From the NCBI GenBank assembly GCA_026706665.1, contig JAPOYI010000245.1:27810-91809 (forward strand): 64,000 bases of DNA, read 5' to 3'. Of this stretch, positions 1 to 64,000 are shown in pieces. Both the position numbers and the translations under genes were made by a program. Numbering within the stretch: position 1 is the first letter of the stretch; the number at the start of each line of letters is the position of its first letter. The notes below the pieces were generated by a model that was not told the DNA's origin, ran no database searches, and saw only the letters and a program-made list of their open reading frames with translations. The stretch is from Gammaproteobacteria bacterium. Lineage in GTDB: Bacteria > Pseudomonadota > Gammaproteobacteria > Pseudomonadales > Azotimanducaceae.

Positions 1-2
1 CA

Positions 3-149
3 CCGTTCAGGTGGAGCGACGACGAGTCCTGGCGCGACCGCTACATGGAAGTGCGGTCGGAGGATATGGCGCAGCTTGCCCGGCGGGGCGAAGCGCGCAG
101 GGCGCGGCGAGTGCGCGAGAAGGCGGAAGGCAGGGCGCGAGTCGACTGA
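3..149 (+). CDS. 3' end of an unidentified CDS, truncated by window edge
   Basis: Frame 3 is open from the window edge to a TGA at 147-149 and encodes about 48 residues (PFRWSDDESWRDRY... ending RARVD). The tail is rich in Arg, Glu and Ala and looks like a charged C-terminal helix. The ORF track lists only the other two frames here. No family can be named from this fragment. It is assigned as coding because of its composition and because it reaches the edge without a stop. Confidence 0.4.
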   Translation, partial: PFRWSDDESWRDRYMEVRSEDMAQLARRGEARRARRVREKAEGRARVD

Positions 150-210
150 CCCGCCGAATGCCGGAGAGCAAATCCAAACTCCTTGCATGCGTTTGGGTGA
201 TTCGAACGCG

Positions 211-595
211 CTACGGACTCTTGTGTGGGTAGCAGGTGGTTATTGCTCCGTCCCGTACGCAGTACGTGACTCCCTCAACGAAATCCGGGGCCATGTCGGC
301 GGCGAGTTTGCGCACGTAGTCGCGAAATGGTGCCACGGAGGAAAGATCGTCCTTCGCATACGAGAAGACGTCCGCTTCGTCGCGCACCACATCGCCGAGG
401 AGATCGGCTTTCTCGAATCGACCTCTGCTCGAATTCGAATCCTTCTTCAACCTCGGAGATATATCCGGTGAAGTAGAGATTGCCGTCTCCCATGCTCCTG
501 AGATGCTCTGCCGCTTGCTCAGCCTGTTCGAGTTTTTCTCGCCGCCGCGCCAGGCACCCTTCCGCAAGCAACACGAAAAGCAACGGTGCCAACAC
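211..595 (-). pseudogene. small secreted or membrane-anchored protein, frameshifted
   Basis: A GTG at 595, 2 nt past the XRE gene stop, opens a protein with a hydrophobic N-terminus (MLAPLLFVLLAEGCLA, a possible signal or anchor) followed by a charged helical stretch. That frame runs into Arg-rich nonsense after FEFEQR. The adjacent frame then carries sensible protein (RFEKADLLGDVVRDEADVF to CYPHKSP) and stops at 211. One extra base near 418-421 explains both halves, giving an original protein of about 128 residues. No known family is recognised. Its position suggests co-transcription with the XRE regulator. A sequencing error is possible. Confidence 0.5.
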
Positions 596-597
596 GA

Positions 598-1002
598 TCA
601 GCTCTTCGGCGTAGGGCCGTAACGACGCTGGATCAAGTCATAGGCAAGTCTGATTCTGGGGCTGACCTTGGCGCTGATTCGAACATCTCCCGGAGTGGGC
701 TGATCAGTCTCGAGCAGCTCCTTCAGCGTGTTTGAATCGGTTCTCAATGCTGTTGTAAGTCGCTCTACGGTCGTCGCACGAACGGCAGTAACCCCTTCCG
801 CCGCTTCGACCCGCGCGACCTGCCGTTCAGAAACCCTGGATTCCTTCGCGAGTCGCTGGCGCGACCATCTTTTGCGCCTCCTGAGATCTCTGAGACGTTT
901 CGCGTCTATCTGAGCTCGGGAGGGCCCACTACTATCGACATCGGCAGGAAGAGGGGCGTCCCCCGAAAGCACAGCAGGCCCCACCGCCAGGACGAAATGC
1001 AC
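598..1002 (-). CDS. XRE-like helix-turn-helix DNA-binding protein
   Basis: A 134-residue protein with a central helix-turn-helix at about residues 35-90 (LRDLRRRKRWSRQRLAKESR, then SERQVARVEAAEG). This is the Cro/C1-type pattern in which the second helix starts after a short turn. The N-terminal 30 residues are poorly conserved in character, so a later start is possible. The C-terminal tail is basic. It lies 27 nt downstream of the ketopantoate-reductase-like gene and 2 nt upstream of the frameshifted small gene, so it probably belongs to that minus-strand transcription unit. Its target is unknown. Confidence 0.7.
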   Translation of the reverse strand: MHFVLAVGPAVLSGDAPLPADVDSSGPSRAQIDAKRLRDLRRRKRWSRQRLAKESRVSERQVARVEAAEGVTAVRATTVERLTTALRTDSNTLKELLETDQPTPGDVRISAKVSPRIRLAYDLIQRRYGPTPKS

Positions 1003-1029
1003 CTTCGCCAGACACGGGGAGCTTGACTG

Positions 1030-2037
1030 CTATTTTGGCGGCAGGCCTTGTCGGGCCCTTTCGGCCTCGATCATCTGCAGGACCGCTTCTGTCGGAAAGC
1101 TCCCGATCGGCAGTCCTTCGCTGGCCACGCGATTGCCGAGCCGCTGCATCACCACGTTCGCCGGCGTCGGTTTGCCATGCAGCCGGCCGAGTTGGACGAT
1201 CTCGCCGTTCAGGAAGTCGGTCTCGATATTGCCGGTGCCGCGTTGAATGCTCTGCCAGGAGGATCCGCCGGGCCGATCGTGGCCGGGGATGGAACGGAGC
1301 CGTTGGGAACTGCTCTCGCGTCCGGCCATGAACGTTCGCATGTCGATCCATTCGATTCCGGCTACGCGATAGCACTCGGCGGCTTCCTCGCGCAGCAACG
1401 CCAGCACCTCGCCGGCGTCGTCGCCACAGACGGGCTGCACCGCATTGCCGAGGTTGGCGACCAGCTTGCCGTACTTCTGACCCATGATCGAAGCGTCCGG
1501 CAGCGAACTGAAGCCGGCTTCGGTGAGCGCTTCCGCGATGTTCTCCGCGAGGTTGTCGACACCTGACGGAAAGCGGCCGATGTCGAGCATGCCGGCAGGG
1601 TTCTCTCCCGAGTTGAAGACTTCGCCAGGGTCGAGATGTACGCCGCCCACCATTACGTTCATGCCGTATACGCGGCGGAAGCGCCGCAGCGCCATGCGTT
1701 CGTTGGCCACGCCGTTCTGACAGCAGATTACCGGAATACCGTCCCCTGCCGCTGCGTACAGGTCGGTCAGGGCGCTTTCGGTATGCTGGCTCTTGACGCA
1801 CAGGATGACCACGTCGCCATCGCGAAAATCGACGTGCCTGGGATGGTCGGTGGCGGGCATGCGAATCCGCACGTCCTGTATGGGCGTGACGAATCTGAGC
1901 CCTTGTTCTTCAATGGCACGGAAGTGCGCGCCACGGGCGATGAGCACGACGTCGTAGCCGCGCTGGAACAGGCGCGCGCCGATGCTGCCGCCGATTCCGC
2001 CGGCGCCGTAGATGATGTATCGGGTAGCTTCGTTCAT
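1030..2037 (-). CDS. ketopantoate reductase (ApbA/PanE) family oxidoreductase
   Basis: A 335-residue protein starting at ATG with an N-terminal Rossmann fold (IIYGAGGIGGSIGARLF, the dinucleotide GxGGxG motif). This is followed by VILCVKSQHTESAL and CCQNGVANE, which match the conserved VKxxxT and QNG blocks of PanE. The helical C-terminal domain carries MGQKYGKLVANLGNAV, equivalent to the KxxxN substrate region. Family members reduce 2-ketopantoate or related 2-oxoacids with NADPH in the cytosol. Without neighbouring pan genes the substrate is uncertain, so panE is not assigned. It is the first gene of a minus-strand group with the XRE regulator. Confidence 0.85.
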   Translation of the reverse strand: MNEATRYIIYGAGGIGGSIGARLFQRGYDVVLIARGAHFRAIEEQGLRFVTPIQDVRIRMPATDHPRHVDFRDGDVVILCVKSQHTESALTDLYAAAGDGIPVICCQNGVANERMALRRFRRVYGMNVMVGGVHLDPGEVFNSGENPAGMLDIGRFPSGVDNLAENIAEALTEAGFSSLPDASIMGQKYGKLVANLGNAVQPVCGDDAGEVLALLREEAAECYRVAGIEWIDMRTFMAGRESSSQRLRSIPGHDRPGGSSWQSIQRGTGNIETDFLNGEIVQLGRLHGKPTPANVVMQRLGNRVASEGLPIGSFPTEAVLQMIEAERARQGLPPK

Positions 2038-2427
2038 GACGTCCCTGCCGGGGTGTTTCTGGCTTGATACAATCTGTAACTAATTGATGTCATTGCGATT
2101 ATTTTGGTGCTTTTGGGACCTTTTCCGTGTCGAAAAGGAAGTCGGGATGCAGCGGGAAGCATGCGGCAAAGGGCGAAAAGTGAAAATAAAATGGATTGTG
2201 AAACCTTAAGCGTTTGATGCCGCTTGATAATTTTCTCAAGGCCCCGGAACGGGGCCGAAACCGTATTTACTTTCCAAAATCGAGGTGTGAACATTGCAGC
2301 CCTCACCGGCCGGGTTTCACGAACGTGTAACGGTTCCTCGGCAGGGCGGAGCACTCATGCAGCCCGGCGGGTGAGGCCAATTCCAAACCTCCCCAATACC
2401 TCGGAATCGCGTGTCTCGTGCCGTCTT
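2038..2427. other. intergenic region, A+T-richer than its surroundings
   Basis: This 390-bp gap lies between the thiolase stop and the PanE-like start, both on the minus strand. No convincing ORF is present; the long plus-strand ORF across it is a shadow of the thiolase. It should contain the promoter of the PanE-like operon and the 3' end of the thiolase operon. It holds one perfect hairpin, listed separately. Confidence 0.6.
2240..2256. other. GC-rich hairpin downstream of the thiolase gene
   Basis: GGCCCCG-GAA-CGGGGCC forms a perfect 7-bp stem with a 3-nt loop. It lies 3' of the minus-strand thiolase gene and could slow or end that transcript, but no strong U-tract follows on either strand. 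It is therefore not called a standard rho-independent terminator. Confidence 0.4.
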
Positions 2428-3567
2428 TCAGGCGGTCGCCTCGGTGCCCATCACGATGCAGCCCGACGCGGCGAACATGCCACCGACGCCAAGGCACACC
2501 GAGACTTCCGCACCCGGAACCTGCGCTGGCGCGGTGCCGCGCATCTGGCGCACGCTCTCCTGCAGCGCGTACATGCCGTACATGCCCGAGTGCATGTAGG
2601 AGAGTCCGCCGCCGTTGGTGTTGAGCGGCAGCTTTCCTCCCGGTCGCGTGTTGCCGTCAGCGATAAACCCGGCCGCTTCGCCTTTCTGACAGAACCCCAG
2701 GTCCTCAAGCCCGTAAATCGGCAGGTGCGCGAACGCGTCGTAGACCATGAGGTGATCGACGTCGTCATGGCCGATGCCCGCGTCCCGCATGGCTTCCGAT
2801 CCGGCTACGCGAAAGGCGCGCGAGGAGCACAGATCCTGCATCTGGCTGACCATCGGACTCTCCGCACTTTCGCCGGTGCCGAGGATGTGCGCGGGGTTCT
2901 GGGGAAAGTCCTTCGCCCGTTCCGCCCGGGTCAGGATCAGGGCGCCCCCGCCGTCGGTGACAAGGCAACATTCGAGCAGGTGGAACGGGTAGGCGATCAT
3001 TCGCGAAGCGAACACGTCGTCCACCGTGATCGGGTCGCGATACGATGCGCGCGGGTTGCGTCCGGCCCATTCGCGCTGAACGACGCAAACCGTGGCGAGC
3101 TGCTCATGGGTCAGGCCGTATTCCTTCATGTAGCGCAGCACGGGGATCGTGAACATCGTCGTCGGCCCCATGGCGCCGTAAGGGTTTTCAAACTGCTGCG
3201 CGAGTCCGGCGGTCCCGCCGCCACGCGCTCCCCTGCCGATCCCGGAACGGCCGCTCTCGCCGTGGGTGATCAGAACCGTCTCCGCCTGTCCGGTCTGTAT
3301 GGCGGCCACTGCGTGCCGCACATGGATCATGAAGGAGCAGCCGCCCACGCTGGTCCCGTCGACCCAGCGCGGGGTGATGCCCAGGTAATGGACCAGTTCG
3401 ACAGGCGTCGAGCCCGCGGTCGCGACGCCGTCGATGTCCTTTGCCGTCAATCCGGTATCGGCGAATGCGTTGAGGGCCGCATCGGCATGCAGTTGCAGTT
3501 GGCTCGTGTCCGGAATGCGCCCGAGTTCGGTGGTTTCCGCCGCACCGACGATGGCGACGCCCGTCAT
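2428..3567 (-). CDS. thiolase-family acyl-CoA acetyltransferase (SCP-x-like)
   Basis: A 379-residue protein of the SCP2/lipid-transfer thiolase type. It opens with VAIVGAAETTELGR, has GGCSFMIHVRHAVAAIQTG in the region of the nucleophile loop, LNTNGGGLSYMHSGMYGMYA near the C-terminus, and ends with CLGVGGMFAASG. Members catalyse CoA-dependent thiolytic or condensation reactions in side-chain or fatty-acid breakdown. Its ATG overlaps the stop of the upstream DUF35 gene by 4 nt. That pairing is typical: the Zn-ribbon/OB-fold partner is thought to complete the thiolase or its acyl-CoA site. Which Cys is catalytic cannot be settled without alignment. Confidence 0.85.
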   Translation of the reverse strand: MTGVAIVGAAETTELGRIPDTSQLQLHADAALNAFADTGLTAKDIDGVATAGSTPVELVHYLGITPRWVDGTSVGGCSFMIHVRHAVAAIQTGQAETVLITHGESGRSGIGRGARGGGTAGLAQQFENPYGAMGPTTMFTIPVLRYMKEYGLTHEQLATVCVVQREWAGRNPRASYRDPITVDDVFASRMIAYPFHLLECCLVTDGGGALILTRAERAKDFPQNPAHILGTGESAESPMVSQMQDLCSSRAFRVAGSEAMRDAGIGHDDVDHLMVYDAFAHLPIYGLEDLGFCQKGEAAGFIADGNTRPGGKLPLNTNGGGLSYMHSGMYGMYALQESVRQMRGTAPAQVPGAEVSVCLGVGGMFAASGCIVMGTEATA

Positions 3568-4013
3568 GCTGATTGCTCCGCAGGCTTGAACAGGGGCACG
3601 CTGATCTCATCGTTCTGGCGTTCGAAGACGGCCTGCAACGGCATGTCGAGCACCAGTGCATCCGGTGTCTGCTCGCACTCGACGATGTTCGACATCATGG
3701 TTGGACCTTCTTCCAGCTTCACCAGGGCAATGCAGTAGGGGCCGTCGAACGACGGGTGCCGCCGGTGGTTGATCACGTAGCTCAGGAGCGTTCCGCGTCC
3801 GCTGGCGGTCACGACCTCCACGTTCTTCGATCCGCAGGCGGGGCAGAACGGGCGCGAGGGAAAATAGGTGCGGTCGCAGTCGAGACATCGCTGCAACCTG
3901 ATTTCGCCGTTGCGCGTGCCTTCCCAGAAGTGCGCTGTTTCCGGCGTGGGCGTTGGCAACGGACGCGGTTGTAAGTCGGCCAATGTACTCTCTCCGGCTA
4001 TCCGGGGTTGCAT
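3564..4013 (-). CDS. Zn-ribbon OB-fold (DUF35) thiolase partner
   Basis: A protein of about 149 residues with a rubredoxin-like zinc ribbon (LQRCLDCDRTYFPSRPFCPACGS, two CxxC pairs) and then an OB-fold (GRGTLLSYVINHRRHPSF...YCIALVKLEEGPTMMSNI). DUF35 proteins are encoded beside SCP2-type thiolases and bind the acyl-CoA substrate or stabilise the enzyme. The gene overlaps the thiolase by 4 nt, which predicts translational coupling. The start may be the ATG at 4013 or the GTG one codon upstream. Function is inferred from family and context. Confidence 0.85.
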   Translation of the reverse strand: MQPRIAGESTLADLQPRPLPTPTPETAHFWEGTRNGEIRLQRCLDCDRTYFPSRPFCPACGSKNVEVVTASGRGTLLSYVINHRRHPSFDGPYCIALVKLEEGPTMMSNIVECEQTPDALVLDMPLQAVFERQNDEISVPLFKPAEQSA

Positions 4014-4100
4014 CACAGGCCGGGTGTGCCCGGCGCTCGTTCCCCGGTTGGGTGGGCGAGAAAGTATCTTATGCGGGAGGCGCGGGAGGCAAGCGCCAAG

Positions 4101-4769
4101 CTATTCGTCGCGGGCGTCCACCTCCGCTTGGCGCAGGGCCGTATCGCCGATCCGGTCCGGCACTTCCCACTCGTGCCGGTGTGCCCTGCCGCCGTCGATG
4201 AGTTGCTGGATCGACTCCAGCGAGTGTTCCTCAAGCCTCAGGCCGGGGGCGTTCGGGTCGCGGCGGTCAGCGTGAAATTCGAGCACCTCGGCACCCGCAG
4301 GGCCGGCCTTGAACTTGTACGGCATGCCGTTCGGCAGGAACATGACCGAGCCCGCTCGCAGCTTGCGCCGGCCCAGGACGATCTCGCCGGCGATCACATA
4401 GTAGAGGCAGTCCCCGGAACCGGGATGACTGTGGCGAAACAGCGGGAAATTGGCCCCGAACCACACATGGGACAAACGCATTCCGTTGGGCGATTCGTCC
4501 TGGCCGAACAATCGCGTCGAAGTGATACCTCCCGAGAGCGCTTCGGCCATCTCGAGGATCTTCTCCTGCACGGGACCCTCGCCGTATTTCTCCGCCAGGG
4601 CGCTGTGCTCGAAGATCTGGAGCGTGCGGGACTCATCCGGGGTACCGCGGGAGGATGGCGTGGTGATCTCGGGATTCGCGCGAATCTCGAAAGGCCCGCG
4701 TTCGGAAACGAACCGCCTTCTTGTTCGTTCGCGAGGACGTTCGCGGGTGTGCCCGTGTGGTTCGGCCAT
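4101..4769 (-). CDS. tandem cupin protein, copy A
   Basis: A 222-residue single-domain cupin, third in transcription order of three paralogues. A charged, Arg-rich N-terminus leads to SERGPFEIRANPEI. The cupin core has LFRHSHPGSGD (HxH motif, with Asp where many cupins have Glu), YYVIAGEIVLGRRKLRAGSV and FLPNGMPYKFKAGPAG (motif 2, with Tyr where a metal-binding His is usual). The C-terminal tail, SLESIQQLIDGGRAHRHEWE, is conserved in all three copies. ATG lies 2 nt after the copy B stop. Metal binding is likely; reaction and substrate are unknown. No signal peptide is visible. Confidence 0.8.
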   Translation of the reverse strand: MAEPHGHTRERPRERTRRRFVSERGPFEIRANPEITTPSSRGTPDESRTLQIFEHSALAEKYGEGPVQEKILEMAEALSGGITSTRLFGQDESPNGMRLSHVWFGANFPLFRHSHPGSGDCLYYVIAGEIVLGRRKLRAGSVMFLPNGMPYKFKAGPAGAEVLEFHADRRDPNAPGLRLEEHSLESIQQLIDGGRAHRHEWEVPDRIGDTALRQAEVDARDE

Positions 4770-4771
4770 GG

Positions 4772-5428
4772 CTAGTTGTCTCCCTCGGCGTCCAGCTCCG
4801 CCTGGCGCAAGGCAGTATCACCGATCTTTTCGGGCACTACCCATTCGTGCTGGTGTGCCTTGCCTTCGTCGATGAGCTGCTGGACCGATTCCAGGGAGTG
4901 CTCCTCGAGCTTCAGCCCCGGGGCGTTCGGGTCGCCGCCGCCGGCTCGAAATTCGAGTACTTCGACTCCAGCGGGTCCTGCCTTGAACTTGTAGGGCATG
5001 CCGCTCGGCAGAAACATGACCGAGCCGGCTCGCAGTTTGCGCCGGCCCAGGACGAGTTCGCCGGCGACCACGTAGTAGAGGCAGTCCCCAGCCTTGGGAT
5101 GACTGTGGCGGAACAGCGGGTAGTGGGGCCCGAACCAGACGTGGACCAGGACCATGCCGTTGGGCGAGTCCTGCCCGAACAGCCGCGTCGAAGCAATGCC
5201 GGGCCATAGCGTCCTGACCATTTCGATCATCTTCCGCCGGACCGGCGCTTCCCCGCACTTTTCGGCGAGTTCGCTGCATTCAAAAGCACGGGCGCCGTAC
5301 TCGTCGTCAATCTCCTCGGCTTGGCGGGGTGGATTGATGGCGGGGTTGGCGGATATCTCGAATGGGCCGCGCTCGGAAGAGAACCGAACCCTTCTTCGTT
5401 GTCCTGCGGGCGCGTCGGGTTCGGCCAC
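4772..5428 (-). CDS. tandem cupin protein, copy B
   Basis: About 218 residues from a GTG at 5428 that shares one base with the TAG stop of copy C (TAGTG). The resulting N-terminus (VAEPDAPAG) aligns with the MAEP starts of copies A and C, so the longer ORF-track start is rejected. The core repeats the copy A motifs: LFRHSHPKAGD, YYVVAGELVLGRRKLRAGSV and FLPSGMPYKFKAGPAG, then GGGDPNAPGLKLEEHSLES. It is closest to copy A. The 1-nt overlap implies translational coupling, so the array is probably made as a set and may form hetero-oligomers. Enzymatic role unknown. Confidence 0.8.
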   Translation of the reverse strand: MAEPDAPAGQRRRVRFSSERGPFEISANPAINPPRQAEEIDDEYGARAFECSELAEKCGEAPVRRKMIEMVRTLWPGIASTRLFGQDSPNGMVLVHVWFGPHYPLFRHSHPKAGDCLYYVVAGELVLGRRKLRAGSVMFLPSGMPYKFKAGPAGVEVLEFRAGGGDPNAPGLKLEEHSLESVQQLIDEGKAHQHEWVVPEKIGDTALRQAELDAEGDN

Positions 5429-6090
5429 TATTTGGTTCTCCCTTCCAGTTCCGCCTGGCGTATCGTCGTATCGCCGCACTGCTCGGGGGCTTTCCACTCG
5501 TGCTGGTGCGCTTTCCCCGCGTCGATGATCTGCTGGATCGCTTCGATGGAGTCCTCCGCAAGCTTGATGATGGGGGCGCTTGGGTCACCCTCGCCGTCGG
5601 ACCGATACTCGAGTACCTCGGCCCCGGCAGGACCCGCCCTGAACTTGTACGGCATGCCATCCGGCAGGAAGATGACGGAACCAGCCCCCAGTCTTCGCGA
5701 ACCCAGGTAGATTTCGCCGGCGACCACACAGTAGAGGCAATCGCCAAATTTCGGATGGCTGTGGCGGGATAGCTGATAGTTTGCCCCCATCCACACATGG
5801 GACAGGCGCATGCCGTTGGGCGCGTCCTGGTCGAACAGCCGCGTCGAAGTGATGCCTCCCGCCGTTGCATGGGCCATCTCGACCATCTTTTCTTCGCCGG
5901 CCTTCCCGTATCTCTCGGACAGCGGGCTTTGCTCGTAGTTCTCGCGAACGCGGGCCCTGTCGACGGTGCCGCGCTTGCGGGGCTGGTTGAGGGTGGGGTT
6001 GGCGCGTATCTCGAACGGGCCGCGTTCGGAGATGTAACGTCGCGGCTTCTTCGGAGGTCGTTCTACCGGATGTTCTTGCGGTTCAGCCAT
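5428..6090 (-). CDS. tandem cupin protein, copy C (first in array)
   Basis: A 220-residue cupin starting at ATG. Motifs are LSRHSHPKFGD, YCVVAGEIYLGSRRLGAGSV and FLPDGMPYKFRAGPAGAEVLEY. The C-terminal region (EGDPSAPIIKLAEDSIEAIQQ) diverges more from A and B than they do from each other. Copies A and B therefore look like the younger duplication. It is the promoter-proximal member of the array, and its 5' leader is duplicated about 200 bp upstream beside a decayed fourth copy. No enzyme family beyond the RmlC-like cupin fold can be assigned. Confidence 0.8.
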   Translation of the reverse strand: MAEPQEHPVERPPKKPRRYISERGPFEIRANPTLNQPRKRGTVDRARVRENYEQSPLSERYGKAGEEKMVEMAHATAGGITSTRLFDQDAPNGMRLSHVWMGANYQLSRHSHPKFGDCLYCVVAGEIYLGSRRLGAGSVIFLPDGMPYKFRAGPAGAEVLEYRSDGEGDPSAPIIKLAEDSIEAIQQIIDAGKAHQHEWKAPEQCGDTTIRQAELEGRTK

Positions 6091-6157
6091 GGAGGCGCCC
6101 GATTGTTCCTATGGGGATGAGCATAGTCGCGAGAGCCGTGATCGGCAATCGGTCGGC
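6059..6157. repeat. cupin leader/start repeat, copy 1
   Basis: The start and leader of cupin copy C (TTCTTGCGGTTCAGCCAT followed by a GGGGATGAGCATAGTCGCGAG stretch) recurs at 6261-6353. It is a direct repeat of roughly 90-100 bp with several mismatches and small indels. It marks the boundary of a tandem duplication in which leader and gene start were copied together. Confidence 0.7.
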
Positions 6158-6167
6158 AGGACGATAC

Positions 6168-6287
6168 GTGCGAATCCAGCGAGTGCACCTCGAGCTTCAG
6201 GCCGGGGGCGTTCGGGTCCCCGCCCGCGGATGACTATGGCGATAAATTCTGCGGTTGTTCTTCTACCCGTTCTTGCGGTTCAGCCAT
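6168..6287 (-). pseudogene. decayed fourth cupin copy with its middle deleted
   Basis: Minus-strand sequence from ATG 6287 encodes MAEPQERVEEQPQ, matching the start of copy C (MAEPQEHPVERP). It then jumps directly to GGDPNAPGLKLEVHSLDS, the C-terminal segment shared with copies A and B. The whole cupin core is missing, and the tail after HSLDS no longer matches. Only about 120 bp survive. This shows the array once had at least four members. It cannot make a functional cupin. Confidence 0.8.
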
Positions 6288-6353
6288 CCTGATCCCCCTG
6301 TTCTCCCTACGGGGATGAGCACAATCGCGAGGGTGGCAATCCGCCAGTGGTCA
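6261..6353. repeat. cupin leader/start repeat, copy 2
   Basis: Second copy of the leader repeat, upstream of the decayed fourth cupin (TTCTTGCGGTTCAGCCAT, then CTACGGGGATGAGCACAATC). Any promoter for the array should lie in or upstream of this sequence, between it and the start of cysQ. Confidence 0.7.
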
Positions 6354-6366
6354 GTCAGGGTGCCCT

Positions 6367-7173
6367 TTAGGCAGGAGGCAGTCGTTCGATCCATGGAAAG
6401 GCCGGATCGCCGACACAGAAAAAGTCCGGGTTCAGGAGTGACGGCTTGGTGTTGTACGCGAGTTCGGAACCGTCGAAACGCAGTACGGCACCGCCTGCGG
6501 CGGTCAGTACCGCCTGCGCGGCCCCGGTGTCCCACTCCGAGGTGGGGCCCAGCCGTGGATAGAAGTCCGCCAGGCCCTCGGCCAGCATGCAGAACTTGAG
6601 GGAGCTGCCGACAGACTGTCGGGCGACGCGGCCGAAGGCGGCCCGCAGCGCGTCGAGATAACGCTCGAGCCGTCCACTACCGTGGCTGCGGCTAGCGACG
6701 ACTGTCAGCCCATGCGCTGGTGAAACGGCGCGGGTCCTGAGCGGCTGGCGACCGTCCCGCGTGGTCTTGTGGGCGACTCCCGAGATCACGTCGCCGAAGA
6801 ACACTTCTTCGCGCACCGGCACGCCGACCACGCCCGTCACCGGTCGGTTGGCATCGATCAGCGCGATGTTGACCGTGAAGTCGCCGTTTCGGTTCACGAA
6901 CTCCCTGGTGCCGTCGAGGGGGTCCACCAGCCAGTATCGATCCCAAGTCCGGCGGACCTCGAAATCCGCAGGTTCGGACTCTTCCGAGATGATGGGGAGA
7001 TCGGGCGTCAGGCGGCGCAGGCCGGCGACGATGATGTCGTGAGCGCGCAGGTCCGCGATGGTGACCGGCGAAGCGTCTGCCTTCCTCCGGACTTCGAATT
7101 CTCCCGCATAGACCTGCATGATCGCGTCGCCGGCCCGGCGCGCGAGGTCGATCAGTTCATCGGCCAGATTCAT
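6367..7173 (-). CDS. cysQ: 3'(2'),5'-bisphosphate nucleotidase CysQ
   Basis: A 268-residue member of the Mg-dependent inositol-monophosphatase superfamily. Metal motifs are in order: IISEESE (about residues 61-67), DPLDGTREF (84-92) and SEWDTGAAQAVL near residue 205. CysQ removes the 3'-phosphate from PAP formed during sulfate assimilation. The start MNLADELIDL at 7173 was chosen because the ORF-track extension upstream has no family character. It lies upstream of the cupin array on the same strand, with the decayed copy between, so joint transcription is possible but unproven. Confidence 0.88.
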   Translation of the reverse strand: MNLADELIDLARRAGDAIMQVYAGEFEVRRKADASPVTIADLRAHDIIVAGLRRLTPDLPIISEESEPADFEVRRTWDRYWLVDPLDGTREFVNRNGDFTVNIALIDANRPVTGVVGVPVREEVFFGDVISGVAHKTTRDGRQPLRTRAVSPAHGLTVVASRSHGSGRLERYLDALRAAFGRVARQSVGSSLKFCMLAEGLADFYPRLGPTSEWDTGAAQAVLTAAGGAVLRFDGSELAYNTKPSLLNPDFFCVGDPAFPWIERLPPA

Positions 7174-7291
7174 GGAGCAGGCGTTCTCCCTCCCGGGGCA
7201 GAAAAATCCTATACCATCGATGAATGGTTGAGTGGTAGATGCTGCCCTGCTGGAAGAGGACTCATCGCTGAACGCCCGTCGCCCACGGTTC

Positions 7292-7927
7292 ATGCCGATG
7301 CTTGAACGGGTACCCGCAGCTTTGCTGATGGGTTGCGCGCCGTTCGCTCTGGCAGACATCGGAAACCTCGTTGTCGACCTTCCACCGCAGGTCGAGTGGA
7401 CCATGGTCACAGACGAAGCGACTAACGGCACCTACAACAGGGTGTGGATACCAGCAGGGACCACGGTTGAAGACACCGAACTCTGGATGATCGCTTCGTT
7501 AAAGTTCGATGTAGAGAGAAGGCTATCGGCGAGACTGGTCCTCAGGGGATTGAGGGATGTTGCGCACGCTGACTGCACGGATCTGATCTACCGCCGCCCC
7601 GAGAAGATCGTCCTCGAAAACCATCTCCTCGACAAACAACATCTCTACGGCGTCCCCAAGAGATTCGTCAAGAAGTACACCAGCTACTCGGGGGGATACT
7701 TTTGCGCCAAGCGGCATGATCGAGAGTACGGCACCGTAACGCAACATAGAGTCTTGTCTCACCGCAATACGGTGTTCGTCGTAACAAGCGAGCTGCGGGT
7801 CCCGCCGACCAGCGAGGCGGGTATGCTCCCATTCGACACAAGGGAGGACATCGTGTCGTTCATGACGAGGATGGAGGCGTCGTTACGCGTCGTCCAGGAC
7901 GCGGTTCGGATTGTCCCGGCCTCCTGA
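7292..7927 (+). CDS. hypothetical secreted protein
   Basis: About 211 residues. ATG 7292 (MPM...) is preferred because it places a signal-like segment (LERVPAALLMGCAPFALADIG) at the N-terminus; the ORF track starts 20 codons earlier. The mature part has several Cys and many aromatic and basic residues (RRPEKIVLENHLLD, KKYTSYSGGYFCAKRHD). No family is recognised. Base composition is less G+C-rich than the neighbours, which may indicate acquisition. Its stop overlaps the ATG of the HAD gene (TGATG), so it could be translated with yrfG and hslR. Periplasmic location is inferred. Confidence 0.6.
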   Translation: MPMLERVPAALLMGCAPFALADIGNLVVDLPPQVEWTMVTDEATNGTYNRVWIPAGTTVEDTELWMIASLKFDVERRLSARLVLRGLRDVAHADCTDLIYRRPEKIVLENHLLDKQHLYGVPKRFVKKYTSYSGGYFCAKRHDREYGTVTQHRVLSHRNTVFVVTSELRVPPTSEAGMLPFDTREDIVSFMTRMEASLRVVQDAVRIVPAS

Positions 7928-8580
7928 TGGTCGATTGGTCGGAGGTCGAGACCGTCCTGCTGGACATGGACGGTACCCTCATCGACCTCTACTTCGACAA
8001 CTTCCTCTGGAACCAGCGTCTGCCCGAGGTGGTGGCGGCGGCACGCGGCATCGGCGTTGCGGCAGCCCGCGAGCAACTGTACGGGCATATGCGCGGGATA
8101 CCGCGTTCGCTTGACTACTATTCTCTCGACTACTGGTCCCGGTACGCGGGGCTCGACATCGTCGGATTGCACCGCGAGCTTTCGCACCTCATTGCCTACC
8201 GTGCGAATGCCTCGCGTTTCGTGCGCGCGGTCCGGGCATCGGGACGCCGCGCTGTCCTCGTCACCAATGCGCATCCGAAGAGTCTGGCGGTGAAGGACGC
8301 ACGGCTCGACCTGACCGTCGAACTGGATGCCCACTACTCGGCGCACGCGTTCGGCCACCCGAAGCAGTATGGGGAGTTCTGGTCGGCGCTGAATCGGCAC
8401 GATCCGTACGATCCGGCGCGTACGCTTTTCATCGACGACGACGAGGATGTGCTGGGGGCGGCGCTGGAGAGCGGGATCGACCAGGTGCTGTGCGTGGCGC
8501 AGCCGGACTCGCAGGCCCCGAAGCGTTCGGCCCTGCCGTTCACGGCACTGGACGATTTCGAGGAGATCATGCCATTTTGA
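7927..8580 (+). CDS. yrfG: HAD-superfamily GMP/IMP nucleotidase YrfG
   Basis: A 217-residue HAD hydrolase. Motif I is VLLDMDGTLIDLYFDNFLW (nucleophile Asp and acid Asp of DxDGT), motif II is VLVTNAHPKSL, and motif IV is LFIDDDEDVLGAAL. The DNFLWNQRLP segment and overall length fit the YrfG/GMP-IMP 5'-nucleotidase group. It is cytosolic and dephosphorylates purine monophosphates. It sits directly upstream of hslR, an arrangement also seen in enterobacteria (yrfG-hslR), which supports the assignment. Confidence 0.85.
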   Translation: MVDWSEVETVLLDMDGTLIDLYFDNFLWNQRLPEVVAAARGIGVAAAREQLYGHMRGIPRSLDYYSLDYWSRYAGLDIVGLHRELSHLIAYRANASRFVRAVRASGRRAVLVTNAHPKSLAVKDARLDLTVELDAHYSAHAFGHPKQYGEFWSALNRHDPYDPARTLFIDDDEDVLGAALESGIDQVLCVAQPDSQAPKRSALPFTALDDFEEIMPF

Positions 8581-8978
8581 ATTCGGTGCGCCTCGACAAG
8601 TGGCTATGGGCGGCGCGCTTCTTCAAGACGCGCTCCCAGGCAAAGACGGCCATCGACGGCGGTCATGTGCGGCTGAACGGAAGGCGCGCCAAGGCGTCCA
8701 GGGAAGTGAAAGTTGGAGATACGCTGGACATCAGGCGCGGTTTCGAGGACTTCACCGTAAGCGTCCGGGACGTGGCGGAGCGGCGCCGCAGTGCAGCGGA
8801 GGCCGCCGTCCTGTATCGCGAGACCGAGGCGTCCGTGGCGAAGCGGGAGCGGGAGCTTCAGATGCGCCGGGCTGCGAGCTGGCAGACGTCCTATGGACGG
8901 CCGTCGAAGCGGGACCGGAGACGGATGGAGCAGTTCAGGGAAGGGCTTTCCAGGCAAGGCCGGCGCACCCGTGATTGA
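8577..8978 (+). CDS. hslR: ribosome-associated heat-shock protein Hsp15 (S4 domain)
   Basis: About 133 residues with an N-terminal S4 RNA-binding domain (VRLDKWLWAARFFKTRSQAK then GHVRLNGRRAKASREVKVGD) and a basic C-terminal tail. Hsp15 binds free 50S subunits carrying nascent chains and helps recycle stalled ribosomes. The likely start is the TTG at 8577, overlapping the yrfG stop and preceded by GAGGAG; GTG 8586 is the alternative. The ORF-track start at 8490 lies inside yrfG and is not used. Coupled to yrfG. Confidence 0.85.
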   Translation: MNSVRLDKWLWAARFFKTRSQAKTAIDGGHVRLNGRRAKASREVKVGDTLDIRRGFEDFTVSVRDVAERRRSAAEAAVLYRETEASVAKRERELQMRRAASWQTSYGRPSKRDRRRMEQFREGLSRQGRRTRD

Positions 8979-9081
8979 TGGGGGCGAAGGCATGGGCTGG
9001 CCGCCCGCTGGCCGCCCTGGGCCACTATGACGGACAGGCGTGGCCCGGTATGATTCGCCAAACCCACCAAGGAACTTGTCA

Positions 9082-10644
9082 ATGGCGCTCGACATCGACA
9101 TTTCCGGCAGGAACGAAACCTACCATGACCTGAGTCCGGCTGCGCTGGGGGAGATATCCCTGCTGCGTGGCGAGGGCCGGCTTTCGTCCAGTGGTGCGAT
9201 CGTCGTCGAAACTGGCAAACGCACCGGGCGTTCGCCGGATGACCGCTTTATCGTCGATGGCCCGGCAACCTCGGCGTCCGTCGACTGGGGACCCATCAAT
9301 CATCCGATCAAGCCGGCGGTCTTCGATGCCCTGTGGAACCGCGTTCAGGCGCACCTGGCGGAGCGGGAGACCTTCGTTTCCCATCTTCATGTCGGGGCCG
9401 ACCCGCATTACTACCTCGCAATGGAGGTCACGACCGAGTACGCGTGGCATGCGCTGTTCGGGCGCTCGCTCTTCATCGTGCCGGACACCTTCAATCCCGG
9501 GTCGAAGGAGGTCTGGGAAGTGGTCAATGCGCCGAACTTCGTCTGCTCGCCGGCACGCGACGGCACGCGCAGCGATGGGGCGGTGATGCTTGACTTCGAC
9601 CGGCGCCGCGTCCTGCTTGCCGGAATGCGGTACGCGGGAGAGATGAAAAAGGCGCTGTTCGGCGTGCAGAACTTCCTCCTCCCGGACAGCGATGTACTAC
9701 CGATGCACTGCTCGGCAAGTGCCGGCCGGGATGGCGACGTGACGCTTTTCTTTGGCCTTTCCGGCACTGGCAAGACGACCCTGTCAGCGGACCCCACCCG
9801 CCTTCTCGTGGGTGACGACGAGCATGGCTGGGCCAGGGGCGGAGTGTTCAATATCGAGGGCGGTTGCTATGCCAAGTGCATCAACCTGACGCGCGAGAAC
9901 GAACCCGTGATCTATGACGCGATCTCGTTCGGCGCCATCGTCGAGAACGTGGTCATGGATCCTGTCTCGCGGCAGATCGACTTCGCGGACGACTCCATTA
10001 CGGAGAACACGCGCGCCTGCTATCCATTGGATAACATCGAGGCCAAGGTGCCGGAAAACCGCGCCGGGGAGCCCGAATCGATCATTTTTCTTGCCTGCGA
10101 TGTGAGCGGAGTGCTTCCGCCGGTGGCCATGCTGTCCAAGGAAGCGGCGGCCTATCACTTCCTGTCGGGTTACACGGCGCAGGTCGGATCGACGGTCATG
10201 GGCTCGAACGAAGCGTATTCCGCGACGTTTTCGACTTGCTTCGGCGCCGCGTTCTTCCCGCACCCGGCGCGCGTGTACGCGGATCTCCTTATCAAACGCA
10301 TCAGCGAGTTCGGCTCGCAGGTCTACCTGGTCAATACGGGTTGGACCGGCGGCGGCTACGGCGTGGGAAAACGATTCAGCATTCCGGTTACGCGGTCGAT
10401 CGTCGCGGCCATACAGTCAGGGGTCCTGCGCGATACGCCGACGACGCACCTTCCGGGTCTGAACCTCGACATTCCGGTCATGGTGCCGGGCGTAGACGCC
10501 GCGCTTCTGAATCCCGGAAATACCTGGGCGGACAGGGCCGCATACGATTTGGCCGCAGCAAGCCTTATCCAGAAATTCGTCGACAACTTTTCGCAGTTCG
10601 ATGTCGATCAGGCGATCGTTGACGCGGGACCGAAGGTCGCCTGA
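9082..10644 (+). CDS. pckA: phosphoenolpyruvate carboxykinase (ATP)
   Basis: A 520-residue ATP-type PEPCK, the usual length. Conserved parts in order are [34 protein letters not shown], the kinase-1a P-loop [16 protein letters not shown], the metal site GDDEHGW, and [14 protein letters not shown]. The start ATG 9082 follows an AAGGA-like site and gives the family N-terminus; the ORF-track extension adds 14 unlikely residues. The enzyme converts oxaloacetate to PEP, the first step of gluconeogenesis, fitting growth on acids and acyl-CoA-derived carbon. It appears monocistronic. Confidence 0.96.
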
Positions 10645-10750
10645 GCCTTCAGCCGGGGAAGCTTCCCGACCGCTGGCGACGCAAGGAAGTGGTTGGTGTG
10701 CCCCCGTCGCTGGCAGTGTGCTTCCATGAAAAGCCCCGACCCGTCACAAC

Positions 10751-12337
10751 GTGATTAGCGCCGGCGCGATCAGGGGTTTGCGGGGCCGAGGGGAACTCGC
10801 GCAACTGCAGCGCGGTATTGAAAAGGAGAGCTTGCGGGTGACTCCGCGCGGGACACTCGCGCAGACGCCCCATCCCGCCGCACTGGGTTCCGCGCTTACC
10901 CACCCGCACATCACGACGGACTTCAGCGAGGCGCAGCCGGAACTGATCACCGATGTCTACGAAAGCGCTGCCGCGTGCATCGAGGAGCTGGAAGACATCC
11001 ATCGATTCGTTTTTCACCACCTGGGCGACGAGTCGCTGTGGGCCGCCAGCATGCCCTGCGCGCTCAGCGACGACGAAGACATCCCGCTGGGCCGTTACGG
11101 TGAATCCCACATTGGCCGAATGAAGACGATCTACAGGCGGGGGCTCGGCCACCGCTATGGACGGGTCATGCAGACGATTTCCGGCATCCACTACAACTTT
11201 TCTGTCCCGGAATCCCTCTGGCCCGTCATCGCCAGGGCGCGCGGCGAGACCGCTGACGCCGACACGCCCACTCGAGCCTACTTCGATCTCATCCGGAATT
11301 TTCGCCGTGACTCCTGGCTTCTGATCTACCTGTTCGGCGCATCTCCGGCTGTTTGCGCGTCTTTCGTGCGCGGCCGGCCGCATGGGCTTCAGAGACTCGA
11401 CGAGAGCACCTTCTACCAACCGCATGCGACATCGTTGCGAATGGGACCCCTGGGCTATCAGTCCAGCGCCCAATCATCGCTGCACGTCTCCTACAACAGC
11501 CTCGCGGACTATTCGGAAACCATGTGGCGGGCGTTGACAACCCCGTATCCGCCCTTCGAGGCGATCGGCTTGCGCGACCCTGACGGCGATTACAGGCAGC
11601 TCGGTACGGCACTCCTGCAGATCGAGAACGAGTTCTACGGTCCGATCCGTCCGAAACGGCGAACGCGCACCGGCGAACAACCCCTGGCCGCATTGAACGA
11701 GCGCGGTGTCGAATACGTGGAAGTGCGATGTCTCGACCTCGATCCGTTCCTGCCGGTGGGGATAGATGCGCCGACGTCACGTTTCCTGGACGCTTTCCTG
11801 CTGGCATGCCTGCTCCGCGACAGTCCGCCGGACAGTCCGGAGGAGTCCCTGCGCATCCAGGCCAACCAGCGCGACGTGGTCGACCGCGGCCGCGACCCGG
11901 ACCTGCTGCTCGACGACGATGGCGACTCGGCAAGTTGCCGCGCCTGGGCGTCCCGCACCCTCGATGACTGCGCAGCCGTCGCCAACCTGATCGATGAAGT
12001 CACCGGCAGCGACGAAGCCGGGGCGGCGGTAGACGCGCAACGGCAAAAGGTTGCATCCCCGGAGCTGACGCCATCGGCGCATGTTCTCGAGAGCCTGCGC
12101 GAGGCGAACACCTCCTATTTCCGTTTCGCGCTGAACCAGTCGGCGGCGCACAAGGCGCACTTTCGTGAGAGTTCCCTCCCCGAGGAGCGGATGGCGTTCT
12201 TCGATCGGCTGAGCCTTGAATCAACGGCGCAGCAGGTGCGCCGGGAGGCCGGCGAGTCCGAGACGTTCGACGAGTACTTTGCCCGCGCCCGCAAGGGATA
12301 CGAACAGGCCCCGGCCCCAGTCGCCCGGCGGGCGTGA
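10751..12337 (+). CDS. gshA: glutamate-cysteine ligase, type I
   Basis: A 528-residue protein of the gammaproteobacterial GshA family. It has GIEKESLRVTPRG near the N-terminus, HPHITTDFSEAQPELIT, QTISGIHYNFSVPE, and GRPHGLQRLDESTFYQPHATSLRMG in the central active site. It ligates Glu and Cys to gamma-glutamylcysteine, the committed step of glutathione synthesis. The start is a GTG at 10751. The 3' end overlaps acpH by 4 nt (GTGA). The presence of type-I gshA is one of the best taxonomic hints in the window. gshB is not in the window. Confidence 0.95.
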   Translation: MISAGAIRGLRGRGELAQLQRGIEKESLRVTPRGTLAQTPHPAALGSALTHPHITTDFSEAQPELITDVYESAAACIEELEDIHRFVFHHLGDESLWAASMPCALSDDEDIPLGRYGESHIGRMKTIYRRGLGHRYGRVMQTISGIHYNFSVPESLWPVIARARGETADADTPTRAYFDLIRNFRRDSWLLIYLFGASPAVCASFVRGRPHGLQRLDESTFYQPHATSLRMGPLGYQSSAQSSLHVSYNSLADYSETMWRALTTPYPPFEAIGLRDPDGDYRQLGTALLQIENEFYGPIRPKRRTRTGEQPLAALNERGVEYVEVRCLDLDPFLPVGIDAPTSRFLDAFLLACLLRDSPPDSPEESLRIQANQRDVVDRGRDPDLLLDDDGDSASCRAWASRTLDDCAAVANLIDEVTGSDEAGAAVDAQRQKVASPELTPSAHVLESLREANTSYFRFALNQSAAHKAHFRESSLPEERMAFFDRLSLESTAQQVRREAGESETFDEYFARARKGYEQAPAPVARRA

Positions 12338-12927
12338 ACTTTCTCGCCCACTGCACCCTGGCCCACCCGGAAACGGCGCTGGTGGCAGGCGGCTTCATCG
12401 GCGACTTTGTCAAGGGACCGATTCCGGACGAACTGCCGGAACAGCTGCGGGCGGGGATTCTCCTCCACCGCCGCGTCGACGCGGTGAGCAATCGCCTGCC
12501 GGGGATTGCCGAGAGCGCGCGCCGGCTCGATTCCAGGCTGCGCCGGGCCGCGCCGGTTCTGCTCGATATCGTCGCCGACCACTGTCTCGCGTTGCGGTGG
12601 GACATCCATGGGCACGGCGACCTGAGGATGTTCTCAGCCCTGGCGTACGACGCCATCGGCGCATTCGAACAGTTCCTGCCCGATCATGGAAGAGAGTATT
12701 TCCGGCGCTTCCGGGACGCGGACGTGCTCTCGCGATATGGCGAATCGCGCACGGCGCTGCGTGCGATGACCTACATCCTGAAACGCTTGAGGATGGCGCA
12801 CCTCGTTCCCGAACTCGACGCGATCATCGGCACGCAACTCCCTGTTCTGATCGACGATTTCGAATGTTATTTTCCCGAATTGCGGACGGCGGTCGCCGCC
12901 TGGAAGGAAGAGAGCGGCCAGCAGTAA
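12334..12927 (+). CDS. acpH: acyl carrier protein phosphodiesterase family protein
   Basis: A 197-residue protein with the AcpH opening MNFLAHCTLAHPETALVAGG and FIGDFVKG, then LLHRRVDAVSN and VLLDIVADHCLALRWD. AcpH hydrolyses the phosphopantetheine arm from holo-ACP to give apo-ACP and belongs to the HD-like fold group; the HRRVD and DHCLA blocks carry the metal-binding positions. Its GTG overlaps the gshA stop by 4 nt, so it is translationally coupled to gshA, an unusual pairing with no obvious metabolic link. Cytosolic. Confidence 0.85.
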   Translation: MNFLAHCTLAHPETALVAGGFIGDFVKGPIPDELPEQLRAGILLHRRVDAVSNRLPGIAESARRLDSRLRRAAPVLLDIVADHCLALRWDIHGHGDLRMFSALAYDAIGAFEQFLPDHGREYFRRFRDADVLSRYGESRTALRAMTYILKRLRMAHLVPELDAIIGTQLPVLIDDFECYFPELRTAVAAWKEESGQQ

Positions 12928-13000
12928 CCGGGACCGGTGTTGCGATTGCTCGTGTGGCCCACCACACTTGATGCGCGAACGAAAGGATGAGGGGGACAGC

Positions 13001-14554
13001 ATGGCCATCGTCGAGACCGGATACGGCAAGGTAGAGGGCTCCGAAAACAACGGAATTCACGGTTTCAGGGGCATCCCCTTTGCGGCGTCGCCCGCGGGGG
13101 AACGGCGTTGGCGTCCCCCGGAGCCGCCGGCGCCCTGGTCCGGCGTGCGCGCCGCGAACGGCGACTGGGGCAAGCAGGCGTGGCAGCGGGTGGCCGACAA
13201 CCCCGACAGCCCCCTGTCGTTCGTGTTCAACGCGCGCAACGCGGCCTATCGCGACGAGGATTGCCTGCAGCTCAACGTCTGGACACCGGGCCTCGACGAC
13301 GGCAAGCGGCCGGTGATGGTGTGGATCCACGGCGGCGGTTTCTCGGGGGGAACCGGGGGTACGCCGGTCTATGACGGCGAGATCATGTCCCGGCGTTGCG
13401 ACGTTGTGGTGGTCACCATCAACTATCGGCTCGGCGCGCTGGGATTCCTCAACCTGAACGAGGTGACCGGCGGGCGCATACCCGCGACCGGCAACGAAGG
13501 ATTGCTGGACCAGGTCGAGGCGCTCAAGTGGATACGGGACAACATCACCGCGTTCGGCGGAAATCCCGGCAATGTCACCATCTTCGGCGAGTCGGCGGGT
13601 GCGATGAGCGTGGCGGGGCTGCTCGCCATGGGGCCCGCCAAAGGACTGTTTCATCGCGGCATCGCCATCAGCGGCGCGGCGAGCACGGCGAACTCCCTCG
13701 ATCGCGCCGCGGAGATCTCCGAGGGAGTGCTCGAGGAGTTGAACCTGTCGGGGAACGATGTCGACAAGTTGATGGCGACCCATCCGGAGGAGCTTGTCGA
13801 AGCCACCGCCCGGTACAGCGCCCGGGGCCACGGCATGTGCTACCAGCCGACCATCGATGGCGTCCGGATCGAGGCGATGCCGCTCGACGCGGTCAGGCAG
13901 GGCGCTGCGGACGGTGTTTCGCTCCTGGTCGGCACCCAGCGGGACGAGTGGCGGGGATTCACCGTGATGAACCCGACGATGTCGAAGCTCGATGAGAACA
14001 GGTTGACCGCCGAGATAGCAAAGAACGTCGAGAATCCGCGGGCCATCATCGACGGATACCGCGAGATCCGGGCCCGCCGCGGCGCACCCACCGACCCGGT
14101 TACGCTCTATTGGACGATCGAGACAGACCGCAAGATGCGCATGCCGGCAATCAACCTGCTGGAGGCGTTGGCAGAGCGCGGACAGAACGGCTACCACTAT
14201 ATTTTCGCGGGGGAGTCGCCCTGGGAGGGAGGCATTCTCGGTGCGCCTCACGCCATCATCATCGGCTTCGTATTCGGGACACACGCGTTCAGCGAAGGCA
14301 GCGCGAGGTACTTTGGGAGCGGCGAAGCCACGGATGCGCTGTCGGGGCACCTGCAGGACGCGTTCTGCACCTTTGCCAGGACCGGGAGTCCGAGCACCGA
14401 CGCGATGCCGGATTGGGCGGCCTACGACAAGGAGACCCGTTCTACCGGCGTTTTCGGCACGCCGGTGGAGGTCGTGAATGCACCCTATGACGAGGAACGG
14501 GCCCAGTGGACCGGTATGGAGGTGAGTCTGCCCTTTGGGCCGGAGCGGTGGTGA
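13001..14554 (+). CDS. type-B carboxylesterase/lipase family hydrolase
   Basis: A 517-residue alpha/beta hydrolase. The oxyanion-hole motif is WIHGGGFSGG, the nucleophile elbow is FGESAGAMS (about residues 190-198), and DEDCLQLNVWTP and VTINYRLGALGFL are family blocks. The catalytic His is probably in GAPHAIIIGFVFGTHAF. No signal peptide is visible, so it is probably cytosolic. ATG 13001 is preferred over upstream starts because GGATGAGGGGG lies just before it. Broad ester substrates are typical; the natural substrate is unknown. Confidence 0.88.
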   Translation: MAIVETGYGKVEGSENNGIHGFRGIPFAASPAGERRWRPPEPPAPWSGVRAANGDWGKQAWQRVADNPDSPLSFVFNARNAAYRDEDCLQLNVWTPGLDDGKRPVMVWIHGGGFSGGTGGTPVYDGEIMSRRCDVVVVTINYRLGALGFLNLNEVTGGRIPATGNEGLLDQVEALKWIRDNITAFGGNPGNVTIFGESAGAMSVAGLLAMGPAKGLFHRGIAISGAASTANSLDRAAEISEGVLEELNLSGNDVDKLMATHPEELVEATARYSARGHGMCYQPTIDGVRIEAMPLDAVRQGAADGVSLLVGTQRDEWRGFTVMNPTMSKLDENRLTAEIAKNVENPRAIIDGYREIRARRGAPTDPVTLYWTIETDRKMRMPAINLLEALAERGQNGYHYIFAGESPWEGGILGAPHAIIIGFVFGTHAFSEGSARYFGSGEATDALSGHLQDAFCTFARTGSPSTDAMPDWAAYDKETRSTGVFGTPVEVVNAPYDEERAQWTGMEVSLPFGPERW

Positions 14555-14654
14555 GTCGAGACGAGCGTCTGGCCGCGGGATAGGCGCAGAAGTAGGCTTT
14601 GAGACGGCCCGCGCTCCCCCCGAAACTGGAAACGCGGGCTCGATAGAGATGCCG

Positions 14655-14975
14655 TCAGGCCCCCGGCACTCGGTAGGGAACGCCTTTCGCGGCGGCTTCG
14701 TCCACCGTCTCAGGGGTCACGAGCGCGGTCACCCGAACGTTGAGAACTCCGGCGGCGCCGATGTTCAGTGAAACGGCGGTGGCCGTCGCATCGTCGGGGA
14801 GATCGGCGATGATGTAGAGATCGGTGTCGCCGAAAGCGTAGTAGAACGCCTCGACGCTGCCGCCAACGCCCTCGATGGTCTGGGTCAGGGCTTCGCGCCG
14901 CTGTGTACCGCCTTCCTTCAACAAACCGCCAAGCCCGCCCTGGGTGTAGTTGGCGTGAAACATGTATTTGCTCAT
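14655..14975 (-). CDS. GYD-domain protein
   Basis: A 106-residue alpha/beta-barrel-like small protein. The GYD family pattern is visible: MFHANYTQGGLGGLLKEGG, EGVGGSVEAFYYAFGDTDLYI, then a hydrophobic ALNIGA-like segment (AVSLNIGAAGVLNVRVTALV). Function of the family is not established; members resemble ferredoxin-like dimeric barrels. A good AGGGGG ribosome-binding site precedes the ATG. It is convergent with the carboxylesterase and divergent from the P450 relic. Confidence 0.8.
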   Translation of the reverse strand: MSKYMFHANYTQGGLGGLLKEGGTQRREALTQTIEGVGGSVEAFYYAFGDTDLYIIADLPDDATATAVSLNIGAAGVLNVRVTALVTPETVDEAAAKGVPYRVPGA

Positions 14976-15139
14976 CGGTTTCCCCCTAGGCTGATTGAGA
15001 CCCCTGATGATTGGGCCATTGGTTGCCCCGATGCAAGCCCCCGAAGCGCGAATCTGTCCTCAGAGAGGCGTTGGTGGGACGTTTGAAGGATCGGTATCTG
15101 ACGCTTGGGATAAGATGGGCTTTTCGACGAGCCTGAACC

Positions 15140-15630
15140 ATGAGCGACACTGGGAACGGGGCGCCGGGCGTCCATGAGCACTACCGCCACCTGCGTCAAC
15201 ACGCGCCCGTGTTCGAACAGCAGGGGGCCTGGCAGGTGGCGCGGTACGCGGACGTTCGGCAAGTCCTGCGCGACCACGAGACGTTCTCGTCAGCGGTGGC
15301 GCCGCCGCTCCCGGGCGCTCCCCCGTCGATGCTGTTCAGCGACCCGCCGGTCCATCACCGCCTGCGCAAGCTTGTCAGCTATGCGTTCAAGCCGAGCCAC
15401 ATAGAGGCGCAGCACGATCTGGTCGAAGCCCGGTGCGCGGAACTGATGGCGTCCATGTGCCGGCACGAGGAAGTGGGGCTCACCTCGCGAGGCTCGAAGG
15501 CAGGATCGCCGTGGCCGGCATGGTGAACGCATTGGAGAAGATCGAGATTTCGGAGGCTGCGGACCGCACGCAGTTTGACCGTCTCGGTGGTCCGGCGACA
15601 CTACCCGTAAGGATTGCGCGGGCTATTTGA
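15140..15630 (+). pseudogene. cytochrome P450 relic with the catalytic middle deleted
   Basis: Residues 1-113 match a bacterial P450 N-terminus (WQVARYADVRQVLRDHETFS, MLFSDPPVHHRLRKLVSYAF). At about 15475, in another frame, the sequence changes to GAHLARLEGRIAV, which in P450s directly follows the heme-binding Cys, and continues to a normal C-terminus (GPATLPVRIARAI). Some 240 residues, including the I-helix, ExxR and the heme Cys, are missing and the frame has shifted. It cannot bind heme. The C-terminal end overlaps the sulfatase start (TGATG), so an intact ancestor was probably co-transcribed with the sulfatase. Confidence 0.85.
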
Positions 15631-17096
15631 TGGCGAACAGGAAACCGAACATCGTTTTCATCTTTACCGATCAGCAGCGGGCCGACACGATGGGCTACGC
15701 CGACGATCCGGTTGCGATCACGCCGCACACGGATCGTCTGGCTTCCGAGGGCGTCGTGTTCCGGCGGTGCTGCACCAACTCGCCGGTGTGCATGCCGGCC
15801 AGGGCGAGCCTGATCACCGGCAAGCAGGTCCACCAGCATGGAGTCTGGGGGTTCGCCAATCCGGAACTTCGCCACGGCCCAAGCCATGTGCGCAATGTGC
15901 GGGACGCCGGATATCGCACTGCCGTCGTGGGCAAGACGCACCTGTGGCCGCACGGCAAGGGTCATACGCGGGATCACGTCGAGGGATTGCGCGAATGGGG
16001 ATATGTGGATTCGGTGGAGGCCACCGGGCCGGTGGAAACCGCCAGCACGGAATCCTGCTATACGGATCACCTGCGGGACAAGGGCCTGTTGGACACCCAC
16101 CTGGAATACCTGCGCGCGCATCTGACGGGAAAACACCTCCATGTCGCCATGCCCTGGGAACTGCCGCCTACCAATCTGCCTACCGAAGATCACCTGGACA
16201 TGTTCATTGCCATTCAGGCGGAGAAGTGGCTCGACTCCTACGACCACGAGAGTCCCTTCTACCTCCAGGTGTGTTTCGGCGGTCCGCACGATCCCTGGGA
16301 CTCGCCGGCGGAGTATCGGCGCCTGTACGACGCGGACGCCATGTCGCTGTCCATCACCGACGCGCGGACCGGCCCCGTATCGCCCCAGGTGGAGATGCTC
16401 CTGAAAGGTGCGCCGCAGAAACTGGATCACATGAGCGAGGCCGAGAACCGGGTGATGAAGAGTTACTACTACGCCAAGGTCACCCTGATCGACGACTGCG
16501 TCGGGCGGGTTGTGGCGGCGCTCGAGAACAGGGGGTGGATGGACGATACCTGGATCGTGTTCTCATCCGATCACGGCGAGATGCTGGGAGACCACGGCCT
16601 GATGGCGAAGAAGGTCTTCTATGACGGCTCCGTCAATGTGCCTTGCATCTTTCGGCCACCGGGCGGGTGGGCTGGGTGGAAGAGCGGGGGGGCCGGGTGG
16701 AAGAGCGGGGGGGCCGGGTGGACTAGCAATGCCTTGACAGATCACCTGGACATCGCCGCAACGCTGCTCGACGTTGCCGGGGCGGATGCCCTCGAGGATT
16801 CGTATGGATCGTCCCTGCTGGGGATCATCGGGGCCGGCAAGGACGCCACCGGCGCGCACACGCACAAGGACGCGGTGCTGAGCGAACTGGGGGTGCCACC
16901 GGCGGCGTTTTCCATGGTGCGGACGGACCGGTACAAGATGTCGGTGAGAGCCACCACGCGCGAACCGCTGGAACTCTATGACATGGTCGAGGATCCACGG
17001 GAATTGCACAATCGCGTGGACGACCGGGCGATGCGGTCTGTCCGGGAGGAACTGGTCGAGTCGGACCTGGCGCGCCTAGCGCCGGCGGGAAGCTAA
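15630..17096 (+). CDS. cysteine-type sulfatase
   Basis: A 488-residue alkaline-phosphatase-fold sulfatase. The N-terminal metal site is NIVFIFTDQQRADTMG. The sulfatase signature SPVCMPARAS places Cys54 as the residue to be oxidised to formylglycine. VVGKTHLWP and FSSDHGEMLGDHG follow. A 21-bp tandem repeat adds AGWKSGG units near residue 350, just before LTDHLDIAATLLDVAG. No signal peptide is seen, so it may be cytosolic. The substrate is a sulfate ester, possibly choline sulfate or a sulfated sugar; this is not resolved. The overlap with the P450 relic suggests a former operon. Confidence 0.9.
   Translation: MANRKPNIVFIFTDQQRADTMGYADDPVAITPHTDRLASEGVVFRRCCTNSPVCMPARASLITGKQVHQHGVWGFANPELRHGPSHVRNVRDAGYRTAVVGKTHLWPHGKGHTRDHVEGLREWGYVDSVEATGPVETASTESCYTDHLRDKGLLDTHLEYLRAHLTGKHLHVAMPWELPPTNLPTEDHLDMFIAIQAEKWLDSYDHESPFYLQVCFGGPHDPWDSPAEYRRLYDADAMSLSITDARTGPVSPQVEMLLKGAPQKLDHMSEAENRVMKSYYYAKVTLIDDCVGRVVAALENRGWMDDTWIVFSSDHGEMLGDHGLMAKKVFYDGSVNVPCIFRPPGGWAGWKSGGAGWKSGGAGWTSNALTDHLDIAATLLDVAGADALEDSYGSSLLGIIGAGKDATGAHTHKDAVLSELGVPPAAFSMVRTDRYKMSVRATTREPLELYDMVEDPRELHNRVDDRAMRSVREELVESDLARLAPAGS
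16674..16727 (+). repeat. 21-bp in-frame tandem repeat inside the sulfatase gene
   Basis: Two perfect copies of a 21-bp unit (GGGTGGAAGAGC plus seven Gs plus CC) and a partial third. They encode GWKSGGA repeats. The unit length keeps the frame, and the G-runs are typical slippage sites. Confidence 0.9.
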
Positions 17097-17136
17097 CGGC
17101 AGGAGTCTGATAGTGGCGTGTCAGGCCACGAGGGTG

Positions 17137-17646
17137 TCAACGCCGGGCGGCCCCTGAGGGCGCGCGCCACTGCATAACGGCGCCTGCCGCTATGGCGAGA
17201 AAACCGCCGAGTGCCCACACGGCCAGGTGTACGCCCAGGAATGTGTCTTCGGCCCCTTCCGCCCCGCATTCAGCGGTTCCGAACGTCATGCTGGCCAGTG
17301 CTTTCTCCCATTCGCCCCACTCGATCAGGTCCTCGAAGGGAGCGAGGCATGCGGGCACGGCATCCGGCGGGAGGGTGAGAATCCAGACATGCCGTGCCGC
17401 GAAGATGCCCCCGAGCAGCGCGGCGAGGAGAGTCAGCAGTGGATAGATGCCCCTCTCTGGATGATCGAGCAGGCCGATCAGGACGAACAGCCCGGCGATG
17501 ATGAACCACGCCCGCTGCATCAGGCACAGGGGACACGGCGCCATGTCGAACGCGTGTTCCATCACGAGTGCGCCCACGAGCAGCGCCGCGATCCAGGCGA
17601 CGAGGACGAGCGCCCAATCAACTTTCGTCAATGAATTCACCGACAC
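17137..17646 (-). CDS. dsbB: disulfide bond formation protein DsbB
   Basis: A 169-residue inner-membrane protein with four hydrophobic segments (about residues 10-30, 43-60, 68-88 and 145-163). The quinone-coupled CPLC pair is at about 38-41 and a second periplasmic Cys pair lies in VPACLAP and GTAECGAE. DsbB re-oxidises DsbA and passes electrons to ubiquinone. The start is a GTG at 17646. It is convergent with the sulfatase and followed upstream by a CoA-transferase gene on the same strand with a 42-nt gap; no functional link is evident. Confidence 0.92.
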   Translation of the reverse strand: MSVNSLTKVDWALVLVAWIAALLVGALVMEHAFDMAPCPLCLMQRAWFIIAGLFVLIGLLDHPERGIYPLLTLLAALLGGIFAARHVWILTLPPDAVPACLAPFEDLIEWGEWEKALASMTFGTAECGAEGAEDTFLGVHLAVWALGGFLAIAAGAVMQWRAPSGAARR

Positions 17647-17688
17647 TGTCCTCTCCTCTCCGCGACGCTTGGGATTCTATCCCTTTCG

Positions 17689-18879
17689 TCAACCGATCAC
17701 GCCGCTTCGCCTGAGCCGGTCGATCGACCGGTTCGCATAGCCCAGGTCGCGAAGGATCTCTTCCGTGTGTTCCCCCAATCCGGGCGCAACGCGATTGGGA
17801 GAGCCGTTGATGTCGCCGTCCACCTGGAACGGCGAGCGCACCTCGAGAAGTTCGCCGACCCGCGGGTCGCTGATACGGTTGAAGAGCTCCGCCTCGAGGA
17901 GATGCGGATCGGTCATCAGGTCCTCTAGCGAAGAGACATCCGAGCACGGAATGTCCTGTGCGCTGAGCGCCTCCAGCCACTCCTTCGTTGTGCGGGTGGC
18001 CGCGAGTTCAGAGATCTTCCCGTAGAGTTCGTCGATGTGAATCGACCGCTGGACCGGATTGACGACCTCTTCCGCCGTCGCCCAGTCGGGCAGCCCGCAG
18101 ATTTCGAAGAACCGGACCCAGTGCTTGGTGCTGTACGGCAGGATCACGGCGAAGCCATCCCTGGTCCGATGCGGCTTGCGGTTTGCCGTCATGAGCCGGT
18201 CGTATCCGAGTTCGCCCTCGGCAGGAACGAGGGAGTGACCCGCCAGGTGCTCCAGCAGGAGGAACGAAGCCATGCTCTCCAGCATGGGCGCCTCGATACA
18301 CACACCCCGGCCCGTGCGTTGCCGTTGCACCACGCCGGAGACGACTGCGAGCGCCAGGTGCAGCCCCACGATCTTGTCGCACGCGATGGTGCGAAGGAAC
18401 TTCGGTTCGCCCGATGCGTCCGCATTGAGGGCCGCGAGGCCCGATCGCGCCTGGATGATGTCGTCGTAGGCGGGGTCATCGCGGCTTGCGCCACGTTCGC
18501 CGAATCCGGGCGAATAGCAGTAGACGAGCGCCGGGTTGGCCTCGGCGAGGGTTTCGTAGGATGCGCCCAGGTTCGCAGCGGAGGTCTTGCGCATGTTGTG
18601 AACGAACACGTCCGCCTGTCCGGCGAGCCGTTTGAGGATCGCCTGGCCCTCCGGCTGCTTCAGGTCGATGACGATCGAGCGCTTGTTGCGGTTGTAGTTG
18701 ACGAACGCGACCCCCAGGTCGTCTCGTCGGCCGGGCCTGACCGCGCGGAATACGTCTCCGCCGGGTGATTCGACCTTGATCACGTCCGCGCCCATGTCTC
18801 CCAGCAACTGCGTCGCGTACGGACCTAGGGCGATCGTCGACAGATCGATGACCTTCAACCCGTTGAGTAGATCGAACAT
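17689..18879 (-). CDS. CaiB/BaiF-type CoA transferase, class III
   Basis: About 396 residues from ATG 18879, where the family N-terminus begins (GLKVIDLSTIALGPYATQLL); the much longer ORF-track start is rejected. Typical blocks are GADVIKVESPGGD, NRNKRSIVIDLK, VYCYSPGFGERG and IACDKIVGLHLALAV, whose Asp fits the catalytic position that forms the acyl anhydride. These enzymes move CoA between carboxylic acids. The donor and acceptor cannot be told from sequence alone. Confidence 0.85.
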   Translation of the reverse strand: MFDLLNGLKVIDLSTIALGPYATQLLGDMGADVIKVESPGGDVFRAVRPGRRDDLGVAFVNYNRNKRSIVIDLKQPEGQAILKRLAGQADVFVHNMRKTSAANLGASYETLAEANPALVYCYSPGFGERGASRDDPAYDDIIQARSGLAALNADASGEPKFLRTIACDKIVGLHLALAVVSGVVQRQRTGRGVCIEAPMLESMASFLLLEHLAGHSLVPAEGELGYDRLMTANRKPHRTRDGFAVILPYSTKHWVRFFEICGLPDWATAEEVVNPVQRSIHIDELYGKISELAATRTTKEWLEALSAQDIPCSDVSSLEDLMTDPHLLEAELFNRISDPRVGELLEVRSPFQVDGDINGSPNRVAPGLGEHTEEILRDLGYANRSIDRLRRSGVIG

Positions 18880-19008
18880 GAAGTAACTCGTTGCCGGTTC
18901 AAGAGATTTCGGGCAGCCTTCGCGCAGTCGCACGGTCGTCGCTGGGCTGCGACCGAAGCGTGGTAATACTGCCACAGGCGTAACCCGACTGATGGCGCAA
19001 GAGGGCGG

Positions 19009-19830
19009 ATGTCCAAGGCGTTGAATCGAATTCTGGGGACAGTTTCGTTGCTGGTCGCCACTTCCCTTGTTGGCGCGGAGCTCCCGACCGAGCCAGACGG
19101 CGTACGGCACGTGTTCGCGGATACACTGAAATCGGGCGGTCAGGGTCCCGCAATGGTGGTGATTCCGGCGGGGCGGTTCAGCATGGGCTGCAGATCTGAC
19201 TGCCGATATAGCGAGGAGCCGGTCCACGAGGTGGTGATTCCCGAGGCATTCGCCCTGTCGGTCCACGAGATGACGTTCGAGGACTACGACCGGTTCAAGC
19301 GTCGAGACCGGGTAGCCGACGAGTCCTGGGGCCGTGGCCGGCGGCCGGTGATCAACGTGTCGTGGGACGATGCCATGGAATATGTCGTGTGGCTGTCGTC
19401 CCAGACAGGAGCCGAGTACCGTCTGCCGAGCGAGGCGGAGTGGGAGTACGCGGCGCGGGCAGGCTCTGTGGCGAAGTACGCCTGGGGCAACGAGGTGGGA
19501 AGCGGCAAGGCGAACTGTGCCGGCTGTGGAAGCCGTTGGGACGGCCGCGTGACCGCGCCTGTTGGCTCCTTTGCGTCTAACGGCTGGGGCCTGCATGACA
19601 TGCACGGCAACGTGTTCGAATGGGTCGAGGACTGCTGGAACGACAGCTACGAAGGGGCGCCCTCGGACGGGAGCGCATGGCTTGAGGGCGAATGTGTCCT
19701 GCGCGTCTCGCGCGGCGGCTCCTGGGGCGCTCCGCCGAGGGCCCTCCGAGCCGCATACCGGGGCGGGAGCACCACCGGCTACCGCAGCAGTTATCTCGGG
19801 TTCCGCGTGGCCCGGACCCTCAACCGTTGA
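19009..19830 (+). CDS. secreted FGE/SUMF1-fold protein lacking the Cys pair
   Basis: A 273-residue protein with a signal peptide (LNRILGTVSLLVATSLVGAE). The FGE-sulfatase domain has MVVIPAGRFSMGC, PVHEVVIPEAFALSVHEMT, YRLPSEAEWEYAARAG, GLHDMHGNVFEWVEDC and RGGSWGAPPRALRAAYR, ending YLGFRVAR. True formylglycine-generating enzymes have two catalytic Cys in the C-terminal part after the RGGSW block; none is seen there. It is therefore probably not the maturase of the nearby sulfatase, and acts instead as a periplasmic SUMF1-fold protein. SD GAGGG precedes ATG. Confidence 0.82.
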   Translation: MSKALNRILGTVSLLVATSLVGAELPTEPDGVRHVFADTLKSGGQGPAMVVIPAGRFSMGCRSDCRYSEEPVHEVVIPEAFALSVHEMTFEDYDRFKRRDRVADESWGRGRRPVINVSWDDAMEYVVWLSSQTGAEYRLPSEAEWEYAARAGSVAKYAWGNEVGSGKANCAGCGSRWDGRVTAPVGSFASNGWGLHDMHGNVFEWVEDCWNDSYEGAPSDGSAWLEGECVLRVSRGGSWGAPPRALRAAYRGGSTTGYRSSYLGFRVARTLNR

Positions 19831-19857
19831 GTCCCGACGTAACGGGAGACAGCCGCG

Positions 19858-21702
19858 CTACCGGTAGCGGGCCGCCTGGGTGGAGAACATCGCCGCGTAC
19901 TTGCCGTCGCGGGCCAACAGTTCTTCGTGGCTGCCGACCTCTATCGCCTGGCCGTTCTCGATTACCACGATGACATCCGCCATGCGCACCGTCGAGAAAC
20001 GGTGCGAGATGAACACCACGGTCTTGTCCCGGGCCATCTGTGCGAACTGTTCGTAGAGCCGGTGCTCGCGGAAGGCGTCTATTGTGGCCGTAGGCTCGTC
20101 CAGAATGAGGATCTGCGCGTCGCTCATGAAGGCGCGGGCAATGGCGAGGTGCTGCCACTCGCCCCCGGAGAGATCGACGCCTTCATCGAAAGTCTTGCCG
20201 AGAATCGTCTCGTAGCCCTTGGGGAGCCGATGGATGACGTCGTGGGCTCCGGCCTTCTCTGCGGCCGCCTCGACGAGCGGCCGCTCGTCAATGGCCTCGA
20301 CCTGGCCCAGGCCGACATTGTCTGAAGCGGACATGTCGTAGCGGAAGAAGTCCTGGTACACGACACTGACGCTGCGGCGATAGTCTCGAAGGTCGTAGTC
20401 GCGCAGATCCCGGCCGTCCAGCAGGACGCTACCTTCGCTCGGGTCGTAAAGCCTGCACAGCAGCTTGACGAGCGTGGTCTTGCCGGCACCGTTCTCGCCG
20501 ACGATCGCCGTCTTCTTCCCGGCCGGAATCGTGAATGAGACCCGTTCCAGGATTCGGGCATCCGACGCCGGGTATTTGAAGGAGACGTCGCGAAGTTCGA
20601 TTCCGCGCTTGATTGCCCGGGGCAGCCTCGCGGGCGTCTGCGTTCTCGGTGGAGAGAGGGCGCCTTCGATCGACTGAGGATCGAGGTCCATGAGGTCGAA
20701 GAAGCGGGTTGCGAACAGGGCGTTCTCGTAGACCTGGCCCCCCGAAGAGATAAGGGCCGCGAGACTCGCGCGGCTGTTCTGGGCGGCCTGGAATACCAGC
20801 GCGAGATCGCCGACCGTAATGCGTGCCAGAACCGCCTGGAACACGGCGTAAGCCCAGATCGATGCGACGCCTGCGAGGGACAGCAGGTTAAGCGCCATGT
20901 TGAGCCGGAGGAAATGGAGCAATAGCCGCCGCAACTTGGTGATGTAGATGTCGCGATAGCGTTGAAACCTCGAAACGAACAGGTCTCTCAATCGGAAAGT
21001 ACGGATCTCCTTGACGCTGTCGCGATCGGTCAGCAATCGCTTCATGTAGTCGATGAGGCGGTCGTTGCGGATGAGTTCAGCGTTCAGGTCGAATCGCTTC
21101 CGGGCGACGTGGCCTTCCATGAAGATGCGGGGCAGGGCCGTCGCGATCAGCGCCACGATCGCCAGGGGATGGAGCACCAGCAGGAGACTGACCATGGCCA
21201 TCAGCGAAAACGACTGCTGAATGAGGCCCATAGACGCGTAGGAGATTGCCGACATCCGGTGAATCTGCTGGTTCGCGTGGTGGAGTTGATCGTAGAAGCG
21301 GGGAGTCTCGTAGAACGCGACATCCAGGGCGCCAGCCTTGTCGAGGATGCGTTGATAGGCGGAGTACCAGACCTTCTCGCTGAAGATATGGTTGGTGAAC
21401 CCGGAAACCGCATCGCATAGAGCCTGAAGAATCCACAATGCGAATATCACCGCCACCGGAATGAATACGGCCGTCCACGCCATCTCGTTACCGGCGGCGC
21501 CTACCACCGCGTCGATGATGACCTTGGTCATCCACACGATAGCCGCGGGAATGACGGCCGTGACGAACATCAGCATGCATTGGATCGACAACAATCCGGG
21601 CGCAACTTCCCACAGGTACCGGAAGATGCGTGGAACGATCAGCGCGATGTCCCGCAGGGCGAGCCACGCGTTCTTTTCCGGGGGACGGTAATCCTGGCTC
21701 AT
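19858..21702 (-). CDS. ABC exporter with fused membrane and ATPase domains
   Basis: A 614-residue half-transporter. An N-terminal type-1 exporter membrane domain (six hydrophobic segments over about residues 20-320) is joined to an ATPase domain with Walker A GENGAGKTT, signature LSGGEWQHLAIARAF, Walker B ILILDEPTATID and switch His FISHRF. The signature is LSGGE rather than LSGGQ. It should work as a homodimer in the inner membrane, exporting an unknown compound. It is convergent with the FGE-fold gene, with 28 nt between their ends. Confidence 0.88.
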   Translation of the reverse strand: MSQDYRPPEKNAWLALRDIALIVPRIFRYLWEVAPGLLSIQCMLMFVTAVIPAAIVWMTKVIIDAVVGAAGNEMAWTAVFIPVAVIFALWILQALCDAVSGFTNHIFSEKVWYSAYQRILDKAGALDVAFYETPRFYDQLHHANQQIHRMSAISYASMGLIQQSFSLMAMVSLLLVLHPLAIVALIATALPRIFMEGHVARKRFDLNAELIRNDRLIDYMKRLLTDRDSVKEIRTFRLRDLFVSRFQRYRDIYITKLRRLLLHFLRLNMALNLLSLAGVASIWAYAVFQAVLARITVGDLALVFQAAQNSRASLAALISSGGQVYENALFATRFFDLMDLDPQSIEGALSPPRTQTPARLPRAIKRGIELRDVSFKYPASDARILERVSFTIPAGKKTAIVGENGAGKTTLVKLLCRLYDPSEGSVLLDGRDLRDYDLRDYRRSVSVVYQDFFRYDMSASDNVGLGQVEAIDERPLVEAAAEKAGAHDVIHRLPKGYETILGKTFDEGVDLSGGEWQHLAIARAFMSDAQILILDEPTATIDAFREHRLYEQFAQMARDKTVVFISHRFSTVRMADVIVVIENGQAIEVGSHEELLARDGKYAAMFSTQAARYR

Positions 21703-21766
21703 GGTTGGGTAGGCGCGAGGGGCGCGTGACCGTACCGGGTTGCCCGATCGTTTTCAATGCGTGGGA

Positions 21767-21776
21767 TGTGATGAGA
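21767..21776. repeat. left target-site duplication of the ISAs1 element
   Basis: TGTGATGAGA immediately left of the inverted repeat is identical to 23794-23803. A perfect 10-bp duplication means the insertion is intact and fairly recent. Confidence 0.92.
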
Positions 21777-23793
21777 CAGGGGCATTGCACGCTGCTGGCA
21801 TCGGCGGTCGGACGGGCGTGGGGTGGCGACCGGAGGGCAGCGGGGAGTTGCGCGGCGGCGGGATTGGTTCGATTCCGGGCCGCTGGGCGGGGCGGGCGGC
21901 GGTCCGGGACGGACCGCGGGCCGGAACGGGTCAGTCGGCGGAGAGGATCGCGTCGAGCGCGTCGTCGCGGCGCATCATGTAGTGGCGGTGTGCCTCGGGG
22001 AGGTGGCGGAAGCCGCAGTGGAAGACCACGGCGAGCACGATGTTGTTGAGCGCGGCGTGGTTGGCGGGGGCATGGCCGGCGCGGAAGCGGGCCGCGTCCT
22101 CGCCCATGCTGGCGTCGCGGCGGTGGCGGTTGCCGTTCTCGACCTGCCAGTGGCCGCGGTTCCAGGCGAGCAGCCGTTCCGGGCCGGCGCGTTCGGCGGG
22201 CACCGTGGTGATGCCGCAGGCGGTCTCGGTCGAGGTCGCGCCGGTCTTCGCGTCGGTGCGCTCGCGCACCACGCGGAACGCCTGCTGGACATCGGGGAAC
22301 GGCGCGAGCGTGTCCGGCAGCAGGTCGCGGGCGGCGACGCGGCGCGCCTCGATGCGCCCGTGCGCCTTCTTCGGCTCCTCGGCGTGGCGGCGCAGCCCGC
22401 CCGCGTCCCAGTCGATGGCGGCGAGCTTGGCGAACGAGTCGGGGCAGTTCTCCTTGATGGACAGAACGTAGTCGGCGCCGTGCGTCCGGACGATGGCGCG
22501 CGCGGTGTCGCGGCAGGCGCGCAGGGCGTCCAGCGTGAGCACGCGGCCGCGCAGGTCGACATCGTCGAGCAGCGCCCGCAGCGCCGCCGCCTCGCCGCCC
22601 TCGTCGCGGCAGCAGCGGCTCGCCAGCGGCCGGCCGCCGTGGGTCACCAGCGTGACGGTCTCGAAGTACGTGTCGTCGTCCGTGTGCCGGTTGGCGCCGC
22701 GGATGCGCTTGCCGTCCGCCGCCAGCGCCGGCGGGTCGGCGTCCTCGGCGAGCCGCGGCGCGGCCCACTCGCGCAGCGCCGCCGCCAGCGCGTCCGGGTC
22801 GGTGTTCGCCATCACCCGGCAGATGGTCGCCGCCGACGGTGCCACCCACACGCCCGCGGCGCCGCGCCACGCCCCCAGCGCGCGCAGCTCGTCCTGCCGC
22901 AGCGCGGCGCCGTACTGCGCCACCGGCCCCGACAGCCCCGCGAGCTTCGCCAGCGCGCAGATCGACAGCACCGTCTCCAGGCGGTGCTTGCGGCCCTGTC
23001 CGCGGCGGCAGTCCGGCAGCCGCGCGAACACGTCGCGCAGCGAGCGCAACTCCGCCTTCGAGTACCGCGCCGACACCGCCCGGCACGCCCACTCCGGCCG
23101 GTCCGCCGGGTCCGCGAGCCGCTCCCGGGCGTCCGCGCGCAGCGGTCGCGCGAACATCTCCTTCGGCGACCCGTGCGGGTCCGTGTACGAGCCGTTGCTG
23201 CGCGCGAAGCCCTTGGTCCGGCCCAGCCGCGTCCAGTTCGACGCCGCGTAGCAAGTGCCCGCGAACCGCGACGGGTCCACGAACGTCTCCGCGAGCTCCA
23301 GCGGATGCCCGTGCGCCGCCTCCCAGTCCGCGCTCAGCCGCCGCAGGCTGCGCGACAGCGCCCGCGACGCCAGGTTCGCGATCCCCGACGCCTCCGGCAG
23401 CACCAGGAAGCGCGTGTTGTTCGCGATCAGGTGCAGACGCCGGAACTGCACCGACCGGTGCCACCCCACCCACCGGTCCCGCGGCGCGCACTTGAACGCC
23501 CCCGACTGCCAGCCGAGCAGCGCCAGCCAGTGACCGCGCCAGACCGCGACGTGGCGCACGCCGCGCCCCGCGAACTGCCGGAACCCCAGGTAATGGTGCT
23601 CGTCCACCAGCGCGTCCCAGCGCCGACGCTCGTCGGCACGCGCCGGACGCACTTCCACCTCGCCCACGACCACGTCCCGCCTGTCAAAAGCACCCGCCAT
23701 GCACGCCTTTGTACAGCATCGCGGGCGGAAAAGCCAGTACCCTTCACGACTGCCCACCGCTCAGCGCTTTGCGCCTAGCGTGCAATAGCCCTG
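21777..23793 (-). mobile_element. complete ISAs1-family insertion sequence
   Basis: A 2,017-bp element. The left end CAGGGGCATTGCACGCT (21777-21793) pairs with the right end, which reads CAGGGCTATTGCACGCT on the other strand (23777-23793): 15 of 17 positions match. It carries one transposase gene and is flanked by perfect 10-bp direct repeats. The left part between the IR and the gene end (about 137 bp) has no ORF. It sits between an ABC exporter gene and integrase relics. Confidence 0.9.
21931..23700 (-). CDS. ISAs1 transposase with N-terminal DUF4338 (DruA-like) domain
   Basis: About 589 residues from ATG 23700. Residues 1-230 match DUF4338: LVDEHHYLGFRQFAGRGVRH, GWQSGAFKCAPRDRWVGW, LASRALSRSLRRLSADWEA and SNWTRLGRTKGFARS. 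The rest is an ISAs1 DDE transposase: LRDVFARLPDCRRGQGRKHR, LAADGKRIRGANRH, LTLDALRACRDTARAIV, GADYVLSIKENCP and GHWQVENGNRHRRDASMGED. DUF4338 also forms the DruA subunit of the Druantia anti-phage system. Here it may aid DNA binding or target choice. The gene has no visible frameshift, so the element is probably active. Confidence 0.9.
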   Translation of the reverse strand: MAGAFDRRDVVVGEVEVRPARADERRRWDALVDEHHYLGFRQFAGRGVRHVAVWRGHWLALLGWQSGAFKCAPRDRWVGWHRSVQFRRLHLIANNTRFLVLPEASGIANLASRALSRSLRRLSADWEAAHGHPLELAETFVDPSRFAGTCYAASNWTRLGRTKGFARSNGSYTDPHGSPKEMFARPLRADARERLADPADRPEWACRAVSARYSKAELRSLRDVFARLPDCRRGQGRKHRLETVLSICALAKLAGLSGPVAQYGAALRQDELRALGAWRGAAGVWVAPSAATICRVMANTDPDALAAALREWAAPRLAEDADPPALAADGKRIRGANRHTDDDTYFETVTLVTHGGRPLASRCCRDEGGEAAALRALLDDVDLRGRVLTLDALRACRDTARAIVRTHGADYVLSIKENCPDSFAKLAAIDWDAGGLRRHAEEPKKAHGRIEARRVAARDLLPDTLAPFPDVQQAFRVVRERTDAKTGATSTETACGITTVPAERAGPERLLAWNRGHWQVENGNRHRRDASMGEDAARFRAGHAPANHAALNNIVLAVVFHCGFRHLPEAHRHYMMRRDDALDAILSAD

Positions 23794-23803
23794 TGTGATG
23801 AGA
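23794..23803. repeat. right target-site duplication of the ISAs1 element
   Basis: TGTGATGAGA follows the right inverted repeat directly and equals the left flank at 21767-21776. Confidence 0.92.
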
Positions 23804-23931
23804 CCGCGCCGAAGGGCGTAGCCCGCGCGGCGTTTGAGCGCGACCGTTCCGACCCGTCCAACTTCCGAACCCGCTGCCGTTACCCGCCGTGTTCTGGGTG
23901 TTCCCCAACGGGGGGCACCTGCGCCGCGCCG

Positions 23932-24659
23932 GTGTTCCTCTCCGACTGCGCCGAACGCTGGAAGCCCGCGACGCGGGATGCGCACGCGGACGGCATGAGG
24001 CGGCACATCCTGCCCGCGCTCGGCGATCGCCGCGTCGATGCGGTGACGGCGAAGGACGTGTGCAACTGGTTCGACGATCTGTCCGTCGCGCGCGGGAACG
24101 GCGAACCGGGCGCTGGCGGTGCTGTCGTCAATGATGAAGTACGCCGAGGCGCTCGGCCTGCGGCGGGAGGACTCCAACCCGCGTGCAAGGGACTGCGGCG
24201 GCGCAAGACAGGCTTCGAGGCGCACTACCTGACGGACGACGAGTTCGCCGCGCTCGGTCGGACGCTCGACGGCGCGGAGGCGGAATGGCCGGTCGCCGTC
24301 GCCGTGTTGCGGTTCCTGCTCCACACCGGCCCGCGCCGCGCTCGCGGCGCGGCAAAGGCGCACCAACTGCCCTTGGGTGTTTGCGTTGCCCTGCGGCGGC
24401 CCCGCGAACGTGGACAAGGCATGGAACGCTATCCGCGCGCGGCGGCGGGATTGGGGAAGCTGCGGATTCACGATCTCCGCCACTCTCATGCGGCGGTTGC
24501 GGTCGGCGGCGGCGCGTCGTCGCCGGGCTGCTCGGCCATGCCGACATCAAGACCACCTTCGGCTATGCGCACCTTGCCGAGGACTCCGTGTTCGATGCCG
24601 CGAACCGGGTCTCGCGCGGCCTTGCCGACATGCTCGACGGCGGGGAGGCGGGCCGATGA
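23932..24659 (+). pseudogene. tyrosine recombinase relic 1, several frameshifts
   Basis: Fragments of one integrase lie in order but in different frames. The core-binding part is FLSDCAERWKPATRDAHADG, RRHILPALGDRRVDAVTAKD; a second frame has ALAVLSSMMKYAEALGLRRED; then TGFEAHYLTDDEFAALGRTL, KLRIHDLRHSHAA (the HxLRHS catalytic motif), and finally VAGLLGHADIKTTFGYAHLA ending at 24659. At least three frame changes are needed to join them, and part of the catalytic domain is garbled. It overlaps the next integrase start by 4 nt (ATGA). Non-functional. Confidence 0.8.
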
Positions 24660-25389
24660 CCGAACGCGCCCGCCTGACCGATGCGCTGGCGCTCGCGGCC
24701 CGTCCGCGCGAATGCGAATACGCTGTCCACGATACCGCCCTGCAAGGCTTCATGCTGCGCGTCCAGCCGAACGGCGCGCGGTCCTGAGTGTTCTGCTTCC
24801 GGCGCGACGGCACACCGCGCCGGGTGACGCTCGGCAAGCCCGACGCGGTGAAGGCCGCCCAGGCGCGGGCTGCGGCGCTCGCCTTCCTCGCCCGCGAGAA
24901 GGACGGCGGCCAACCCGTGCCCCTTCCCGCTTCCGGCCCGACGCTGACGAAGTTCGCAGCGGAATACGTCGAGCGCCGCTCGCCTTCGTGGAAGCCATCC
25001 ACGGTGGCGGCCACCATGAGCTACCTCAACAGCGCCATCCTGCCCGCTGTCGGCCATCTGCGCGACGGCGCGGTCGTCCGGGCCGACATTGCGCGCTTCT
25101 TCCACGAATACGGGAGGCGGAAGCCGGGCGGGGCGAATCGAAGTCATGACATACTGCGCAGCATGTTCGACTGCGCCATCGCATGGGGCCATCGGCCCGA
25201 AGCCGCCGGGAATCCGTGCGCGGGCATCGTCCGCTATCACATCGGCGGGCGTCCACGACGAACCGTTATGTCCATCATGACGATGCGACGCTTAGTCAGG
25301 CCGCTGAGCGTGTGGCGGTCGCAATTGCGAAGAAATTACATCATCGCGCCAACCATGTACGCGAATCCTACAATAGTCTCAGGAAATAG
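24656..25389 (+). pseudogene. tyrosine recombinase relic 2, nonsense codon and lost catalytic core
   Basis: Starts MTERARLTDALALAARPREC with an arm-type DNA-binding region (TALQGFMLRVQPNGARS). An in-frame TGA at 24785 probably replaced a Trp codon, because the same frame continues as VFCFRRDGTPRRVTLGKPDA. The core-binding domain follows (LTKFAAEYVERRSPSWKPST). At about 25245 it jumps, with a frame change, to TTNRYVHHDDATLSQAAERV, the C-terminal tail of this recombinase type. The R-H-R-Y catalytic domain between is almost wholly missing. Confidence 0.82.
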
Positions 25390-25390
25390 C

Positions 25391-26377
25391 ATGCCCGCCC
25401 GCGCCCCAAGAAATCGAACCATGACATGTACTCCGGAGGAACTTCTTGAACTCTCCGAGGGGATTATCCACGTTGAGAAAGCGGTTGATTGTCAAGACAT
25501 AGATCGCCAACTAATCAAAGGAGATTTCTTCGAAATAGCTGATTTCCTTCCTGAACATTTCATTGACTTGCTTATTCTCGATCCGCCTTATAATTTAACA
25601 AAAAACTACAACGGTAACTACTTTAGGAGACGAGACAAAGATAGTTACACTTTGTGGTTTCGGAGAGCTATAGAATTACTTATTCCAATGATGAAACCAA
25701 ATGCTACCGTGTATGCGTGTTCTGACTGGAAGACGTCAACGCTTGTACTGCCAGTTTTGGAAGAACGACTCTTTGTACGAAACAGAATCACTTGGGAACG
25801 AGAGAAGGGACGAGGGGCAAAGCGGAATTGGAAGAATAATACAGAAGACATCTGGTTTTGTACAAATTCTGAGGACTATTATTTCGATGTGGAATCAGTA
25901 AAGCTGAAGCGCAGAGTGTTGGCTCCGTATCGCGTCGGGGGAGAACCGAAAGATTGGCAACAGGAGAACGATGGAAACTATCGGTTAACGCATCCATCAA
26001 ATATATGGACGGATTTAACAGTGCCGTTCTGGTCAATGCCTGAAAACACTCCGCACCCTGCGCAAAAGCCAGAAAAGTTGTTGGCGAAGTTGGTTCTTGC
26101 GAGCTCCAAAGAAAATGATTTTGTTTTTGACCCGTTCTTGGGAAGTGGTACAACAGCGGTGGTCGCGGAAAAGCTAGGTAGGAAATGGTGCGGTATTGAC
26201 ATCAATTCCGAGTATCTTTGCTGGGCAAAGAAACGCATTTGTGTTGCACAAGGCGAGCCAGGTATCCAAGGTTATAGTGCTGGTGTCTTTTGGGAGAGAA
26301 ATTCTGTCCCACAGCAACGAAAAGCATCGATTGCGGAAGAGCAAGAAGATGCTTCCCAAGGAGCACTTTTCAAATGA
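25391..26377 (+). CDS. type II DNA methyltransferase, beta-class amino-methyltransferase
   Basis: About 328 residues from ATG 25391, preceded by AGGAAATAGC. Motif IV is LLILDPPYNLTKNYNG near the N-terminus; the SAM-binding FDPFLGSGTTAVVAEKLG with WCGIDI is near the C-terminus. That order defines the beta group of N6-adenine or N4-cytosine methyltransferases. PENTPHPAQKPEKLLAKLV is also typical. The ORF-track start fuses it to the integrase relic and is not used. It overlaps the endonuclease gene by 4 nt. Base composition is far more A+T-rich than the flanks, a sign of transfer. Recognition site unknown. Confidence 0.88.
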   Translation: MPARAPRNRTMTCTPEELLELSEGIIHVEKAVDCQDIDRQLIKGDFFEIADFLPEHFIDLLILDPPYNLTKNYNGNYFRRRDKDSYTLWFRRAIELLIPMMKPNATVYACSDWKTSTLVLPVLEERLFVRNRITWEREKGRGAKRNWKNNTEDIWFCTNSEDYYFDVESVKLKRRVLAPYRVGGEPKDWQQENDGNYRLTHPSNIWTDLTVPFWSMPENTPHPAQKPEKLLAKLVLASSKENDFVFDPFLGSGTTAVVAEKLGRKWCGIDINSEYLCWAKKRICVAQGEPGIQGYSAGVFWERNSVPQQRKASIAEEQEDASQGALFK

Positions 26378-27045
26378 AGTCGAGCTTCTATTATCAAAGA
26401 CACCATGAGCGAGTGGCAAATGAGATAAAAGAATACATCAATTCTTTGGATAGTTTTCTTTCTTCACAAACAGCCCGTAGTCCAAGAGCAGTTGGAGATG
26501 CATTAGAGTCCTTGGTCGCCGAGAGATTTGAGACTTTCCTCGGAGATTGGTGTAGTGAGTATTCGAGCGAATTCGCTCGTCGTGCAATGGCGGATATGGC
26601 ATTTACCGATGTGGAGGGAGTCTATTCAGTAATAGACGTTAAGACCCATAGAGAGGATACCCGTTTCAATATGCCCAACCTTACGTCTGTCGAGCGGCTT
26701 GCACGGTTCTACGAGTCGGACACCAATGTTTTCTCTCTCATCATGATTAAATACTTAGTTGATGGAACAAGTCTGAATGTTTCGGATGTTTTGTTTGTGC
26801 CAATTGAGTTTCTCGATTGGGAGTGCCTAACTGTAGGTGCTTTGGGCTGGGGGCAGATTCAGATTGCCAATTCGAACAACATTCAGACGGTGCCGCAAAA
26901 TTCAAGAAAGGACTGGATGTTGCAATTGTGCGATGTGATGATGGCCTTTTATCCGCGAGAGATAGAAAAAATCATTGAAAGAATACAACGGTTTGAGAGT
27001 GTCAGGGAGTATTGGGTGAACAAGGAGGATGTTTGGGCGCGATAG
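26374..27045 (+). CDS. predicted type II restriction endonuclease
   Basis: A 223-residue protein with no strong family match by eye. It contains ALESLVAERFETFLGDWC, then MADMAFTDVEGVYSVIDVKTHRED, where D-x(n)-DVK fits a PD-(D/E)xK nuclease core (about residues 75-95). The ATG overlaps the methyltransferase stop (ATGA), and both genes share the same low G+C. Position, size and core motif support a restriction enzyme matched to the methylase specificity. No inactivating lesion is visible. Cytosolic. Confidence 0.75.
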   Translation: MKSSFYYQRHHERVANEIKEYINSLDSFLSSQTARSPRAVGDALESLVAERFETFLGDWCSEYSSEFARRAMADMAFTDVEGVYSVIDVKTHREDTRFNMPNLTSVERLARFYESDTNVFSLIMIKYLVDGTSLNVSDVLFVPIEFLDWECLTVGALGWGQIQIANSNNIQTVPQNSRKDWMLQLCDVMMAFYPREIEKIIERIQRFESVREYWVNKEDVWAR

Positions 27046-27437
27046 ATGCAGAAATCGAGGGCGGCAGACTTGCATGGAAGTACGCATCCGGCGACGGGGC
27101 CATGCCAGCACTTCCTTGCGCGTCAGCGGTCGGGGGAACATCCCCCGGCTGAAGGCTCCTGGTGAAGCGCCTGGTATCTTGGATGTGCCCTACGGTGTCG
27201 GGGAATGAGGGGTTGGGAGAGGATAGGGCGGTTATCAGTGCGTCGTGTAAGGTCGTAAAAGACAAGGAGAATTATTCTTCATAGGGACTTGGGCGGCCAT
27301 CAGAGATGCATCATGGATGCGTGGGGTGCGGCATACCCGAAGCCGCCGACGGGCTTCGTGGTGCGGACCGATGCAGGGAAACCCATTCGACAGCGCCTTA
27401 CCGGTACGGATAGCATTCGCGCCTTCGGTTTTTCGAG
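27046..27437. other. intergenic region after the restriction-modification genes
   Basis: This 392-bp stretch returns to high G+C. No convincing ORF on either strand. It holds the hairpin CGGGGGA-ACA-TCCCCCG at 27131-27147 (perfect 7-bp stem), which may end the R-M transcript though it lacks a clear U-tract. The hisI promoter should lie in the last 150 bp. Confidence 0.6.
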
Positions 27438-27827
27438 GTGGTGCCGGTGGACGGTCCGGATTTCGAAAAGACGCCGCTGGTTCCCGCGATCGCGCAGGAC
27501 GCGGCAAGCGGCAAGGTGCTGATGCTTGCCTACATGAACGAGGAAGCCTACGCGGAAACCCTGGCCACGCGCCGTGCCTGCTACTTCAGCCGCAGCCGCG
27601 GCCGGCTATGGCGCAAGGGCGAGGAGAGCGGCCACGTGCAGCAGGTGAAGCAGCTGTTTTATGACTGTGATGCCGACACGGTGCTTGTCAAGGTGGACCA
27701 GGTCGGCGGTGCCGCCTGCCACGAGGGTTACGAGAGCTGCTTCTTTCGCGAGATCGAACTCGGCACCGGAGCGAGCAGGATCGTGGCTGAGCGCGTCTTC
27801 GATCCTGCCGAGGTATACAAGCGATGA
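27438..27827 (+). CDS. hisI: phosphoribosyl-AMP cyclohydrolase
   Basis: A 129-residue HisI without the fused HisE domain. It has [40 protein letters not shown], the metal site [14 protein letters not shown] and [17 protein letters not shown], whose Cys bind zinc. It opens the purine ring of phosphoribosyl-AMP in histidine synthesis. The start is a GTG (27438, or a second GTG next to it). The stop overlaps the hisG ATG by 4 nt. Other his genes are not in the window. Confidence 0.95.
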
Positions 27828-28699
27828 GCACGTTGCTGAAGCTCGGAATCCCCGCGGGCAGTCTGCGTGAGCCGACGGTCGATCTGTTCCAGCGAGCCGG
27901 ATACCGCATCACCGCATCAAGCCGTTCCTACTACCCGGAAATCGACGACGACGAGATCGAGTGCCTGATGGTGCGTGCCCAGGAGATGGCGCGCTACGTC
28001 GAGCAGGGCGTGCTCGATGCCGGCATCACGGGACACGACTGGGTCAGGGAGACGGGCGCGGATGTGCACGAGGTCTGCGAACTCATCTTTTCGAAGGTCA
28101 GCCGCGGCCCGGCGCGCTGGGTGCTGTGCGTGCCAAACGATGCGCCGGTCCAATCGGTGGCCGACCTCGAAGGCAAGCGAATCGCAACCGAGATCGTCAA
28201 CATTACCCGGGCGTATCTCAAGCGTCACGGCGTGAACGCGCAGGTCGAGTTTTCCTGGGGCGCAACGGAAGCCAAACCTCCGCGACTGGTTGACGCCATC
28301 GTCGAACTCACGGAGACGGGCAGTTCGATCAGGGCCAACAACCTGCGCATCGTCGACGAGATTCTGCAGAGCACGCCTCGCATCATCGCCAATCACGCCG
28401 CGATGGCCGATCCGGCGAAGGCCCGAAAGCTCGACAACATTGCCTTGATGCTGCGTTCCTGCCTCGCCGCAGAAGGCAGGGTGGGTCTGATGATGAATGC
28501 GAGGCGCGACGACCTCGATGACATCCTCGCGCTGTTGCCGGCATTGCAGAAACCCACGGTATCGGCGCTCTCCGACGACGAGTGGATCGCCGTACATACG
28601 ATCATCGAGGAGTCCGTGGTGCGGACGCTGATCCCCAGGCTCAAGGACGCGGGCGCGCGCGGCATCGTCGAGTACGGGATCAACAAGATCATCGACTGA
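27824..28699 (+). CDS. hisG: ATP phosphoribosyltransferase, long form
   Basis: A 291-residue HisG-long. It begins [23 protein letters not shown], has [40 protein letters not shown], the PRPP loop [20 protein letters not shown], and a C-terminal ACT-like regulatory domain ending [18 protein letters not shown]. The long form is feedback-inhibited by histidine and does not need HisZ. It catalyses the first step of histidine synthesis. Start overlaps hisI by 4 nt. Confidence 0.95.
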
Positions 28700-28701
28700 G
28701 C

Positions 28702-30300
28702 GTGTTCGCGAAAGTAGGGCTGGCGACTCTCGGTTTGCTGGTCACGCTCATGACTTCCGCAGCGGCGGCCGAATGCGATTCGACGCCCGGGGTCGACCGC
28801 TTCGCGAGATCCGGCTGGGGTTTCGGCGAACGCAACTTGCGCTTTCAGCCCGATACCGACATCGACCGCAGCAATGTCCAGAAGCTCGAGCTCGCGTGGG
28901 CGTTCGCGCTGGATGGCGGCATGTCGCCGCACTCCTACCCCCTGGTGACGGAAGACACCGTCTTCATCGGCACCCCCGCCGGCACGCTCTTCGCCCTGGA
29001 ACGGGATTCGGGCTGCGTCCGGTGGAAGCGGAAGTTCCGAAACGCTATCCGAACTGCCGTGATTCATGCAGAAATCGGGGGCGAGGAGAGGCTTGTCTTC
29101 GGAACCGGCGACGGTTGGGTGATAACCGCCGACGCCATCACGGGCGAACAGCTCTGGGAGACGGAAGTCAGGGACCATCCCCATGGCATCGTCACGGGCA
29201 CGCCCCTGTACCACGAGGGCCGCGTATACGCGCCGGTTTCCTCCTACGAACTCGCCGTCGCGATGGACGCGATGTACGAATGCTGCACGTTCCGAGGGTC
29301 CCTCGTCGCCCTCGACGCGGCAGACGGCACCGTGCGCTGGCGCACCCACACGATAGCCGAGGCGCCCGAGGTGACCGGTCGCCACTACGTGGTGGTCAAG
29401 GAATGGGGCCCCTCGGGTACGCCCATCTGGTCGGCGCCGACCATCGATGCGGCAACGGGACTCCTCTACGTCGGCACCGGAGAGAACTACACCGCGCCTG
29501 CAACGGCTACGAGCGATGCGATCATGGCGTTGCGCAGCGAAGACGGCGAGATTGCCTGGACGGAGCAATTCACCGCTAACGACACCTTCAACATGGCGTG
29601 CCTCATACCCGATCATCCAAGTTGTCCGGAGGAGGTCGGCCCCGACTACGACTTCGGTGCGCCACCTGTCCTTGCTCGCACACCGGACGGCGAGCAGATT
29701 CTGCTTGCGGGACAGAAATCCGGCGGCGTCTATGCCATGAAGCCGTATTCCGGCGAGCGCTTGTGGACGCTGCAACTCGGACGCGGCGGATACCTCGGCG
29801 GCGTGCATTGGGGCATGGCTGTGAACGAGCTCCTCGGGCTACTGTACGTGCCCATCAGCGACAGGCCGCTGGGCCCCGCCGCAAGCGACGAGTCGTTGCC
29901 CGGTCTGCATGCCCTGGAACTCCAGACCGGGGCCGTGCGTTGGTCCGCGATCAATCCGGATCGATGCAGGGGTCGCCAGGGTTGCGACCCGGGAATCTCC
30001 GCCGCCATTGTCGCAACGCCCGATCTCGTTTTCGCCGGCAGTCTCGATGGTCTCGTCTCGGCCTACGATGCACGGACTGGCGAGATCGCCTGGTCCTACG
30101 ACACCTGGCGCAAGTTCGACGGCGTCAACGGGGAAACGGCGGGGGGCGGATCCATCGACGTGCACGGCCCGATGGTCGCAGGCGACATGCTCCTGATTCA
30201 GAGTGGGTACGGACAGCACGGCCAGGCTGGCGGCAACGCCCTGCTCGCGTTTCGCCTGCCGAGTTCGACGGCGGATGCACAAAGGGTCTCGCCGGAGTAA
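28702..30300 (+). CDS. secreted PQQ-type beta-propeller dehydrogenase-like protein
   Basis: About 532 residues from a GTG 2 nt after the hisG stop. The signal peptide is LATLGLLVTLMTSAAAAEC. The rest is a propeller with repeated blade motifs of the type GTLFALERDSGCVRW, ITADAITGEQLWE, LVALDAADGTVRW and VYAMKPYSGERLWT. A vicinal Cys pair in YECCTFRGS resembles the disulfide next to PQQ in quinoprotein alcohol dehydrogenases and polyvinyl-alcohol dehydrogenase. No cytochrome c motif is present. Probably a periplasmic alcohol oxidase passing electrons to a separate cytochrome; substrate unknown. The ORF-track start lies inside hisG. Confidence 0.82.
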   Translation: MFAKVGLATLGLLVTLMTSAAAAECDSTPGVDRFARSGWGFGERNLRFQPDTDIDRSNVQKLELAWAFALDGGMSPHSYPLVTEDTVFIGTPAGTLFALERDSGCVRWKRKFRNAIRTAVIHAEIGGEERLVFGTGDGWVITADAITGEQLWETEVRDHPHGIVTGTPLYHEGRVYAPVSSYELAVAMDAMYECCTFRGSLVALDAADGTVRWRTHTIAEAPEVTGRHYVVVKEWGPSGTPIWSAPTIDAATGLLYVGTGENYTAPATATSDAIMALRSEDGEIAWTEQFTANDTFNMACLIPDHPSCPEEVGPDYDFGAPPVLARTPDGEQILLAGQKSGGVYAMKPYSGERLWTLQLGRGGYLGGVHWGMAVNELLGLLYVPISDRPLGPAASDESLPGLHALELQTGAVRWSAINPDRCRGRQGCDPGISAAIVATPDLVFAGSLDGLVSAYDARTGEIAWSYDTWRKFDGVNGETAGGGSIDVHGPMVAGDMLLIQSGYGQHGQAGGNALLAFRLPSSTADAQRVSPE

Positions 30301-30332
30301 ATTGTCCCGAGCGAAATCTCCAAGGCCTCGAT

Positions 30333-31532
30333 ATGCCCGCACTCGATGGATTGCGAATCCTAGACCTGACGCAGTACGAAGCGGGGACATCCTGCACCCA
30401 GGCCCTCGCCTGGCTCGGCGCGGATGTCGTGAAAGTGGAGGCACCGGATCATGGGGACCCGGGGCGCGCCGTGGGACGAAGCCCGAACAAGGAGTACTCG
30501 GCCTATTTCTGCAACTGGAATGCGAACAAGCGCAGCGTCGCGCTGAATCTACGCGCGCCCGAGGGCCGGGAACTGCTGCTGCGCCTGCTGCCCAGGTTCG
30601 ACGTATTCGTCGAGAACTACGGTCCGGGCGTGATGGAGCGCCTCGATCTCGAATACCAGACCCTGAAGGCTGTCCACCCACCGTTGATATACGCATGCAT
30701 CAAGGGGTTCGGTTCGTCCGGACCGTATGCTGACTACAAGTGCTACGACATGGTGGCGCAGGCCGCGGCGGGTGCCATGTCGGTGACCGGGGAACCGGAC
30801 GGTCCGCCGTTGATCCCGGGCCCGACCACGGGGGACTCGGGCACGGGCGTGCAGATGGCGATGGCGATTCTCGCGGCCTACGTCCAGTGCTTGCGAACCG
30901 GCGAAGGCCAGCGGATCGAGATCTCGATGCAGGAAGCGATGACCTACTTCATGCGGACCCGCATCGCCCTGGGCGGGGCCTGGGGACGGACGGCCAGCGA
31001 GCGGCGCGGCAGGTCCGGCGGATGGCCGCCGGTGGACCTCTATCCCTGCAAGCCCTTCGGGCACAACGACTGGGTCTACATCATGCCGGTCACCGCGGAG
31101 CATTGGGACGGGCTGTGCGCCGCCAGCGAGCGCCCCGACCTGCTGGTCGATCCGCGTTTCGAGACCAACCGCCTGCGCTTTGCCAACGGCGAAGCGCTGT
31201 ATGAGGAGTTCGCCGCCTGGACCCGGAAGCACACGAAGTACGAAGTCATGGAGATTCTCGGTCCCGCGGGAATTCCCTGCGCCGCGTGCCTTGACACCGG
31301 CGAACTGCACAATGACCCGCACCTGCTGGCCAGAGATTTCGTCAAGCATCTCGATCACCCGATGCATGGGGAAGTGCCGTTGCTCGGCTTCGCCCCGAGG
31401 ATGTCGAATTCCGACGTGCCCCTGCGGGTCGCGCCACAGCTCGGGGAGCACACGGAGTCGGTACTGGGCGAGGAACTCGGTCTTGACGCGGCGGAACTAT
31501 CCTCCCTGCGGGAAGCGGGTTTCATCAGGTAG
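30333..31532 (+). CDS. CaiB/BaiF-type CoA transferase
   Basis: A 399-residue class III CoA-transferase from ATG 30333. Blocks: GLRILDLTQYEAGTSCTQAL, GADVVKVEAPDHGDPGR, NANKRSVALNLRAPEGR, YACIKGFGSSGPY, and TTGDSGTGVQMAMAILAAYV, where the Asp is the predicted catalytic residue. C-terminal GIPCAACLDTGELHNDPHLL is also typical. It sits 32 nt after the propeller gene and could be co-transcribed, hinting at a role in activating or recycling an acid made in the periplasm. That link is inference. Confidence 0.88.
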   Translation: MPALDGLRILDLTQYEAGTSCTQALAWLGADVVKVEAPDHGDPGRAVGRSPNKEYSAYFCNWNANKRSVALNLRAPEGRELLLRLLPRFDVFVENYGPGVMERLDLEYQTLKAVHPPLIYACIKGFGSSGPYADYKCYDMVAQAAAGAMSVTGEPDGPPLIPGPTTGDSGTGVQMAMAILAAYVQCLRTGEGQRIEISMQEAMTYFMRTRIALGGAWGRTASERRGRSGGWPPVDLYPCKPFGHNDWVYIMPVTAEHWDGLCAASERPDLLVDPRFETNRLRFANGEALYEEFAAWTRKHTKYEVMEILGPAGIPCAACLDTGELHNDPHLLARDFVKHLDHPMHGEVPLLGFAPRMSNSDVPLRVAPQLGEHTESVLGEELGLDAAELSSLREAGFIR

Positions 31533-31556
31533 GCAGTGGCGCGAAGCGTCACGCCC

Positions 31557-33305
31557 TCATGCCGCCGGTCCGGGCGCATCGACCCGAATGGTCACGATGT
31601 CCATGTCGTAGTACTGCTGATGCAGGACGGAGGACGCGACGTGCCGCAATAACCGGAGTGAGACCTCCTGTTCCGCCGGAGCGCCGGCCGTGCGCTCGCC
31701 GAGCAGCGCGATCCGGTCCTGGAGGTTCTCCTCGCCCGTCGCAGCCACGAATTCAAGTACCGCCTGGTCATTCTCCTTGCGCGCGACGATCCGCAGGCGC
31801 CGGCGGTGTCCCTCGGTGGATTCGTCCCTTTCGATGAGCGTCAGCAGTGTTTCTTCGCTGGCTGCCTCGAGTCGGCTCACCATCGCCGCGTCCCACCTGC
31901 TGCGGGCTGCGAATGTGCCCAGGAACTCCCTGATCGCGGGCAGTGCCGAGACATCGAACTCCGTCTCTATCCGGGCGCGCCGTGGCGCCGTCAATTCGAG
32001 GAAAAGGGAAAGGATGATCGCGACCAAGCCGCCGGCCGTCATGCCGTTCTGCAGCAGGCCACCGGCGAATTCGGAGAAGTACTCGGGGAAAATCACGCCG
32101 TTCTGGAAGCCGACGCCGGTCCAGAACGCCAGGCCGGCGACCAGTCCATTGCGGTAGTCGATTCCGTTCTGGATGACGACTCTCATGCCTACCACGAAAA
32201 GCATCGCCATGAGCACGGTGACGTAGGCGGCTGCCACCGGCCCCGGGATTGCCAGGACGATTGCGAGTGCCTTGGGGAGGAACGCCAGCGCGATGAAGAT
32301 TGCGCCCACGGCAATGCCGACGCGGCGCGCGCCCACCCCGGTGAGTTCCGTCACCGAAACGCTCGTCGAGTATGTCGTGTTGGGCACGGTTCCTGCCAGC
32401 CCGGACAACAGGTTGCCCAACCCGTCCGCCGCCACCGCGCCCTGCACCGCGCGAAAGTCCACCGCGCGAGGCCTCCGCCGGGACACGTGCTGTATGGCGA
32501 TGGCATCGCCGACGGTCTCTATGGCGCCGACCAGAGTGACGAAAACGAAAGCCGGCAGCAGCGCCCAGAACACGGGGCTGAAACTGAGGTCGAGACCGGG
32601 CCAATCGCCGGTGGGAAGGCCGATCCACGCGGCTTCGACCACGAGGGAGGTCTGGTAGAGGCCGTAATGCCCTGCGACCGCAGAGCCCGCGAAGACACCG
32701 ATGACCGGCGCCCAGAGGCGCAGCGTTCCCTTCGCCTTCAGCGCGATCCCGGCGATGACGAGCAGGGTCGCGAGGGCGCTGACCGCCGCGGACTCCGTCG
32801 AGGCGCCTTCGGGTACCTCCTTCAGCATGTCGAAGATGATGGGCATGACCGTGACGGGTATCAGCATGATCACCGTGCCCGCGACGGCGGGCGTCAGAAT
32901 CTGCCGGAGCAGGGAGAGCCGCGTCGACAGGGCGAACTGGAAGAGCGACGAAATGACGACCAGGATGGCGAGCATCGCCGGTCCGCCCTCGGCGATCGCC
33001 GTGATGCAGACCGCGATGAAGGCGCCTGAGGTGCCCATCATCAGGACGTATCCGGCACCGACGCGGCCCACCCGGACGGCTTGAACGATCGTCGTGATTC
33101 CGCTGACCGCGACGGCTGCGAAAACGGCCCAGGACAGGAAGCTCTCGCTTCCGCCGGCCGCCCGGATCACGATCGCCGGAGTCAGCACCACGCCCGCAAT
33201 GGTGAGAATGGCGAGTTGAAGGCCGAGGCCGAAAGCGAGCGGTGCCGGGGGTTTTTCGTCGGCTTCGTAGCGAACGCTCGTGCGATCAGTCCGGTCGGCT
33301 TGCAT
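31557..33305 (-). CDS. NCS2 nucleobase permease with extra C-terminal domain
   Basis: A 582-residue protein. Residues 1-440 hold about 12-14 hydrophobic segments with NCS2 hallmarks: LVGAIETVGDAIAIQHVSRR (substrate-binding Glu region) and LAGTVPNTTYSTSVSVTELT. NCS2 proteins import uracil, xanthine or uric acid with H+ or Na+. A cytosolic tail of roughly 130 residues (SRWDAAMVSRLEAASEETLL to YDMDIVTIRVD) is not part of the standard transporter. Its helix-strand pattern faintly resembles a degenerate GHKL/RsbW-type ATPase. The tail assignment is weak. Confidence 0.82.
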   Translation of the reverse strand: MQADRTDRTSVRYEADEKPPAPLAFGLGLQLAILTIAGVVLTPAIVIRAAGGSESFLSWAVFAAVAVSGITTIVQAVRVGRVGAGYVLMMGTSGAFIAVCITAIAEGGPAMLAILVVISSLFQFALSTRLSLLRQILTPAVAGTVIMLIPVTVMPIIFDMLKEVPEGASTESAAVSALATLLVIAGIALKAKGTLRLWAPVIGVFAGSAVAGHYGLYQTSLVVEAAWIGLPTGDWPGLDLSFSPVFWALLPAFVFVTLVGAIETVGDAIAIQHVSRRRPRAVDFRAVQGAVAADGLGNLLSGLAGTVPNTTYSTSVSVTELTGVGARRVGIAVGAIFIALAFLPKALAIVLAIPGPVAAAYVTVLMAMLFVVGMRVVIQNGIDYRNGLVAGLAFWTGVGFQNGVIFPEYFSEFAGGLLQNGMTAGGLVAIILSLFLELTAPRRARIETEFDVSALPAIREFLGTFAARSRWDAAMVSRLEAASEETLLTLIERDESTEGHRRRLRIVARKENDQAVLEFVAATGEENLQDRIALLGERTAGAPAEQEVSLRLLRHVASSVLHQQYYDMDIVTIRVDAPGPAA

Positions 33306-33468
33306 GTGGCGAACTCTGGGCGAGGCAATGCCCCATTATGCGGGTAGCCTCGACCCGGTTTCCAATCCCGAGTCGAGTCAGACGTGACGGGCGGCGGTAG
33401 GGCACGTTGCCGCGACGCCGATTCGTTCGCCAGGTACTTGACGCGAAAACGGATGTCGTGAAAGGTCG

Positions 33469-33747
33469 ATGTCCGCTCGAGAGAGCAATCCGGCGCTCCG
33501 CTGGGGCGTGGACTTCAACCGCTGGATCGTGCCGGAGCAGCTTGAGGTGTTCCACGCCCACCAGTTGCTCGGCGTTCTGGATTCGGACCGAGGTCTCTCC
33601 TGGGACTCGGGCACGGGTGTTCGCCTGTACCTGAGCGAAAGCTGGAACATGAGCCTCCGCCTGGACGTCCAGCACGAAACGCAACCAGCGCCCGGCCGCA
33701 AGAGGACCGATGCGACGTCGATGATCGCCATCGGCGCCAGGTTTTAG
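33469..33747 (+). pseudogene. 3' remnant of a DUF481 (YdiY-like) outer-membrane protein
   Basis: A 92-residue ORF that looks like only the C-terminal strands of a DUF481 beta-barrel: LRWGVDFNRWIVPEQLEVFH, SGTGVRLYLSESWNMSLRLD, GRKRTDATSMIAIGARF, ending in an aromatic residue as outer-membrane proteins do. There is no signal peptide and no N-terminal barrel upstream, so the 5' part of the gene is lost. Its stop overlaps the amidohydrolase stop region. Probably not expressed as a functional protein. Confidence 0.6.
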
Positions 33748-35123
33748 GGCCTCGACGGCCCAAGGGCGTGCTCGCGCCTGAAGATCACCTCTCCGCCGAG
33801 AATCGTCGCCGCGACGTGTTCATGGCTGAGCGACTCCCGCGCCTCCTGCCAGCCGCGGTCCAACAGGCACATATCCGCCGCTTCGCCTACCGCGATACGG
33901 CGGGGTGCGCCGCCGGGATCCTCGGCCGGTGTCGTGAAGAGCGCAAGCGCCCTCTCCGGCGACAGGGATTCGTTCGGGCCGATCACGTTTCCGTCCCGGG
34001 TCCTTCGCGTCACTGCCGCCCGTATCGCCACCCAGGGGTCCGGCTCGCCGAACGGTGCGTCCGTCCCGCCACCGAGGTGCACGCCGGCATCGAGGAAACC
34101 GCGACAACGATACAGGTATGGATGATCGGCCGGTTCGACGTCCGCGAGGTACTGCTCGCCGCGTTCCAGGATGAAATTGGGTTGGGTGACCACACAGACG
34201 CCCGCCTCGACCACCAACCCCATCGTAGCATCATCGGTGACCGACGCATGTTCGATTCGATCCCCGGGCATTGTTCCGGCTTCCATCAGGGCGGACAGAG
34301 CGAACACGAGCTCGGTACGCGTTACACAGTGCGTCGCGGTGGGCCGACCGCGCCCGTGCGCTTCGGCGATCCGTGATCGCAACGCGTCGAAGTCCGGCAG
34401 CTCGTGCTCATCGAGCATGATCTTCAGCGTCCCCCGCGACAGGTGTTCTCCACCCATTGGACATACGCGCTGTCGGACCCCGGCGGCGGTAATCCTCGCG
34501 CCGGTTTCGTCGTCGTTCGAAGGGGTGGCGTCCGTCACCCCGGTGACCCCGTAACTTGCGAGCTCACGTGACACCGCCGCGAGATCGACGTCGGTGGCGA
34601 CGTGTTCGCGCAACCACTCGTCCTGGCGAAACAGGCGTCCGTTGAAATCGGCATCGAAGCCGAGCGTCTTCGCTGCGGCGGAGTTGACGAACCACATCTT
34701 CCCGGAGCGATGCTGTATGCGAACCGGACGGTCAGCGACCAGCGCGTCCAGCGACCGGCAGTCGAGCATCCCGGCCACGGATTCGTGGTAGCCGATGCCG
34801 CGGATCCATTCGCCGGTCGCCGCGCCTGCAAGGGCAGCGGCAAGCCCGTCCCGGTCGCTCACGTCGGGAGGGCCGCATTTGACAGATGCGCGCGCAGCGG
34901 CGAGAGCGAACAGGTGAATGTGATGATCGTGAAGTCCGGGAAGCAGGGCGCCGCCCCGCGCCTCGATGACATCTTCGTCGCGGGATGCGACGAGGCCGGT
35001 GCCGATTTCAGCGATGCGGCCATCGCGACAGCGCACGTGGGCGCGATCTGCGGCGAATTCTGCGTCGCGAATCAGCAGCGCGCGTTCAGGCGACGGACAG
35101 GAGCGCTTCGACACGGGTAACAT
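33744..35123 (-). CDS. amidohydrolase family protein (YtcJ-like)
   Basis: A 459-residue metal-dependent hydrolase of the amidohydrolase_3 type. The HxH metal site is LLPGLHDHHIHLFAL. GIGYHESVAGMLDCRSLDAL, ATHCVTRTELVFAL and DRIEHASVTDD carry further His ligands. GGGTDAPFGEPDPWVAI gives the conserved Asp. It ends with MCLLDRGWQEARESL and a typical strand-rich tail. No signal peptide, so cytosolic. The amide or cyclic substrate is unknown. It is divergently transcribed from the DUF2277 gene with 32 nt between starts. Confidence 0.85.
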   Translation of the reverse strand: MLPVSKRSCPSPERALLIRDAEFAADRAHVRCRDGRIAEIGTGLVASRDEDVIEARGGALLPGLHDHHIHLFALAAARASVKCGPPDVSDRDGLAAALAGAATGEWIRGIGYHESVAGMLDCRSLDALVADRPVRIQHRSGKMWFVNSAAAKTLGFDADFNGRLFRQDEWLREHVATDVDLAAVSRELASYGVTGVTDATPSNDDETGARITAAGVRQRVCPMGGEHLSRGTLKIMLDEHELPDFDALRSRIAEAHGRGRPTATHCVTRTELVFALSALMEAGTMPGDRIEHASVTDDATMGLVVEAGVCVVTQPNFILERGEQYLADVEPADHPYLYRCRGFLDAGVHLGGGTDAPFGEPDPWVAIRAAVTRRTRDGNVIGPNESLSPERALALFTTPAEDPGGAPRRIAVGEAADMCLLDRGWQEARESLSHEHVAATILGGEVIFRREHALGPSRP

Positions 35124-35155
35124 CCAACTTTCGCGCTTGGGGCGAGGATTGACGA

Positions 35156-35422
35156 ATGTGCCGCAACATCAGGCCCCTGTTCAACTTCGAACCGCCGGCA
35201 ACCGCAACCGAAGTGGAGGCCGCGGCCATGCAGTACGTGCGCAAGGTGAGCGGTTTCAGAAAACCATCCCAGGCCAATCGCGAGGCGTTCGATGAGGCGG
35301 TGGCCGTCGTTGCCGCCGCGACTACCACGTTGCTGACGTCTCTTGTCACGAGTGCCCCGAGCCGAAACCGCGAGCTTGAAGCGGCCCGGGCCATGGCCCG
35401 GGCGAAGGCGCGATTCGGCTGA
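35156..35422 (+). CDS. DUF2277 protein
   Basis: An 88-residue protein closely fitting DUF2277: MCRNIRPLFNFEPPATATEV, MQYVRKVSGFRKPSQANREA, TTLLTSLVTSAPSRNRELEA. The N-terminal MCRNI with a single Cys is characteristic. Function of the family is unknown. It begins the plus-strand run with the crotonase-like gene and two CaiB genes, separated from the crotonase GTG by 10 nt. The arrangement suggests one operon. Confidence 0.85.
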   Translation: MCRNIRPLFNFEPPATATEVEAAAMQYVRKVSGFRKPSQANREAFDEAVAVVAAATTTLLTSLVTSAPSRNRELEAARAMARAKARFG

Positions 35423-35432
35423 TCTGTGGTCG

Positions 35433-36422
35433 GTGGGAACGCGCTTGGACAGCCTGCCGTCGATCGCCGCGCTGGTGGCGAGGCTGACGTCGCCCGCAGC
35501 GGCGGAGGCGTTCTCGCCACTCTGTGGAAGGCCCTACGCGCTGGTCGCACTCGATGGCGACGCGTCGGCTGCTGTTGCATATCGGCCCAACTGTCCGGTG
35601 ATCGGGATTGGCGATGTGGATGATCTCGATGCGGTGCCCGAACTGGTGGACGTGGCTGTCGAGTCGGACGGGCAGGCGGAGTTCGTGGCCGAAGCGATCG
35701 AACGCAATCCGATTGCCTCGATGACGCTCGTGGGCCTCCTGCGACACAACGAACGCGTCGCGACCGAGGATGCACTGCTTGCCGAGTCTCTCGCCTATTC
35801 AACCCTCCAGCATGGTGCGGAGTTCCAGTCTTGGCTTGCTTCGCGCCCGTCCCGCCGGATACCGCCCGACCCGGAGCCGCCCGTCATAGTTGATCGGGTG
35901 CACGATGTACTCCACATCGCGCTGAACCGGCCGAAGAGGCGCAATGCCTATTCGTCCGGTTTGCGCGATGCACTGTGCGAAGCGCTGTACCTCGTGGCAG
36001 ACGATCCCGGCATCGAGAAGGCGATCCTTCGCGGTGCGGGTGTCTGCTTCAGTGCTGGCGGCGACCTGGACGAGTTTGGCGAAGGGTCCGATGCGGGTCT
36101 CGCGCATGCGTCGCGTCTCACGCGCAGCGCAGGTGCCACGTTGCATGCGCTGCGCGATCGCGTGGAAGCGCGACTGCACGGCGCCTGCATCGGGGCCGGA
36201 ATCGAATTGCCGGCGTTCGTGAACCACGTCGTTGCGCGGGAAGACGCGTTTTTCCAACTCCCCGAGGTTTCCATGGGGCTCGTGCCCGGCGCCGGGGGAA
36301 CAGCCAGCATCCTGCCCCGCATCGGCCGCCGGCGACTGGCATACATGGCGTTGACCGGGGAACGCATCGATGCCGGGACGGCGCTCGAGTGGGGTCTCGT
36401 GGACGAGATCCAGCCTGGTTGA
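35433..36422 (+). CDS. enoyl-CoA hydratase/isomerase family protein with N-terminal extension
   Basis: About 329 residues. Residues 1-140 form an extension (LVALDGDASAAVAYRPNCPV, ASMTLVGLLRHNERV, LAESLAYSTLQHGAEFQSWL) not present in classical crotonases. The crotonase fold follows: VLHIALNRPKRRNAYSSGLR, the oxyanion-hole GVCFSAGGDLDEFGEG, ARLHGACIGAGIELPAF and FFQLPEVSMGLVPGAGGTAS. It ends soon after GLVDEIQPG, so the C-terminal trimerisation helices are short. The start GTG 35433 is chosen over the ORF-track start, which overlaps DUF2277. Acts on an unknown acyl-CoA. Confidence 0.8.
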   Translation: MGTRLDSLPSIAALVARLTSPAAAEAFSPLCGRPYALVALDGDASAAVAYRPNCPVIGIGDVDDLDAVPELVDVAVESDGQAEFVAEAIERNPIASMTLVGLLRHNERVATEDALLAESLAYSTLQHGAEFQSWLASRPSRRIPPDPEPPVIVDRVHDVLHIALNRPKRRNAYSSGLRDALCEALYLVADDPGIEKAILRGAGVCFSAGGDLDEFGEGSDAGLAHASRLTRSAGATLHALRDRVEARLHGACIGAGIELPAFVNHVVAREDAFFQLPEVSMGLVPGAGGTASILPRIGRRRLAYMALTGERIDAGTALEWGLVDEIQPG

Positions 36423-36434
36423 GTCCGAGCCGAG

Positions 36435-37460
36435 ATGGATCGTGTTCTGGAAATCGGCGGACTCGCCGCCGGGTATTGCGGACGGATGTTCGTGCAGGCG
36501 GGTTGCGAGGTCGTTCGCGTGGCGGCAGCCTCGCTGGCGCCGAGCGAGCACAGTTCCGACGCACTTGACGTTTATCTCCATGCCGGCAAGCGCCGGGTCC
36601 AAACAGATGACCTCAAGATCATCGGCGAACTCGCTAACAGGGCCGATGTCGTTGTTGCCGAAACACCTACTGCCCAGGGTCTGAAGGACCTGGGCTTCGA
36701 CGACTGGCGAGCGCCGGTAAAGGCGGCGATCACGCCCTTCGGTCGTACGGGACCGAAAAAAAACTGGAGCGCCACGCCCGGCACGCTTCTCGCGATGGGG
36801 GGATACACCTACCTCATGGGCGATGAGGACCGCGCACCCCTGACCCTGCCGGGTCACTACGCGGAGTTCCAGAGCGGCGGTTTCGCGTATACGGCGGCGA
36901 ATGCGAGTCGACTGGCCGAGGAAGAGAACGTTATCGACATCGGCATGTTCGAGTCCGTCATGGCCTTGAGCCAGTTCACGACGGTGATGTGGACCTGCGC
37001 GGGCGAGATACGCTCCCGCCACGGCAACGACTTCGTTTACGTCTCGCCGAGCAATCTCTATCGCTGCGCGGACGGCTGGGTCTATATCAACATCACCCCG
37101 CATTTCTGGGACGCCCTTGCCACGGCCGTCGATCGGCCGGAGCTCGTGGTCGACCCGCGCTTCGAGACGAATGCCGATCGCATGGCGAATCGGGAGGCGC
37201 TGAACGAGATCCTGGCCGAGGCCTTCGCGCCGATGTCGACCGCGGAGGTGCTCGCGCGCGCGACGGAGCACCGTTTCCCCTGCGGTGAACTCAAGACCTT
37301 CGACGAGGTGTTGCGCGACCCGCACCTGGCTGAGCGCGACTTCTGGCAGCAGGTGGAGAGCGCACATGGCCGGCTCGCCTCGCCCCGTATCGGGTGGCGG
37401 ATGCACGGGACATCCCCGCGACCTGCCGTTCTATCGGTACAGGAGCAACAGGGTGGCTGA
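36435..37460 (+). CDS. CaiB/BaiF-related protein, shortened, catalytic Asp not seen
   Basis: A 341-residue class III CoA-transferase homologue. The N-terminus is compressed (RVLEIGGLAAGYCGRMFVQA, GCEVVRVAA), and the usual NKxSxxLDLK block is replaced by LHAGKRRVQTDDLK. Where active members have an Asp before a hydrophobic helix, this one reads LPGHYAEFQSGGFAYTAANA. The C-terminal half is normal (YRCADGWVYINITPHFWDAL, DPRFETNADRMANREAL). It overlaps the next CaiB gene by 8 nt. It may be an inactive partner subunit, or act on another substrate. Confidence 0.75.
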   Translation: MDRVLEIGGLAAGYCGRMFVQAGCEVVRVAAASLAPSEHSSDALDVYLHAGKRRVQTDDLKIIGELANRADVVVAETPTAQGLKDLGFDDWRAPVKAAITPFGRTGPKKNWSATPGTLLAMGGYTYLMGDEDRAPLTLPGHYAEFQSGGFAYTAANASRLAEEENVIDIGMFESVMALSQFTTVMWTCAGEIRSRHGNDFVYVSPSNLYRCADGWVYINITPHFWDALATAVDRPELVVDPRFETNADRMANREALNEILAEAFAPMSTAEVLARATEHRFPCGELKTFDEVLRDPHLAERDFWQQVESAHGRLASPRIGWRMHGTSPRPAVLSVQEQQGG

Positions 37461-38679
37461 CGGTCCGCTGCGGGGCGTGCGCGTTCTGGACCTGACCCAT
37501 GTCTGGGCCGGGCCGCTCGCGACGCGTTTCCTCGCGGATCTCGGCGCCGAGACGGTCAAGATCGAATCGCCGATGGGCAGGGGGCCGAGAGATTACCCCG
37601 TGAACGAGGTCGCGTACGGCTGGATTGGCGGCGATTCCGGCGACGAGCCGTGGAACCGGAACGCGATCTTCGTAAAGCAGCAGCGCAACAAGCAGAGCGT
37701 TGCCATTGACCTGAAGACCGACGCGGGCCGGGAAACGTTCCTGGGTCTGGTGCGGGTAGCCGACGTGGTGATCGAGAACTTTCACTCCGTCACCATGCCG
37801 AAGCTCGGTCTCTCCTGCGATGTCCTTGCGGCGGAGAATCCATCCATCATCTACGTCGCAATGCCCGGCTACGGACTCGAAGGGCCGTACAGCCAGCGCG
37901 TGGCGTTCGGTCCCGCGGTCGAGGCGATGAGCGGGCTGTCGGACGTGATGGGTTATGGACCGGACGAGCCGCGCAATACCGCCATGGCGTTGATGGACCC
38001 GGTGGCCGCCGTCAGCGCGGCGGCGGGCGTCGTGACCGCGCTGCGCCGGCGCAGGAAGACGGGCAAGGGGGCCTTCATCGAAATGTCCCTGCACGATGCC
38101 GCCGTTTCCTTTTGCGGTGCCTGGTTGGTCGACCGCCAACTCGGAAACCCGCTTGAGCGGCTCGCCAACGGCCATCCCGAAATGGCGCCCCACGGTGTCT
38201 ATCCGAGCGCGGGAGAAGACGAATGGATCGCCATCGCATGCCGTGACGACGGCGAGTGGAGGTCGCTCTGCTCCGTCGTCCCGGGACTCGACGCCGATGC
38301 CGATTTCGTGACGCGGCGCCGAGACCGCTCGGAAATCGATGCGCTGATCTCCGGTTGGACCGCATGCCGTGACAAGCGGGCCGCTGCGGAAGCGCTGCAA
38401 GTGGCGGGCGTCCCGGCGGGTCCGGTCAACACGACCCCGGACATGCTGGGCGATCCGCAATCGCGCGAACGGGGGTTCTTCGTGCCCATCGAAGCCGGGC
38501 CGACACCGATGCCGGGCAATCCAATGAAGATGAACGGCATATCCAGCGCCGACTGGACGCCGTGTCCGAAACTCGGCGCGGACAACGCGACCGTATTGAA
38601 AGGCTGGCTCGACTATTCGGATGACGAGGTCGCGGAACTCGAGCGCGCTGGCGTGATCGTGGATCGACCGCCGCGATAG
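37453..38679 (+). CDS. CaiB/BaiF-type CoA transferase
   Basis: About 408 residues from a GTG at 37453 inside the end of the previous gene. Full family features are present: GVRVLDLTHVWAGPLATRFL, GAETVKIESPMGRGPRDY, QQRNKQSVAIDLKTDAGRE, YVAMPGYGLEGPY and NTAMALMDPVAAVSAAAGVV with the expected catalytic Asp, then GKGAFIEMSLHDAAVSF. The 8-nt overlap with the shortened CaiB suggests a heteromeric enzyme or at least balanced expression. Last gene of the DUF2277-crotonase-CaiB-CaiB run, just before tRNA-Lys. Confidence 0.87.
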   Translation: MADGPLRGVRVLDLTHVWAGPLATRFLADLGAETVKIESPMGRGPRDYPVNEVAYGWIGGDSGDEPWNRNAIFVKQQRNKQSVAIDLKTDAGRETFLGLVRVADVVIENFHSVTMPKLGLSCDVLAAENPSIIYVAMPGYGLEGPYSQRVAFGPAVEAMSGLSDVMGYGPDEPRNTAMALMDPVAAVSAAAGVVTALRRRRKTGKGAFIEMSLHDAAVSFCGAWLVDRQLGNPLERLANGHPEMAPHGVYPSAGEDEWIAIACRDDGEWRSLCSVVPGLDADADFVTRRRDRSEIDALISGWTACRDKRAAAEALQVAGVPAGPVNTTPDMLGDPQSRERGFFVPIEAGPTPMPGNPMKMNGISSADWTPCPKLGADNATVLKGWLDYSDDEVAELERAGVIVDRPPR

Positions 38680-38689
38680 CCATGTTGCC

Positions 38690-38718
38690 TTGTTCGCTCT
38701 CCGGCACGTGCTTACAAT
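38690..38718 (+). promoter_or_regulatory. sigma-70-type promoter of tRNA-Lys
   Basis: TTGTTC (38690-38695), a 17-nt spacer, then TACAAT (38713-38718). The -10 box ends 18 nt before the mature tRNA 5' end, so transcription would start a few nt ahead of it. Confidence 0.75.
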
Positions 38719-38736
38719 GCACGCCGCTCGCGACCA

Positions 38737-38812
38737 GGGTCGTTAGCTCAGTTGGTAGAGCAGCGGGCTTTTAACCCGTTGGTCCTGGGTTCGAGTCCCA
38801 GACGGCCCACCA
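38737..38812 (+). tRNA. tRNA-Lys (anticodon TTT)
   Basis: A 76-nt tRNA with encoded CCA. The acceptor stem GGGTCGT pairs with ACGGCCC (one G-T pair). The D-arm is GCTCAGTTGGTAGAGC, the anticodon loop is CTTTTAA with anticodon TTT, and the T-arm contains GGTTCGAGTCC. All four arms fold. It reads AAA and AAG Lys codons. It is a possible integration site, but no integrase or attachment repeat was found next to it. Confidence 0.97.
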
Positions 38813-38841
38813 AATCCACTCTCTTGAAGCAGGTCACGCGC

Positions 38842-40269
38842 TCAATGCACGCGCAGCGTGTAGAGCAGTCGCTTGAGGTCGGCCCAGTCCGAGCCAGGAC
38901 TCCTGGTCGACCTTATCGACACGCGTTGATCGCCGAGCGCGATGCTGAGACTCGTCGTTCGCAGCACGCGCCCGGTTCCTGCATGTCGCCAGTCCACGAC
39001 GATTTCGACGGCATCGGTGACGCCATCGCGCAGGGTCGACGCTTCCGACGTGACTTCCAGGACTTCGCCCTCCAGGGACCCTGCGAATGCCTCCGCCAAC
39101 GCCCTCGCTGTGGCACCGGAATCGTTCCGCGTGACGTTGACTGCCATGGAAGGGACGTCCTCGATGTAGGACATGTCCCTTGGGTCCTCGGCAAATGCGA
39201 CGTAGCCGCTCTCCTCGGACCGTTCAAGTCTCGCCGGATACAGGAAGGAGAATCCGAGCTCGCGGTCCTCGTAGACGCGCAGATCCCAGTCGGGTACCGG
39301 AGCCACCGCGACGTCAAGATCCCGGGCTACGCGGAAGCCGACGCCGTCGAACAGCGCATCCGGCGGGTCGTCGCTGCGGTCCGCGGAGCGAAAGCTCGAC
39401 AGGAGATAGGACCAGGAGCCGCCGCGAAGGCTTCGTGCTTCGCAGGGATCCGCAACCAGAGCCGACCCGTCCGTCGGTGCGTTCGCGTAGCTGGGCTCAT
39501 AACAGTCGGCCAGCCACTCGAACACGTTGCCGGTCATGTCGTACACGCCAAAGGCGTTCGGCTCGAACTGACCGACCGGTGCGGCATATGTGTAGCCGTC
39601 GTTGCACTGCAGCGTGCGCGCGGAAGGATAGATGGCGTTCAACGCCGCGTCGATCACGTTGCCATACCGACACAACGCCTCCTGGTCATCGCCGAAGTGA
39701 TACCGGGTGGTCGAATCCGCACGTAATGCATGTTCGAATTCGGACTCGGTAGGAAGGCGATACGGCGCTCCCGTACTCAGCGACAGCCATCGCGTGTACG
39801 CGTTCGCGGCGTGCCAGTCGATGCAGGAAGCCGGCTGCGTCTCGTCGAATGGACGGCCAAGGTTATTCCACGTGGCCTCCGGGTAACGGTTCCAAGTGCC
39901 GTCTCCATGCAGATGCGCCCAACATCCGCCCGGCATCTTGTATCCGGTCTCTTCGACGAATGTCTGGAATTCCCCGTTGGTGACCTCAAAGGCGCCAAGG
40001 GCGAACCGGGAAACCGAGACTTCAACCTGCGATCCTCCGGGCCCCGGCAGGTCGTCCTCGTCATGATTTCGCCGATCATCGAAGCGTCCCGGCTCGTCCT
40101 GGGGAGAACCCTTCATGTATGTGCCGGCGGGAATCACGACCATCAGGGGGCATTCGCGGCAGTCCCGAAACGTCGAACCGGAGATCGCCGGATCCTGGTC
40201 CGACCCGGAGGCAATCGTCGCGGGCGAGGCCAGCACAAGGAACAGCGAAAGCGATCTGGTCAGCAGCAC
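38842..40269 (-). CDS. secreted FGE/SUMF1-fold protein with extra C-terminal domain
   Basis: About 475 residues from a GTG at 40269 that follows a GGAGG site and opens a signal peptide (LLTRSLSLFLVLASPATIAS). The SUMF1 domain has LMVVIPAGTYMKGSP, FALGAFEVTNGEFQTFVEET, YRLPTESEFEHALRADST, GVYDMTGNVFEWLADCY and LRGGSWSYLLSSFRSADR. As in the 19-kb paralogue, the FGE Cys pair is absent. Residues after about 325 form a second domain (ELGFSFLYPARLERSEESGY to LKRLLYTLRVH) that resembles PsbP/DUF1795-like folds. The ORF-track start overlaps the IS1595 relic and is rejected. Periplasmic; role unknown. Confidence 0.8.
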   Translation of the reverse strand: MLLTRSLSLFLVLASPATIASGSDQDPAISGSTFRDCRECPLMVVIPAGTYMKGSPQDEPGRFDDRRNHDEDDLPGPGGSQVEVSVSRFALGAFEVTNGEFQTFVEETGYKMPGGCWAHLHGDGTWNRYPEATWNNLGRPFDETQPASCIDWHAANAYTRWLSLSTGAPYRLPTESEFEHALRADSTTRYHFGDDQEALCRYGNVIDAALNAIYPSARTLQCNDGYTYAAPVGQFEPNAFGVYDMTGNVFEWLADCYEPSYANAPTDGSALVADPCEARSLRGGSWSYLLSSFRSADRSDDPPDALFDGVGFRVARDLDVAVAPVPDWDLRVYEDRELGFSFLYPARLERSEESGYVAFAEDPRDMSYIEDVPSMAVNVTRNDSGATARALAEAFAGSLEGEVLEVTSEASTLRDGVTDAVEIVVDWRHAGTGRVLRTTSLSIALGDQRVSIRSTRSPGSDWADLKRLLYTLRVH

Positions 40270-40359
40270 GGCGAGTCCCCTCCAGTGGCCCGTCCCATCC
40301 CGTCGAAGGCCGCGCACTATACGCGCCGATCTGGCTAATGCAACGGGGATTAGGGCGCC

Positions 40360-40897
40360 ATGAACACCAAGGAAGCCCCGAACGCCAAGCCAATGCCGTA
40401 CTGGCGCCCCGACTGCCGATCCTATTTCAGCGTCCGCACCGAAACCGCCATCGCGCGATCCAACGTCCCCCTTCGCAAGTGGGCCATCGCGATCTATCTC
40501 TGCGTCACCAGCCTCAAGAGCGTGTCGAGGATGAAGCTTCACCGCGACCTGGGCGTATCTCAAAAAACGGCCTGGTTCATGCTGCATCGGCTCCGGGAAG
40601 CCTGGGCGCAGGAATCCGACGGGCCGTTCCAGGGACCGGCGGAGGTCGATGAGAGCTACTTCGGCGGTCGCCGCAAGAACATGAGCAATGCCAGGCGCAA
40701 GGCTCTGGCGGACACCGGGCGCGGATCGGTCGGCAAGACAGCCGTTGTCGGGGCCAAAGATCGCGCCAGCAACCGCGTCAGCGCGAGAGTCGTCCAGTCG
40801 ACCAGATGCGGTTGTGGCTCGGAATCTGATGGGGAAACGACTTCCCTACGAGAAGCTGATCAAGGACAACGGCCTGCCATCGGGCGCCCGGCCGTAA
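40360..40897 (+). pseudogene. IS1595-family (ISXO2-like) transposase relic
   Basis: The 5' part begins inside the N-terminal zinc-ribbon region (YWRPDCRSYFSVRTETAIAR) and continues with LKSVSRMKLHRDLGVSQKTA, MLHRLREAW and VDESYFGGRRKN. After about 40806 the frame changes and the text becomes VVARNLMGKRLPYEKLIKDN and GLPSGARP, the usual C-terminus of this transposase. About half of the DDE-type catalytic core is missing between. It is a dead copy, lying between the second SUMF1-fold gene and the toxin-like gene. Confidence 0.85.
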
Positions 40898-40917
40898 AAA
40901 CGGTTGCCCGCCAATGG

Positions 40918-40946
40918 TTGATCGCTTGAAACAAACAGGAAATAAT
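40918..40946 (+). promoter_or_regulatory. predicted promoter of the toxin-antitoxin-like pair
   Basis: TTGATC (40918-40923), a 17-nt spacer and AATAAT (40941-40946), 31 nt ahead of the ATG at 40978. The -35 box lies just after the IS1595 relic end, so the IS insertion may have supplied or moved it. Confidence 0.6.
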
Positions 40947-40977
40947 TGCCCATCCTGTCGAAACGGGAGTGTTGACC

Positions 40978-41313
40978 ATGCCTGCTGCAAAAGACAACAA
41001 TGTCGTACCGTTGCTGACGAGGCAAATGGCCGAGAATTTGCTGCGTCAAGCGGGGGAAGACACCAGCAAGCTGATCAACACGATTCGATACCGACCGAAA
41101 GAGGTGTGGTTCGAAGTGGTTTCGTATCGGCAGATAATCCTGTGCCTGACGGAAGGGGAGATCGTTGATGGTCCGACCAGGGATGAGCACGGGAACTTCG
41201 TCTGCACCGCCCACCGCACAGGTGCCGGTCTGGACGTCTTTGTGACATTTGCGATTGAACCCCAAGGTGAGAATCGCGTCTATGTCTTGAGGAAAGAGGA
41301 AGTATTGAAATGA
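40978..41313 (+). CDS. DUF4258-like putative toxin
   Basis: A 111-residue protein starting at ATG 40978 with GGGAG upstream. It has NTIRYRPKEVWFEVVSYRQI, a DGPTRDEHGNFVCTAHRTGA segment and a C-terminal strand ([14 protein letters not shown]). The general shape is that of the small RelE-like DUF4258 proteins found before MqsA/HTH-type partners. It overlaps the downstream HTH gene by 4 nt, with the toxin-first gene order typical of such pairs. Toxicity is inferred from pairing and size only. Composition is less G+C-rich than the flanks. Confidence 0.6.
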   Translation: MPAAKDNNVVPLLTRQMAENLLRQAGEDTSKLINTIRYRPKEVWFEVVSYRQIILCLTEGEIVDGPTRDEHGNFVCTAHRTGAGLDVFVTFAIEPQGENRVYVLRKEEVLK

Positions 41314-41987
41314 AGGAAGAGAGGTACCACTACGTTGAATGCGGCCTTCCGAATGTGTGGCTGCTCAACGGATTCGAAATATCCGAAACCCCTTACGGAG
41401 AAGGCGTTGCAATACGCGATGTCGACGGATTGCATCGTTGTATTGCCAGCGTGCTGTGCGACAAGCCGGATCCATTAACCGGAGCGGAGTTCCGATTCCT
41501 GCGCCGCGAGATGGATTTCTCTCAAACGATGTTGGGCGAGTTGCTAGGTCGAACGGCTCGTCAAATTCGCAATATTGAAACAGAGGAGAAAGAGGTCAAG
41601 GCACCCCTGAATCTCCTTATCCGACATATCTATTTGGCGAGCATCGACAAGAATAGAACGTACTTGGAAGTCTTTGATCGGCTACGAAAGATCGATGTGC
41701 AGTGGCACGAACAATTGAGCTTGTCGAACCGAGAAGGAGAAGACTGGTCTGTACAAACGCCGCCTGATTCGTCCCTCCCAAAGCACGCGAAACCCCCGCC
41801 ACAGTGCGGGGGTTTTCTTTGGGAACTATGTCCCGTCCAACCGTCAGGGCTGATAGACGGTCGCATCGGGAACGCCAGCGGAGGCGAACCCCTCGCGGCG
41901 GATGCGACAACTGTCGCACTTGCCGCAGGCGCGCCCTTTCGTGTCGGGCTGGTAGCAGGATACGGTCGTGCGATAGTCGACCCCTAG
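41310..41987 (+). CDS. HTH antitoxin-like protein, ORF runs through its terminator
   Basis: The first 150 residues match an MqsA-type partner: [39 protein letters not shown], then an XRE helix-turn-helix, [31 protein letters not shown]. Only one N-terminal Cys is left, so zinc binding is unlikely. The frame then has no stop before the hairpin terminator at 41790-41820 and continues antisense into queC until 41987. A one-base indel would have used the TGA at 41765. A transcript ended at the terminator would lack a stop codon. The ATG overlaps the toxin gene stop. Confidence 0.6.
41790..41820 (+). terminator. rho-independent terminator
   Basis: AAACCCCCGC-CACAGT-GCGGGGGTTT forms a 10-bp stem with a 6-nt loop, followed by TCTTT on the plus strand. 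It lies between the HTH gene and queC, which converge, and may serve both; the T-tract is better for the plus strand. Confidence 0.85.
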
Positions 41988-42515
41988 CGCGATTCCGCGC
42001 CCGATGATTTCCGCCTTGGAAAGTTCGATGAGCGGCGTATGGACCACGAATCTGTCGCCTTCGACCCCCGATTTTGTAGCCAGGTTGGCGAGCGTGGTGA
42101 ACGCCTTTACGAAATCCGGGCGGCAGTCCGGGTAGCCGGAATAGTCCACGGCATTCACGCCGATAAAGGTGTCGCGGGCGCCGAGCGTTTCCGCCCACGC
42201 CAGCGCGAGGGAAAGAAACACGGTGTTTCGCGCAGGGACGTAGGTGATGGGAATCCCGCTGGTTGGAGCCTCGGGCACGGCGATATCCGGGTCGGTAAGC
42301 GCCGAGCCACCGAAGGACGACAGGTCGACGGTGACCACCCTGTGTTCGCAAACGCCCTGTGCCTTGGCGATGGTCTTCGCCGCGTCGAGTTCAACATCGT
42401 GGCGTTGACCGTAGGCGACGGATAGCGCGTAGCAGTCGAATCCCTGGTTTCGGGCGATGGCAAGGGCGGTGGCGGAGTCGAGACCGCCTGAGAGGAGCAC
42501 TACCGCGCGCGTCAT
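41844..42515 (-). CDS. queC: 7-cyano-7-deazaguanine synthase
   Basis: A 223-residue PP-loop ATPase. The ATP motif is [38 protein letters not shown] and [18 protein letters not shown] follow; four Cys near the C-terminus ([20 protein letters not shown]) bind zinc. QueC turns 7-carboxy-7-deazaguanine into preQ0 on the way to queuosine. ATG 42515 overlaps the queE stop by 4 nt; the ORF-track extension is rejected. Last gene of the tol-pal-que block. Confidence 0.95.
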
Positions 42516-43171
42516 CGGCCGGGTTGATCGCCCCAGAGCGCCTTGTGCAGTTGAATCTGCATGCGCACGTCGATGCCGTCGCGCAGGATCCACTCCGCGA
42601 GCACCTGTGCCGGCAGTTGGGCCGCAGACGGGGAGAACAATATCTCACCGACACGCTCGCGCAGGCGCAGTTCCTCGCACTTTAGCTTGGCCCACGCGTA
42701 GTCGCCGTCATCGCAGATGACGAACTTGACCTCGTCCTTGTCGGTCAGCCGCTCGATGTTCCGATAGTCATTCCGGTGTGATTCCAGGGAGCCGGGTGTC
42801 TTCAGGTCCATGACGATGGTGACCCGGTCGTCGACATCGGAAACATCCAGGGCGCCCCCGGTCTCCAGCGAAACGCGGTAGCTATCGTCACACAGCGCGG
42901 TCATCAGGGGATGGACGCCAGGCTGCGCCAGGGGTTCGCCGCCCGTCACCGTAACGCAGCGGGCGGGCAGGGCGCGAACGCGTTGCAGCACGGCCTCCGC
43001 CGTCATCACCTCGCCGCCGGTGAATGCGTAGGCCGTGTCGCAATATTGGCATCGCAGCGGACAACCCGTGAGCCGGACGAAAGTCGTCGGCCTGCCCATG
43101 GATGACGACTCTCCCTGGATCGAGTGGAAGATCTCGGTGATGCGCAACGAAGTAGACAACAAGGCGTTCAT
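42512..43171 (-). CDS. queE: 7-carboxy-7-deazaguanine synthase
   Basis: A 219-residue radical-SAM enzyme. The cluster motif is [17 protein letters not shown] (Cx3Cx2C). [20 protein letters not shown] precedes it and [18 protein letters not shown] follows. QueE rearranges 6-carboxy-tetrahydropterin to 7-carboxy-7-deazaguanine for queuosine. It is coupled to queC by a 4-nt overlap and follows cpoB, the common gammaproteobacterial order. Confidence 0.95.
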
Positions 43172-43218
43172 TCCGCTGAACCTCTGGGGGCGCGGGACGC
43201 GCTCCGGGTAAGCTCGGG

Positions 43219-44094
43219 CTAACGCAACTCGGCGGCGTGTTGCTCCGCCAGGCCGGCCGCAGTGGAATCCGGATATTCGCTCAACACGCGGTCCAGGTAC
43301 TCGATGGCGAGTGCCAGTTCATCCAGTTGCGCGTAGACGACGCCGAGCTTGTACAGGGCGTCCGGCACCTTGCTGTGGTCCGGATAGAGGGTCACGACCT
43401 GCACGAAGGACTGGCGGGCGGACTCGGGATCGCCGTTCTTGCGGTGCAATTCGCCCAGCCAGTAGAAGGCGTTCGGCGTGAACTGGCCGTTCGGGTACGC
43501 TTCGATCAGCTGTTGAAAGCCCTGGCCAGCGGCTTCGTATTCGCGTCGCTCCATCTTCTGGTACGCAGATTCGTAGGCGATCCTCTCCGTCGGTGCGGCG
43601 CCAGGTTGCTGTATCTGCCGGTCGGTACCGACACCCCGCCGGTCGAACCTGTCATCGGCGGAGGCGTCCGGGGACGCCCCGCTCAGCTCCACGATTCTCT
43701 TGTCCAGACCCAGGTAGCGTTCATGCTGCTCTCTCGCCAGCCGCTCGATCCGGTGCTGTTGCTCTTCGAGCGCACCGTTGAGACGTTGCACCTCGTCCCG
43801 CAGTAGCTGCATCTGGTAGAACAGTTGTCCGAGCTGACTTGCTGGCTGGCTCGTGCCAGCGGACGTTTCATCGGTCGTCCCGATGGAGGAACCACCCCTT
43901 TGCCGAACGGAAACCCGGTCCCGGGACTGCTCCTCGTTCTCGGCAACCGACTCTTCCACGGGAGCCGCAGCATGCGCACCATAAGCGAAGCCGAGTAGAG
44001 ACAGGGCGGCGGCGCCCGTCAGCCATCGCCGGCGGCGCAGCGACAACAATGCGCCCGCAATACGCGGTCGAAACCGATGCTTGCTGCGTCTCAC
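43219..44094 (-). CDS. cpoB: Tol-Pal cell division coordinator CpoB (YbgF)
   Basis: A periplasmic protein. A hydrophobic export segment (WLTGAAALSLLGFAYGAHAA) is followed by a trimerising coiled coil (LFYQMQLLRDEVQRLNGALE, EQQHRIERLAREQHERYLGL) and a TPR region (AYESAYQKMERREYEAAGQG, FTPNAFYWLGELHRKNGDPE, ALYKLGVVYAQLDELALAIE). CpoB links outer-membrane constriction by Tol-Pal with septal wall synthesis. The start is uncertain: GTG 44094 gives a basic leader before the signal; the ORF-track start would overlap pal by over 80 nt. Confidence 0.88.
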   Translation of the reverse strand: MRRSKHRFRPRIAGALLSLRRRRWLTGAAALSLLGFAYGAHAAAPVEESVAENEEQSRDRVSVRQRGGSSIGTTDETSAGTSQPASQLGQLFYQMQLLRDEVQRLNGALEEQQHRIERLAREQHERYLGLDKRIVELSGASPDASADDRFDRRGVGTDRQIQQPGAAPTERIAYESAYQKMERREYEAAGQGFQQLIEAYPNGQFTPNAFYWLGELHRKNGDPESARQSFVQVVTLYPDHSKVPDALYKLGVVYAQLDELALAIEYLDRVLSEYPDSTAAGLAEQHAAELR

Positions 44095-44161
44095 CAGCGC
44101 GACGGGAAGCCTTCTGGCCGGATCCCCCTGCCCTTTCGAAGTGGCTCCGACCGGGGCCGGC

Positions 44162-44728
44162 TTACTGGTAGACGATGACCGCTCTCCGGTTCTTGGCCCA
44201 GGCTTCCTCATTGGAACCGACGTCGACAGGCTGTTCTTCTCCATAGCTTACGACATCCGCTATCTGCGATTGGTGCACACCCGAAGTAGTCAGAAATTCG
44301 ACAACGGCGTTGGCCCGCCTTTCGCCGAGCGCGAGGTTGTAGTCCCGCGTTCCGCGTTCATCGCAGTGGCCTTCTACTGCTATCGAACGGTCCCGGGCGG
44401 TGGAGAGGAAGGCCGCGTGCTGTTCCAGAACGCGTATGTCCGCAGGCCTCAGCACTGCCAGGTCGAAGTCGAAGTGCACGACTCGTGACAGCGGACGTCC
44501 GGAGTCTTCATCATACGGGACACCTTCGTCATCCACGCGCGGCTTCTCTTCGACGGGTGCCGGCTCCACCTCTGGGGGCGGCGTGTCCTCGATGACTTCC
44601 ACGGGCTGCTCAGGTTGGCCGGCGCAGCTTGCACAACCGGCCAACACGCAACCGGCAAGCACCGCGACGACGAAGCCCATCACGCGATTCCCCCACAAAG
44701 TCCCGCTCTCTGGTAAAAAATGCCTCAC
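44162..44728 (-). CDS. pal: peptidoglycan-associated lipoprotein Pal
   Basis: A 188-residue lipoprotein. The signal ends in lipobox-like LAGCVLAGC (two candidate Cys). A Pro/Glu-rich linker follows (DTPPPEVEPAPVEEKPRVD), then the OmpA domain, VVHFDFDLAVLRPADIRVL, AVEGHCDERGTRDYNLALGE and RRANAVVEFL, which binds peptidoglycan. The GTG start at 44728 is supported by AGGAG seven nt upstream. Pal anchors the outer membrane and binds TolB. Confidence 0.95.
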   Translation of the reverse strand: MRHFLPESGTLWGNRVMGFVVAVLAGCVLAGCASCAGQPEQPVEVIEDTPPPEVEPAPVEEKPRVDDEGVPYDEDSGRPLSRVVHFDFDLAVLRPADIRVLEQHAAFLSTARDRSIAVEGHCDERGTRDYNLALGERRANAVVEFLTTSGVHQSQIADVVSYGEEQPVDVGSNEEAWAKNRRAVIVYQ

Positions 44729-44780
44729 TTCGCTTCTCCTGTATTGTCGATCTCGTTCCCCTGACTTCGCTGGGCGAGGG

Positions 44781-46103
44781 TCAGGTTCCCGGCGAAAACG
44801 TATCCATGTACGGTGACCACGCAGGTTCCCTCACGTCGCCTTCGGCGGAGGGCAGCCGGTACTTGACGCGTCCGTCTATCGAAACAACGGCTAGTATACC
44901 CCTACCCCCGACTTGCGTGGCATAGATCAACATCCTTCCATTCGGCGCGATGGAAGGTGATTCATCAAGGGACGTGGCGGTGAGCACGCGTACGCCGTCG
45001 TCGCGCACCAGGTTCTGCCAGGCTATGTGATAGGTTCTCCCGCGCCTGTGCACGTAGACCAGGTTTTCTCCGTCCGGCAGGAGCCGCGCCCGGGCGTTGT
45101 AGTCGCCCTCGAATGTCAGGCGCTCGACCATGGAATTGGTCAGGTCCATCCGGTAGATCTGCGGCCGGCCGCCCCGGTCGGAAGTAAAGATCAGCCCGGT
45201 GCCGTCGCGTGTCCAGGTGGGCTCCGTATCGATGGCGCTCGGGTATCGAGTGATGCGCCGCAGTTCACCGGACACGAGGTCCTTCACGTAGATTTCCGCG
45301 TTCCCATCTCGCGAAAGCACCAGCGCGAGACGATTGCCGTCGGGCGAGAACACCGGTGCGCTATTGAGTCCCTTGTATTCCGCGACCCGGGAGCGGGACC
45401 CGGTGGCGATGTCCTGGATGACTATTGCCGGTCTTCCGCTTTCAAACGAAACATAGGCCACCCGCTTCCCGTCCGGTGCCCAGCTCGACGACAACAGGGG
45501 CTCGGTGGACTCGAACAGGGTGCGCGGGCGGGCGCCGTCGGAGTCCGCCAGTTTCAGCTCGTAGGTCGCGTACGAGGTGCCGGCGTTCTTCGCGAGCACG
45601 TAGAGGAGCTTGGTGGAGAAAGCCCCGCGAATGCCGGTGATGTGCTCGTACACGTCGTCGGAGATACTGTGGGCAACATCCCGCAGCTCCGATGCCCGTG
45701 CCCCGATCCGGCGGGTCGTCAACTCCCGTTCGTTGAACACGTCCAATAGATGGTAGGCGACGGACAAATCTCCGTTCGGCTGTTTTCGGAGCCGCCCGAT
45801 GACCACGTACTCTATTCCGAGAATGCGCCAGTCGCGGAAGAAGACATCCTCGGCCCGGGCTGGCGACGACAGCATGTTCTCTCTCGGCAGCGGATCGAAC
45901 TGGCCGCTGCGCGCCAGGTCGAAGGAGACGATCTGGGCGATCCCGGCATCGGTCGAGTCCAGGGTTTCGAAGGGAACGACGGCGATCCTGGTGGGATCGT
46001 CGTAGCCCTGATCAATGATGATGGTGTCAAGTGCCGACGCGGGTGCCGCGATGATCGATGCGGCCCACAGCCAGAGTTTCAAGGGCAGTTTCGGGATATT
46101 CAA
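44781..46103 (-). CDS. tolB: Tol-Pal system protein TolB
   Basis: A 440-residue periplasmic protein. A signal peptide (LKLWLWAASIIAAPASA) leads to the N-terminal TolB domain (IAVVPFETLDSTDAGIAQIV), then a six-bladed WD-like propeller with repeats such as PLLSSSWAPDGKRVAYVSFE, APVFSPDGNRLALVLSRDGN and EPTWTRDGTGLIFTSDRGGR. It binds Pal and TolA. The start is a rare TTG that overlaps the tolA stop (TTGA), so expression depends on tolA translation. Confidence 0.95.
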   Translation of the reverse strand: MNIPKLPLKLWLWAASIIAAPASALDTIIIDQGYDDPTRIAVVPFETLDSTDAGIAQIVSFDLARSGQFDPLPRENMLSSPARAEDVFFRDWRILGIEYVVIGRLRKQPNGDLSVAYHLLDVFNERELTTRRIGARASELRDVAHSISDDVYEHITGIRGAFSTKLLYVLAKNAGTSYATYELKLADSDGARPRTLFESTEPLLSSSWAPDGKRVAYVSFESGRPAIVIQDIATGSRSRVAEYKGLNSAPVFSPDGNRLALVLSRDGNAEIYVKDLVSGELRRITRYPSAIDTEPTWTRDGTGLIFTSDRGGRPQIYRMDLTNSMVERLTFEGDYNARARLLPDGENLVYVHRRGRTYHIAWQNLVRDDGVRVLTATSLDESPSIAPNGRMLIYATQVGGRGILAVVSIDGRVKYRLPSAEGDVREPAWSPYMDTFSPGT

Positions 46104-46813
46104 AGTAACAGGTCCTGTGGCTTGAATAACAAGACGAACGAGCGGAAGTGCCGCTCGAACAATCGTATTTCGCCCGGCACATCGAATCGTCTCGCCTTGC
46201 GGACCGCCGCCTCGGCGGAGCGGTCGAAAGCGCTGTTGCCGCTCGAAGAAATCACTGTCACCGACACCACCTCGCCGGTGGGTATCAGCTCCACGCGCAA
46301 CTGCGTCTCCATGTCGTTGCGCGCGGATGGAGGCCTTGACCAGTTGGCCACCACGGCGCGATAGATGCCGTCGACGTAGGACATTGAGGCGGCGTCGAGA
46401 CCGTCGTTCCCGATTTCCATCATCTCCTGCTCGAGCGCCTGCTCGAAAGCGCTCTCCGCGAGCGCTTCCAGCCGTTCTTTCCGTGCCTGCTCCTCGCGCT
46501 GCCGTTCACGTTCGGCCTCCTCTTCCCTGCGCCGCTGCTCGGCGAGGGGATCGACCTTCGGTTTCGGAATCTCCGTGACGCGGGGTTCCGGCTTCGGCTC
46601 CGGTTTTGGTGCGGGTGGAGGTGGCGCGGGACGTGGCGCAGGTTTGGGTTTGGGCCGCTCGAGCACGAGCAGGGCCGCGTTGACGATGTCAGGCCTGATG
46701 GCCTGGGGTTCCGCCGGGGGAGGTTTCCATCCCTGGGACAGCGCGAGCGCGGCCCCGGCGTGAATGCCGATGGCCAGCAGCAGGGGAAGGCTGTAGTCGC
46801 GAAACACGTCCAT
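46100..46813 (-). CDS. tolA: Tol-Pal system protein TolA
   Basis: A 237-residue protein, short for TolA. One N-terminal membrane helix (YSLPLLLAIGIHAGAALALS) is followed by a Pro/Lys-rich stretch (ERPKPKPAPRPAPPPPAPKP), a charged helical domain (EQRRREEEAERERQREEQAR) and a C-terminal TonB-like domain (YRAVVANWSRPPSARNDMET, GEVVSVTVISSSGNSAFDRS, AEAAVRKA). It uses the TolQR proton motor to drive outer-membrane constriction. The helical domain II is much shorter than in E. coli. ATG shares one base with the tolR stop. Confidence 0.93.
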   Translation of the reverse strand: MDVFRDYSLPLLLAIGIHAGAALALSQGWKPPPAEPQAIRPDIVNAALLVLERPKPKPAPRPAPPPPAPKPEPKPEPRVTEIPKPKVDPLAEQRRREEEAERERQREEQARKERLEALAESAFEQALEQEMMEIGNDGLDAASMSYVDGIYRAVVANWSRPPSARNDMETQLRVELIPTGEVVSVTVISSSGNSAFDRSAEAAVRKARRFDVPGEIRLFERHFRSFVLLFKPQDLLL

Positions 46814-47262
46814 CAACCGTTATCCGCCGCCGCGCTGATATCCGGCGGGTCGGTGATCAGCCCGACGCTTTCCGCGCCCGCCTTCTGCAGTACGGTCATG
46901 ACGCTCACTACGACGCCGTAGTCGAGCGCGTGATCAGCGCGAATATACACGGGCAGGTTCGGACGTGCGCCGATGATTCGCGACACCTCGTCCTCCAGCG
47001 AGAAGATGGTGACGCGCCGGCCCTGGTCCGTATCCCTGCGCACACCGGTGTTGACGAACACGGCGCCTTCGCGATTCACGGTGACCACCAGCGGATCGGG
47101 CTCATCGTCGGGCAGAGGATCCGAAGGCGCCTGCGGCAGGTCGACATCGACGCCCTGGTTCAGGAGCGGCGCCGTGGCCATGAAGATGACGAGCAGGACC
47201 AGCATCACGTCGACGTACGGCACGATGTTGATCTCGGACATGGGTTTCCGCCGTTCGTCCAT
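46813..47262 (-). CDS. tolR: Tol-Pal system protein TolR
   Basis: A 149-residue ExbD/TolR protein. One membrane helix contains the proton-carrying Asp (NIVPYVDVMLVLLVIFMATA). The periplasmic domain ends with VYIRADHALDYGVVVSVMTV and LQKAGAESVGLITDP. It forms the inner-membrane motor with TolQ. Ten nt separate it from tolQ. Confidence 0.95.
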   Translation of the reverse strand: MDERRKPMSEINIVPYVDVMLVLLVIFMATAPLLNQGVDVDLPQAPSDPLPDDEPDPLVVTVNREGAVFVNTGVRRDTDQGRRVTIFSLEDEVSRIIGARPNLPVYIRADHALDYGVVVSVMTVLQKAGAESVGLITDPPDISAAADNG

Positions 47263-47272
47263 GGCGCGGAGA

Positions 47273-47950
47273 TCAGGTCTTGTGAGACGCGCGGTAGAGG
47301 ATGCTGGTCAACTCTTCGGCAAAGGTGTCGTAGCGCTTGACCAGGACATCGACCCGGGCGGAGAAACGGTTGTAGCCGACCATGGCGGGAATGGCGGCGA
47401 CGAGACCCATCGCGGTGGCGATCAGGGCTTCTGAAATCCCCGGAGCCACCGACGCAAGCGTCGCCTGGCTCATGTTGGCGAGGCTGCGGAAGGAGTTCAT
47501 GATGCCCCAGACGGTGCCCAGGAGACCGACGTAGACAGCGGTGGAGCCGACGGTCGCCAGGAACCCCAGGTGGCGTTCCAGGAATTCCTCTTCACGGACT
47601 CGGGCAACGCGCATCGCCCGTTCGACTCCCTGCATGATGGCATCCGGATCTACGCCCGGCTGCTCGGAGAGGCGGATGTATTCCCGGAAACCCGCCGCGA
47701 AGATCATCTCGCTGCCGTTCAGGTTGTCCGCGTCCTCCTGCAGTTCGCCGTACAACTCCCGGAGATCGACGCCGGACCAGAAATGGTCCTCGAACTCGTC
47801 CATCTGGCGGTGCGCCCGACCGAGAGCGAACCAGCGCTGGAAGATCATCATCCAGGAGATGACGGATGCCGCTGCCAGTAGCGCCATGACGATCTGGACG
47901 GGCAGGCTCGCGTTGACTATCAGGTCGAATATGGGGATTTGTTGTGGCAT
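47273..47950 (-). CDS. tolQ: Tol-Pal system protein TolQ
   Basis: A 225-residue ExbB/TolQ protein with three membrane helices: VQIVMALLAAASVISWMMIF near the N-terminus, GFLATVGSTAVYVGLLGTVW and ISEALIATAMGLVAAIPAMV. VGLLGTVWGIMNSF is the family signature. It is the proton channel scaffold of the Tol motor. The usual upstream ybgC thioesterase gene is absent; only 46 bp separate tolQ from ruvB. Confidence 0.95.
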   Translation of the reverse strand: MPQQIPIFDLIVNASLPVQIVMALLAAASVISWMMIFQRWFALGRAHRQMDEFEDHFWSGVDLRELYGELQEDADNLNGSEMIFAAGFREYIRLSEQPGVDPDAIMQGVERAMRVARVREEEFLERHLGFLATVGSTAVYVGLLGTVWGIMNSFRSLANMSQATLASVAPGISEALIATAMGLVAAIPAMVGYNRFSARVDVLVKRYDTFAEELTSILYRASHKT

Positions 47951-47996
47951 TTGGGCGGTGCTTCTTGCTGGTGCTTCTTACTGGTACTTTCTGCTC

Positions 47997-49079
47997 TTAA
48001 TCTGGTGCGTCGGGCGCGTTCTCGCCGTCGTCGAATCCGAGGTCAAGCGGGCTTTGCTGCCCGTGCGCCGCGCTTCCCGATGGCCGGAGGCCAAAGTGGT
48101 GGTGGGCCTTCTCGGTGGCGATGCGGCCCCGGGGCGTGCGCATCAGGAAACCCTCCCGGATGAGATACGGTTCGAGCACATCCTCGATGGTATCTTTTTC
48201 TTCGCTGATCGCGACGGCGAGGGAGTCGAGTCCCACCGGCCCACCACCGAAGTGGCGGATCACGGTGTCCAGCAGCTTGCGGTCCAGTTGATCGAACCCT
48301 TCCTGGTCGACATCGAGTTGATCAAGCCATTTGCGCGCGGACTGCCTCGTGATCCTGCCGTCTCCGCGCACTTGCACGTAGTCACGCACGCGGCGCACAA
48401 GGCGGTTGGCGATTCGGGGCGTACCCCGCGACCGGCCGGCAATCTCCCGCGCGCCGTCCCTGTTCACGGAAACCTCCATCTTGGCCGCCGACGCTTCCAC
48501 GATCATGGCCAGTTCGTCGACGGAGTAGAACTCCAGGCGCTGCACGATTCCGAACCGGTCGCGAAACGGCGATGTCAGGAGCCCCGCGCGGGTCGTGGCG
48601 CCCACCAGGGTGAACTGCGGCAAGCGGAACTTGATGGACTTGGCCGCGGGGCCCTCGCCTACGGGGATGTCGATTTCGGCGTCTTCCATGGCCGGATACA
48701 GACGCTCCTCCACGACTGGCGACAGGCGGTGAATCTCGTCCACGAACAGGACATCGCCAGGCTCGAGATTGGTGATCATTGCGGCCAGGCGTCCGGGAAT
48801 CTCTATGACGGGTCCCGAAGTCGCCTTGATCGCGACGCCCAGTTCGTTCGCGATGATGTATGCGAGCGTGGTCTTGCCGAGCCCGGGCGGACCGCAGATC
48901 AGGGTATGGTCAAGCGATTCGCCACGATGCCGCGCCGCTTCGATGGCGATCCCTACCTGCTCCTTGACCTTCACCTGGCCGACATAGTCGGTAAGACTCG
49001 TCGGTCGCAAGGATCGCTCATGGGACGTATCGAGGGAGGTGGCCTCGCTCGACGTGATTCGGTCGCGTTCGATGCTCAC
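47997..49079 (-). CDS. ruvB: Holliday junction branch-migration helicase RuvB
   Basis: A 360-residue AAA+ ATPase. [20 protein letters not shown] opens the core; Walker A is [20 protein letters not shown]; Walker B is [29 protein letters not shown] carries the sensor region; [18 protein letters not shown] is the C-terminal winged helix. With RuvA it drives branch migration. The start GTG overlaps the ruvA stop by 4 nt. About 20 residues of acidic tail exceed the typical length. Confidence 0.97.
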
Positions 49080-49666
49080 GCTTCACCGCCCAATCGTCGA
49101 AGGGCGGCGCGGATCAGGTCTTCCGTCGACTCGACGTCCACATGCGCGCCGGCAACCACGTCGCGCACCTCTGCCGCGCGCCAACCCAACCCCACCAGCG
49201 CGCGGATGGCCTCCTCGACGGCATGGTCTTCCACGACCCCGCCGCTTTCGGCGGTGCCGATGGGCAAGGCGTCCAGGCGGTCCTTCAACTCCACGATGAC
49301 GCGTTCCGCGGTTCTCTTGCCGACACCGGGAACCTTGGTCAGCAGGCCTGTTTCTCCATCTGCGATGCAGCGAGTGAGCGCCTGTGCCGGGAGCGTTCCC
49401 AACATCGCCATGGCGACCCGGGGCCCTATGCCGCTGACCTTGATCAGCAGGCGAAACAGGGACCGCTCCTCAAGGGCAGGAAACCCGAACAGCGTGATGG
49501 CGTCGTCGCGCACCGCCTGGTGGGTGAAGAGTTCCACCGAATCGGTTACGGCGAGTTTCTCCAGCGTGGATTGGGTAACGGTAACTTCGTATCCGACGCC
49601 ACGGACGTCGATCAACAGCATGTCTTCTTCCGTCGCCACCACCTCGCCCGAGATCCGGCCGATCAC
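49076..49666 (-). CDS. ruvA: Holliday junction DNA helicase subunit RuvA
   Basis: About 196 residues from a GTG at 49666 ([20 protein letters not shown], the OB-fold). [20 protein letters not shown] and [20 protein letters not shown] are the two helix-hairpin-helix motifs; the C-terminal RuvB-binding domain is [20 protein letters not shown]. It holds the four-way junction open. It overlaps ruvC and ruvB by 4 nt each, so the three are tightly coupled. Confidence 0.96.
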
Positions 49667-50136
49667 CTGGCGTTCCTCGCATCGAGATGGCACAGCGCCA
49701 CGGCGAGCGCGTCAGCCGCATCCGCCGACGGGCTGTCGCTCAAGCGAAGTGCAGTTGTCACCATGTACTGCACCTGGTCCTTGGTCGCGCCGCCCGTTCC
49801 GACCACGGCGAGCTTGACCTGCCTCGCGGGATATCCGGTGACGGCAATGTCGTGCGCGGCGGCAGCGGCGATGGTGACCCCCCGCGCCTGCCCGAGCTTG
49901 AGGGCCGAGGATGGATTCCTGGCGACGAAGACCTCCTCGACAGCGATCTCGTCGGGTGAGTATTCCCCTATCACGGTATCGATGCCGCGAAAGATGTCCA
50001 CCAGCCTGTCACTGAAATCGGCGCCGGCATCGCTCCTGATGCAGCCGCTCGCGACATACCTGGCGCGGCCGCCTTCATCGTCTATCAGGCCGTAGCCCGT
50101 CACCCGCGATCCCGGATCGACGCCGAGGATCCGCAT
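49663..50136 (-). CDS. ruvC: Holliday junction resolvase RuvC
   Basis: A 157-residue RNase-H-fold nuclease. The first catalytic Asp is in RILGVDPGSRVTGYGLI, the Glu in IAVEEVFVARNPSSALKLGQ, and the last acidic pair in SADAADALAVALCHL. It cuts Holliday junctions symmetrically. ATG shares one base with the yebC stop. It is slightly shorter than the E. coli protein but has all catalytic positions. Confidence 0.96.
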   Translation of the reverse strand: MRILGVDPGSRVTGYGLIDDEGGRARYVASGCIRSDAGADFSDRLVDIFRGIDTVIGEYSPDEIAVEEVFVARNPSSALKLGQARGVTIAAAAAHDIAVTGYPARQVKLAVVGTGGATKDQVQYMVTTALRLSDSPSADAADALAVALCHLDARNAR

Positions 50137-50885
50137 CAGCCGGCGGAACCTTCCAACGCGTCGACGGGAAAGGACGCGTTGCTGAACACATTCTGCACAT
50201 CGTCGATATCTTCCAGCGCGTCGATGAGTCGCAGGACCTTCTGCGCTCCGTGGGCATCACAATCGCAATAGCTCGACGGCACCATGGTCACTTCGGCGTG
50301 GTCGGGAACGAATCCGGCCGCAGACAACGCATCGACGACACCGCCGAACGTCTCGGGGGGCGTCGTGATGGACATGGAGCCGTCCTCGTCGCTGTCCACG
50401 TCTTCGGCGCCGGCGTCCAGTGCGGCATCGAGCACGGCATCCTCGTCGGCGCCCGGAGCGAACGACGCGACGCCGAGTTTGTTGAACAGGTAGGCGACCG
50501 AACCGTTGGTGCCGAGATTGCCTCCATGCTTGCTGAACGCGTGTCTGACGGCGGCGACGGAACGGTTTCGGTTGTCGGTCATGACTTCGACGAGAATCGC
50601 GACACCGCCGGGCGCGTAGCCCTCGTAGACGATCTCCTCGACATCGGCACCTTCGCCGCCGCCGGCGCCTCGCTGTATCGCGCGGTCGATGGTGTCCTTC
50701 GGCACATTGGCAGCCAGCGCGGCGTCCGATGCCGCTCTCAGGCGCGGATTGTCGGCGATGGAGCCGCCACCGAGCCGGGCGGCGACGGTGATTTCGCGAA
50801 TCAGCTTCGACCAGAGCCGGCCGCGCTTGGCATCCTGCGCAGCCTTTCGGTGCTTGATGTTGGCCCATTTCGAGTGGCCGGCCAT
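50136..50885 (-). CDS. yebC: YebC/PmpR-family protein
   Basis: A 249-residue protein with the classic start [20 protein letters not shown], then [20 protein letters not shown]-like text ([20 protein letters not shown]) and [20 protein letters not shown]. YebC proteins act as regulators and also relieve ribosome stalling on proline-rich sequences. Its usual place just before ruvC is kept. ATG shares one base with the aspS stop. Confidence 0.95.
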
Positions 50886-52639
50886 CAGCTACCCCGCCCG
50901 CGTATCCGAAGGTGGAGGTCGCGCAACTGGTTCGGATCAACCGGCGCGGGGGCTGCGGTCAACGGACACGCAGCGCTTTGCGTCTTGGGGAAGGCGAGGA
51001 CATCCCGAATCGCCTCGGTGCCAACCATCACCATCACCAGACGGTCGAGACCGAGCGCGATGCCGCCGTGCGGTGGACATCCGAATCTCAGGGCATCCAG
51101 CAAATGTCCGAACCTTTCGTCTTCGACATTCAACGCCGCGAATACCTGCCGTTGCATTGCGTGATCGTGAATACGAATAGAACCGCCGCCTACTTCGACG
51201 CCGTTCAGGACGACATCGTACGCCTTTGCGAATGCGTCGGCGGGATTATCGCGCATTTCAGCAATGGAACAGGCGGGCATGGTGAAGGGATGGTGCGCGG
51301 GCGTCAGCGCGCCGGCCTCGTTCTGTTCGAACATGGGCCATTCCGTCACCCAGAGCGGCGCCCACCGGTCTTCGACGATGTCGAGGTCCGTCCCCAGCTT
51401 CAGCCGAAACGCTGACATGGACAGGTTGACGACATCCGCGTGATCAGCGCCGAAGAATACGATGTCGCCGTTCTCGGCACCCACGCGCTGCAGCACCTTT
51501 TCGATTGTGCGGGCCTCGAGAAACTTGATGATCGGCGATTGCAATCCCTCGATGCCGGCGGCACGGTCGTTGACCTTGATGTAGGCGAGACCCTTCGCGC
51601 CGAGGGTGCCGACGAAAGCCGCGTAGTCGTCGAGAGCCCTGCGCGGCAGTACACCGGCGCCAGGTGCCCGGAGTGCTGCCACCCGGCCTTTGGGATCGGT
51701 TGCGGGTGCCCGGAACACGTTGAATCGCACATCCGACATCAGGTCGGCGACGTCCACCAGTTCCAGCGGGTTGCGCAGGTCGGGCTTGTCGCTGCCGAAC
51801 CGGCGCATGGCTTCGCTCCAGGCAAGGACGGGAAAGTCGGGAAGGGTCACGTCCATGACCTCCGAGAAGAGCGACTTCAGCATGCCCTCGGTCAGCCGCA
51901 TCACGTCCGACTCGTCGACGAACGCCGCTTCGATGTCGATCTGCGTGAACTCCGGCTGGCGGTCGGCGCGCAGGTCTTCGTCGCGGTAGCAGCGGGCGAT
52001 CTGATAGTACCTGTCGAACCCGGACGCCATCAGGAGTTGCTTGAAGACCTGGGGCGACTGCGGCAAGGCGTAGAACCCGCCGGCGTGTATGCGGCTCGGG
52101 ACCAGGTAGTCCCGCGCCCCCTCCGGTGTCGCCCGCGTCAGGGTAGGCGTCTCGATCTCGACATGGTCCTGGCCTTCCAGGTAACGGCGCACATGGCTTG
52201 CGGTCCGTGCCCGGAGCCGCAAACGCTCCTGCATGGCGGGACGACGCAGGTCCAGGTACCGATACTTGAGACGCACATCCTCGCCCGCTCTCGAGTACTC
52301 GTCGAGCTGAAAAGGCAGGGTTTCGGAGACATTGAGGACTTCGAGGGATGTACCCAGGACCTCGATTTCGCCGGTGGCGAGATCGGGATTCACCATGCCC
52401 TCGGGCCGCCTCCGCACGCGGCCCGTCGCACGCAGGACGAACTCGTTGCGCACCCGGTCGGCGACCGCGAAACTCTCCCTGGCGTCCGGGTCATAGACGA
52501 CCTGCACCATGCCGGTGTGGTCGCGCAGGTCGATGAAGATGACCCCGCCGTGGTCGCGTCGCCGGTGGGCCCAGCCGGTAAGCTCGACATCTTCGCCGAT
52601 GTTCGCCGCGGAAAGATCCGTGCAATGATGGGTGCGCAT
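50885..52639 (-). CDS. aspS: aspartyl-tRNA synthetase
   Basis: About 584 residues from ATG 52639 ([20 protein letters not shown]); the ORF-track start adds 88 unlikely residues. The OB anticodon-binding domain has [20 protein letters not shown]. Class II motif 2 is [20 protein letters not shown] with [20 protein letters not shown]; motif 3 is [24 protein letters not shown] insert domain is present, as in bacterial AspRS. It charges tRNA-Asp. First gene of the ruv-tol chain. Confidence 0.97.
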
Positions 52640-52700
52640 GGTCAGGTGCCGGTCAGGGTCTCGCGACGCCCGGCGCGGGCGTTTACGAATCGTTCGAGTT

Positions 52701-53054
52701 TCAAGACTTCGGTTCGGAAGCCTTCGCGCCGCTGGAGTCGCCGTTGGATGATGCGACCTTCGATGCGTCGCTGCCGTTCGCGTTGCCCGAGCCGGACGCG
52801 TCCTTCGTCGTGCTCTCTGCGTCGCCCGAAGCGTCCGGCTTGGCCCGTTCGCCGTGCAGGTTCTTCTTGTCGCCGGACTTGAAATCGGTCTCGTACCATC
52901 CACCGCCCTTCAGACGGAACGCGACGGCGGAGATCTTCTTTTTCAGTTGCGGCTCGCCGCATTCCGGGCAGTCGACCAGCGGTGGCTCGCTGATCTTCTG
53001 GATACTCTCGAATCCATGCCGGCAGGCCTTGCACTCGTATTCGTAGATCGGCAC
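52701..53054 (-). CDS. FmdB-family zinc-ribbon protein
   Basis: About 117 residues from a GTG at 53054 ([20 protein letters not shown]). Two CxxC pairs (CKAC and CPEC) form a zinc ribbon. The family block [20 protein letters not shown] follows, then a low-complexity tail rich in Ser, Asp, Ala and Gly. FmdB proteins are often found before aspS; their role is regulatory or unknown. It lies 61 nt upstream of aspS on the same strand and is probably the first gene of that transcript. Confidence 0.88.
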
Positions 53055-53140
53055 CTCAGAGATTCCCGCGCCACGGTTCAAACGGGAAATCATAGCAACG
53101 AGGAAGTTCGTCAACCACCGTCAGTTTATCGATTTATCGA

Positions 53141-53496
53141 TCATATCGGCAGATGGTCCTTCACCCAGCCGTAGCTGCGCGTCCCGCCGTCGCGCCGGTA
53201 CCACGAGTGGAAGTGCCGCGGGTTCCAGCCCTCGTGCCGCGTCCGGTACCGGTCCACCATCCGCATCACCTCGTCCACTGGCGCCGCGCGGTGCGACGCC
53301 CCCGACAGCCGCCGGTCGCGCAGGCCCTCGATCCCGTCCTCCTCGTAGCGCGCCGACCAGCGCCCGGAACGTCCGCGGGCACACCCCCAACAGTCTGCGC
53401 CGCCGCCTCCTGCGTCAATCGCCGCTCCGTCCACACCGAATACACGTCCTCGAACAACATCTTCCGCTTCTCCTCCAACAGACTCGCCCTGCCCAT
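53141..53496 (-). pseudogene. ISNCY-family transposase 5' fragment, frameshifted
   Basis: From ATG 53496 the text MGRASLLEEKRKMLFEDVYS, WTERRLTQEAAAQTVG is an ISNCY-type N-terminus. It changes frame to VCPRTFRALVGALRG, then again to ARYEEDGIEGLRDRRLSGAS and VDEVMRMVDRYRTRHEGWNP, stopping at 53141 after YGWVKDHLPI. Only the DNA-binding part remains; the catalytic core is gone. Sequence upstream on the same strand (53528-53588) appears to be the terminal repeat region of this element. Confidence 0.82.
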
Positions 53497-53527
53497 TCAC
53501 CCCCGCTCCCGCAATCGAACACGGCTT

Positions 53528-53588
53528 CCTTGCAAACCGGACACTTCATCTGTCCCAGAAGCGGACACCTTATTTGTTCTCAACAGGG
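53528..53588. repeat. 60-bp IS end sequence, copy A
   Basis: CCTTGCAAACCGGACACTTC, with a repeated GGACA motif, through TTGTTCTCAACAGGG. It matches 61935-61994 at all but a few positions. It lies on the 5' side of the ISNCY fragment and is probably that element's left end. Confidence 0.8.
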
Positions 53589-53769
53589 TGCCACCGATTG
53601 CTGCCACCGATTGCTTGACTGGCCCGAGGCGCAGCCGTAGGGTGTGGTCGAGTGCGCGAACGGGCTCGCGCGGGGCATGTCTCGGCAGCAAGTCGAGCGG
53701 CGGGCGGGCTAGCGCCAAACGCCGGCACTCGGTCTCAATGGAGGAGGCATCAGACGATAGGGACAGCAG

Positions 53770-54666
53770 ATGAGTAGGTTGCCCCACCCAATTCCATATC
53801 AGGGTAGCAAGCGAAAGCTTGCTTCGTTGATCGGCAAATACTTGCCCCGTGAGATTGACAGCTTTTTTGAGCCTTTCGCCGGATCTGCCGCCATGAGCAT
53901 CTACGCGGCGTTTCACAAGCGTGCTGGTAGTTTCGTGATAGCGGATAGCCTAGAGCCAATGGTGAGTCTGCTACAGTCGATCGTGGAGCAGCCCGACCTC
54001 ACGGCGGCGCGCTATCGTCGCCTGTGGGACGGTCAAATGGAGGGTGGACCGGGCTATTTCAACGAAGTGCGCGACCGGTACAACAACGGGCGCGATCCTA
54101 TTGACCTCTTGTACCTGATTTGTCGTTGCGTCAAGAACGCCGTCCGATTCAACAGCGAGGGGCGATTCACGCAGTCGGTTGACAAGCGGCGCCTTGGGAT
54201 GCGTCCGAACAAGATGAGAGTCGCAGTGCAAGGCGTGTCGTCGATCTTGGGCGGGATGGTTCAGTTCCGTGTTGGCGACTGGCGGGAGACTTTGGCGGAC
54301 GCGGGCCCGAGCGACTTTGTGTACATGGATCCGCCCTATCTGGGGACGTCAATTGGCCGGGACAAGCGCTACCATCAACAACTCATGCTGGAAGAACTCG
54401 TATGCGGACTAAAGGACCTTCGGGCGCGCAGCGTTCCCTTTGCACTGTCTTACGACGGCATGACTGGTGGGCGCGAGTACGGCCCGCCTCTTCCCGACGA
54501 ACTCGGACTGACGCGGCTGCTGCTTCACGCGGGGACGTCAACGCAGTCGACGTTGTCGGGGCGGTATGAGCAGACGATAGAGAGCCTCTACGTCACACCT
54601 GGTCTGGCCGAGCCGATCAACGGCATCGTTCGGGAAAACGGAGAACAGCTTAGGCTAGTCGTTTAG
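53770..54666 (+). CDS. D12-class (Dam-like) N6-adenine methyltransferase
   Basis: A 298-residue protein with alpha-group motifs in order: PIPYQGSKRKLASLIGKYLP (motif X), FFEPFAGSAAMSIYAAFHKR (motif I, SAM binding), ADSLEPMVSLLQSIVE (motif II) and FVYMDPPYLGTS (motif IV, catalytic DPPY). SVPFALSYDGMTG and STLSGRYEQTIESLYVT match the D12 C-terminal part. It methylates adenine in a short DNA site; which site is unknown. It is convergent with the HNH endonuclease gene, overlapping by 17 nt, as in a type II restriction-modification pair. No lesion is visible. Confidence 0.88.
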   Translation: MSRLPHPIPYQGSKRKLASLIGKYLPREIDSFFEPFAGSAAMSIYAAFHKRAGSFVIADSLEPMVSLLQSIVEQPDLTAARYRRLWDGQMEGGPGYFNEVRDRYNNGRDPIDLLYLICRCVKNAVRFNSEGRFTQSVDKRRLGMRPNKMRVAVQGVSSILGGMVQFRVGDWRETLADAGPSDFVYMDPPYLGTSIGRDKRYHQQLMLEELVCGLKDLRARSVPFALSYDGMTGGREYGPPLPDELGLTRLLLHAGTSTQSTLSGRYEQTIESLYVTPGLAEPINGIVRENGEQLRLVV

Positions 54667-55371
54667 CGAGCTGCTTGAGTAGAGCGGCAACGGTGGTGTC
54701 TTCACCCTCCGCCCGTGCGTGCAGTTTTTCGAACACGTCAACTTCGTCGCCGCGCCATTCAATGTGAACGCGTCTCACTCGCTCGCCGGCAACGTGAGTG
54801 TACTGGTGCGGGAACGCCCAAAAGCATGATCGACAGACTCGATCATCGTGGTGCTGTTGCCAGTTCGGGCACTGTTCGCACGACCAAGATTTCGCGCGCT
54901 GGCTCGAGGCGTCAAGCAGCATGTATTCCTCAACCTTGGTTTCGTCGTGGGCGGTGTCGCCAGCCACCTCGTAAGGCACACGATGATCGATCTGTAGGTA
55001 GCGAGAGTCGATCTTCTCTCCGGTGATGGCGTCGCGCGAGTCATAGTACGCGATCAGGCGGTCTCGGAAGGCCTTTGAGAACGCCTTCCGCCCACCGATG
55101 CGGCCGCGTTTGATTTCACTTGGGTCGCCAAATCGATACGCGCCGATCTGCCGGCCGGTGAGCGGGCTTGGGACCGGGAAGGTCACGAGGGGGATTCCCT
55201 CCTCGCGGACATCGCGGGCTGCGCGCGGTGGGTGGTCGTAACCGTACACGTCCCGCAGCTCCTCCGTCGTGACCTGACCGTGCTCAAGAATGTGATCGAT
55301 GACCGTTCGTGCGCGCTTGGCGGTGACCTGCTCGCAAGCTCCAGAATGCGTGGATCGATTTCGTTCGGCAT
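54650..55371 (-). pseudogene. HNH-type restriction endonuclease, frameshift near the start
   Basis: ATG 55371 gives MPNEIDPRILELA, after which the frame must change by one base near 55333-55336 to continue as EQVTAKRARTVIDHILEHGQ. The rest is intact: TTEELRDVYGYDHPPRAARD, then the HNH core YLQIDHRVPYEVAGD and a CxxC pair set (CEQCPNW, CRSCFW), ending in an Arg/Lys-rich C-terminus. It converges with the adenine methyltransferase, suggesting the cognate nuclease. A GTG further upstream in the main frame could allow expression of an altered N-terminus, so loss of function is likely but not certain. Confidence 0.6.
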
Positions 55372-55829
55372 GGGGCCAAACTGCCACATCTATGCGGGAT
55401 GGTCGAGGGGGAGGCGAGTTTGGCCGACGGCAGGATGGTGGAGTTTCCGACGACTTCAACCAGCCATTCCGCACATCGTGCGCCGACGGACGGTTGCTGA
55501 CGCCAGTCGTCCAGGGAATGCGAGTCAAGGGGACGTTCTTGCCCATGTTCGCCGATGAGGTGCCGAAGATAGTGCTAATGGATGGGGGGGACTCGGTCAG
55601 GTCGGATCGGCGGTCGGCGCGGCGGAGACCCAAGATGAAGCTCGCGGGCGGTGGAGTACGGGTCGAGATCTCCGATGGAGTGACGGCAATCCGGCGGGGA
55701 CCGACTACTGTCCAACGCGAAGCGAGGGTGAAGCGAAGGTCCGACTCCGACGCGAAGCAGGGGTGAACCGGGTGTTCGAAGCATCATTCGGGGATTTGGG
55801 AGGGACATCGACTTGCTATGCTTTATTCC
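55372..55829. other. intergenic region upstream of proS
   Basis: 458 bp between the endonuclease start and proS. A plus-strand stretch (DFNQPFRTSCADGRLLTPVV, then FLPMFADEVPKIVLMDGG, about 55451-55590) looks weakly coding but has no start in frame and no recognised family; it may be a broken ORF. Near 55700-55765 there are short imperfect repeats (GCGAAGCGAGGGTGAAGCGA). A -10-like TGCTATGCTT sits just before proS. Confidence 0.4.
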
Positions 55830-57524
55830 ATGCGTGCCAGCCGGACACTGATACCCACCCTGAAGGAAACGCCCGCGGAAGCGGAGGTGGCGAGCCATGT
55901 GCTGCTGCTTCGGGCGGGTTTCATCCGCCGGGTCGCCGGAGGACTGTATACCTGGCTGCCACTCGGCTTGCGCGTAATGCGAAAGATCGAGGTGATCGTG
56001 AGGGAAGAGCTGGAACGTTCCGGCGCCCAGGAAATACAGATGCCTGTGGTCCAGCCGGCTGAACTGTGGCGCGAGAGCGGCCGCTGGGATGTGATGGGTG
56101 CCGACCTGTTGCGCATGCGGGATCGCCACGAACGCGATTACGCGATGGGCCCGACCCACGAGGAGGTTGTCACCGACCTGATTCGCCGGACGGTGCACAG
56201 CTACAAGGATATTCCCCTCAACGTGTACCAGATCCAGACCAAGTTCCGGGACGAGATCCGGCCCCGTTTCGGCCTGTTGCGCGCGCGCGAATTCCTGATG
56301 AAGGATGCCTATTCCTTCCACCTTGGCGAAGAGTCCCTGGAACGTACCTACCGCGACATGTACGACGCCTACACGGCGATCCTCACGCGCATTGGCGTTG
56401 ACTTTCGCGTTGTCGAAGCGGATTCCGGAATGATCGGCGATGGCGAATCGCACGAGTTCCAGGTGATCGCCGAGTCCGGTGAGGACCTCATGGCGTATTG
56501 TCCGGACAGCGGGTACGCGGCGAATGTGGAGAAGGCGGAAGCGCTTGCGCCGGAGCCGTCGGACGAACGGTCGGTGCCGATCGAGAAGGTCGAGACGCCG
56601 GGCGTCAGGACCATAGCCGATGTCGCCGCCCTCCTGGGTATCGAAGCCTCCCGTTGTGTAAAGACGCTGATCGTGCGCGGGGACCGGGAGCCGTTCGTCG
56701 CGCTGGTTCTTCGCGGCGACCATGAACTGAACGAGACCAAGGCGGCGAGACTCGACGCCGTGGCAGCGCCGGTGACGTTCGCTGGCGACGAGGAGGTCGG
56801 GGCGGCGACCGGTTGTTCGGTGGGGTCCATCGGACCGGTCGGACTGGATTTGCCGGTGTACGCGGATCGAGCCGCAGCCGCAGCGGTCAACTGCGTATGC
56901 GGCGCTAACGAGGAAGAATTCCACCTGACGGGGGTTAACTGGTCGCGCGACTTCCCGGACGCCCGGGTCGTGGATATCCGCAACGTCGTCGAGGGCGATC
57001 CATCGCCGGACGGCGGCGGCAAGCTTGCGTTCTCCCGGGGTATCGAGGTCGGCCACATCTTCAAGCTCGGCGACAAGTACAGTGTGCCGATGCGACTCGC
57101 CCTGCAGGACGGAGGCGGTACCGAGGCGCCGTTGATCATGGGTTGCTATGGTCTCGGCGTATCGAGGCTTGTAGCTGCCGTGGCAGAGCAATGCCATGAC
57201 GACGACGGCATCATCTGGCCGGCGCCGATCGCTCCCTTCGACGCCCACATCCTGGCGCTCGACTACGCTCAGCCCGACGTGGCGGCGGTGGTCGAGTCGT
57301 TGTACGGGGAATGTCTCGATGCGGGCATCGATGTACTGCTCGACGATCGTGACGAACGCCCCGGCGTGAAGTTCGCCGAGTCCGACCTGCTGGGGATTCC
57401 GCACCGCATCACGGTGGGTGTGCGCAATCTCGCAAAGGGTCTCGTCGAGTACGGGCGTCGGGGGGAAGCCGCACGCGAACTGTTGGCACCGGCGGAAGTG
57501 GTTGATCGAATCAGGTCCGATTGA
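55830..57524 (+). CDS. proS: prolyl-tRNA synthetase
   Basis: About 564 residues of the bacterial type with an INS editing domain. MRASRTLIPTLKETPAEAEV is the canonical start (ATG 55830; an ATG four codons earlier is possible). Class II motifs: RAGFIRRVAGGLYTWLPLGL, GPTHEEVVTDLIRR, QIQTKFRDEIRPRFGLLRAR, FLMKDAYSFHLGEESL, and CYGLGVSRLVAAVAEQ (motif 3). The insert (about residues 230-400) removes Ala-tRNA-Pro. It charges tRNA-Pro. Stop and tlpA-like stop are only 4 bp apart, convergent. Confidence 0.96.
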   Translation: MRASRTLIPTLKETPAEAEVASHVLLLRAGFIRRVAGGLYTWLPLGLRVMRKIEVIVREELERSGAQEIQMPVVQPAELWRESGRWDVMGADLLRMRDRHERDYAMGPTHEEVVTDLIRRTVHSYKDIPLNVYQIQTKFRDEIRPRFGLLRAREFLMKDAYSFHLGEESLERTYRDMYDAYTAILTRIGVDFRVVEADSGMIGDGESHEFQVIAESGEDLMAYCPDSGYAANVEKAEALAPEPSDERSVPIEKVETPGVRTIADVAALLGIEASRCVKTLIVRGDREPFVALVLRGDHELNETKAARLDAVAAPVTFAGDEEVGAATGCSVGSIGPVGLDLPVYADRAAAAAVNCVCGANEEEFHLTGVNWSRDFPDARVVDIRNVVEGDPSPDGGGKLAFSRGIEVGHIFKLGDKYSVPMRLALQDGGGTEAPLIMGCYGLGVSRLVAAVAEQCHDDDGIIWPAPIAPFDAHILALDYAQPDVAAVVESLYGECLDAGIDVLLDDRDERPGVKFAESDLLGIPHRITVGVRNLAKGLVEYGRRGEAARELLAPAEVVDRIRSD

Positions 57525-57528
57525 TTCG

Positions 57529-58002
57529 TCAGGCGCGGGTTCGAATCCGTGCCGATTCCGGCGCCGCGTGCAGCAGGCTTTCCCGCGTCTGCGGCCCTAT
57601 GAGGATCTCATGGACCTTGAGGTCGGGACCGATGATCACGGTGGTGGGAAGCACGTCGGGCAAGTCGTAGCCGAAGCGTTTGAACGGGTCCGCGACGAGG
57701 ACGGGGAACTCGATCCCCATCTCCCCGATCAATGCTGCGAGCGACTCGCCTGAGATTCCGTCATAGTTCACCCCGAGTATCGAGAGGCCGGTTGCCTCCC
57801 GCTCGTGGTGCAACGTATTCAGTTCAGGTATTTCCTGTCGGCAGGGGACGCACCATTCGGCCCAATAGTTGATGGCCACGTACTGCCCACGGGACCAGGC
57901 GGCGGTGCTGCCGTCCGCGAGTCGGAGCGAATCGTCCGAGCAGGCCGCCAGACCTAGGCCCAGGACGGCGATACAACCGAGGTGTCTCGTCCGGAAGTGC
58001 AA
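57529..58002 (-). CDS. TlpA-like thioredoxin-fold lipoprotein
   Basis: A 157-residue protein with a lipoprotein signal (LGCIAVLGLGLAACSD, lipobox LAAC) and a thioredoxin fold: YVAINYWAEWCVPCRQEIPE carries the WCxxC site, and VLPTTVIIGPDLKVHEIL holds the cis-Pro loop. It is predicted to be a membrane-anchored periplasmic disulfide reductase, perhaps for cytochrome c assembly or for DsbA-like partners. The start is a TTG at 58002. Convergent with proS. Confidence 0.87.
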   Translation of the reverse strand: MHFRTRHLGCIAVLGLGLAACSDDSLRLADGSTAAWSRGQYVAINYWAEWCVPCRQEIPELNTLHHEREATGLSILGVNYDGISGESLAALIGEMGIEFPVLVADPFKRFGYDLPDVLPTTVIIGPDLKVHEILIGPQTRESLLHAAPESARIRTRA

Positions 58003-58029
58003 TTTCAGCAGTTGCGGACGCTTTTCGTG

Positions 58030-58638
58030 CTAGTGCCGCAGCGCGCGTACGGGCGCCTTGCCGGGACCGGGGGAGTCACTGGCGGGGGAAGAAGCGGTGG
58101 TCCTGCCGTCATGGTCAACGCGTGGTTGGCGTGCCGCAGCGATGGGCGGGGCGTGCTCCAGAATGGTCGGTGGCGGTTTCAGGCGCAGCAGCTTTCGATA
58201 GGTGTCCGACCCTGTTGGGATTCGCCGGTGCCTCGCGTAGAAGTCGACCGCTCGCCGCCACGCCTCGTCGAGGCCATGCAGCCTGATGGAGACAGTCGTA
58301 TTCACGACGTTGCCACTCAGTAGCGACGTGATGCCCACCTGGAACAACGGCGTTCTCCTGCCGTTTCTTCCGTTCTTCCAGCGGAACAGGATGCCGCGGA
58401 CGTGACCGTCGGAATCCACATGCACTTCGCGCATCGCCCGTTCCCGCGCAGCGCGCTGTGTCACTGCCAGCTCCGCATCCCGATCTTCGGCCTGCCGCCG
58501 CACCTCCGCGCGGGCGGCCCCGTGCATGAGACGGCCCCCTATCTTCAGGGAGAAGTACTCCTGGTATGTCTCGTTGTCGATCTGGCGGCGAACGCGGTAG
58601 CCGTGGAAGCGACGCAAGTTCAGGAGTTCAACGCTCAT
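58030..58638 (-). CDS. hypothetical protein, AP2/arm-domain-like N-terminus
   Basis: A 202-residue basic protein starting MSVELLNLRRFHGYRVRRQI. The N-terminal part (DNETYQEYFSLKIGGRLMHG, then a helical ARAEVRRQAEDRDAELAVTQ) recalls AP2-like or integrase arm-type DNA-binding segments. The middle (GILFRWKNGRNGRRTPLFQV, RLHGLDEAWRRAVDFYARHR) is not recognised, and the tail is low complexity. It may be a DNA-binding accessory protein. No catalytic motif is visible. It stands alone between tlpA and the racemase gene. Confidence 0.5.
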   Translation of the reverse strand: MSVELLNLRRFHGYRVRRQIDNETYQEYFSLKIGGRLMHGAARAEVRRQAEDRDAELAVTQRAARERAMREVHVDSDGHVRGILFRWKNGRNGRRTPLFQVGITSLLSGNVVNTTVSIRLHGLDEAWRRAVDFYARHRRIPTGSDTYRKLLRLKPPPTILEHAPPIAAARQPRVDHDGRTTASSPASDSPGPGKAPVRALRH

Positions 58639-58710
58639 CGCGACTGCTCCTTGCCGTTCGGCAAGCGACCCGGGACTCGCCAGGAGCAGCCAGGCCGGAG
58701 GGGTGATCGA

Positions 58711-59841
58711 TCAGGCGGTGGATACGACATGCTTTTCCTGCAACGCGCGGGCTTCGCCGTCACTGAAACCGGCGTCCCGCAGCACTGCGAGGGTGTCTTC
58801 GCCGGGCATCCGCGGGCCGTGCGAGATTTCCGCGTCCGTTCGGCTGAAACGCGGCGCGGGTGCGGGCTGCACGACACCGTCGACATCGACGAATGTTGCG
58901 CGGTCCCTGTTGTGTGGATGTTCCGGTGCTTCGAATATCGAAAGAACTGGAGCGAAACAGACATCCGTGCCTTCCATGACTTCGCACCACTCGTCCCGGG
59001 TCCTGGTCTTGAAGACGGCGCCGAGCTCCTCCTTCAGGCCTTCCCATCCGCGGGCATCCATCTGTCTGGCGAATCGGTCCGGATCGACGTCTGACTTTTC
59101 CACCAGCAGCGAATAGAACTGTGGCTCGATGGCACCCACTGAGACGTGCTTCCCGTCCCGTGTTTCGTAGGTGCCGTAGAAGTGCGCGCCGCCGTCAAGC
59201 AGGTTGGTGCCGCGGCGGTCGGTGAAATGCTTCCCCATGGAAAAGAACGCCGCCATCAGCGCCGCCGACCCGTCGACCATCGCCGCATCGATCACCTGGC
59301 CCTTGCCGGAGCGGCTCGCCTCCAATATCCCGCAGACAAGGCCGAACGCCAGCAGCATGCCGCCTCCGCCGAAGTCTCCGATGAGGTTGAGGGGCGGCAC
59401 TGGGCTGCCGCCTTTCTCGCCGATGGCATGCAGGACACCGGCCAGGCCGATGTAGTTGATGTCGTGGCCGGCGGCCAAGGCAAGCGGTCCGTCCTGGCCC
59501 CAGCCGGTCATGCGCCCGTAGACAAGCCGTTCGTTGCGCGCCATGCACTCGTTCGGTCCCAGCCCCAGCCGTTCCGTAACGCCGGGTCGAAATCCCTCGA
59601 ACAGCGCGTCAGCCGATTCGCAGAGCCTGAGAACGATATCGACACCTTCCGGCGTCTTGAGATCGATGATGATCGAACGGCGGTTGCGCGCGAGGACATC
59701 GCGGGGACGTGAACGCTGCGCCGGATCAGGACGGTCGATGCGAATGACCTCCGCCCCCATGTCGGAGAGCATCATGCCGCAGAACGGACCGGGCCCGATA
59801 CCCGCCAACTCGATGACGCGAAACCCCGTCAGCGGTCCCAC
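58711..59841 (-). CDS. alpha-methylacyl-CoA racemase-type CaiB family protein
   Basis: About 376 residues from a GTG at 59841 with AGGAGG eight nt upstream; the ORF-track ATG would read through the 25-bp repeats and is rejected. Family blocks: GFRVIELAGIGPGPFCGMML, GAEVIRIDRPDPAQRSRPRD, NRRSIIIDLKTPEGVDIVLR, GRMTGWGQDGPLALAAGHDI (His of the racemase pair), NLIGDFGGGGMLLAFGLVCG (Asp) and SVGAIEPQFYSLLVE (Glu). It interconverts R- and S-2-methylacyl-CoAs in branched-chain or sterol side-chain breakdown. Confidence 0.88.
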   Translation of the reverse strand: MGPLTGFRVIELAGIGPGPFCGMMLSDMGAEVIRIDRPDPAQRSRPRDVLARNRRSIIIDLKTPEGVDIVLRLCESADALFEGFRPGVTERLGLGPNECMARNERLVYGRMTGWGQDGPLALAAGHDINYIGLAGVLHAIGEKGGSPVPPLNLIGDFGGGGMLLAFGLVCGILEASRSGKGQVIDAAMVDGSAALMAAFFSMGKHFTDRRGTNLLDGGAHFYGTYETRDGKHVSVGAIEPQFYSLLVEKSDVDPDRFARQMDARGWEGLKEELGAVFKTRTRDEWCEVMEGTDVCFAPVLSIFEAPEHPHNRDRATFVDVDGVVQPAPAPRFSRTDAEISHGPRMPGEDTLAVLRDAGFSDGEARALQEKHVVSTA

Positions 59842-59854
59842 TGCCGTGTCCTCC

Positions 59855-59925
59855 TCTGGCCGTCCCCGCGGCCATGTCTTCTGGCCGTCCCCGCGGCCAT
59901 GTCTTCTGGCCGTCCCCGCGGCCAT
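59855..59925. repeat. 25-bp tandem repeat, nearly three copies, each a hairpin
   Basis: The unit TCTGGCCGTCCCCGCGGCC plus ATGTCT occurs at 59855, 59880 and 59905 (the last about 21 bp). Each contains GGCCG-TCCCCG-CGGCC, a 5-bp all-GC stem. Copies look identical. They sit 14 nt upstream of the racemase GTG, inside its leader. Confidence 0.9.
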
Positions 59926-59951
59926 TCCCGGAGTTTATGGGCTCCGGTCGA

Positions 59952-61727
59952 TTAACGCACGTCCGCGCCGTTCACCCGTTGGATTTCTGCAAATTCCCGG
60001 TACAGGCCGTTTTCGCGCAGGAGTGAATCGTGGCTGCCTTCCGCGATGACCCGGCCCTCATCGAGGACGACGATGCGGTCCGCGACGGCGGCGGTGGAGA
60101 GCCGGTGGGCGACGATAAGGACCGTGCATCGGCCCTTGATCGAGGCCAGGGTGCGGCAGATCGTCTCCTCGCTTTGGGCATCCAGGGCGCTGGTCGGTTC
60201 GTCCATCAGCAGGATTCGCGGAGATGTGAGGAGGGCACGGGCTATCGCGAGGCGTTGCCGCTGACCGCCGGAGAGCCCCTGACCGTCTTCCCCAACGCAC
60301 GTATGCAAGTCATTTTCCAGCCCTTCCACGAACTCCAGGGCGTTCGCCTGCTCAAGCGCGCTCCTGATTTCTTCTTCTTTCGCATCCGGTGCGCCGTAGA
60401 GCACATTCACCATGATCGGGCCGGCGAAGACAACGGGATTCTGCGGTACGAAGCCCACCTGTCCCCTCAACACCGCGGCCGAGAGCCTGCGCGCATCGAC
60501 CCCACTCACCGAGACCACGCCTTCCGTTGGATCGTAGAAACGTTGTACCAGGTCGAGAATCGAGCTCTTTCCGGAGCCTGAGGGTCCCACCAGCGCCACC
60601 ATCTCTCCCGGCGCCACGCGGAGGTCGACACCGTTCAGGGCGACCTCACCGCTCCTCGCCGGATACCGGAGATAGACGTTGTCGAACCTGATGGCGCCAA
60701 GTTCGGTTGGGGTTTCGGGACACTCCGGTTCGGCCAGCAACGAGTTTACCGTCAACAGCTCCAGCAGCCTTTCCGCCGCACCGGCAGCGCGTTGCACATC
60801 GGCCCAGACTTCGCTGATCGCAGTAGCCGAACCGGCCACGACAAGCGCGTAGAAGATGAACGCGATCAACTCGCCAGCCGTCGTCCGGCCGGCAAGCACA
60901 TCGGTTCCTCCGACCCAGAGCATGGCGGCGATGGCCGCGGGCGTCAGTACCATTACGGACGCAATCAGCACAGCGCGTTGTCGAATTCGCTGCACGGCGA
61001 CATCGAAAGCGTCGGTCACGCGTCCTGCGAAGGCCTCGATATCGCGTGCCTCGTGAGTAAACGCCTGCACCACCTTGATGTGGCGCAGCGACTCGCCGGC
61101 ATAGCTGCCGACATCGGCGATCGCCGTCTGACTGGTGCGCGAAAGTCGCCGAACCCGGCGGCCGAACAGAACGATAGGAGAGATGACGACTGGAGCGCTT
61201 GCCAGGACGACCGTGGAGAGTTTCGGATTCGTCACGAACAGCATCACTATGCCACCGACAAGTATCAGCGAGTTACGCAGGGCAATCGAAGCGGACGTGC
61301 CGAGTACCGTTTGCAACAGTGTCGTATCGGTGGTGATGCGGGACATGATTTCGGTGGGCCGGTTGGTCTCGAAGAAACCAGGATGCAAGCGGATCAGGTT
61401 TGCGTAGACCGCTTTCCGGATGTCCGCGCTGACCCGTTCGCCTACCCACGACACGAAGTAGTAACGCGCATAGGTCCCCGCCGCGAGCAGCACGACCAGG
61501 GCGGCGAAGACGCCGATGCTGACGAGGAGCACGTCCTGGGTACGCGTCGTCAGTACATCGTCGATCAGGAGCCTGAGCCCCTGGCCAACCGAAAGCGTCA
61601 CCGTGGCCGTCGCAACCAGGGCGGTTGCCGCCACGATCAGTTGCGGCCCGTAGGGTCGCAGGAACGACAGCATCTGCTTCAGGCTGGCGATGTTGCGGCT
61701 GCTCTGGCGTTCGGGCATCTCTTCCAT
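59952..61727 (-). CDS. ABC exporter with fused membrane and ATPase domains
   Basis: About 591 residues from ATG 61727. The membrane domain spans residues 20-320 with a coupling region (GFFETNRPTEIMSRITTDTT). The ATPase has Walker A LVGPSGSGKSSILDLVQRFY, Q-loop VGFVPQNPVVFAGPIMVNVL, signature EDGQGLSGGQRQRLAIARAL, Walker B ILLMDEPTSALDAQSE and the switch AHRLST. It resembles MsbA/BmrA-type exporters of lipids or drugs. It should be a homodimer in the inner membrane. It lies upstream of the racemase gene on the same strand with the repeat between. Confidence 0.9.
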   Translation of the reverse strand: MEEMPERQSSRNIASLKQMLSFLRPYGPQLIVAATALVATATVTLSVGQGLRLLIDDVLTTRTQDVLLVSIGVFAALVVLLAAGTYARYYFVSWVGERVSADIRKAVYANLIRLHPGFFETNRPTEIMSRITTDTTLLQTVLGTSASIALRNSLILVGGIVMLFVTNPKLSTVVLASAPVVISPIVLFGRRVRRLSRTSQTAIADVGSYAGESLRHIKVVQAFTHEARDIEAFAGRVTDAFDVAVQRIRQRAVLIASVMVLTPAAIAAMLWVGGTDVLAGRTTAGELIAFIFYALVVAGSATAISEVWADVQRAAGAAERLLELLTVNSLLAEPECPETPTELGAIRFDNVYLRYPARSGEVALNGVDLRVAPGEMVALVGPSGSGKSSILDLVQRFYDPTEGVVSVSGVDARRLSAAVLRGQVGFVPQNPVVFAGPIMVNVLYGAPDAKEEEIRSALEQANALEFVEGLENDLHTCVGEDGQGLSGGQRQRLAIARALLTSPRILLMDEPTSALDAQSEETICRTLASIKGRCTVLIVAHRLSTAAVADRIVVLDEGRVIAEGSHDSLLRENGLYREFAEIQRVNGADVR

Positions 61728-62226
61728 GGACGGGATTCTACTCGTTGTATTCTCGCGGGACGCGCGAGGCGCCGCGCCTTCAAGAATATGAAACCGACAC
61801 TTGCGTTCTGGATCTGGTCGCCCCGGCTCGCAGACGCCGGAGGACGAGCACCCGCAGTGCCGTGAGACCTCGCTCATGGTCGTCTTGCAGGGGGGATGGG
61901 CGCATGGGCGTGCCCGCGTGGACCACTCGCCTCTCCTTGTAAACCGGACACTTCATCTGTCCAGAAGCGGACACTTTACTTGTTCTCAACAGGGCCAAGA
62001 CTGGCGATTGACACCTTGAGTCGGCGCGTCCATCATGGCTCGCGAAACGAAACGAAAACTGACCGGAAGGCTTCCACGGCAAAGCGCCAGAGCTCATGAG
62101 AACGGCACCCGCCGATATCGCTTCCCTCGCCGGGGCGGGGCAGATCGGCTATCCCGTCCGAGTAAACCAGAGAGTCTGCCGCTCTCCCCCACGCTTGGGC
62201 GATGCCCCGTCTCGGCAGCTTGCGCC
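61728..62226. other. intergenic region with an orphan IS end
   Basis: 499 bp without a convincing ORF. It holds the second 60-bp IS end (61935-61994). The rest shows no clear promoter or hairpin. ORF-track entries here are short, low in hydrophobic residues and overlap each other on both strands. Confidence 0.5.
61935..61994. repeat. 60-bp IS end sequence, copy B (solo)
   Basis: CCTTGTAAACCGGACACTTC through TTGTTCTCAACAGGG, same orientation as copy A at 53528 and differing at only a few bases. No transposase lies beside it, so it is a solo end left by deletion or excision of an ISNCY-type element. Confidence 0.8.
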
Positions 62227-62337
62227 ATGAAAAGACCTTGGCCGGGAAAACCCCCGTACGACCATTTCGGGATGATCGTCTCGATTCTCCTGGGCTTGTG
62301 GGCGCTATGGGTCGTTGTCGCGTATCTCGCGCCCTGA
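62227..62337 (+). CDS. small membrane protein, 36 residues
   Basis: ATG 62227 encodes a charged N-terminus (MKRPWPGKPPYDHFG) and one transmembrane helix (MIVSILLGLWALWVVVAYLA), then stops. The layout of Lys/Arg first and a Trp-rich helix fits a single-pass inner-membrane microprotein. It is 16 nt before the next small membrane ORF. No family is recognised; coding status rests on this pattern and the tandem arrangement. Confidence 0.5.
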   Translation: MKRPWPGKPPYDHFGMIVSILLGLWALWVVVAYLAP

Positions 62338-62353
62338 CCGCGATGGAGCGACA

Positions 62354-62509
62354 ATGAGAAGACCCCTGCGCTTTCCCGCCGACGAACTGCCGCCCGTCGA
62401 AGTGAAGATCTGGCGCACCGCCGTCGCGGTCGCCCTCGGCGTCGTCATGGCGAGCGCGATTGTCGCGGTCGCGGCGCTCTTGTTACTGAGACTCGGGGTC
62501 TTCGGATGA
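62354..62509 (+). CDS. small membrane protein, 51 residues
   Basis: ATG 62354, preceded by GGAGCG, encodes a cytosolic-like start (MRRPLRFPADELPPVEVKIW) and one membrane helix (AVAVALGVVMASAIVAVAAL). The stop overlaps the next ATG (ATGA). It pairs with the 36-residue ORF upstream. Function unknown; it could be a subunit or regulator of a membrane complex whose other members are lost. Confidence 0.5.
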   Translation: MRRPLRFPADELPPVEVKIWRTAVAVALGVVMASAIVAVAALLLLRLGVFG

Positions 62510-62625
62510 GTGAGCAGGAAAGGCTCAAGGAAGCCGAAGACGAGATAGGTTTCGTTCCACTTCCACGGGTCCGTCGAACGAGTCGTCCCTCTCGCTCCGC
62601 GCCTCGCGCAGCCGGTGGAGCATAG
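62506..62625 (+). CDS. short ORF, probably cut by an IS1595 fragment
   Basis: ATG 62506 overlaps the previous stop and starts MSEQERLKEAEDEIGFVPLP, which reads like a normal charged protein N-terminus. From about residue 18 onward it is the antisense of an IS1595 transposase fragment and turns into Arg/Ser-rich text until TAG 62625. The original third gene of this small cluster was probably truncated by the IS. Confidence 0.45.
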   Translation: MSEQERLKEAEDEIGFVPLPRVRRTSRPSRSAPRAAGGA

Positions 62626-62695
62626 ACCACGCGGTAGGCTGGGATACGCCGATGTCGGCAGCGAGCTTGACGCTGGCCATACCCTTGGTTTCCGT
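62555..62695 (-). pseudogene. IS1595-family transposase fragment
   Basis: The minus strand encodes SVKLAADIGVSQPTAWSMLH, RLREAR and SFDGPVEVE, aligning with MKLHRDLGVSQKTAWFMLHR and GPAEVDE of the relic at 40.4 kb. Only about 47 residues remain, with no start, catalytic core or ends. It is a different lineage from the 40-kb copy, judging by the substitutions. Confidence 0.8.
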
Positions 62696-62775
62696 GGCTC
62701 CGTGGCGGTCGGTATTGCGGTGCGCCAGACCCTGTGACACGATTCGGACCAATGCCCCGGGTATCCGCAGCCAGC

Positions 62776-63672
62776 ATGGATTTCAACGGGAAGTCGGCCG
62801 TCGTGACGGGCGGCGGCAACGGTATCGGCAGGGCGCTCTGCCTGGCGCTTGCGGGGGAGGGCGTGAACGTCGCGGTCGCCGACATCGATGCGGCGGCGGC
62901 GGATGCGGTGGCGGACGAGGCCAGGCGTGCCGGCGTTGAAGCCATGGGCGTTGCCGCGGACGTCACGGACGAGTCAAGCGTGGACGTGCTGGCCGATGCG
63001 GCGTGGGACGCGTTTGGAGGCGTTGACATCCTCGTCAACAACGCGGGCATCATGCCTGCCGTGGCGCCGCTCGCGGCGACCGGCGCCGCCGACTTCGACT
63101 GGGTGTTCGCGGTGAACGTGCGCGGCGCCATGAACGGCATCCGCGCCTTCGTGCCGCGGTTCATCGCGTCCGGGCGCGACAGCCGCGTGGTCAACACAGC
63201 GTCCGAACATGCCCTTGGCGTGCCGCACATCGGCGGTGGACTGTACACGGCCTCCAAGCACGCCCTGCTCGGGCTGTCCGACGTGCTGCGCCGGGAGGTG
63301 CCGGCGCACGTCAGGGTGAGTGTGCTCTGTCCGGGGATCGTCGCCTCGACCTTGTGGCGCGCGTCGGAGCGTCGGCAGGACGCCTACGGCGGCCCGGCGC
63401 CGGCGTCCGGGGCGGCCGGTGCCTTCATGGAGCAAGTCGGCATGCCCGCCGGGGAAGTTGCGGCGCGCGCCGTCGAGGGCATCCGGACGGGCGAGTTCTA
63501 CATCGTGACCCATTCCCACGCGGTCGACATCGCGCAGGCGCGGTGGATGGAACTCGAGACGGCCTTCGCGACCCAGGCGCCGCGCCGGGAGGGCGATGCG
63601 AAGTACGACCTCGAACCCGTGATGCGCCAACTCGTCGGACAACCGGCCCCGCAGCGGGGAGTCGGATCGTGA
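62776..63672 (+). CDS. short-chain dehydrogenase/reductase
   Basis: About 298 residues of the classical SDR fold. Cofactor motif: SAVVTGGGNGIGRALCLALA (TGxxxGxG). VADIDAAAADAVADEARRAG ends the second strand with an Asp, favouring NAD(H). NNAGIMPAV, the catalytic Ser region VVNTASEHALGVPHIGGG, and the YxxxK site GLYTASKHALLGLSDVLRRE follow. ATG 62776 is used (an ATG 8 codons upstream is possible). Substrate unknown. The stop overlaps the GST start by 4 nt (GTGA), so the two are coupled. Confidence 0.9.
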   Translation: MDFNGKSAVVTGGGNGIGRALCLALAGEGVNVAVADIDAAAADAVADEARRAGVEAMGVAADVTDESSVDVLADAAWDAFGGVDILVNNAGIMPAVAPLAATGAADFDWVFAVNVRGAMNGIRAFVPRFIASGRDSRVVNTASEHALGVPHIGGGLYTASKHALLGLSDVLRREVPAHVRVSVLCPGIVASTLWRASERRQDAYGGPAPASGAAGAFMEQVGMPAGEVAARAVEGIRTGEFYIVTHSHAVDIAQARWMELETAFATQAPRREGDAKYDLEPVMRQLVGQPAPQRGVGS

Positions 63673-64000
63673 TTACGCTGTATCAGTTCGCCACATCCCC
63701 TTTTGCGGAGAAGGTGCGGCGCGCGCTGAACTACAAGGGGCTGGATTTCGAGGTCCACGAGGTCGCTCGCCCGCGGGTCGCCGAGGGCGACTACAAGCAC
63801 GTCAGCCCGACGGGCAAGTTCCCGGCGATCCGGGACGGCGACGCGGTGGTCTGGGACTCGACCGACATCGTCTACCATCTCGAGGCGACCCACGGCGGCC
63901 CGTCGCTGATTCCGTCGAATGCCCGCGATGCGGCCCTCGCCCACGCCATCGAGGAGTGGGCCGACGAGAGCCTCTACTTCTACGAGATGACCATGCGCCT
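63669..64000 (+). CDS. glutathione S-transferase, N-terminal part, cut by window edge
   Basis: From GTG 63669 the frame encodes ITLYQFATSPFAEKVRRALN, YKGLDFEVHEVARPRV, then SPTGKFPAIRDGD with the cis-Pro loop and WDSTDIVYHLEATHG, the glutathione gamma-Glu site. This is the thioredoxin-fold half of a GST; the helical domain starts (AIEEWADESLYFYEMTM) and runs off the window. It probably works with the SDR on a detoxification or ether-cleavage type reaction. That pathway role is inference; the gene is absent from the ORF track. Confidence 0.88.
   Translation, partial: MITLYQFATSPFAEKVRRALNYKGLDFEVHEVARPRVAEGDYKHVSPTGKFPAIRDGDAVVWDSTDIVYHLEATHGGPSLIPSNARDAALAHAIEEWADESLYFYEMTMR

Follow-up and report, generated by a model that had tools for sequence, protein, structure and literature searches.

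The window analysed here is a 64,000-nucleotide stretch of DNA from an uncultured marine bacterium (genome G000). It contains an array of three intact cupin genes, A, B and C, together with the remnant of a fourth copy, D, and two copies of a leader element. The array lies between cysQ and the gene for an OB-fold/zinc-ribbon protein, likely a thiolase partner, which is followed by a gene for a thiolase-like protein. In coordinate order, the features of the locus are:

2428..3567, minus strand: thiolase-like protein (PF22691), downstream neighbour
3564..4016, minus strand: OB-fold/zinc-ribbon protein of the ChsH2/DUF35 type (PF01796 + PF12172), downstream neighbour
4101..4769, minus strand: cupin copy C, 222 aa, ATG start; orthologues 91-92% identical
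4772..5428, minus strand: cupin copy B, 218 aa, GTG start; orthologues 86-96% identical
5428..6090, minus strand: cupin copy A, which starts with ATG and has 220 aa; the first of the array's intact genes
6113..6132, minus strand: second leader copy, TCGCGACTATGCTCATCCCC, upstream of A
6170..6287, minus strand: remnant of cupin copy D, from alignment with the intact D of two sister genomes
6311..6330, minus strand: leader element, TCGCGATTGTGCTCATCCCC, preceding the D remnant
6367..7173, minus strand: cysQ, 3'(2'),5'-bisphosphate nucleotidase (TIGR01331), upstream neighbour; start codon provisional

The first-pass annotation of this DNA had proposed three neighbouring paralogous cupin genes, and the three intact minus-strand ORFs, which are 58-69% identical, confirm this. 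Pairwise identity is 58.6% for A-B, 61.6% for A-C and 68.2% for B-C, and tblastn comparisons between A, B and C gave E values of ~1e-76 or lower, which excludes chance as the source of their likeness. All three proteins carry motif 1 as HSHPxxGD and have a Tyr at the usual position of the motif-2 His. Copies A and B overlap by 1 nt (TAGTG), such that the first base of B is the last base of the TAG stop codon of A, and a gap of 2 nt separates the stop codon of B from the start codon of C. A consensus scan of the array region found no sigma-70-like promoter, and a terminator scan of the same region found none.

G004 and G005, both from the genus of G000, carry four intact copies in the same place and in the order D-A-B-C; the orthologues of copy A in these two genomes are 87-90% identical to it. 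The copies share a common origin and lie adjacent, on one strand and in the same order in all three genomes, which identifies them as tandem paralogues. An assembly artefact was also considered as the source of the array and rejected, because the four copies of sister species G004 are carried on a single-contig chromosome.

Alignment with intact D demonstrated that, in G000, what is left of this copy sits in fragments between A and cysQ. These are, in order, the leader, the start codon with 13-14 codons after it, an RHSHPR scrap of cupin motif 1, the segment GGDPNAPGLKLEVHSLDS, and the leader of A. The longer blocks share 86-98% nucleotide identity with the intact D of G005. Read from the old start codon, an in-frame TAG is reached after 17 codons, and the alignment needs at least three separate internal deletions, one of which has its junction at the short match GGCGG[G/C]GAC. 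The 20-nt leader TCGCGAYTRTGCTCATCYCC (with up to two mismatches) occurs in exactly two copies in each of G000, G004 and G005, where it precedes D (or its remnant) and A, and the duplicated unit therefore probably carried a leader. The intact D of the sister genomes and the twofold leader support the earlier description of the fourth copy as a decayed paralogue with a duplicated leader. That description was right about the remnant, which holds more than it listed, the motif-1 scrap having been overlooked.

The array genes group in a single clade (support 100/100) in a phylogeny of 51 homologues, and A, B, C and D are each monophyletic across the species having them (100/99 or better), indicating that the duplications are older than the split of these species. 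Within the array clade B branches first, then D, and the pairing of A with C is weakly supported (90/45). A and B had been thought to be the youngest pair; this was not confirmed, as the tree places B outside a clade of A, C and D (98/94). If these two letters were assigned in transcription order, they name the pair with the lowest identity; if in coordinate order, they name the most similar of the three pairs. Copy A has a dN/dS between orthologues (NG86) of 0.11-0.12, compared with 0.12-0.15 in B, 0.09-0.16 in C and 0.12 in D; these values lie within the range of two single paralogues, E and F, found elsewhere in the genome (0.06-0.20, NG86). All surviving array copies are thus under purifying selection. 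The suggestion that divergent copies are kept stands, several being retained under such selection in three species, and a check of the sister genomes for drift or stop codons left the array unrefuted, with copies intact and dN/dS at ~0.09-0.16. We conclude that the four-gene array had a single origin, which predates the species split. The three species, all of one genus, inherited the four copies D-A-B-C from their common ancestor; in the G000 lineage several internal deletions then destroyed D, and A, B and C stayed intact. This evolutionary history is well supported.

The flanking genes provide a comparison for the site itself. The cysQ gene is present in all nine genomes of the genus. In three of them (G003, G006 and G007), cysQ is followed by ~40 nt, the OB-fold gene and then the thiolase gene, and this gap holds no cupin; G002 and G008 also have cysQ, and the OB-fold and thiolase genes were not found beside it there. 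The stretch CGCATAAxATA, or one near-identical to it, precedes the OB-fold gene wherever that gene is present, and in the array genomes it lies downstream of C. Judging from these sequences, the cupin-free junction of G003, G006 and G007 looks like an empty site, and the simplest reading would place the array within a cysQ/OB-fold spacer older than itself. Two further observations concern these genes. The cysQ stop codon of G004 appears shifted (L032:8990-9030), making the protein a few residues longer towards the array, and further OB-fold copies with one in-frame stop each occur in G007 (L120, contig C158) and G003 (L121, contig C56).

Relatives of the array genes are otherwise solitary. A scan of 84,980 species genomes returned 43 loci with relatives, each of which holds one copy outside the array genomes. 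A homologue is present in 31 of the 207 genomes of the bacterial family to which the window belongs, and among these 207 adjacent copies occur only in G000, G004 and G005; other hosts are mainly marine proteobacteria, and phage records yielded no match. Homologues are thus not always single, with G004 and G005 each having four adjacent copies. Those outside the array clade are unclustered and lie in varied catabolic neighbourhoods, adjoining genes for CoA-transferase III, SDR, HpcH-type aldolase, Rieske oxygenase, PhyH, FMO or rhodanese proteins. A remote Rhodococcus relative also adjoins an OB-fold/thiolase pair. Neighbour clustering over ~45 loci revealed no partner gene shared by most members, and the neighbouring genes, as far as sequence can indicate, point to a catabolic role and to no particular reaction.

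Several single copies merit description. Paralogue E (L006:6409-7101, G000 contig C189) comes after a gene for a CaiB-type CoA-transferase and has an overlap with a short-chain dehydrogenase ORF; two tandem ORFs next to it resemble periplasmic solute-binding proteins by eye, and the gene order also occurs in G004 and largely in G005. Paralogue F (L007:6129-6791, G000 contig C181) immediately precedes a gene for an HpcH/HpaI-type aldolase and is divergent to a lipB-like ORF, and the pairing of F with the aldolase recurs in G004 and G005. A shorter remote relative of ~118 aa with the same motif-2 Tyr is encoded on G000 contig C45 (L108:3058-3411). The single homologue of a Porticoccaceae genome (L085:6864-7560) is split in two frames by an apparent frameshift, which could reflect either a pseudogene or an error in sequencing.

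Strict translational coupling of the copies had been proposed from their close spacing. The A/B and B/C junctions of G005 are also 1-2 nt, so the proposal holds for two genomes and fails in the third, as G004 has a 109-nt spacer with degenerate leader-like sequence between B and C. Nor is tight coupling a feature of the array as a whole, because a leader separates D from A in both genomes that keep D (G004 and G005). Coupled translation could serve to fix the ratios of A, B and C, and formerly of D, in one mixed cupin assembly, and the tight junctions in G000 and G005 and the retention of every copy in three species would agree with such a hetero-oligomer. Many cupins are dimers, which also counts in its favour. 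We consider it unlikely, however, given the G004 spacer, the solitary existence of E, F and the relatives in other genomes, and the loss of D in G000 while A, B and C keep the dN/dS of functional genes. This last observation argues against an obligate four-part complex of D, A, B and C, which is accordingly disfavoured; an assembly made of A, B and C alone is conceivable.

The array copies are 58-69% identical to each other yet 86-96% conserved between species, and at 57 sites each orthologue group has a fixed residue that differs between groups. Copy A departs from near-universal core residues at F111S, Y124C and F143I (numbering of C). By count, the group-specific sites show no enrichment in the barrel (27 of ~85 core versus 30 of ~100 other positions) and therefore lend no specific support to specialisation of the pocket. 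If all copies did the same job, the array could be an amplification in which extra product is useful and divergence is mostly neutral within functional limits. The candidate active-site residues are the same in all copies and one copy, D, could be lost, as this would allow; copies kept for dosage, though, are expected to stay alike or decay, and the identity between copies compared with that between species, along with the 57 fixed differences, makes such an origin distinctly improbable. A substrate series among the copies is plausible, and they are most likely specialised isozymes of an uncharacterised, putatively metal-binding cupin, a reading favoured mainly because single relatives evidently persist alone.

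Residues invariant in all 51 aligned homologues include H101, W103, H113, H115, D120, Y123, Y151, K152, E161 and E164 (numbering of copy C). The motif-2 Tyr is present in 51/51 and in seven remote homologues. Remote relatives that share it are encoded by Paraburkholderia, Cupriavidus, Sphingopyxis and Rhodococcus plasmids, by two further genomes and at another site in G000. What had been called a rare cupin variant is therefore the norm for this cupin branch. Cupin motif 1 is described as G(X)5HxH(X)3-4E/D(X)6G (PMC4437653; PMC3765361); in the array family HxH(X)4D is invariant in 51/51, and with its outer spacings the motif reads G-x7-HxH-x4-D-x7-G. Of motif 2, G(X)5PxG(X)2H(X)3N, the spacing is kept, the His is replaced by Tyr and the Asn is not kept. 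This mismatch does not bar membership of the cupin superfamily, as the motifs are less conserved across it than first believed (PMC3765361). The cupin beta-barrel is present in an AlphaFold2 model of C (pLDDT 88.6), together with an N-terminal helical extension and C-terminal helices, and the model matches PDB cupins at E values of 1e-7 to 1e-6. The best fold matches, with modest TM-scores, are 3cjx (a cupin of unknown function), RemF cyclase, KdgF, TM1459 and DMSP lyases.

Searches of Pfam and NCBIfam placed the array proteins in no family above cut-off, and PDB sequence searches with one copy and with the family profile returned nothing better than E 0.16, so that no activity can be transferred. 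The Cupin_2 family (PF07883) has a Pfam gathering cut-off of 27.2 bits; B and C score below it (17.0 and 18.9 bits), no match is listed for A, and 16 of the 51 array-family members have a sub-threshold match. Both families have a predicted beta-barrel, HxH with an acidic residue in motif 1, and G(X)5PxG spacing, whereas the array family differs from Cupin_2 in its motif-2 Tyr, in ~80 residues before the barrel and in helices after it. The atypical motif 2 without a His, the varying gene neighbours and the lack of a match to any characterised enzyme would suit small-molecule-binding or regulatory cupins without catalysis, the array then widening the set of ligands sensed or buffered. Such a role is very improbable in our judgement, since HxH, Asp, Tyr-Lys and Glu, invariant in 51/51 proteins, are typical of an active site, and no DNA-binding domain was recognised in the array proteins.

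Comparison with known cupins identified likenesses at several levels. The DMSP lyases DddQ, DddW and DddK share with the array family HxH with an acidic residue, a nearby Tyr and marine hosts. DddQ and DddK are fold matches to the C model (E ~1e-6), and DddQ is the best weak PDB sequence match of the family profile (E 0.21), which is no significant sequence relation. In contrast to DddW and DddQ, in which the motif-2 His is a metal-site residue (His121 and His163, respectively; PMC4437653), all array-family members have Tyr at this position. Because this His is missing, the array family cannot be counted among the known DMSP lyases, and the best weak catalytic lead in the PDB was rejected. The RmlC-like/ChrR-like cupins 3cjx and 3ebr are among the best PDB fold matches to the C model, as are two catabolic dioxygenases of this group, 3bal (acetylacetone dioxygenase) and 4p9g (2,4'-dihydroxyacetophenone dioxygenase); these four share 12-19% identity with it at an rmsd of ~10-11 A over aligned columns, and no sequence match. 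Remote homologues by sequence are the plasmid cupins of Paraburkholderia, Cupriavidus, Sphingopyxis and Rhodococcus (family-profile E 1e-32 to 1e-13 within the limited set that was searched), which have the same motif-2 Tyr and mostly lie in catabolic regions. They differ from the array in being single genes, are 31-40% identical over the matched part, and are likewise uncharacterised. A literature search for cupin arrays, or for cupins with thiolase or OB-fold partners, found nothing relevant.

With moderate confidence, we read the locus as tandem paralogous single-domain cupins, ancestrally D-A-B-C and now without D, which are putative metal enzymes and isozymes that differ in substrate. A single gene with its own leader would have entered between cysQ and the OB-fold gene, and the array would have grown from it by tandem duplication. 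For the chemistry, we infer enzymes whose probable metal ligands are the aspartate and both histidines of motif 1, the invariant Tyr-Lys standing in for the usual motif-2 His; metal binding is not assured, because cupin metalloenzymes usually have a motif-2 His, which these proteins lack. Substrates may be small oxygenated or acyl-type catabolic intermediates for which the isozymes would differ in preference, and a single transcript with closely spaced start sites may yield all the copies together. A bolder and rather doubtful extension is that these proteins are specialised members of an uncharacterised cupin enzyme class, with an HxH/Asp/Tyr-Lys active site performing a novel reaction on a series of related catabolic substrates, possibly compounds encountered in a marine host.

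The array is a well-preserved case of duplication followed by divergence, which is an ordinary evolutionary process and no new kind of system, in a family without a named-family match above threshold and without an assigned function. The chemistry of a motif 2 with Tyr for His is a question common to a larger group of uncharacterised cupins. The four-gene array, the decaying copy and the apparent empty site together form a clean natural experiment on duplication, divergence and loss in this family.
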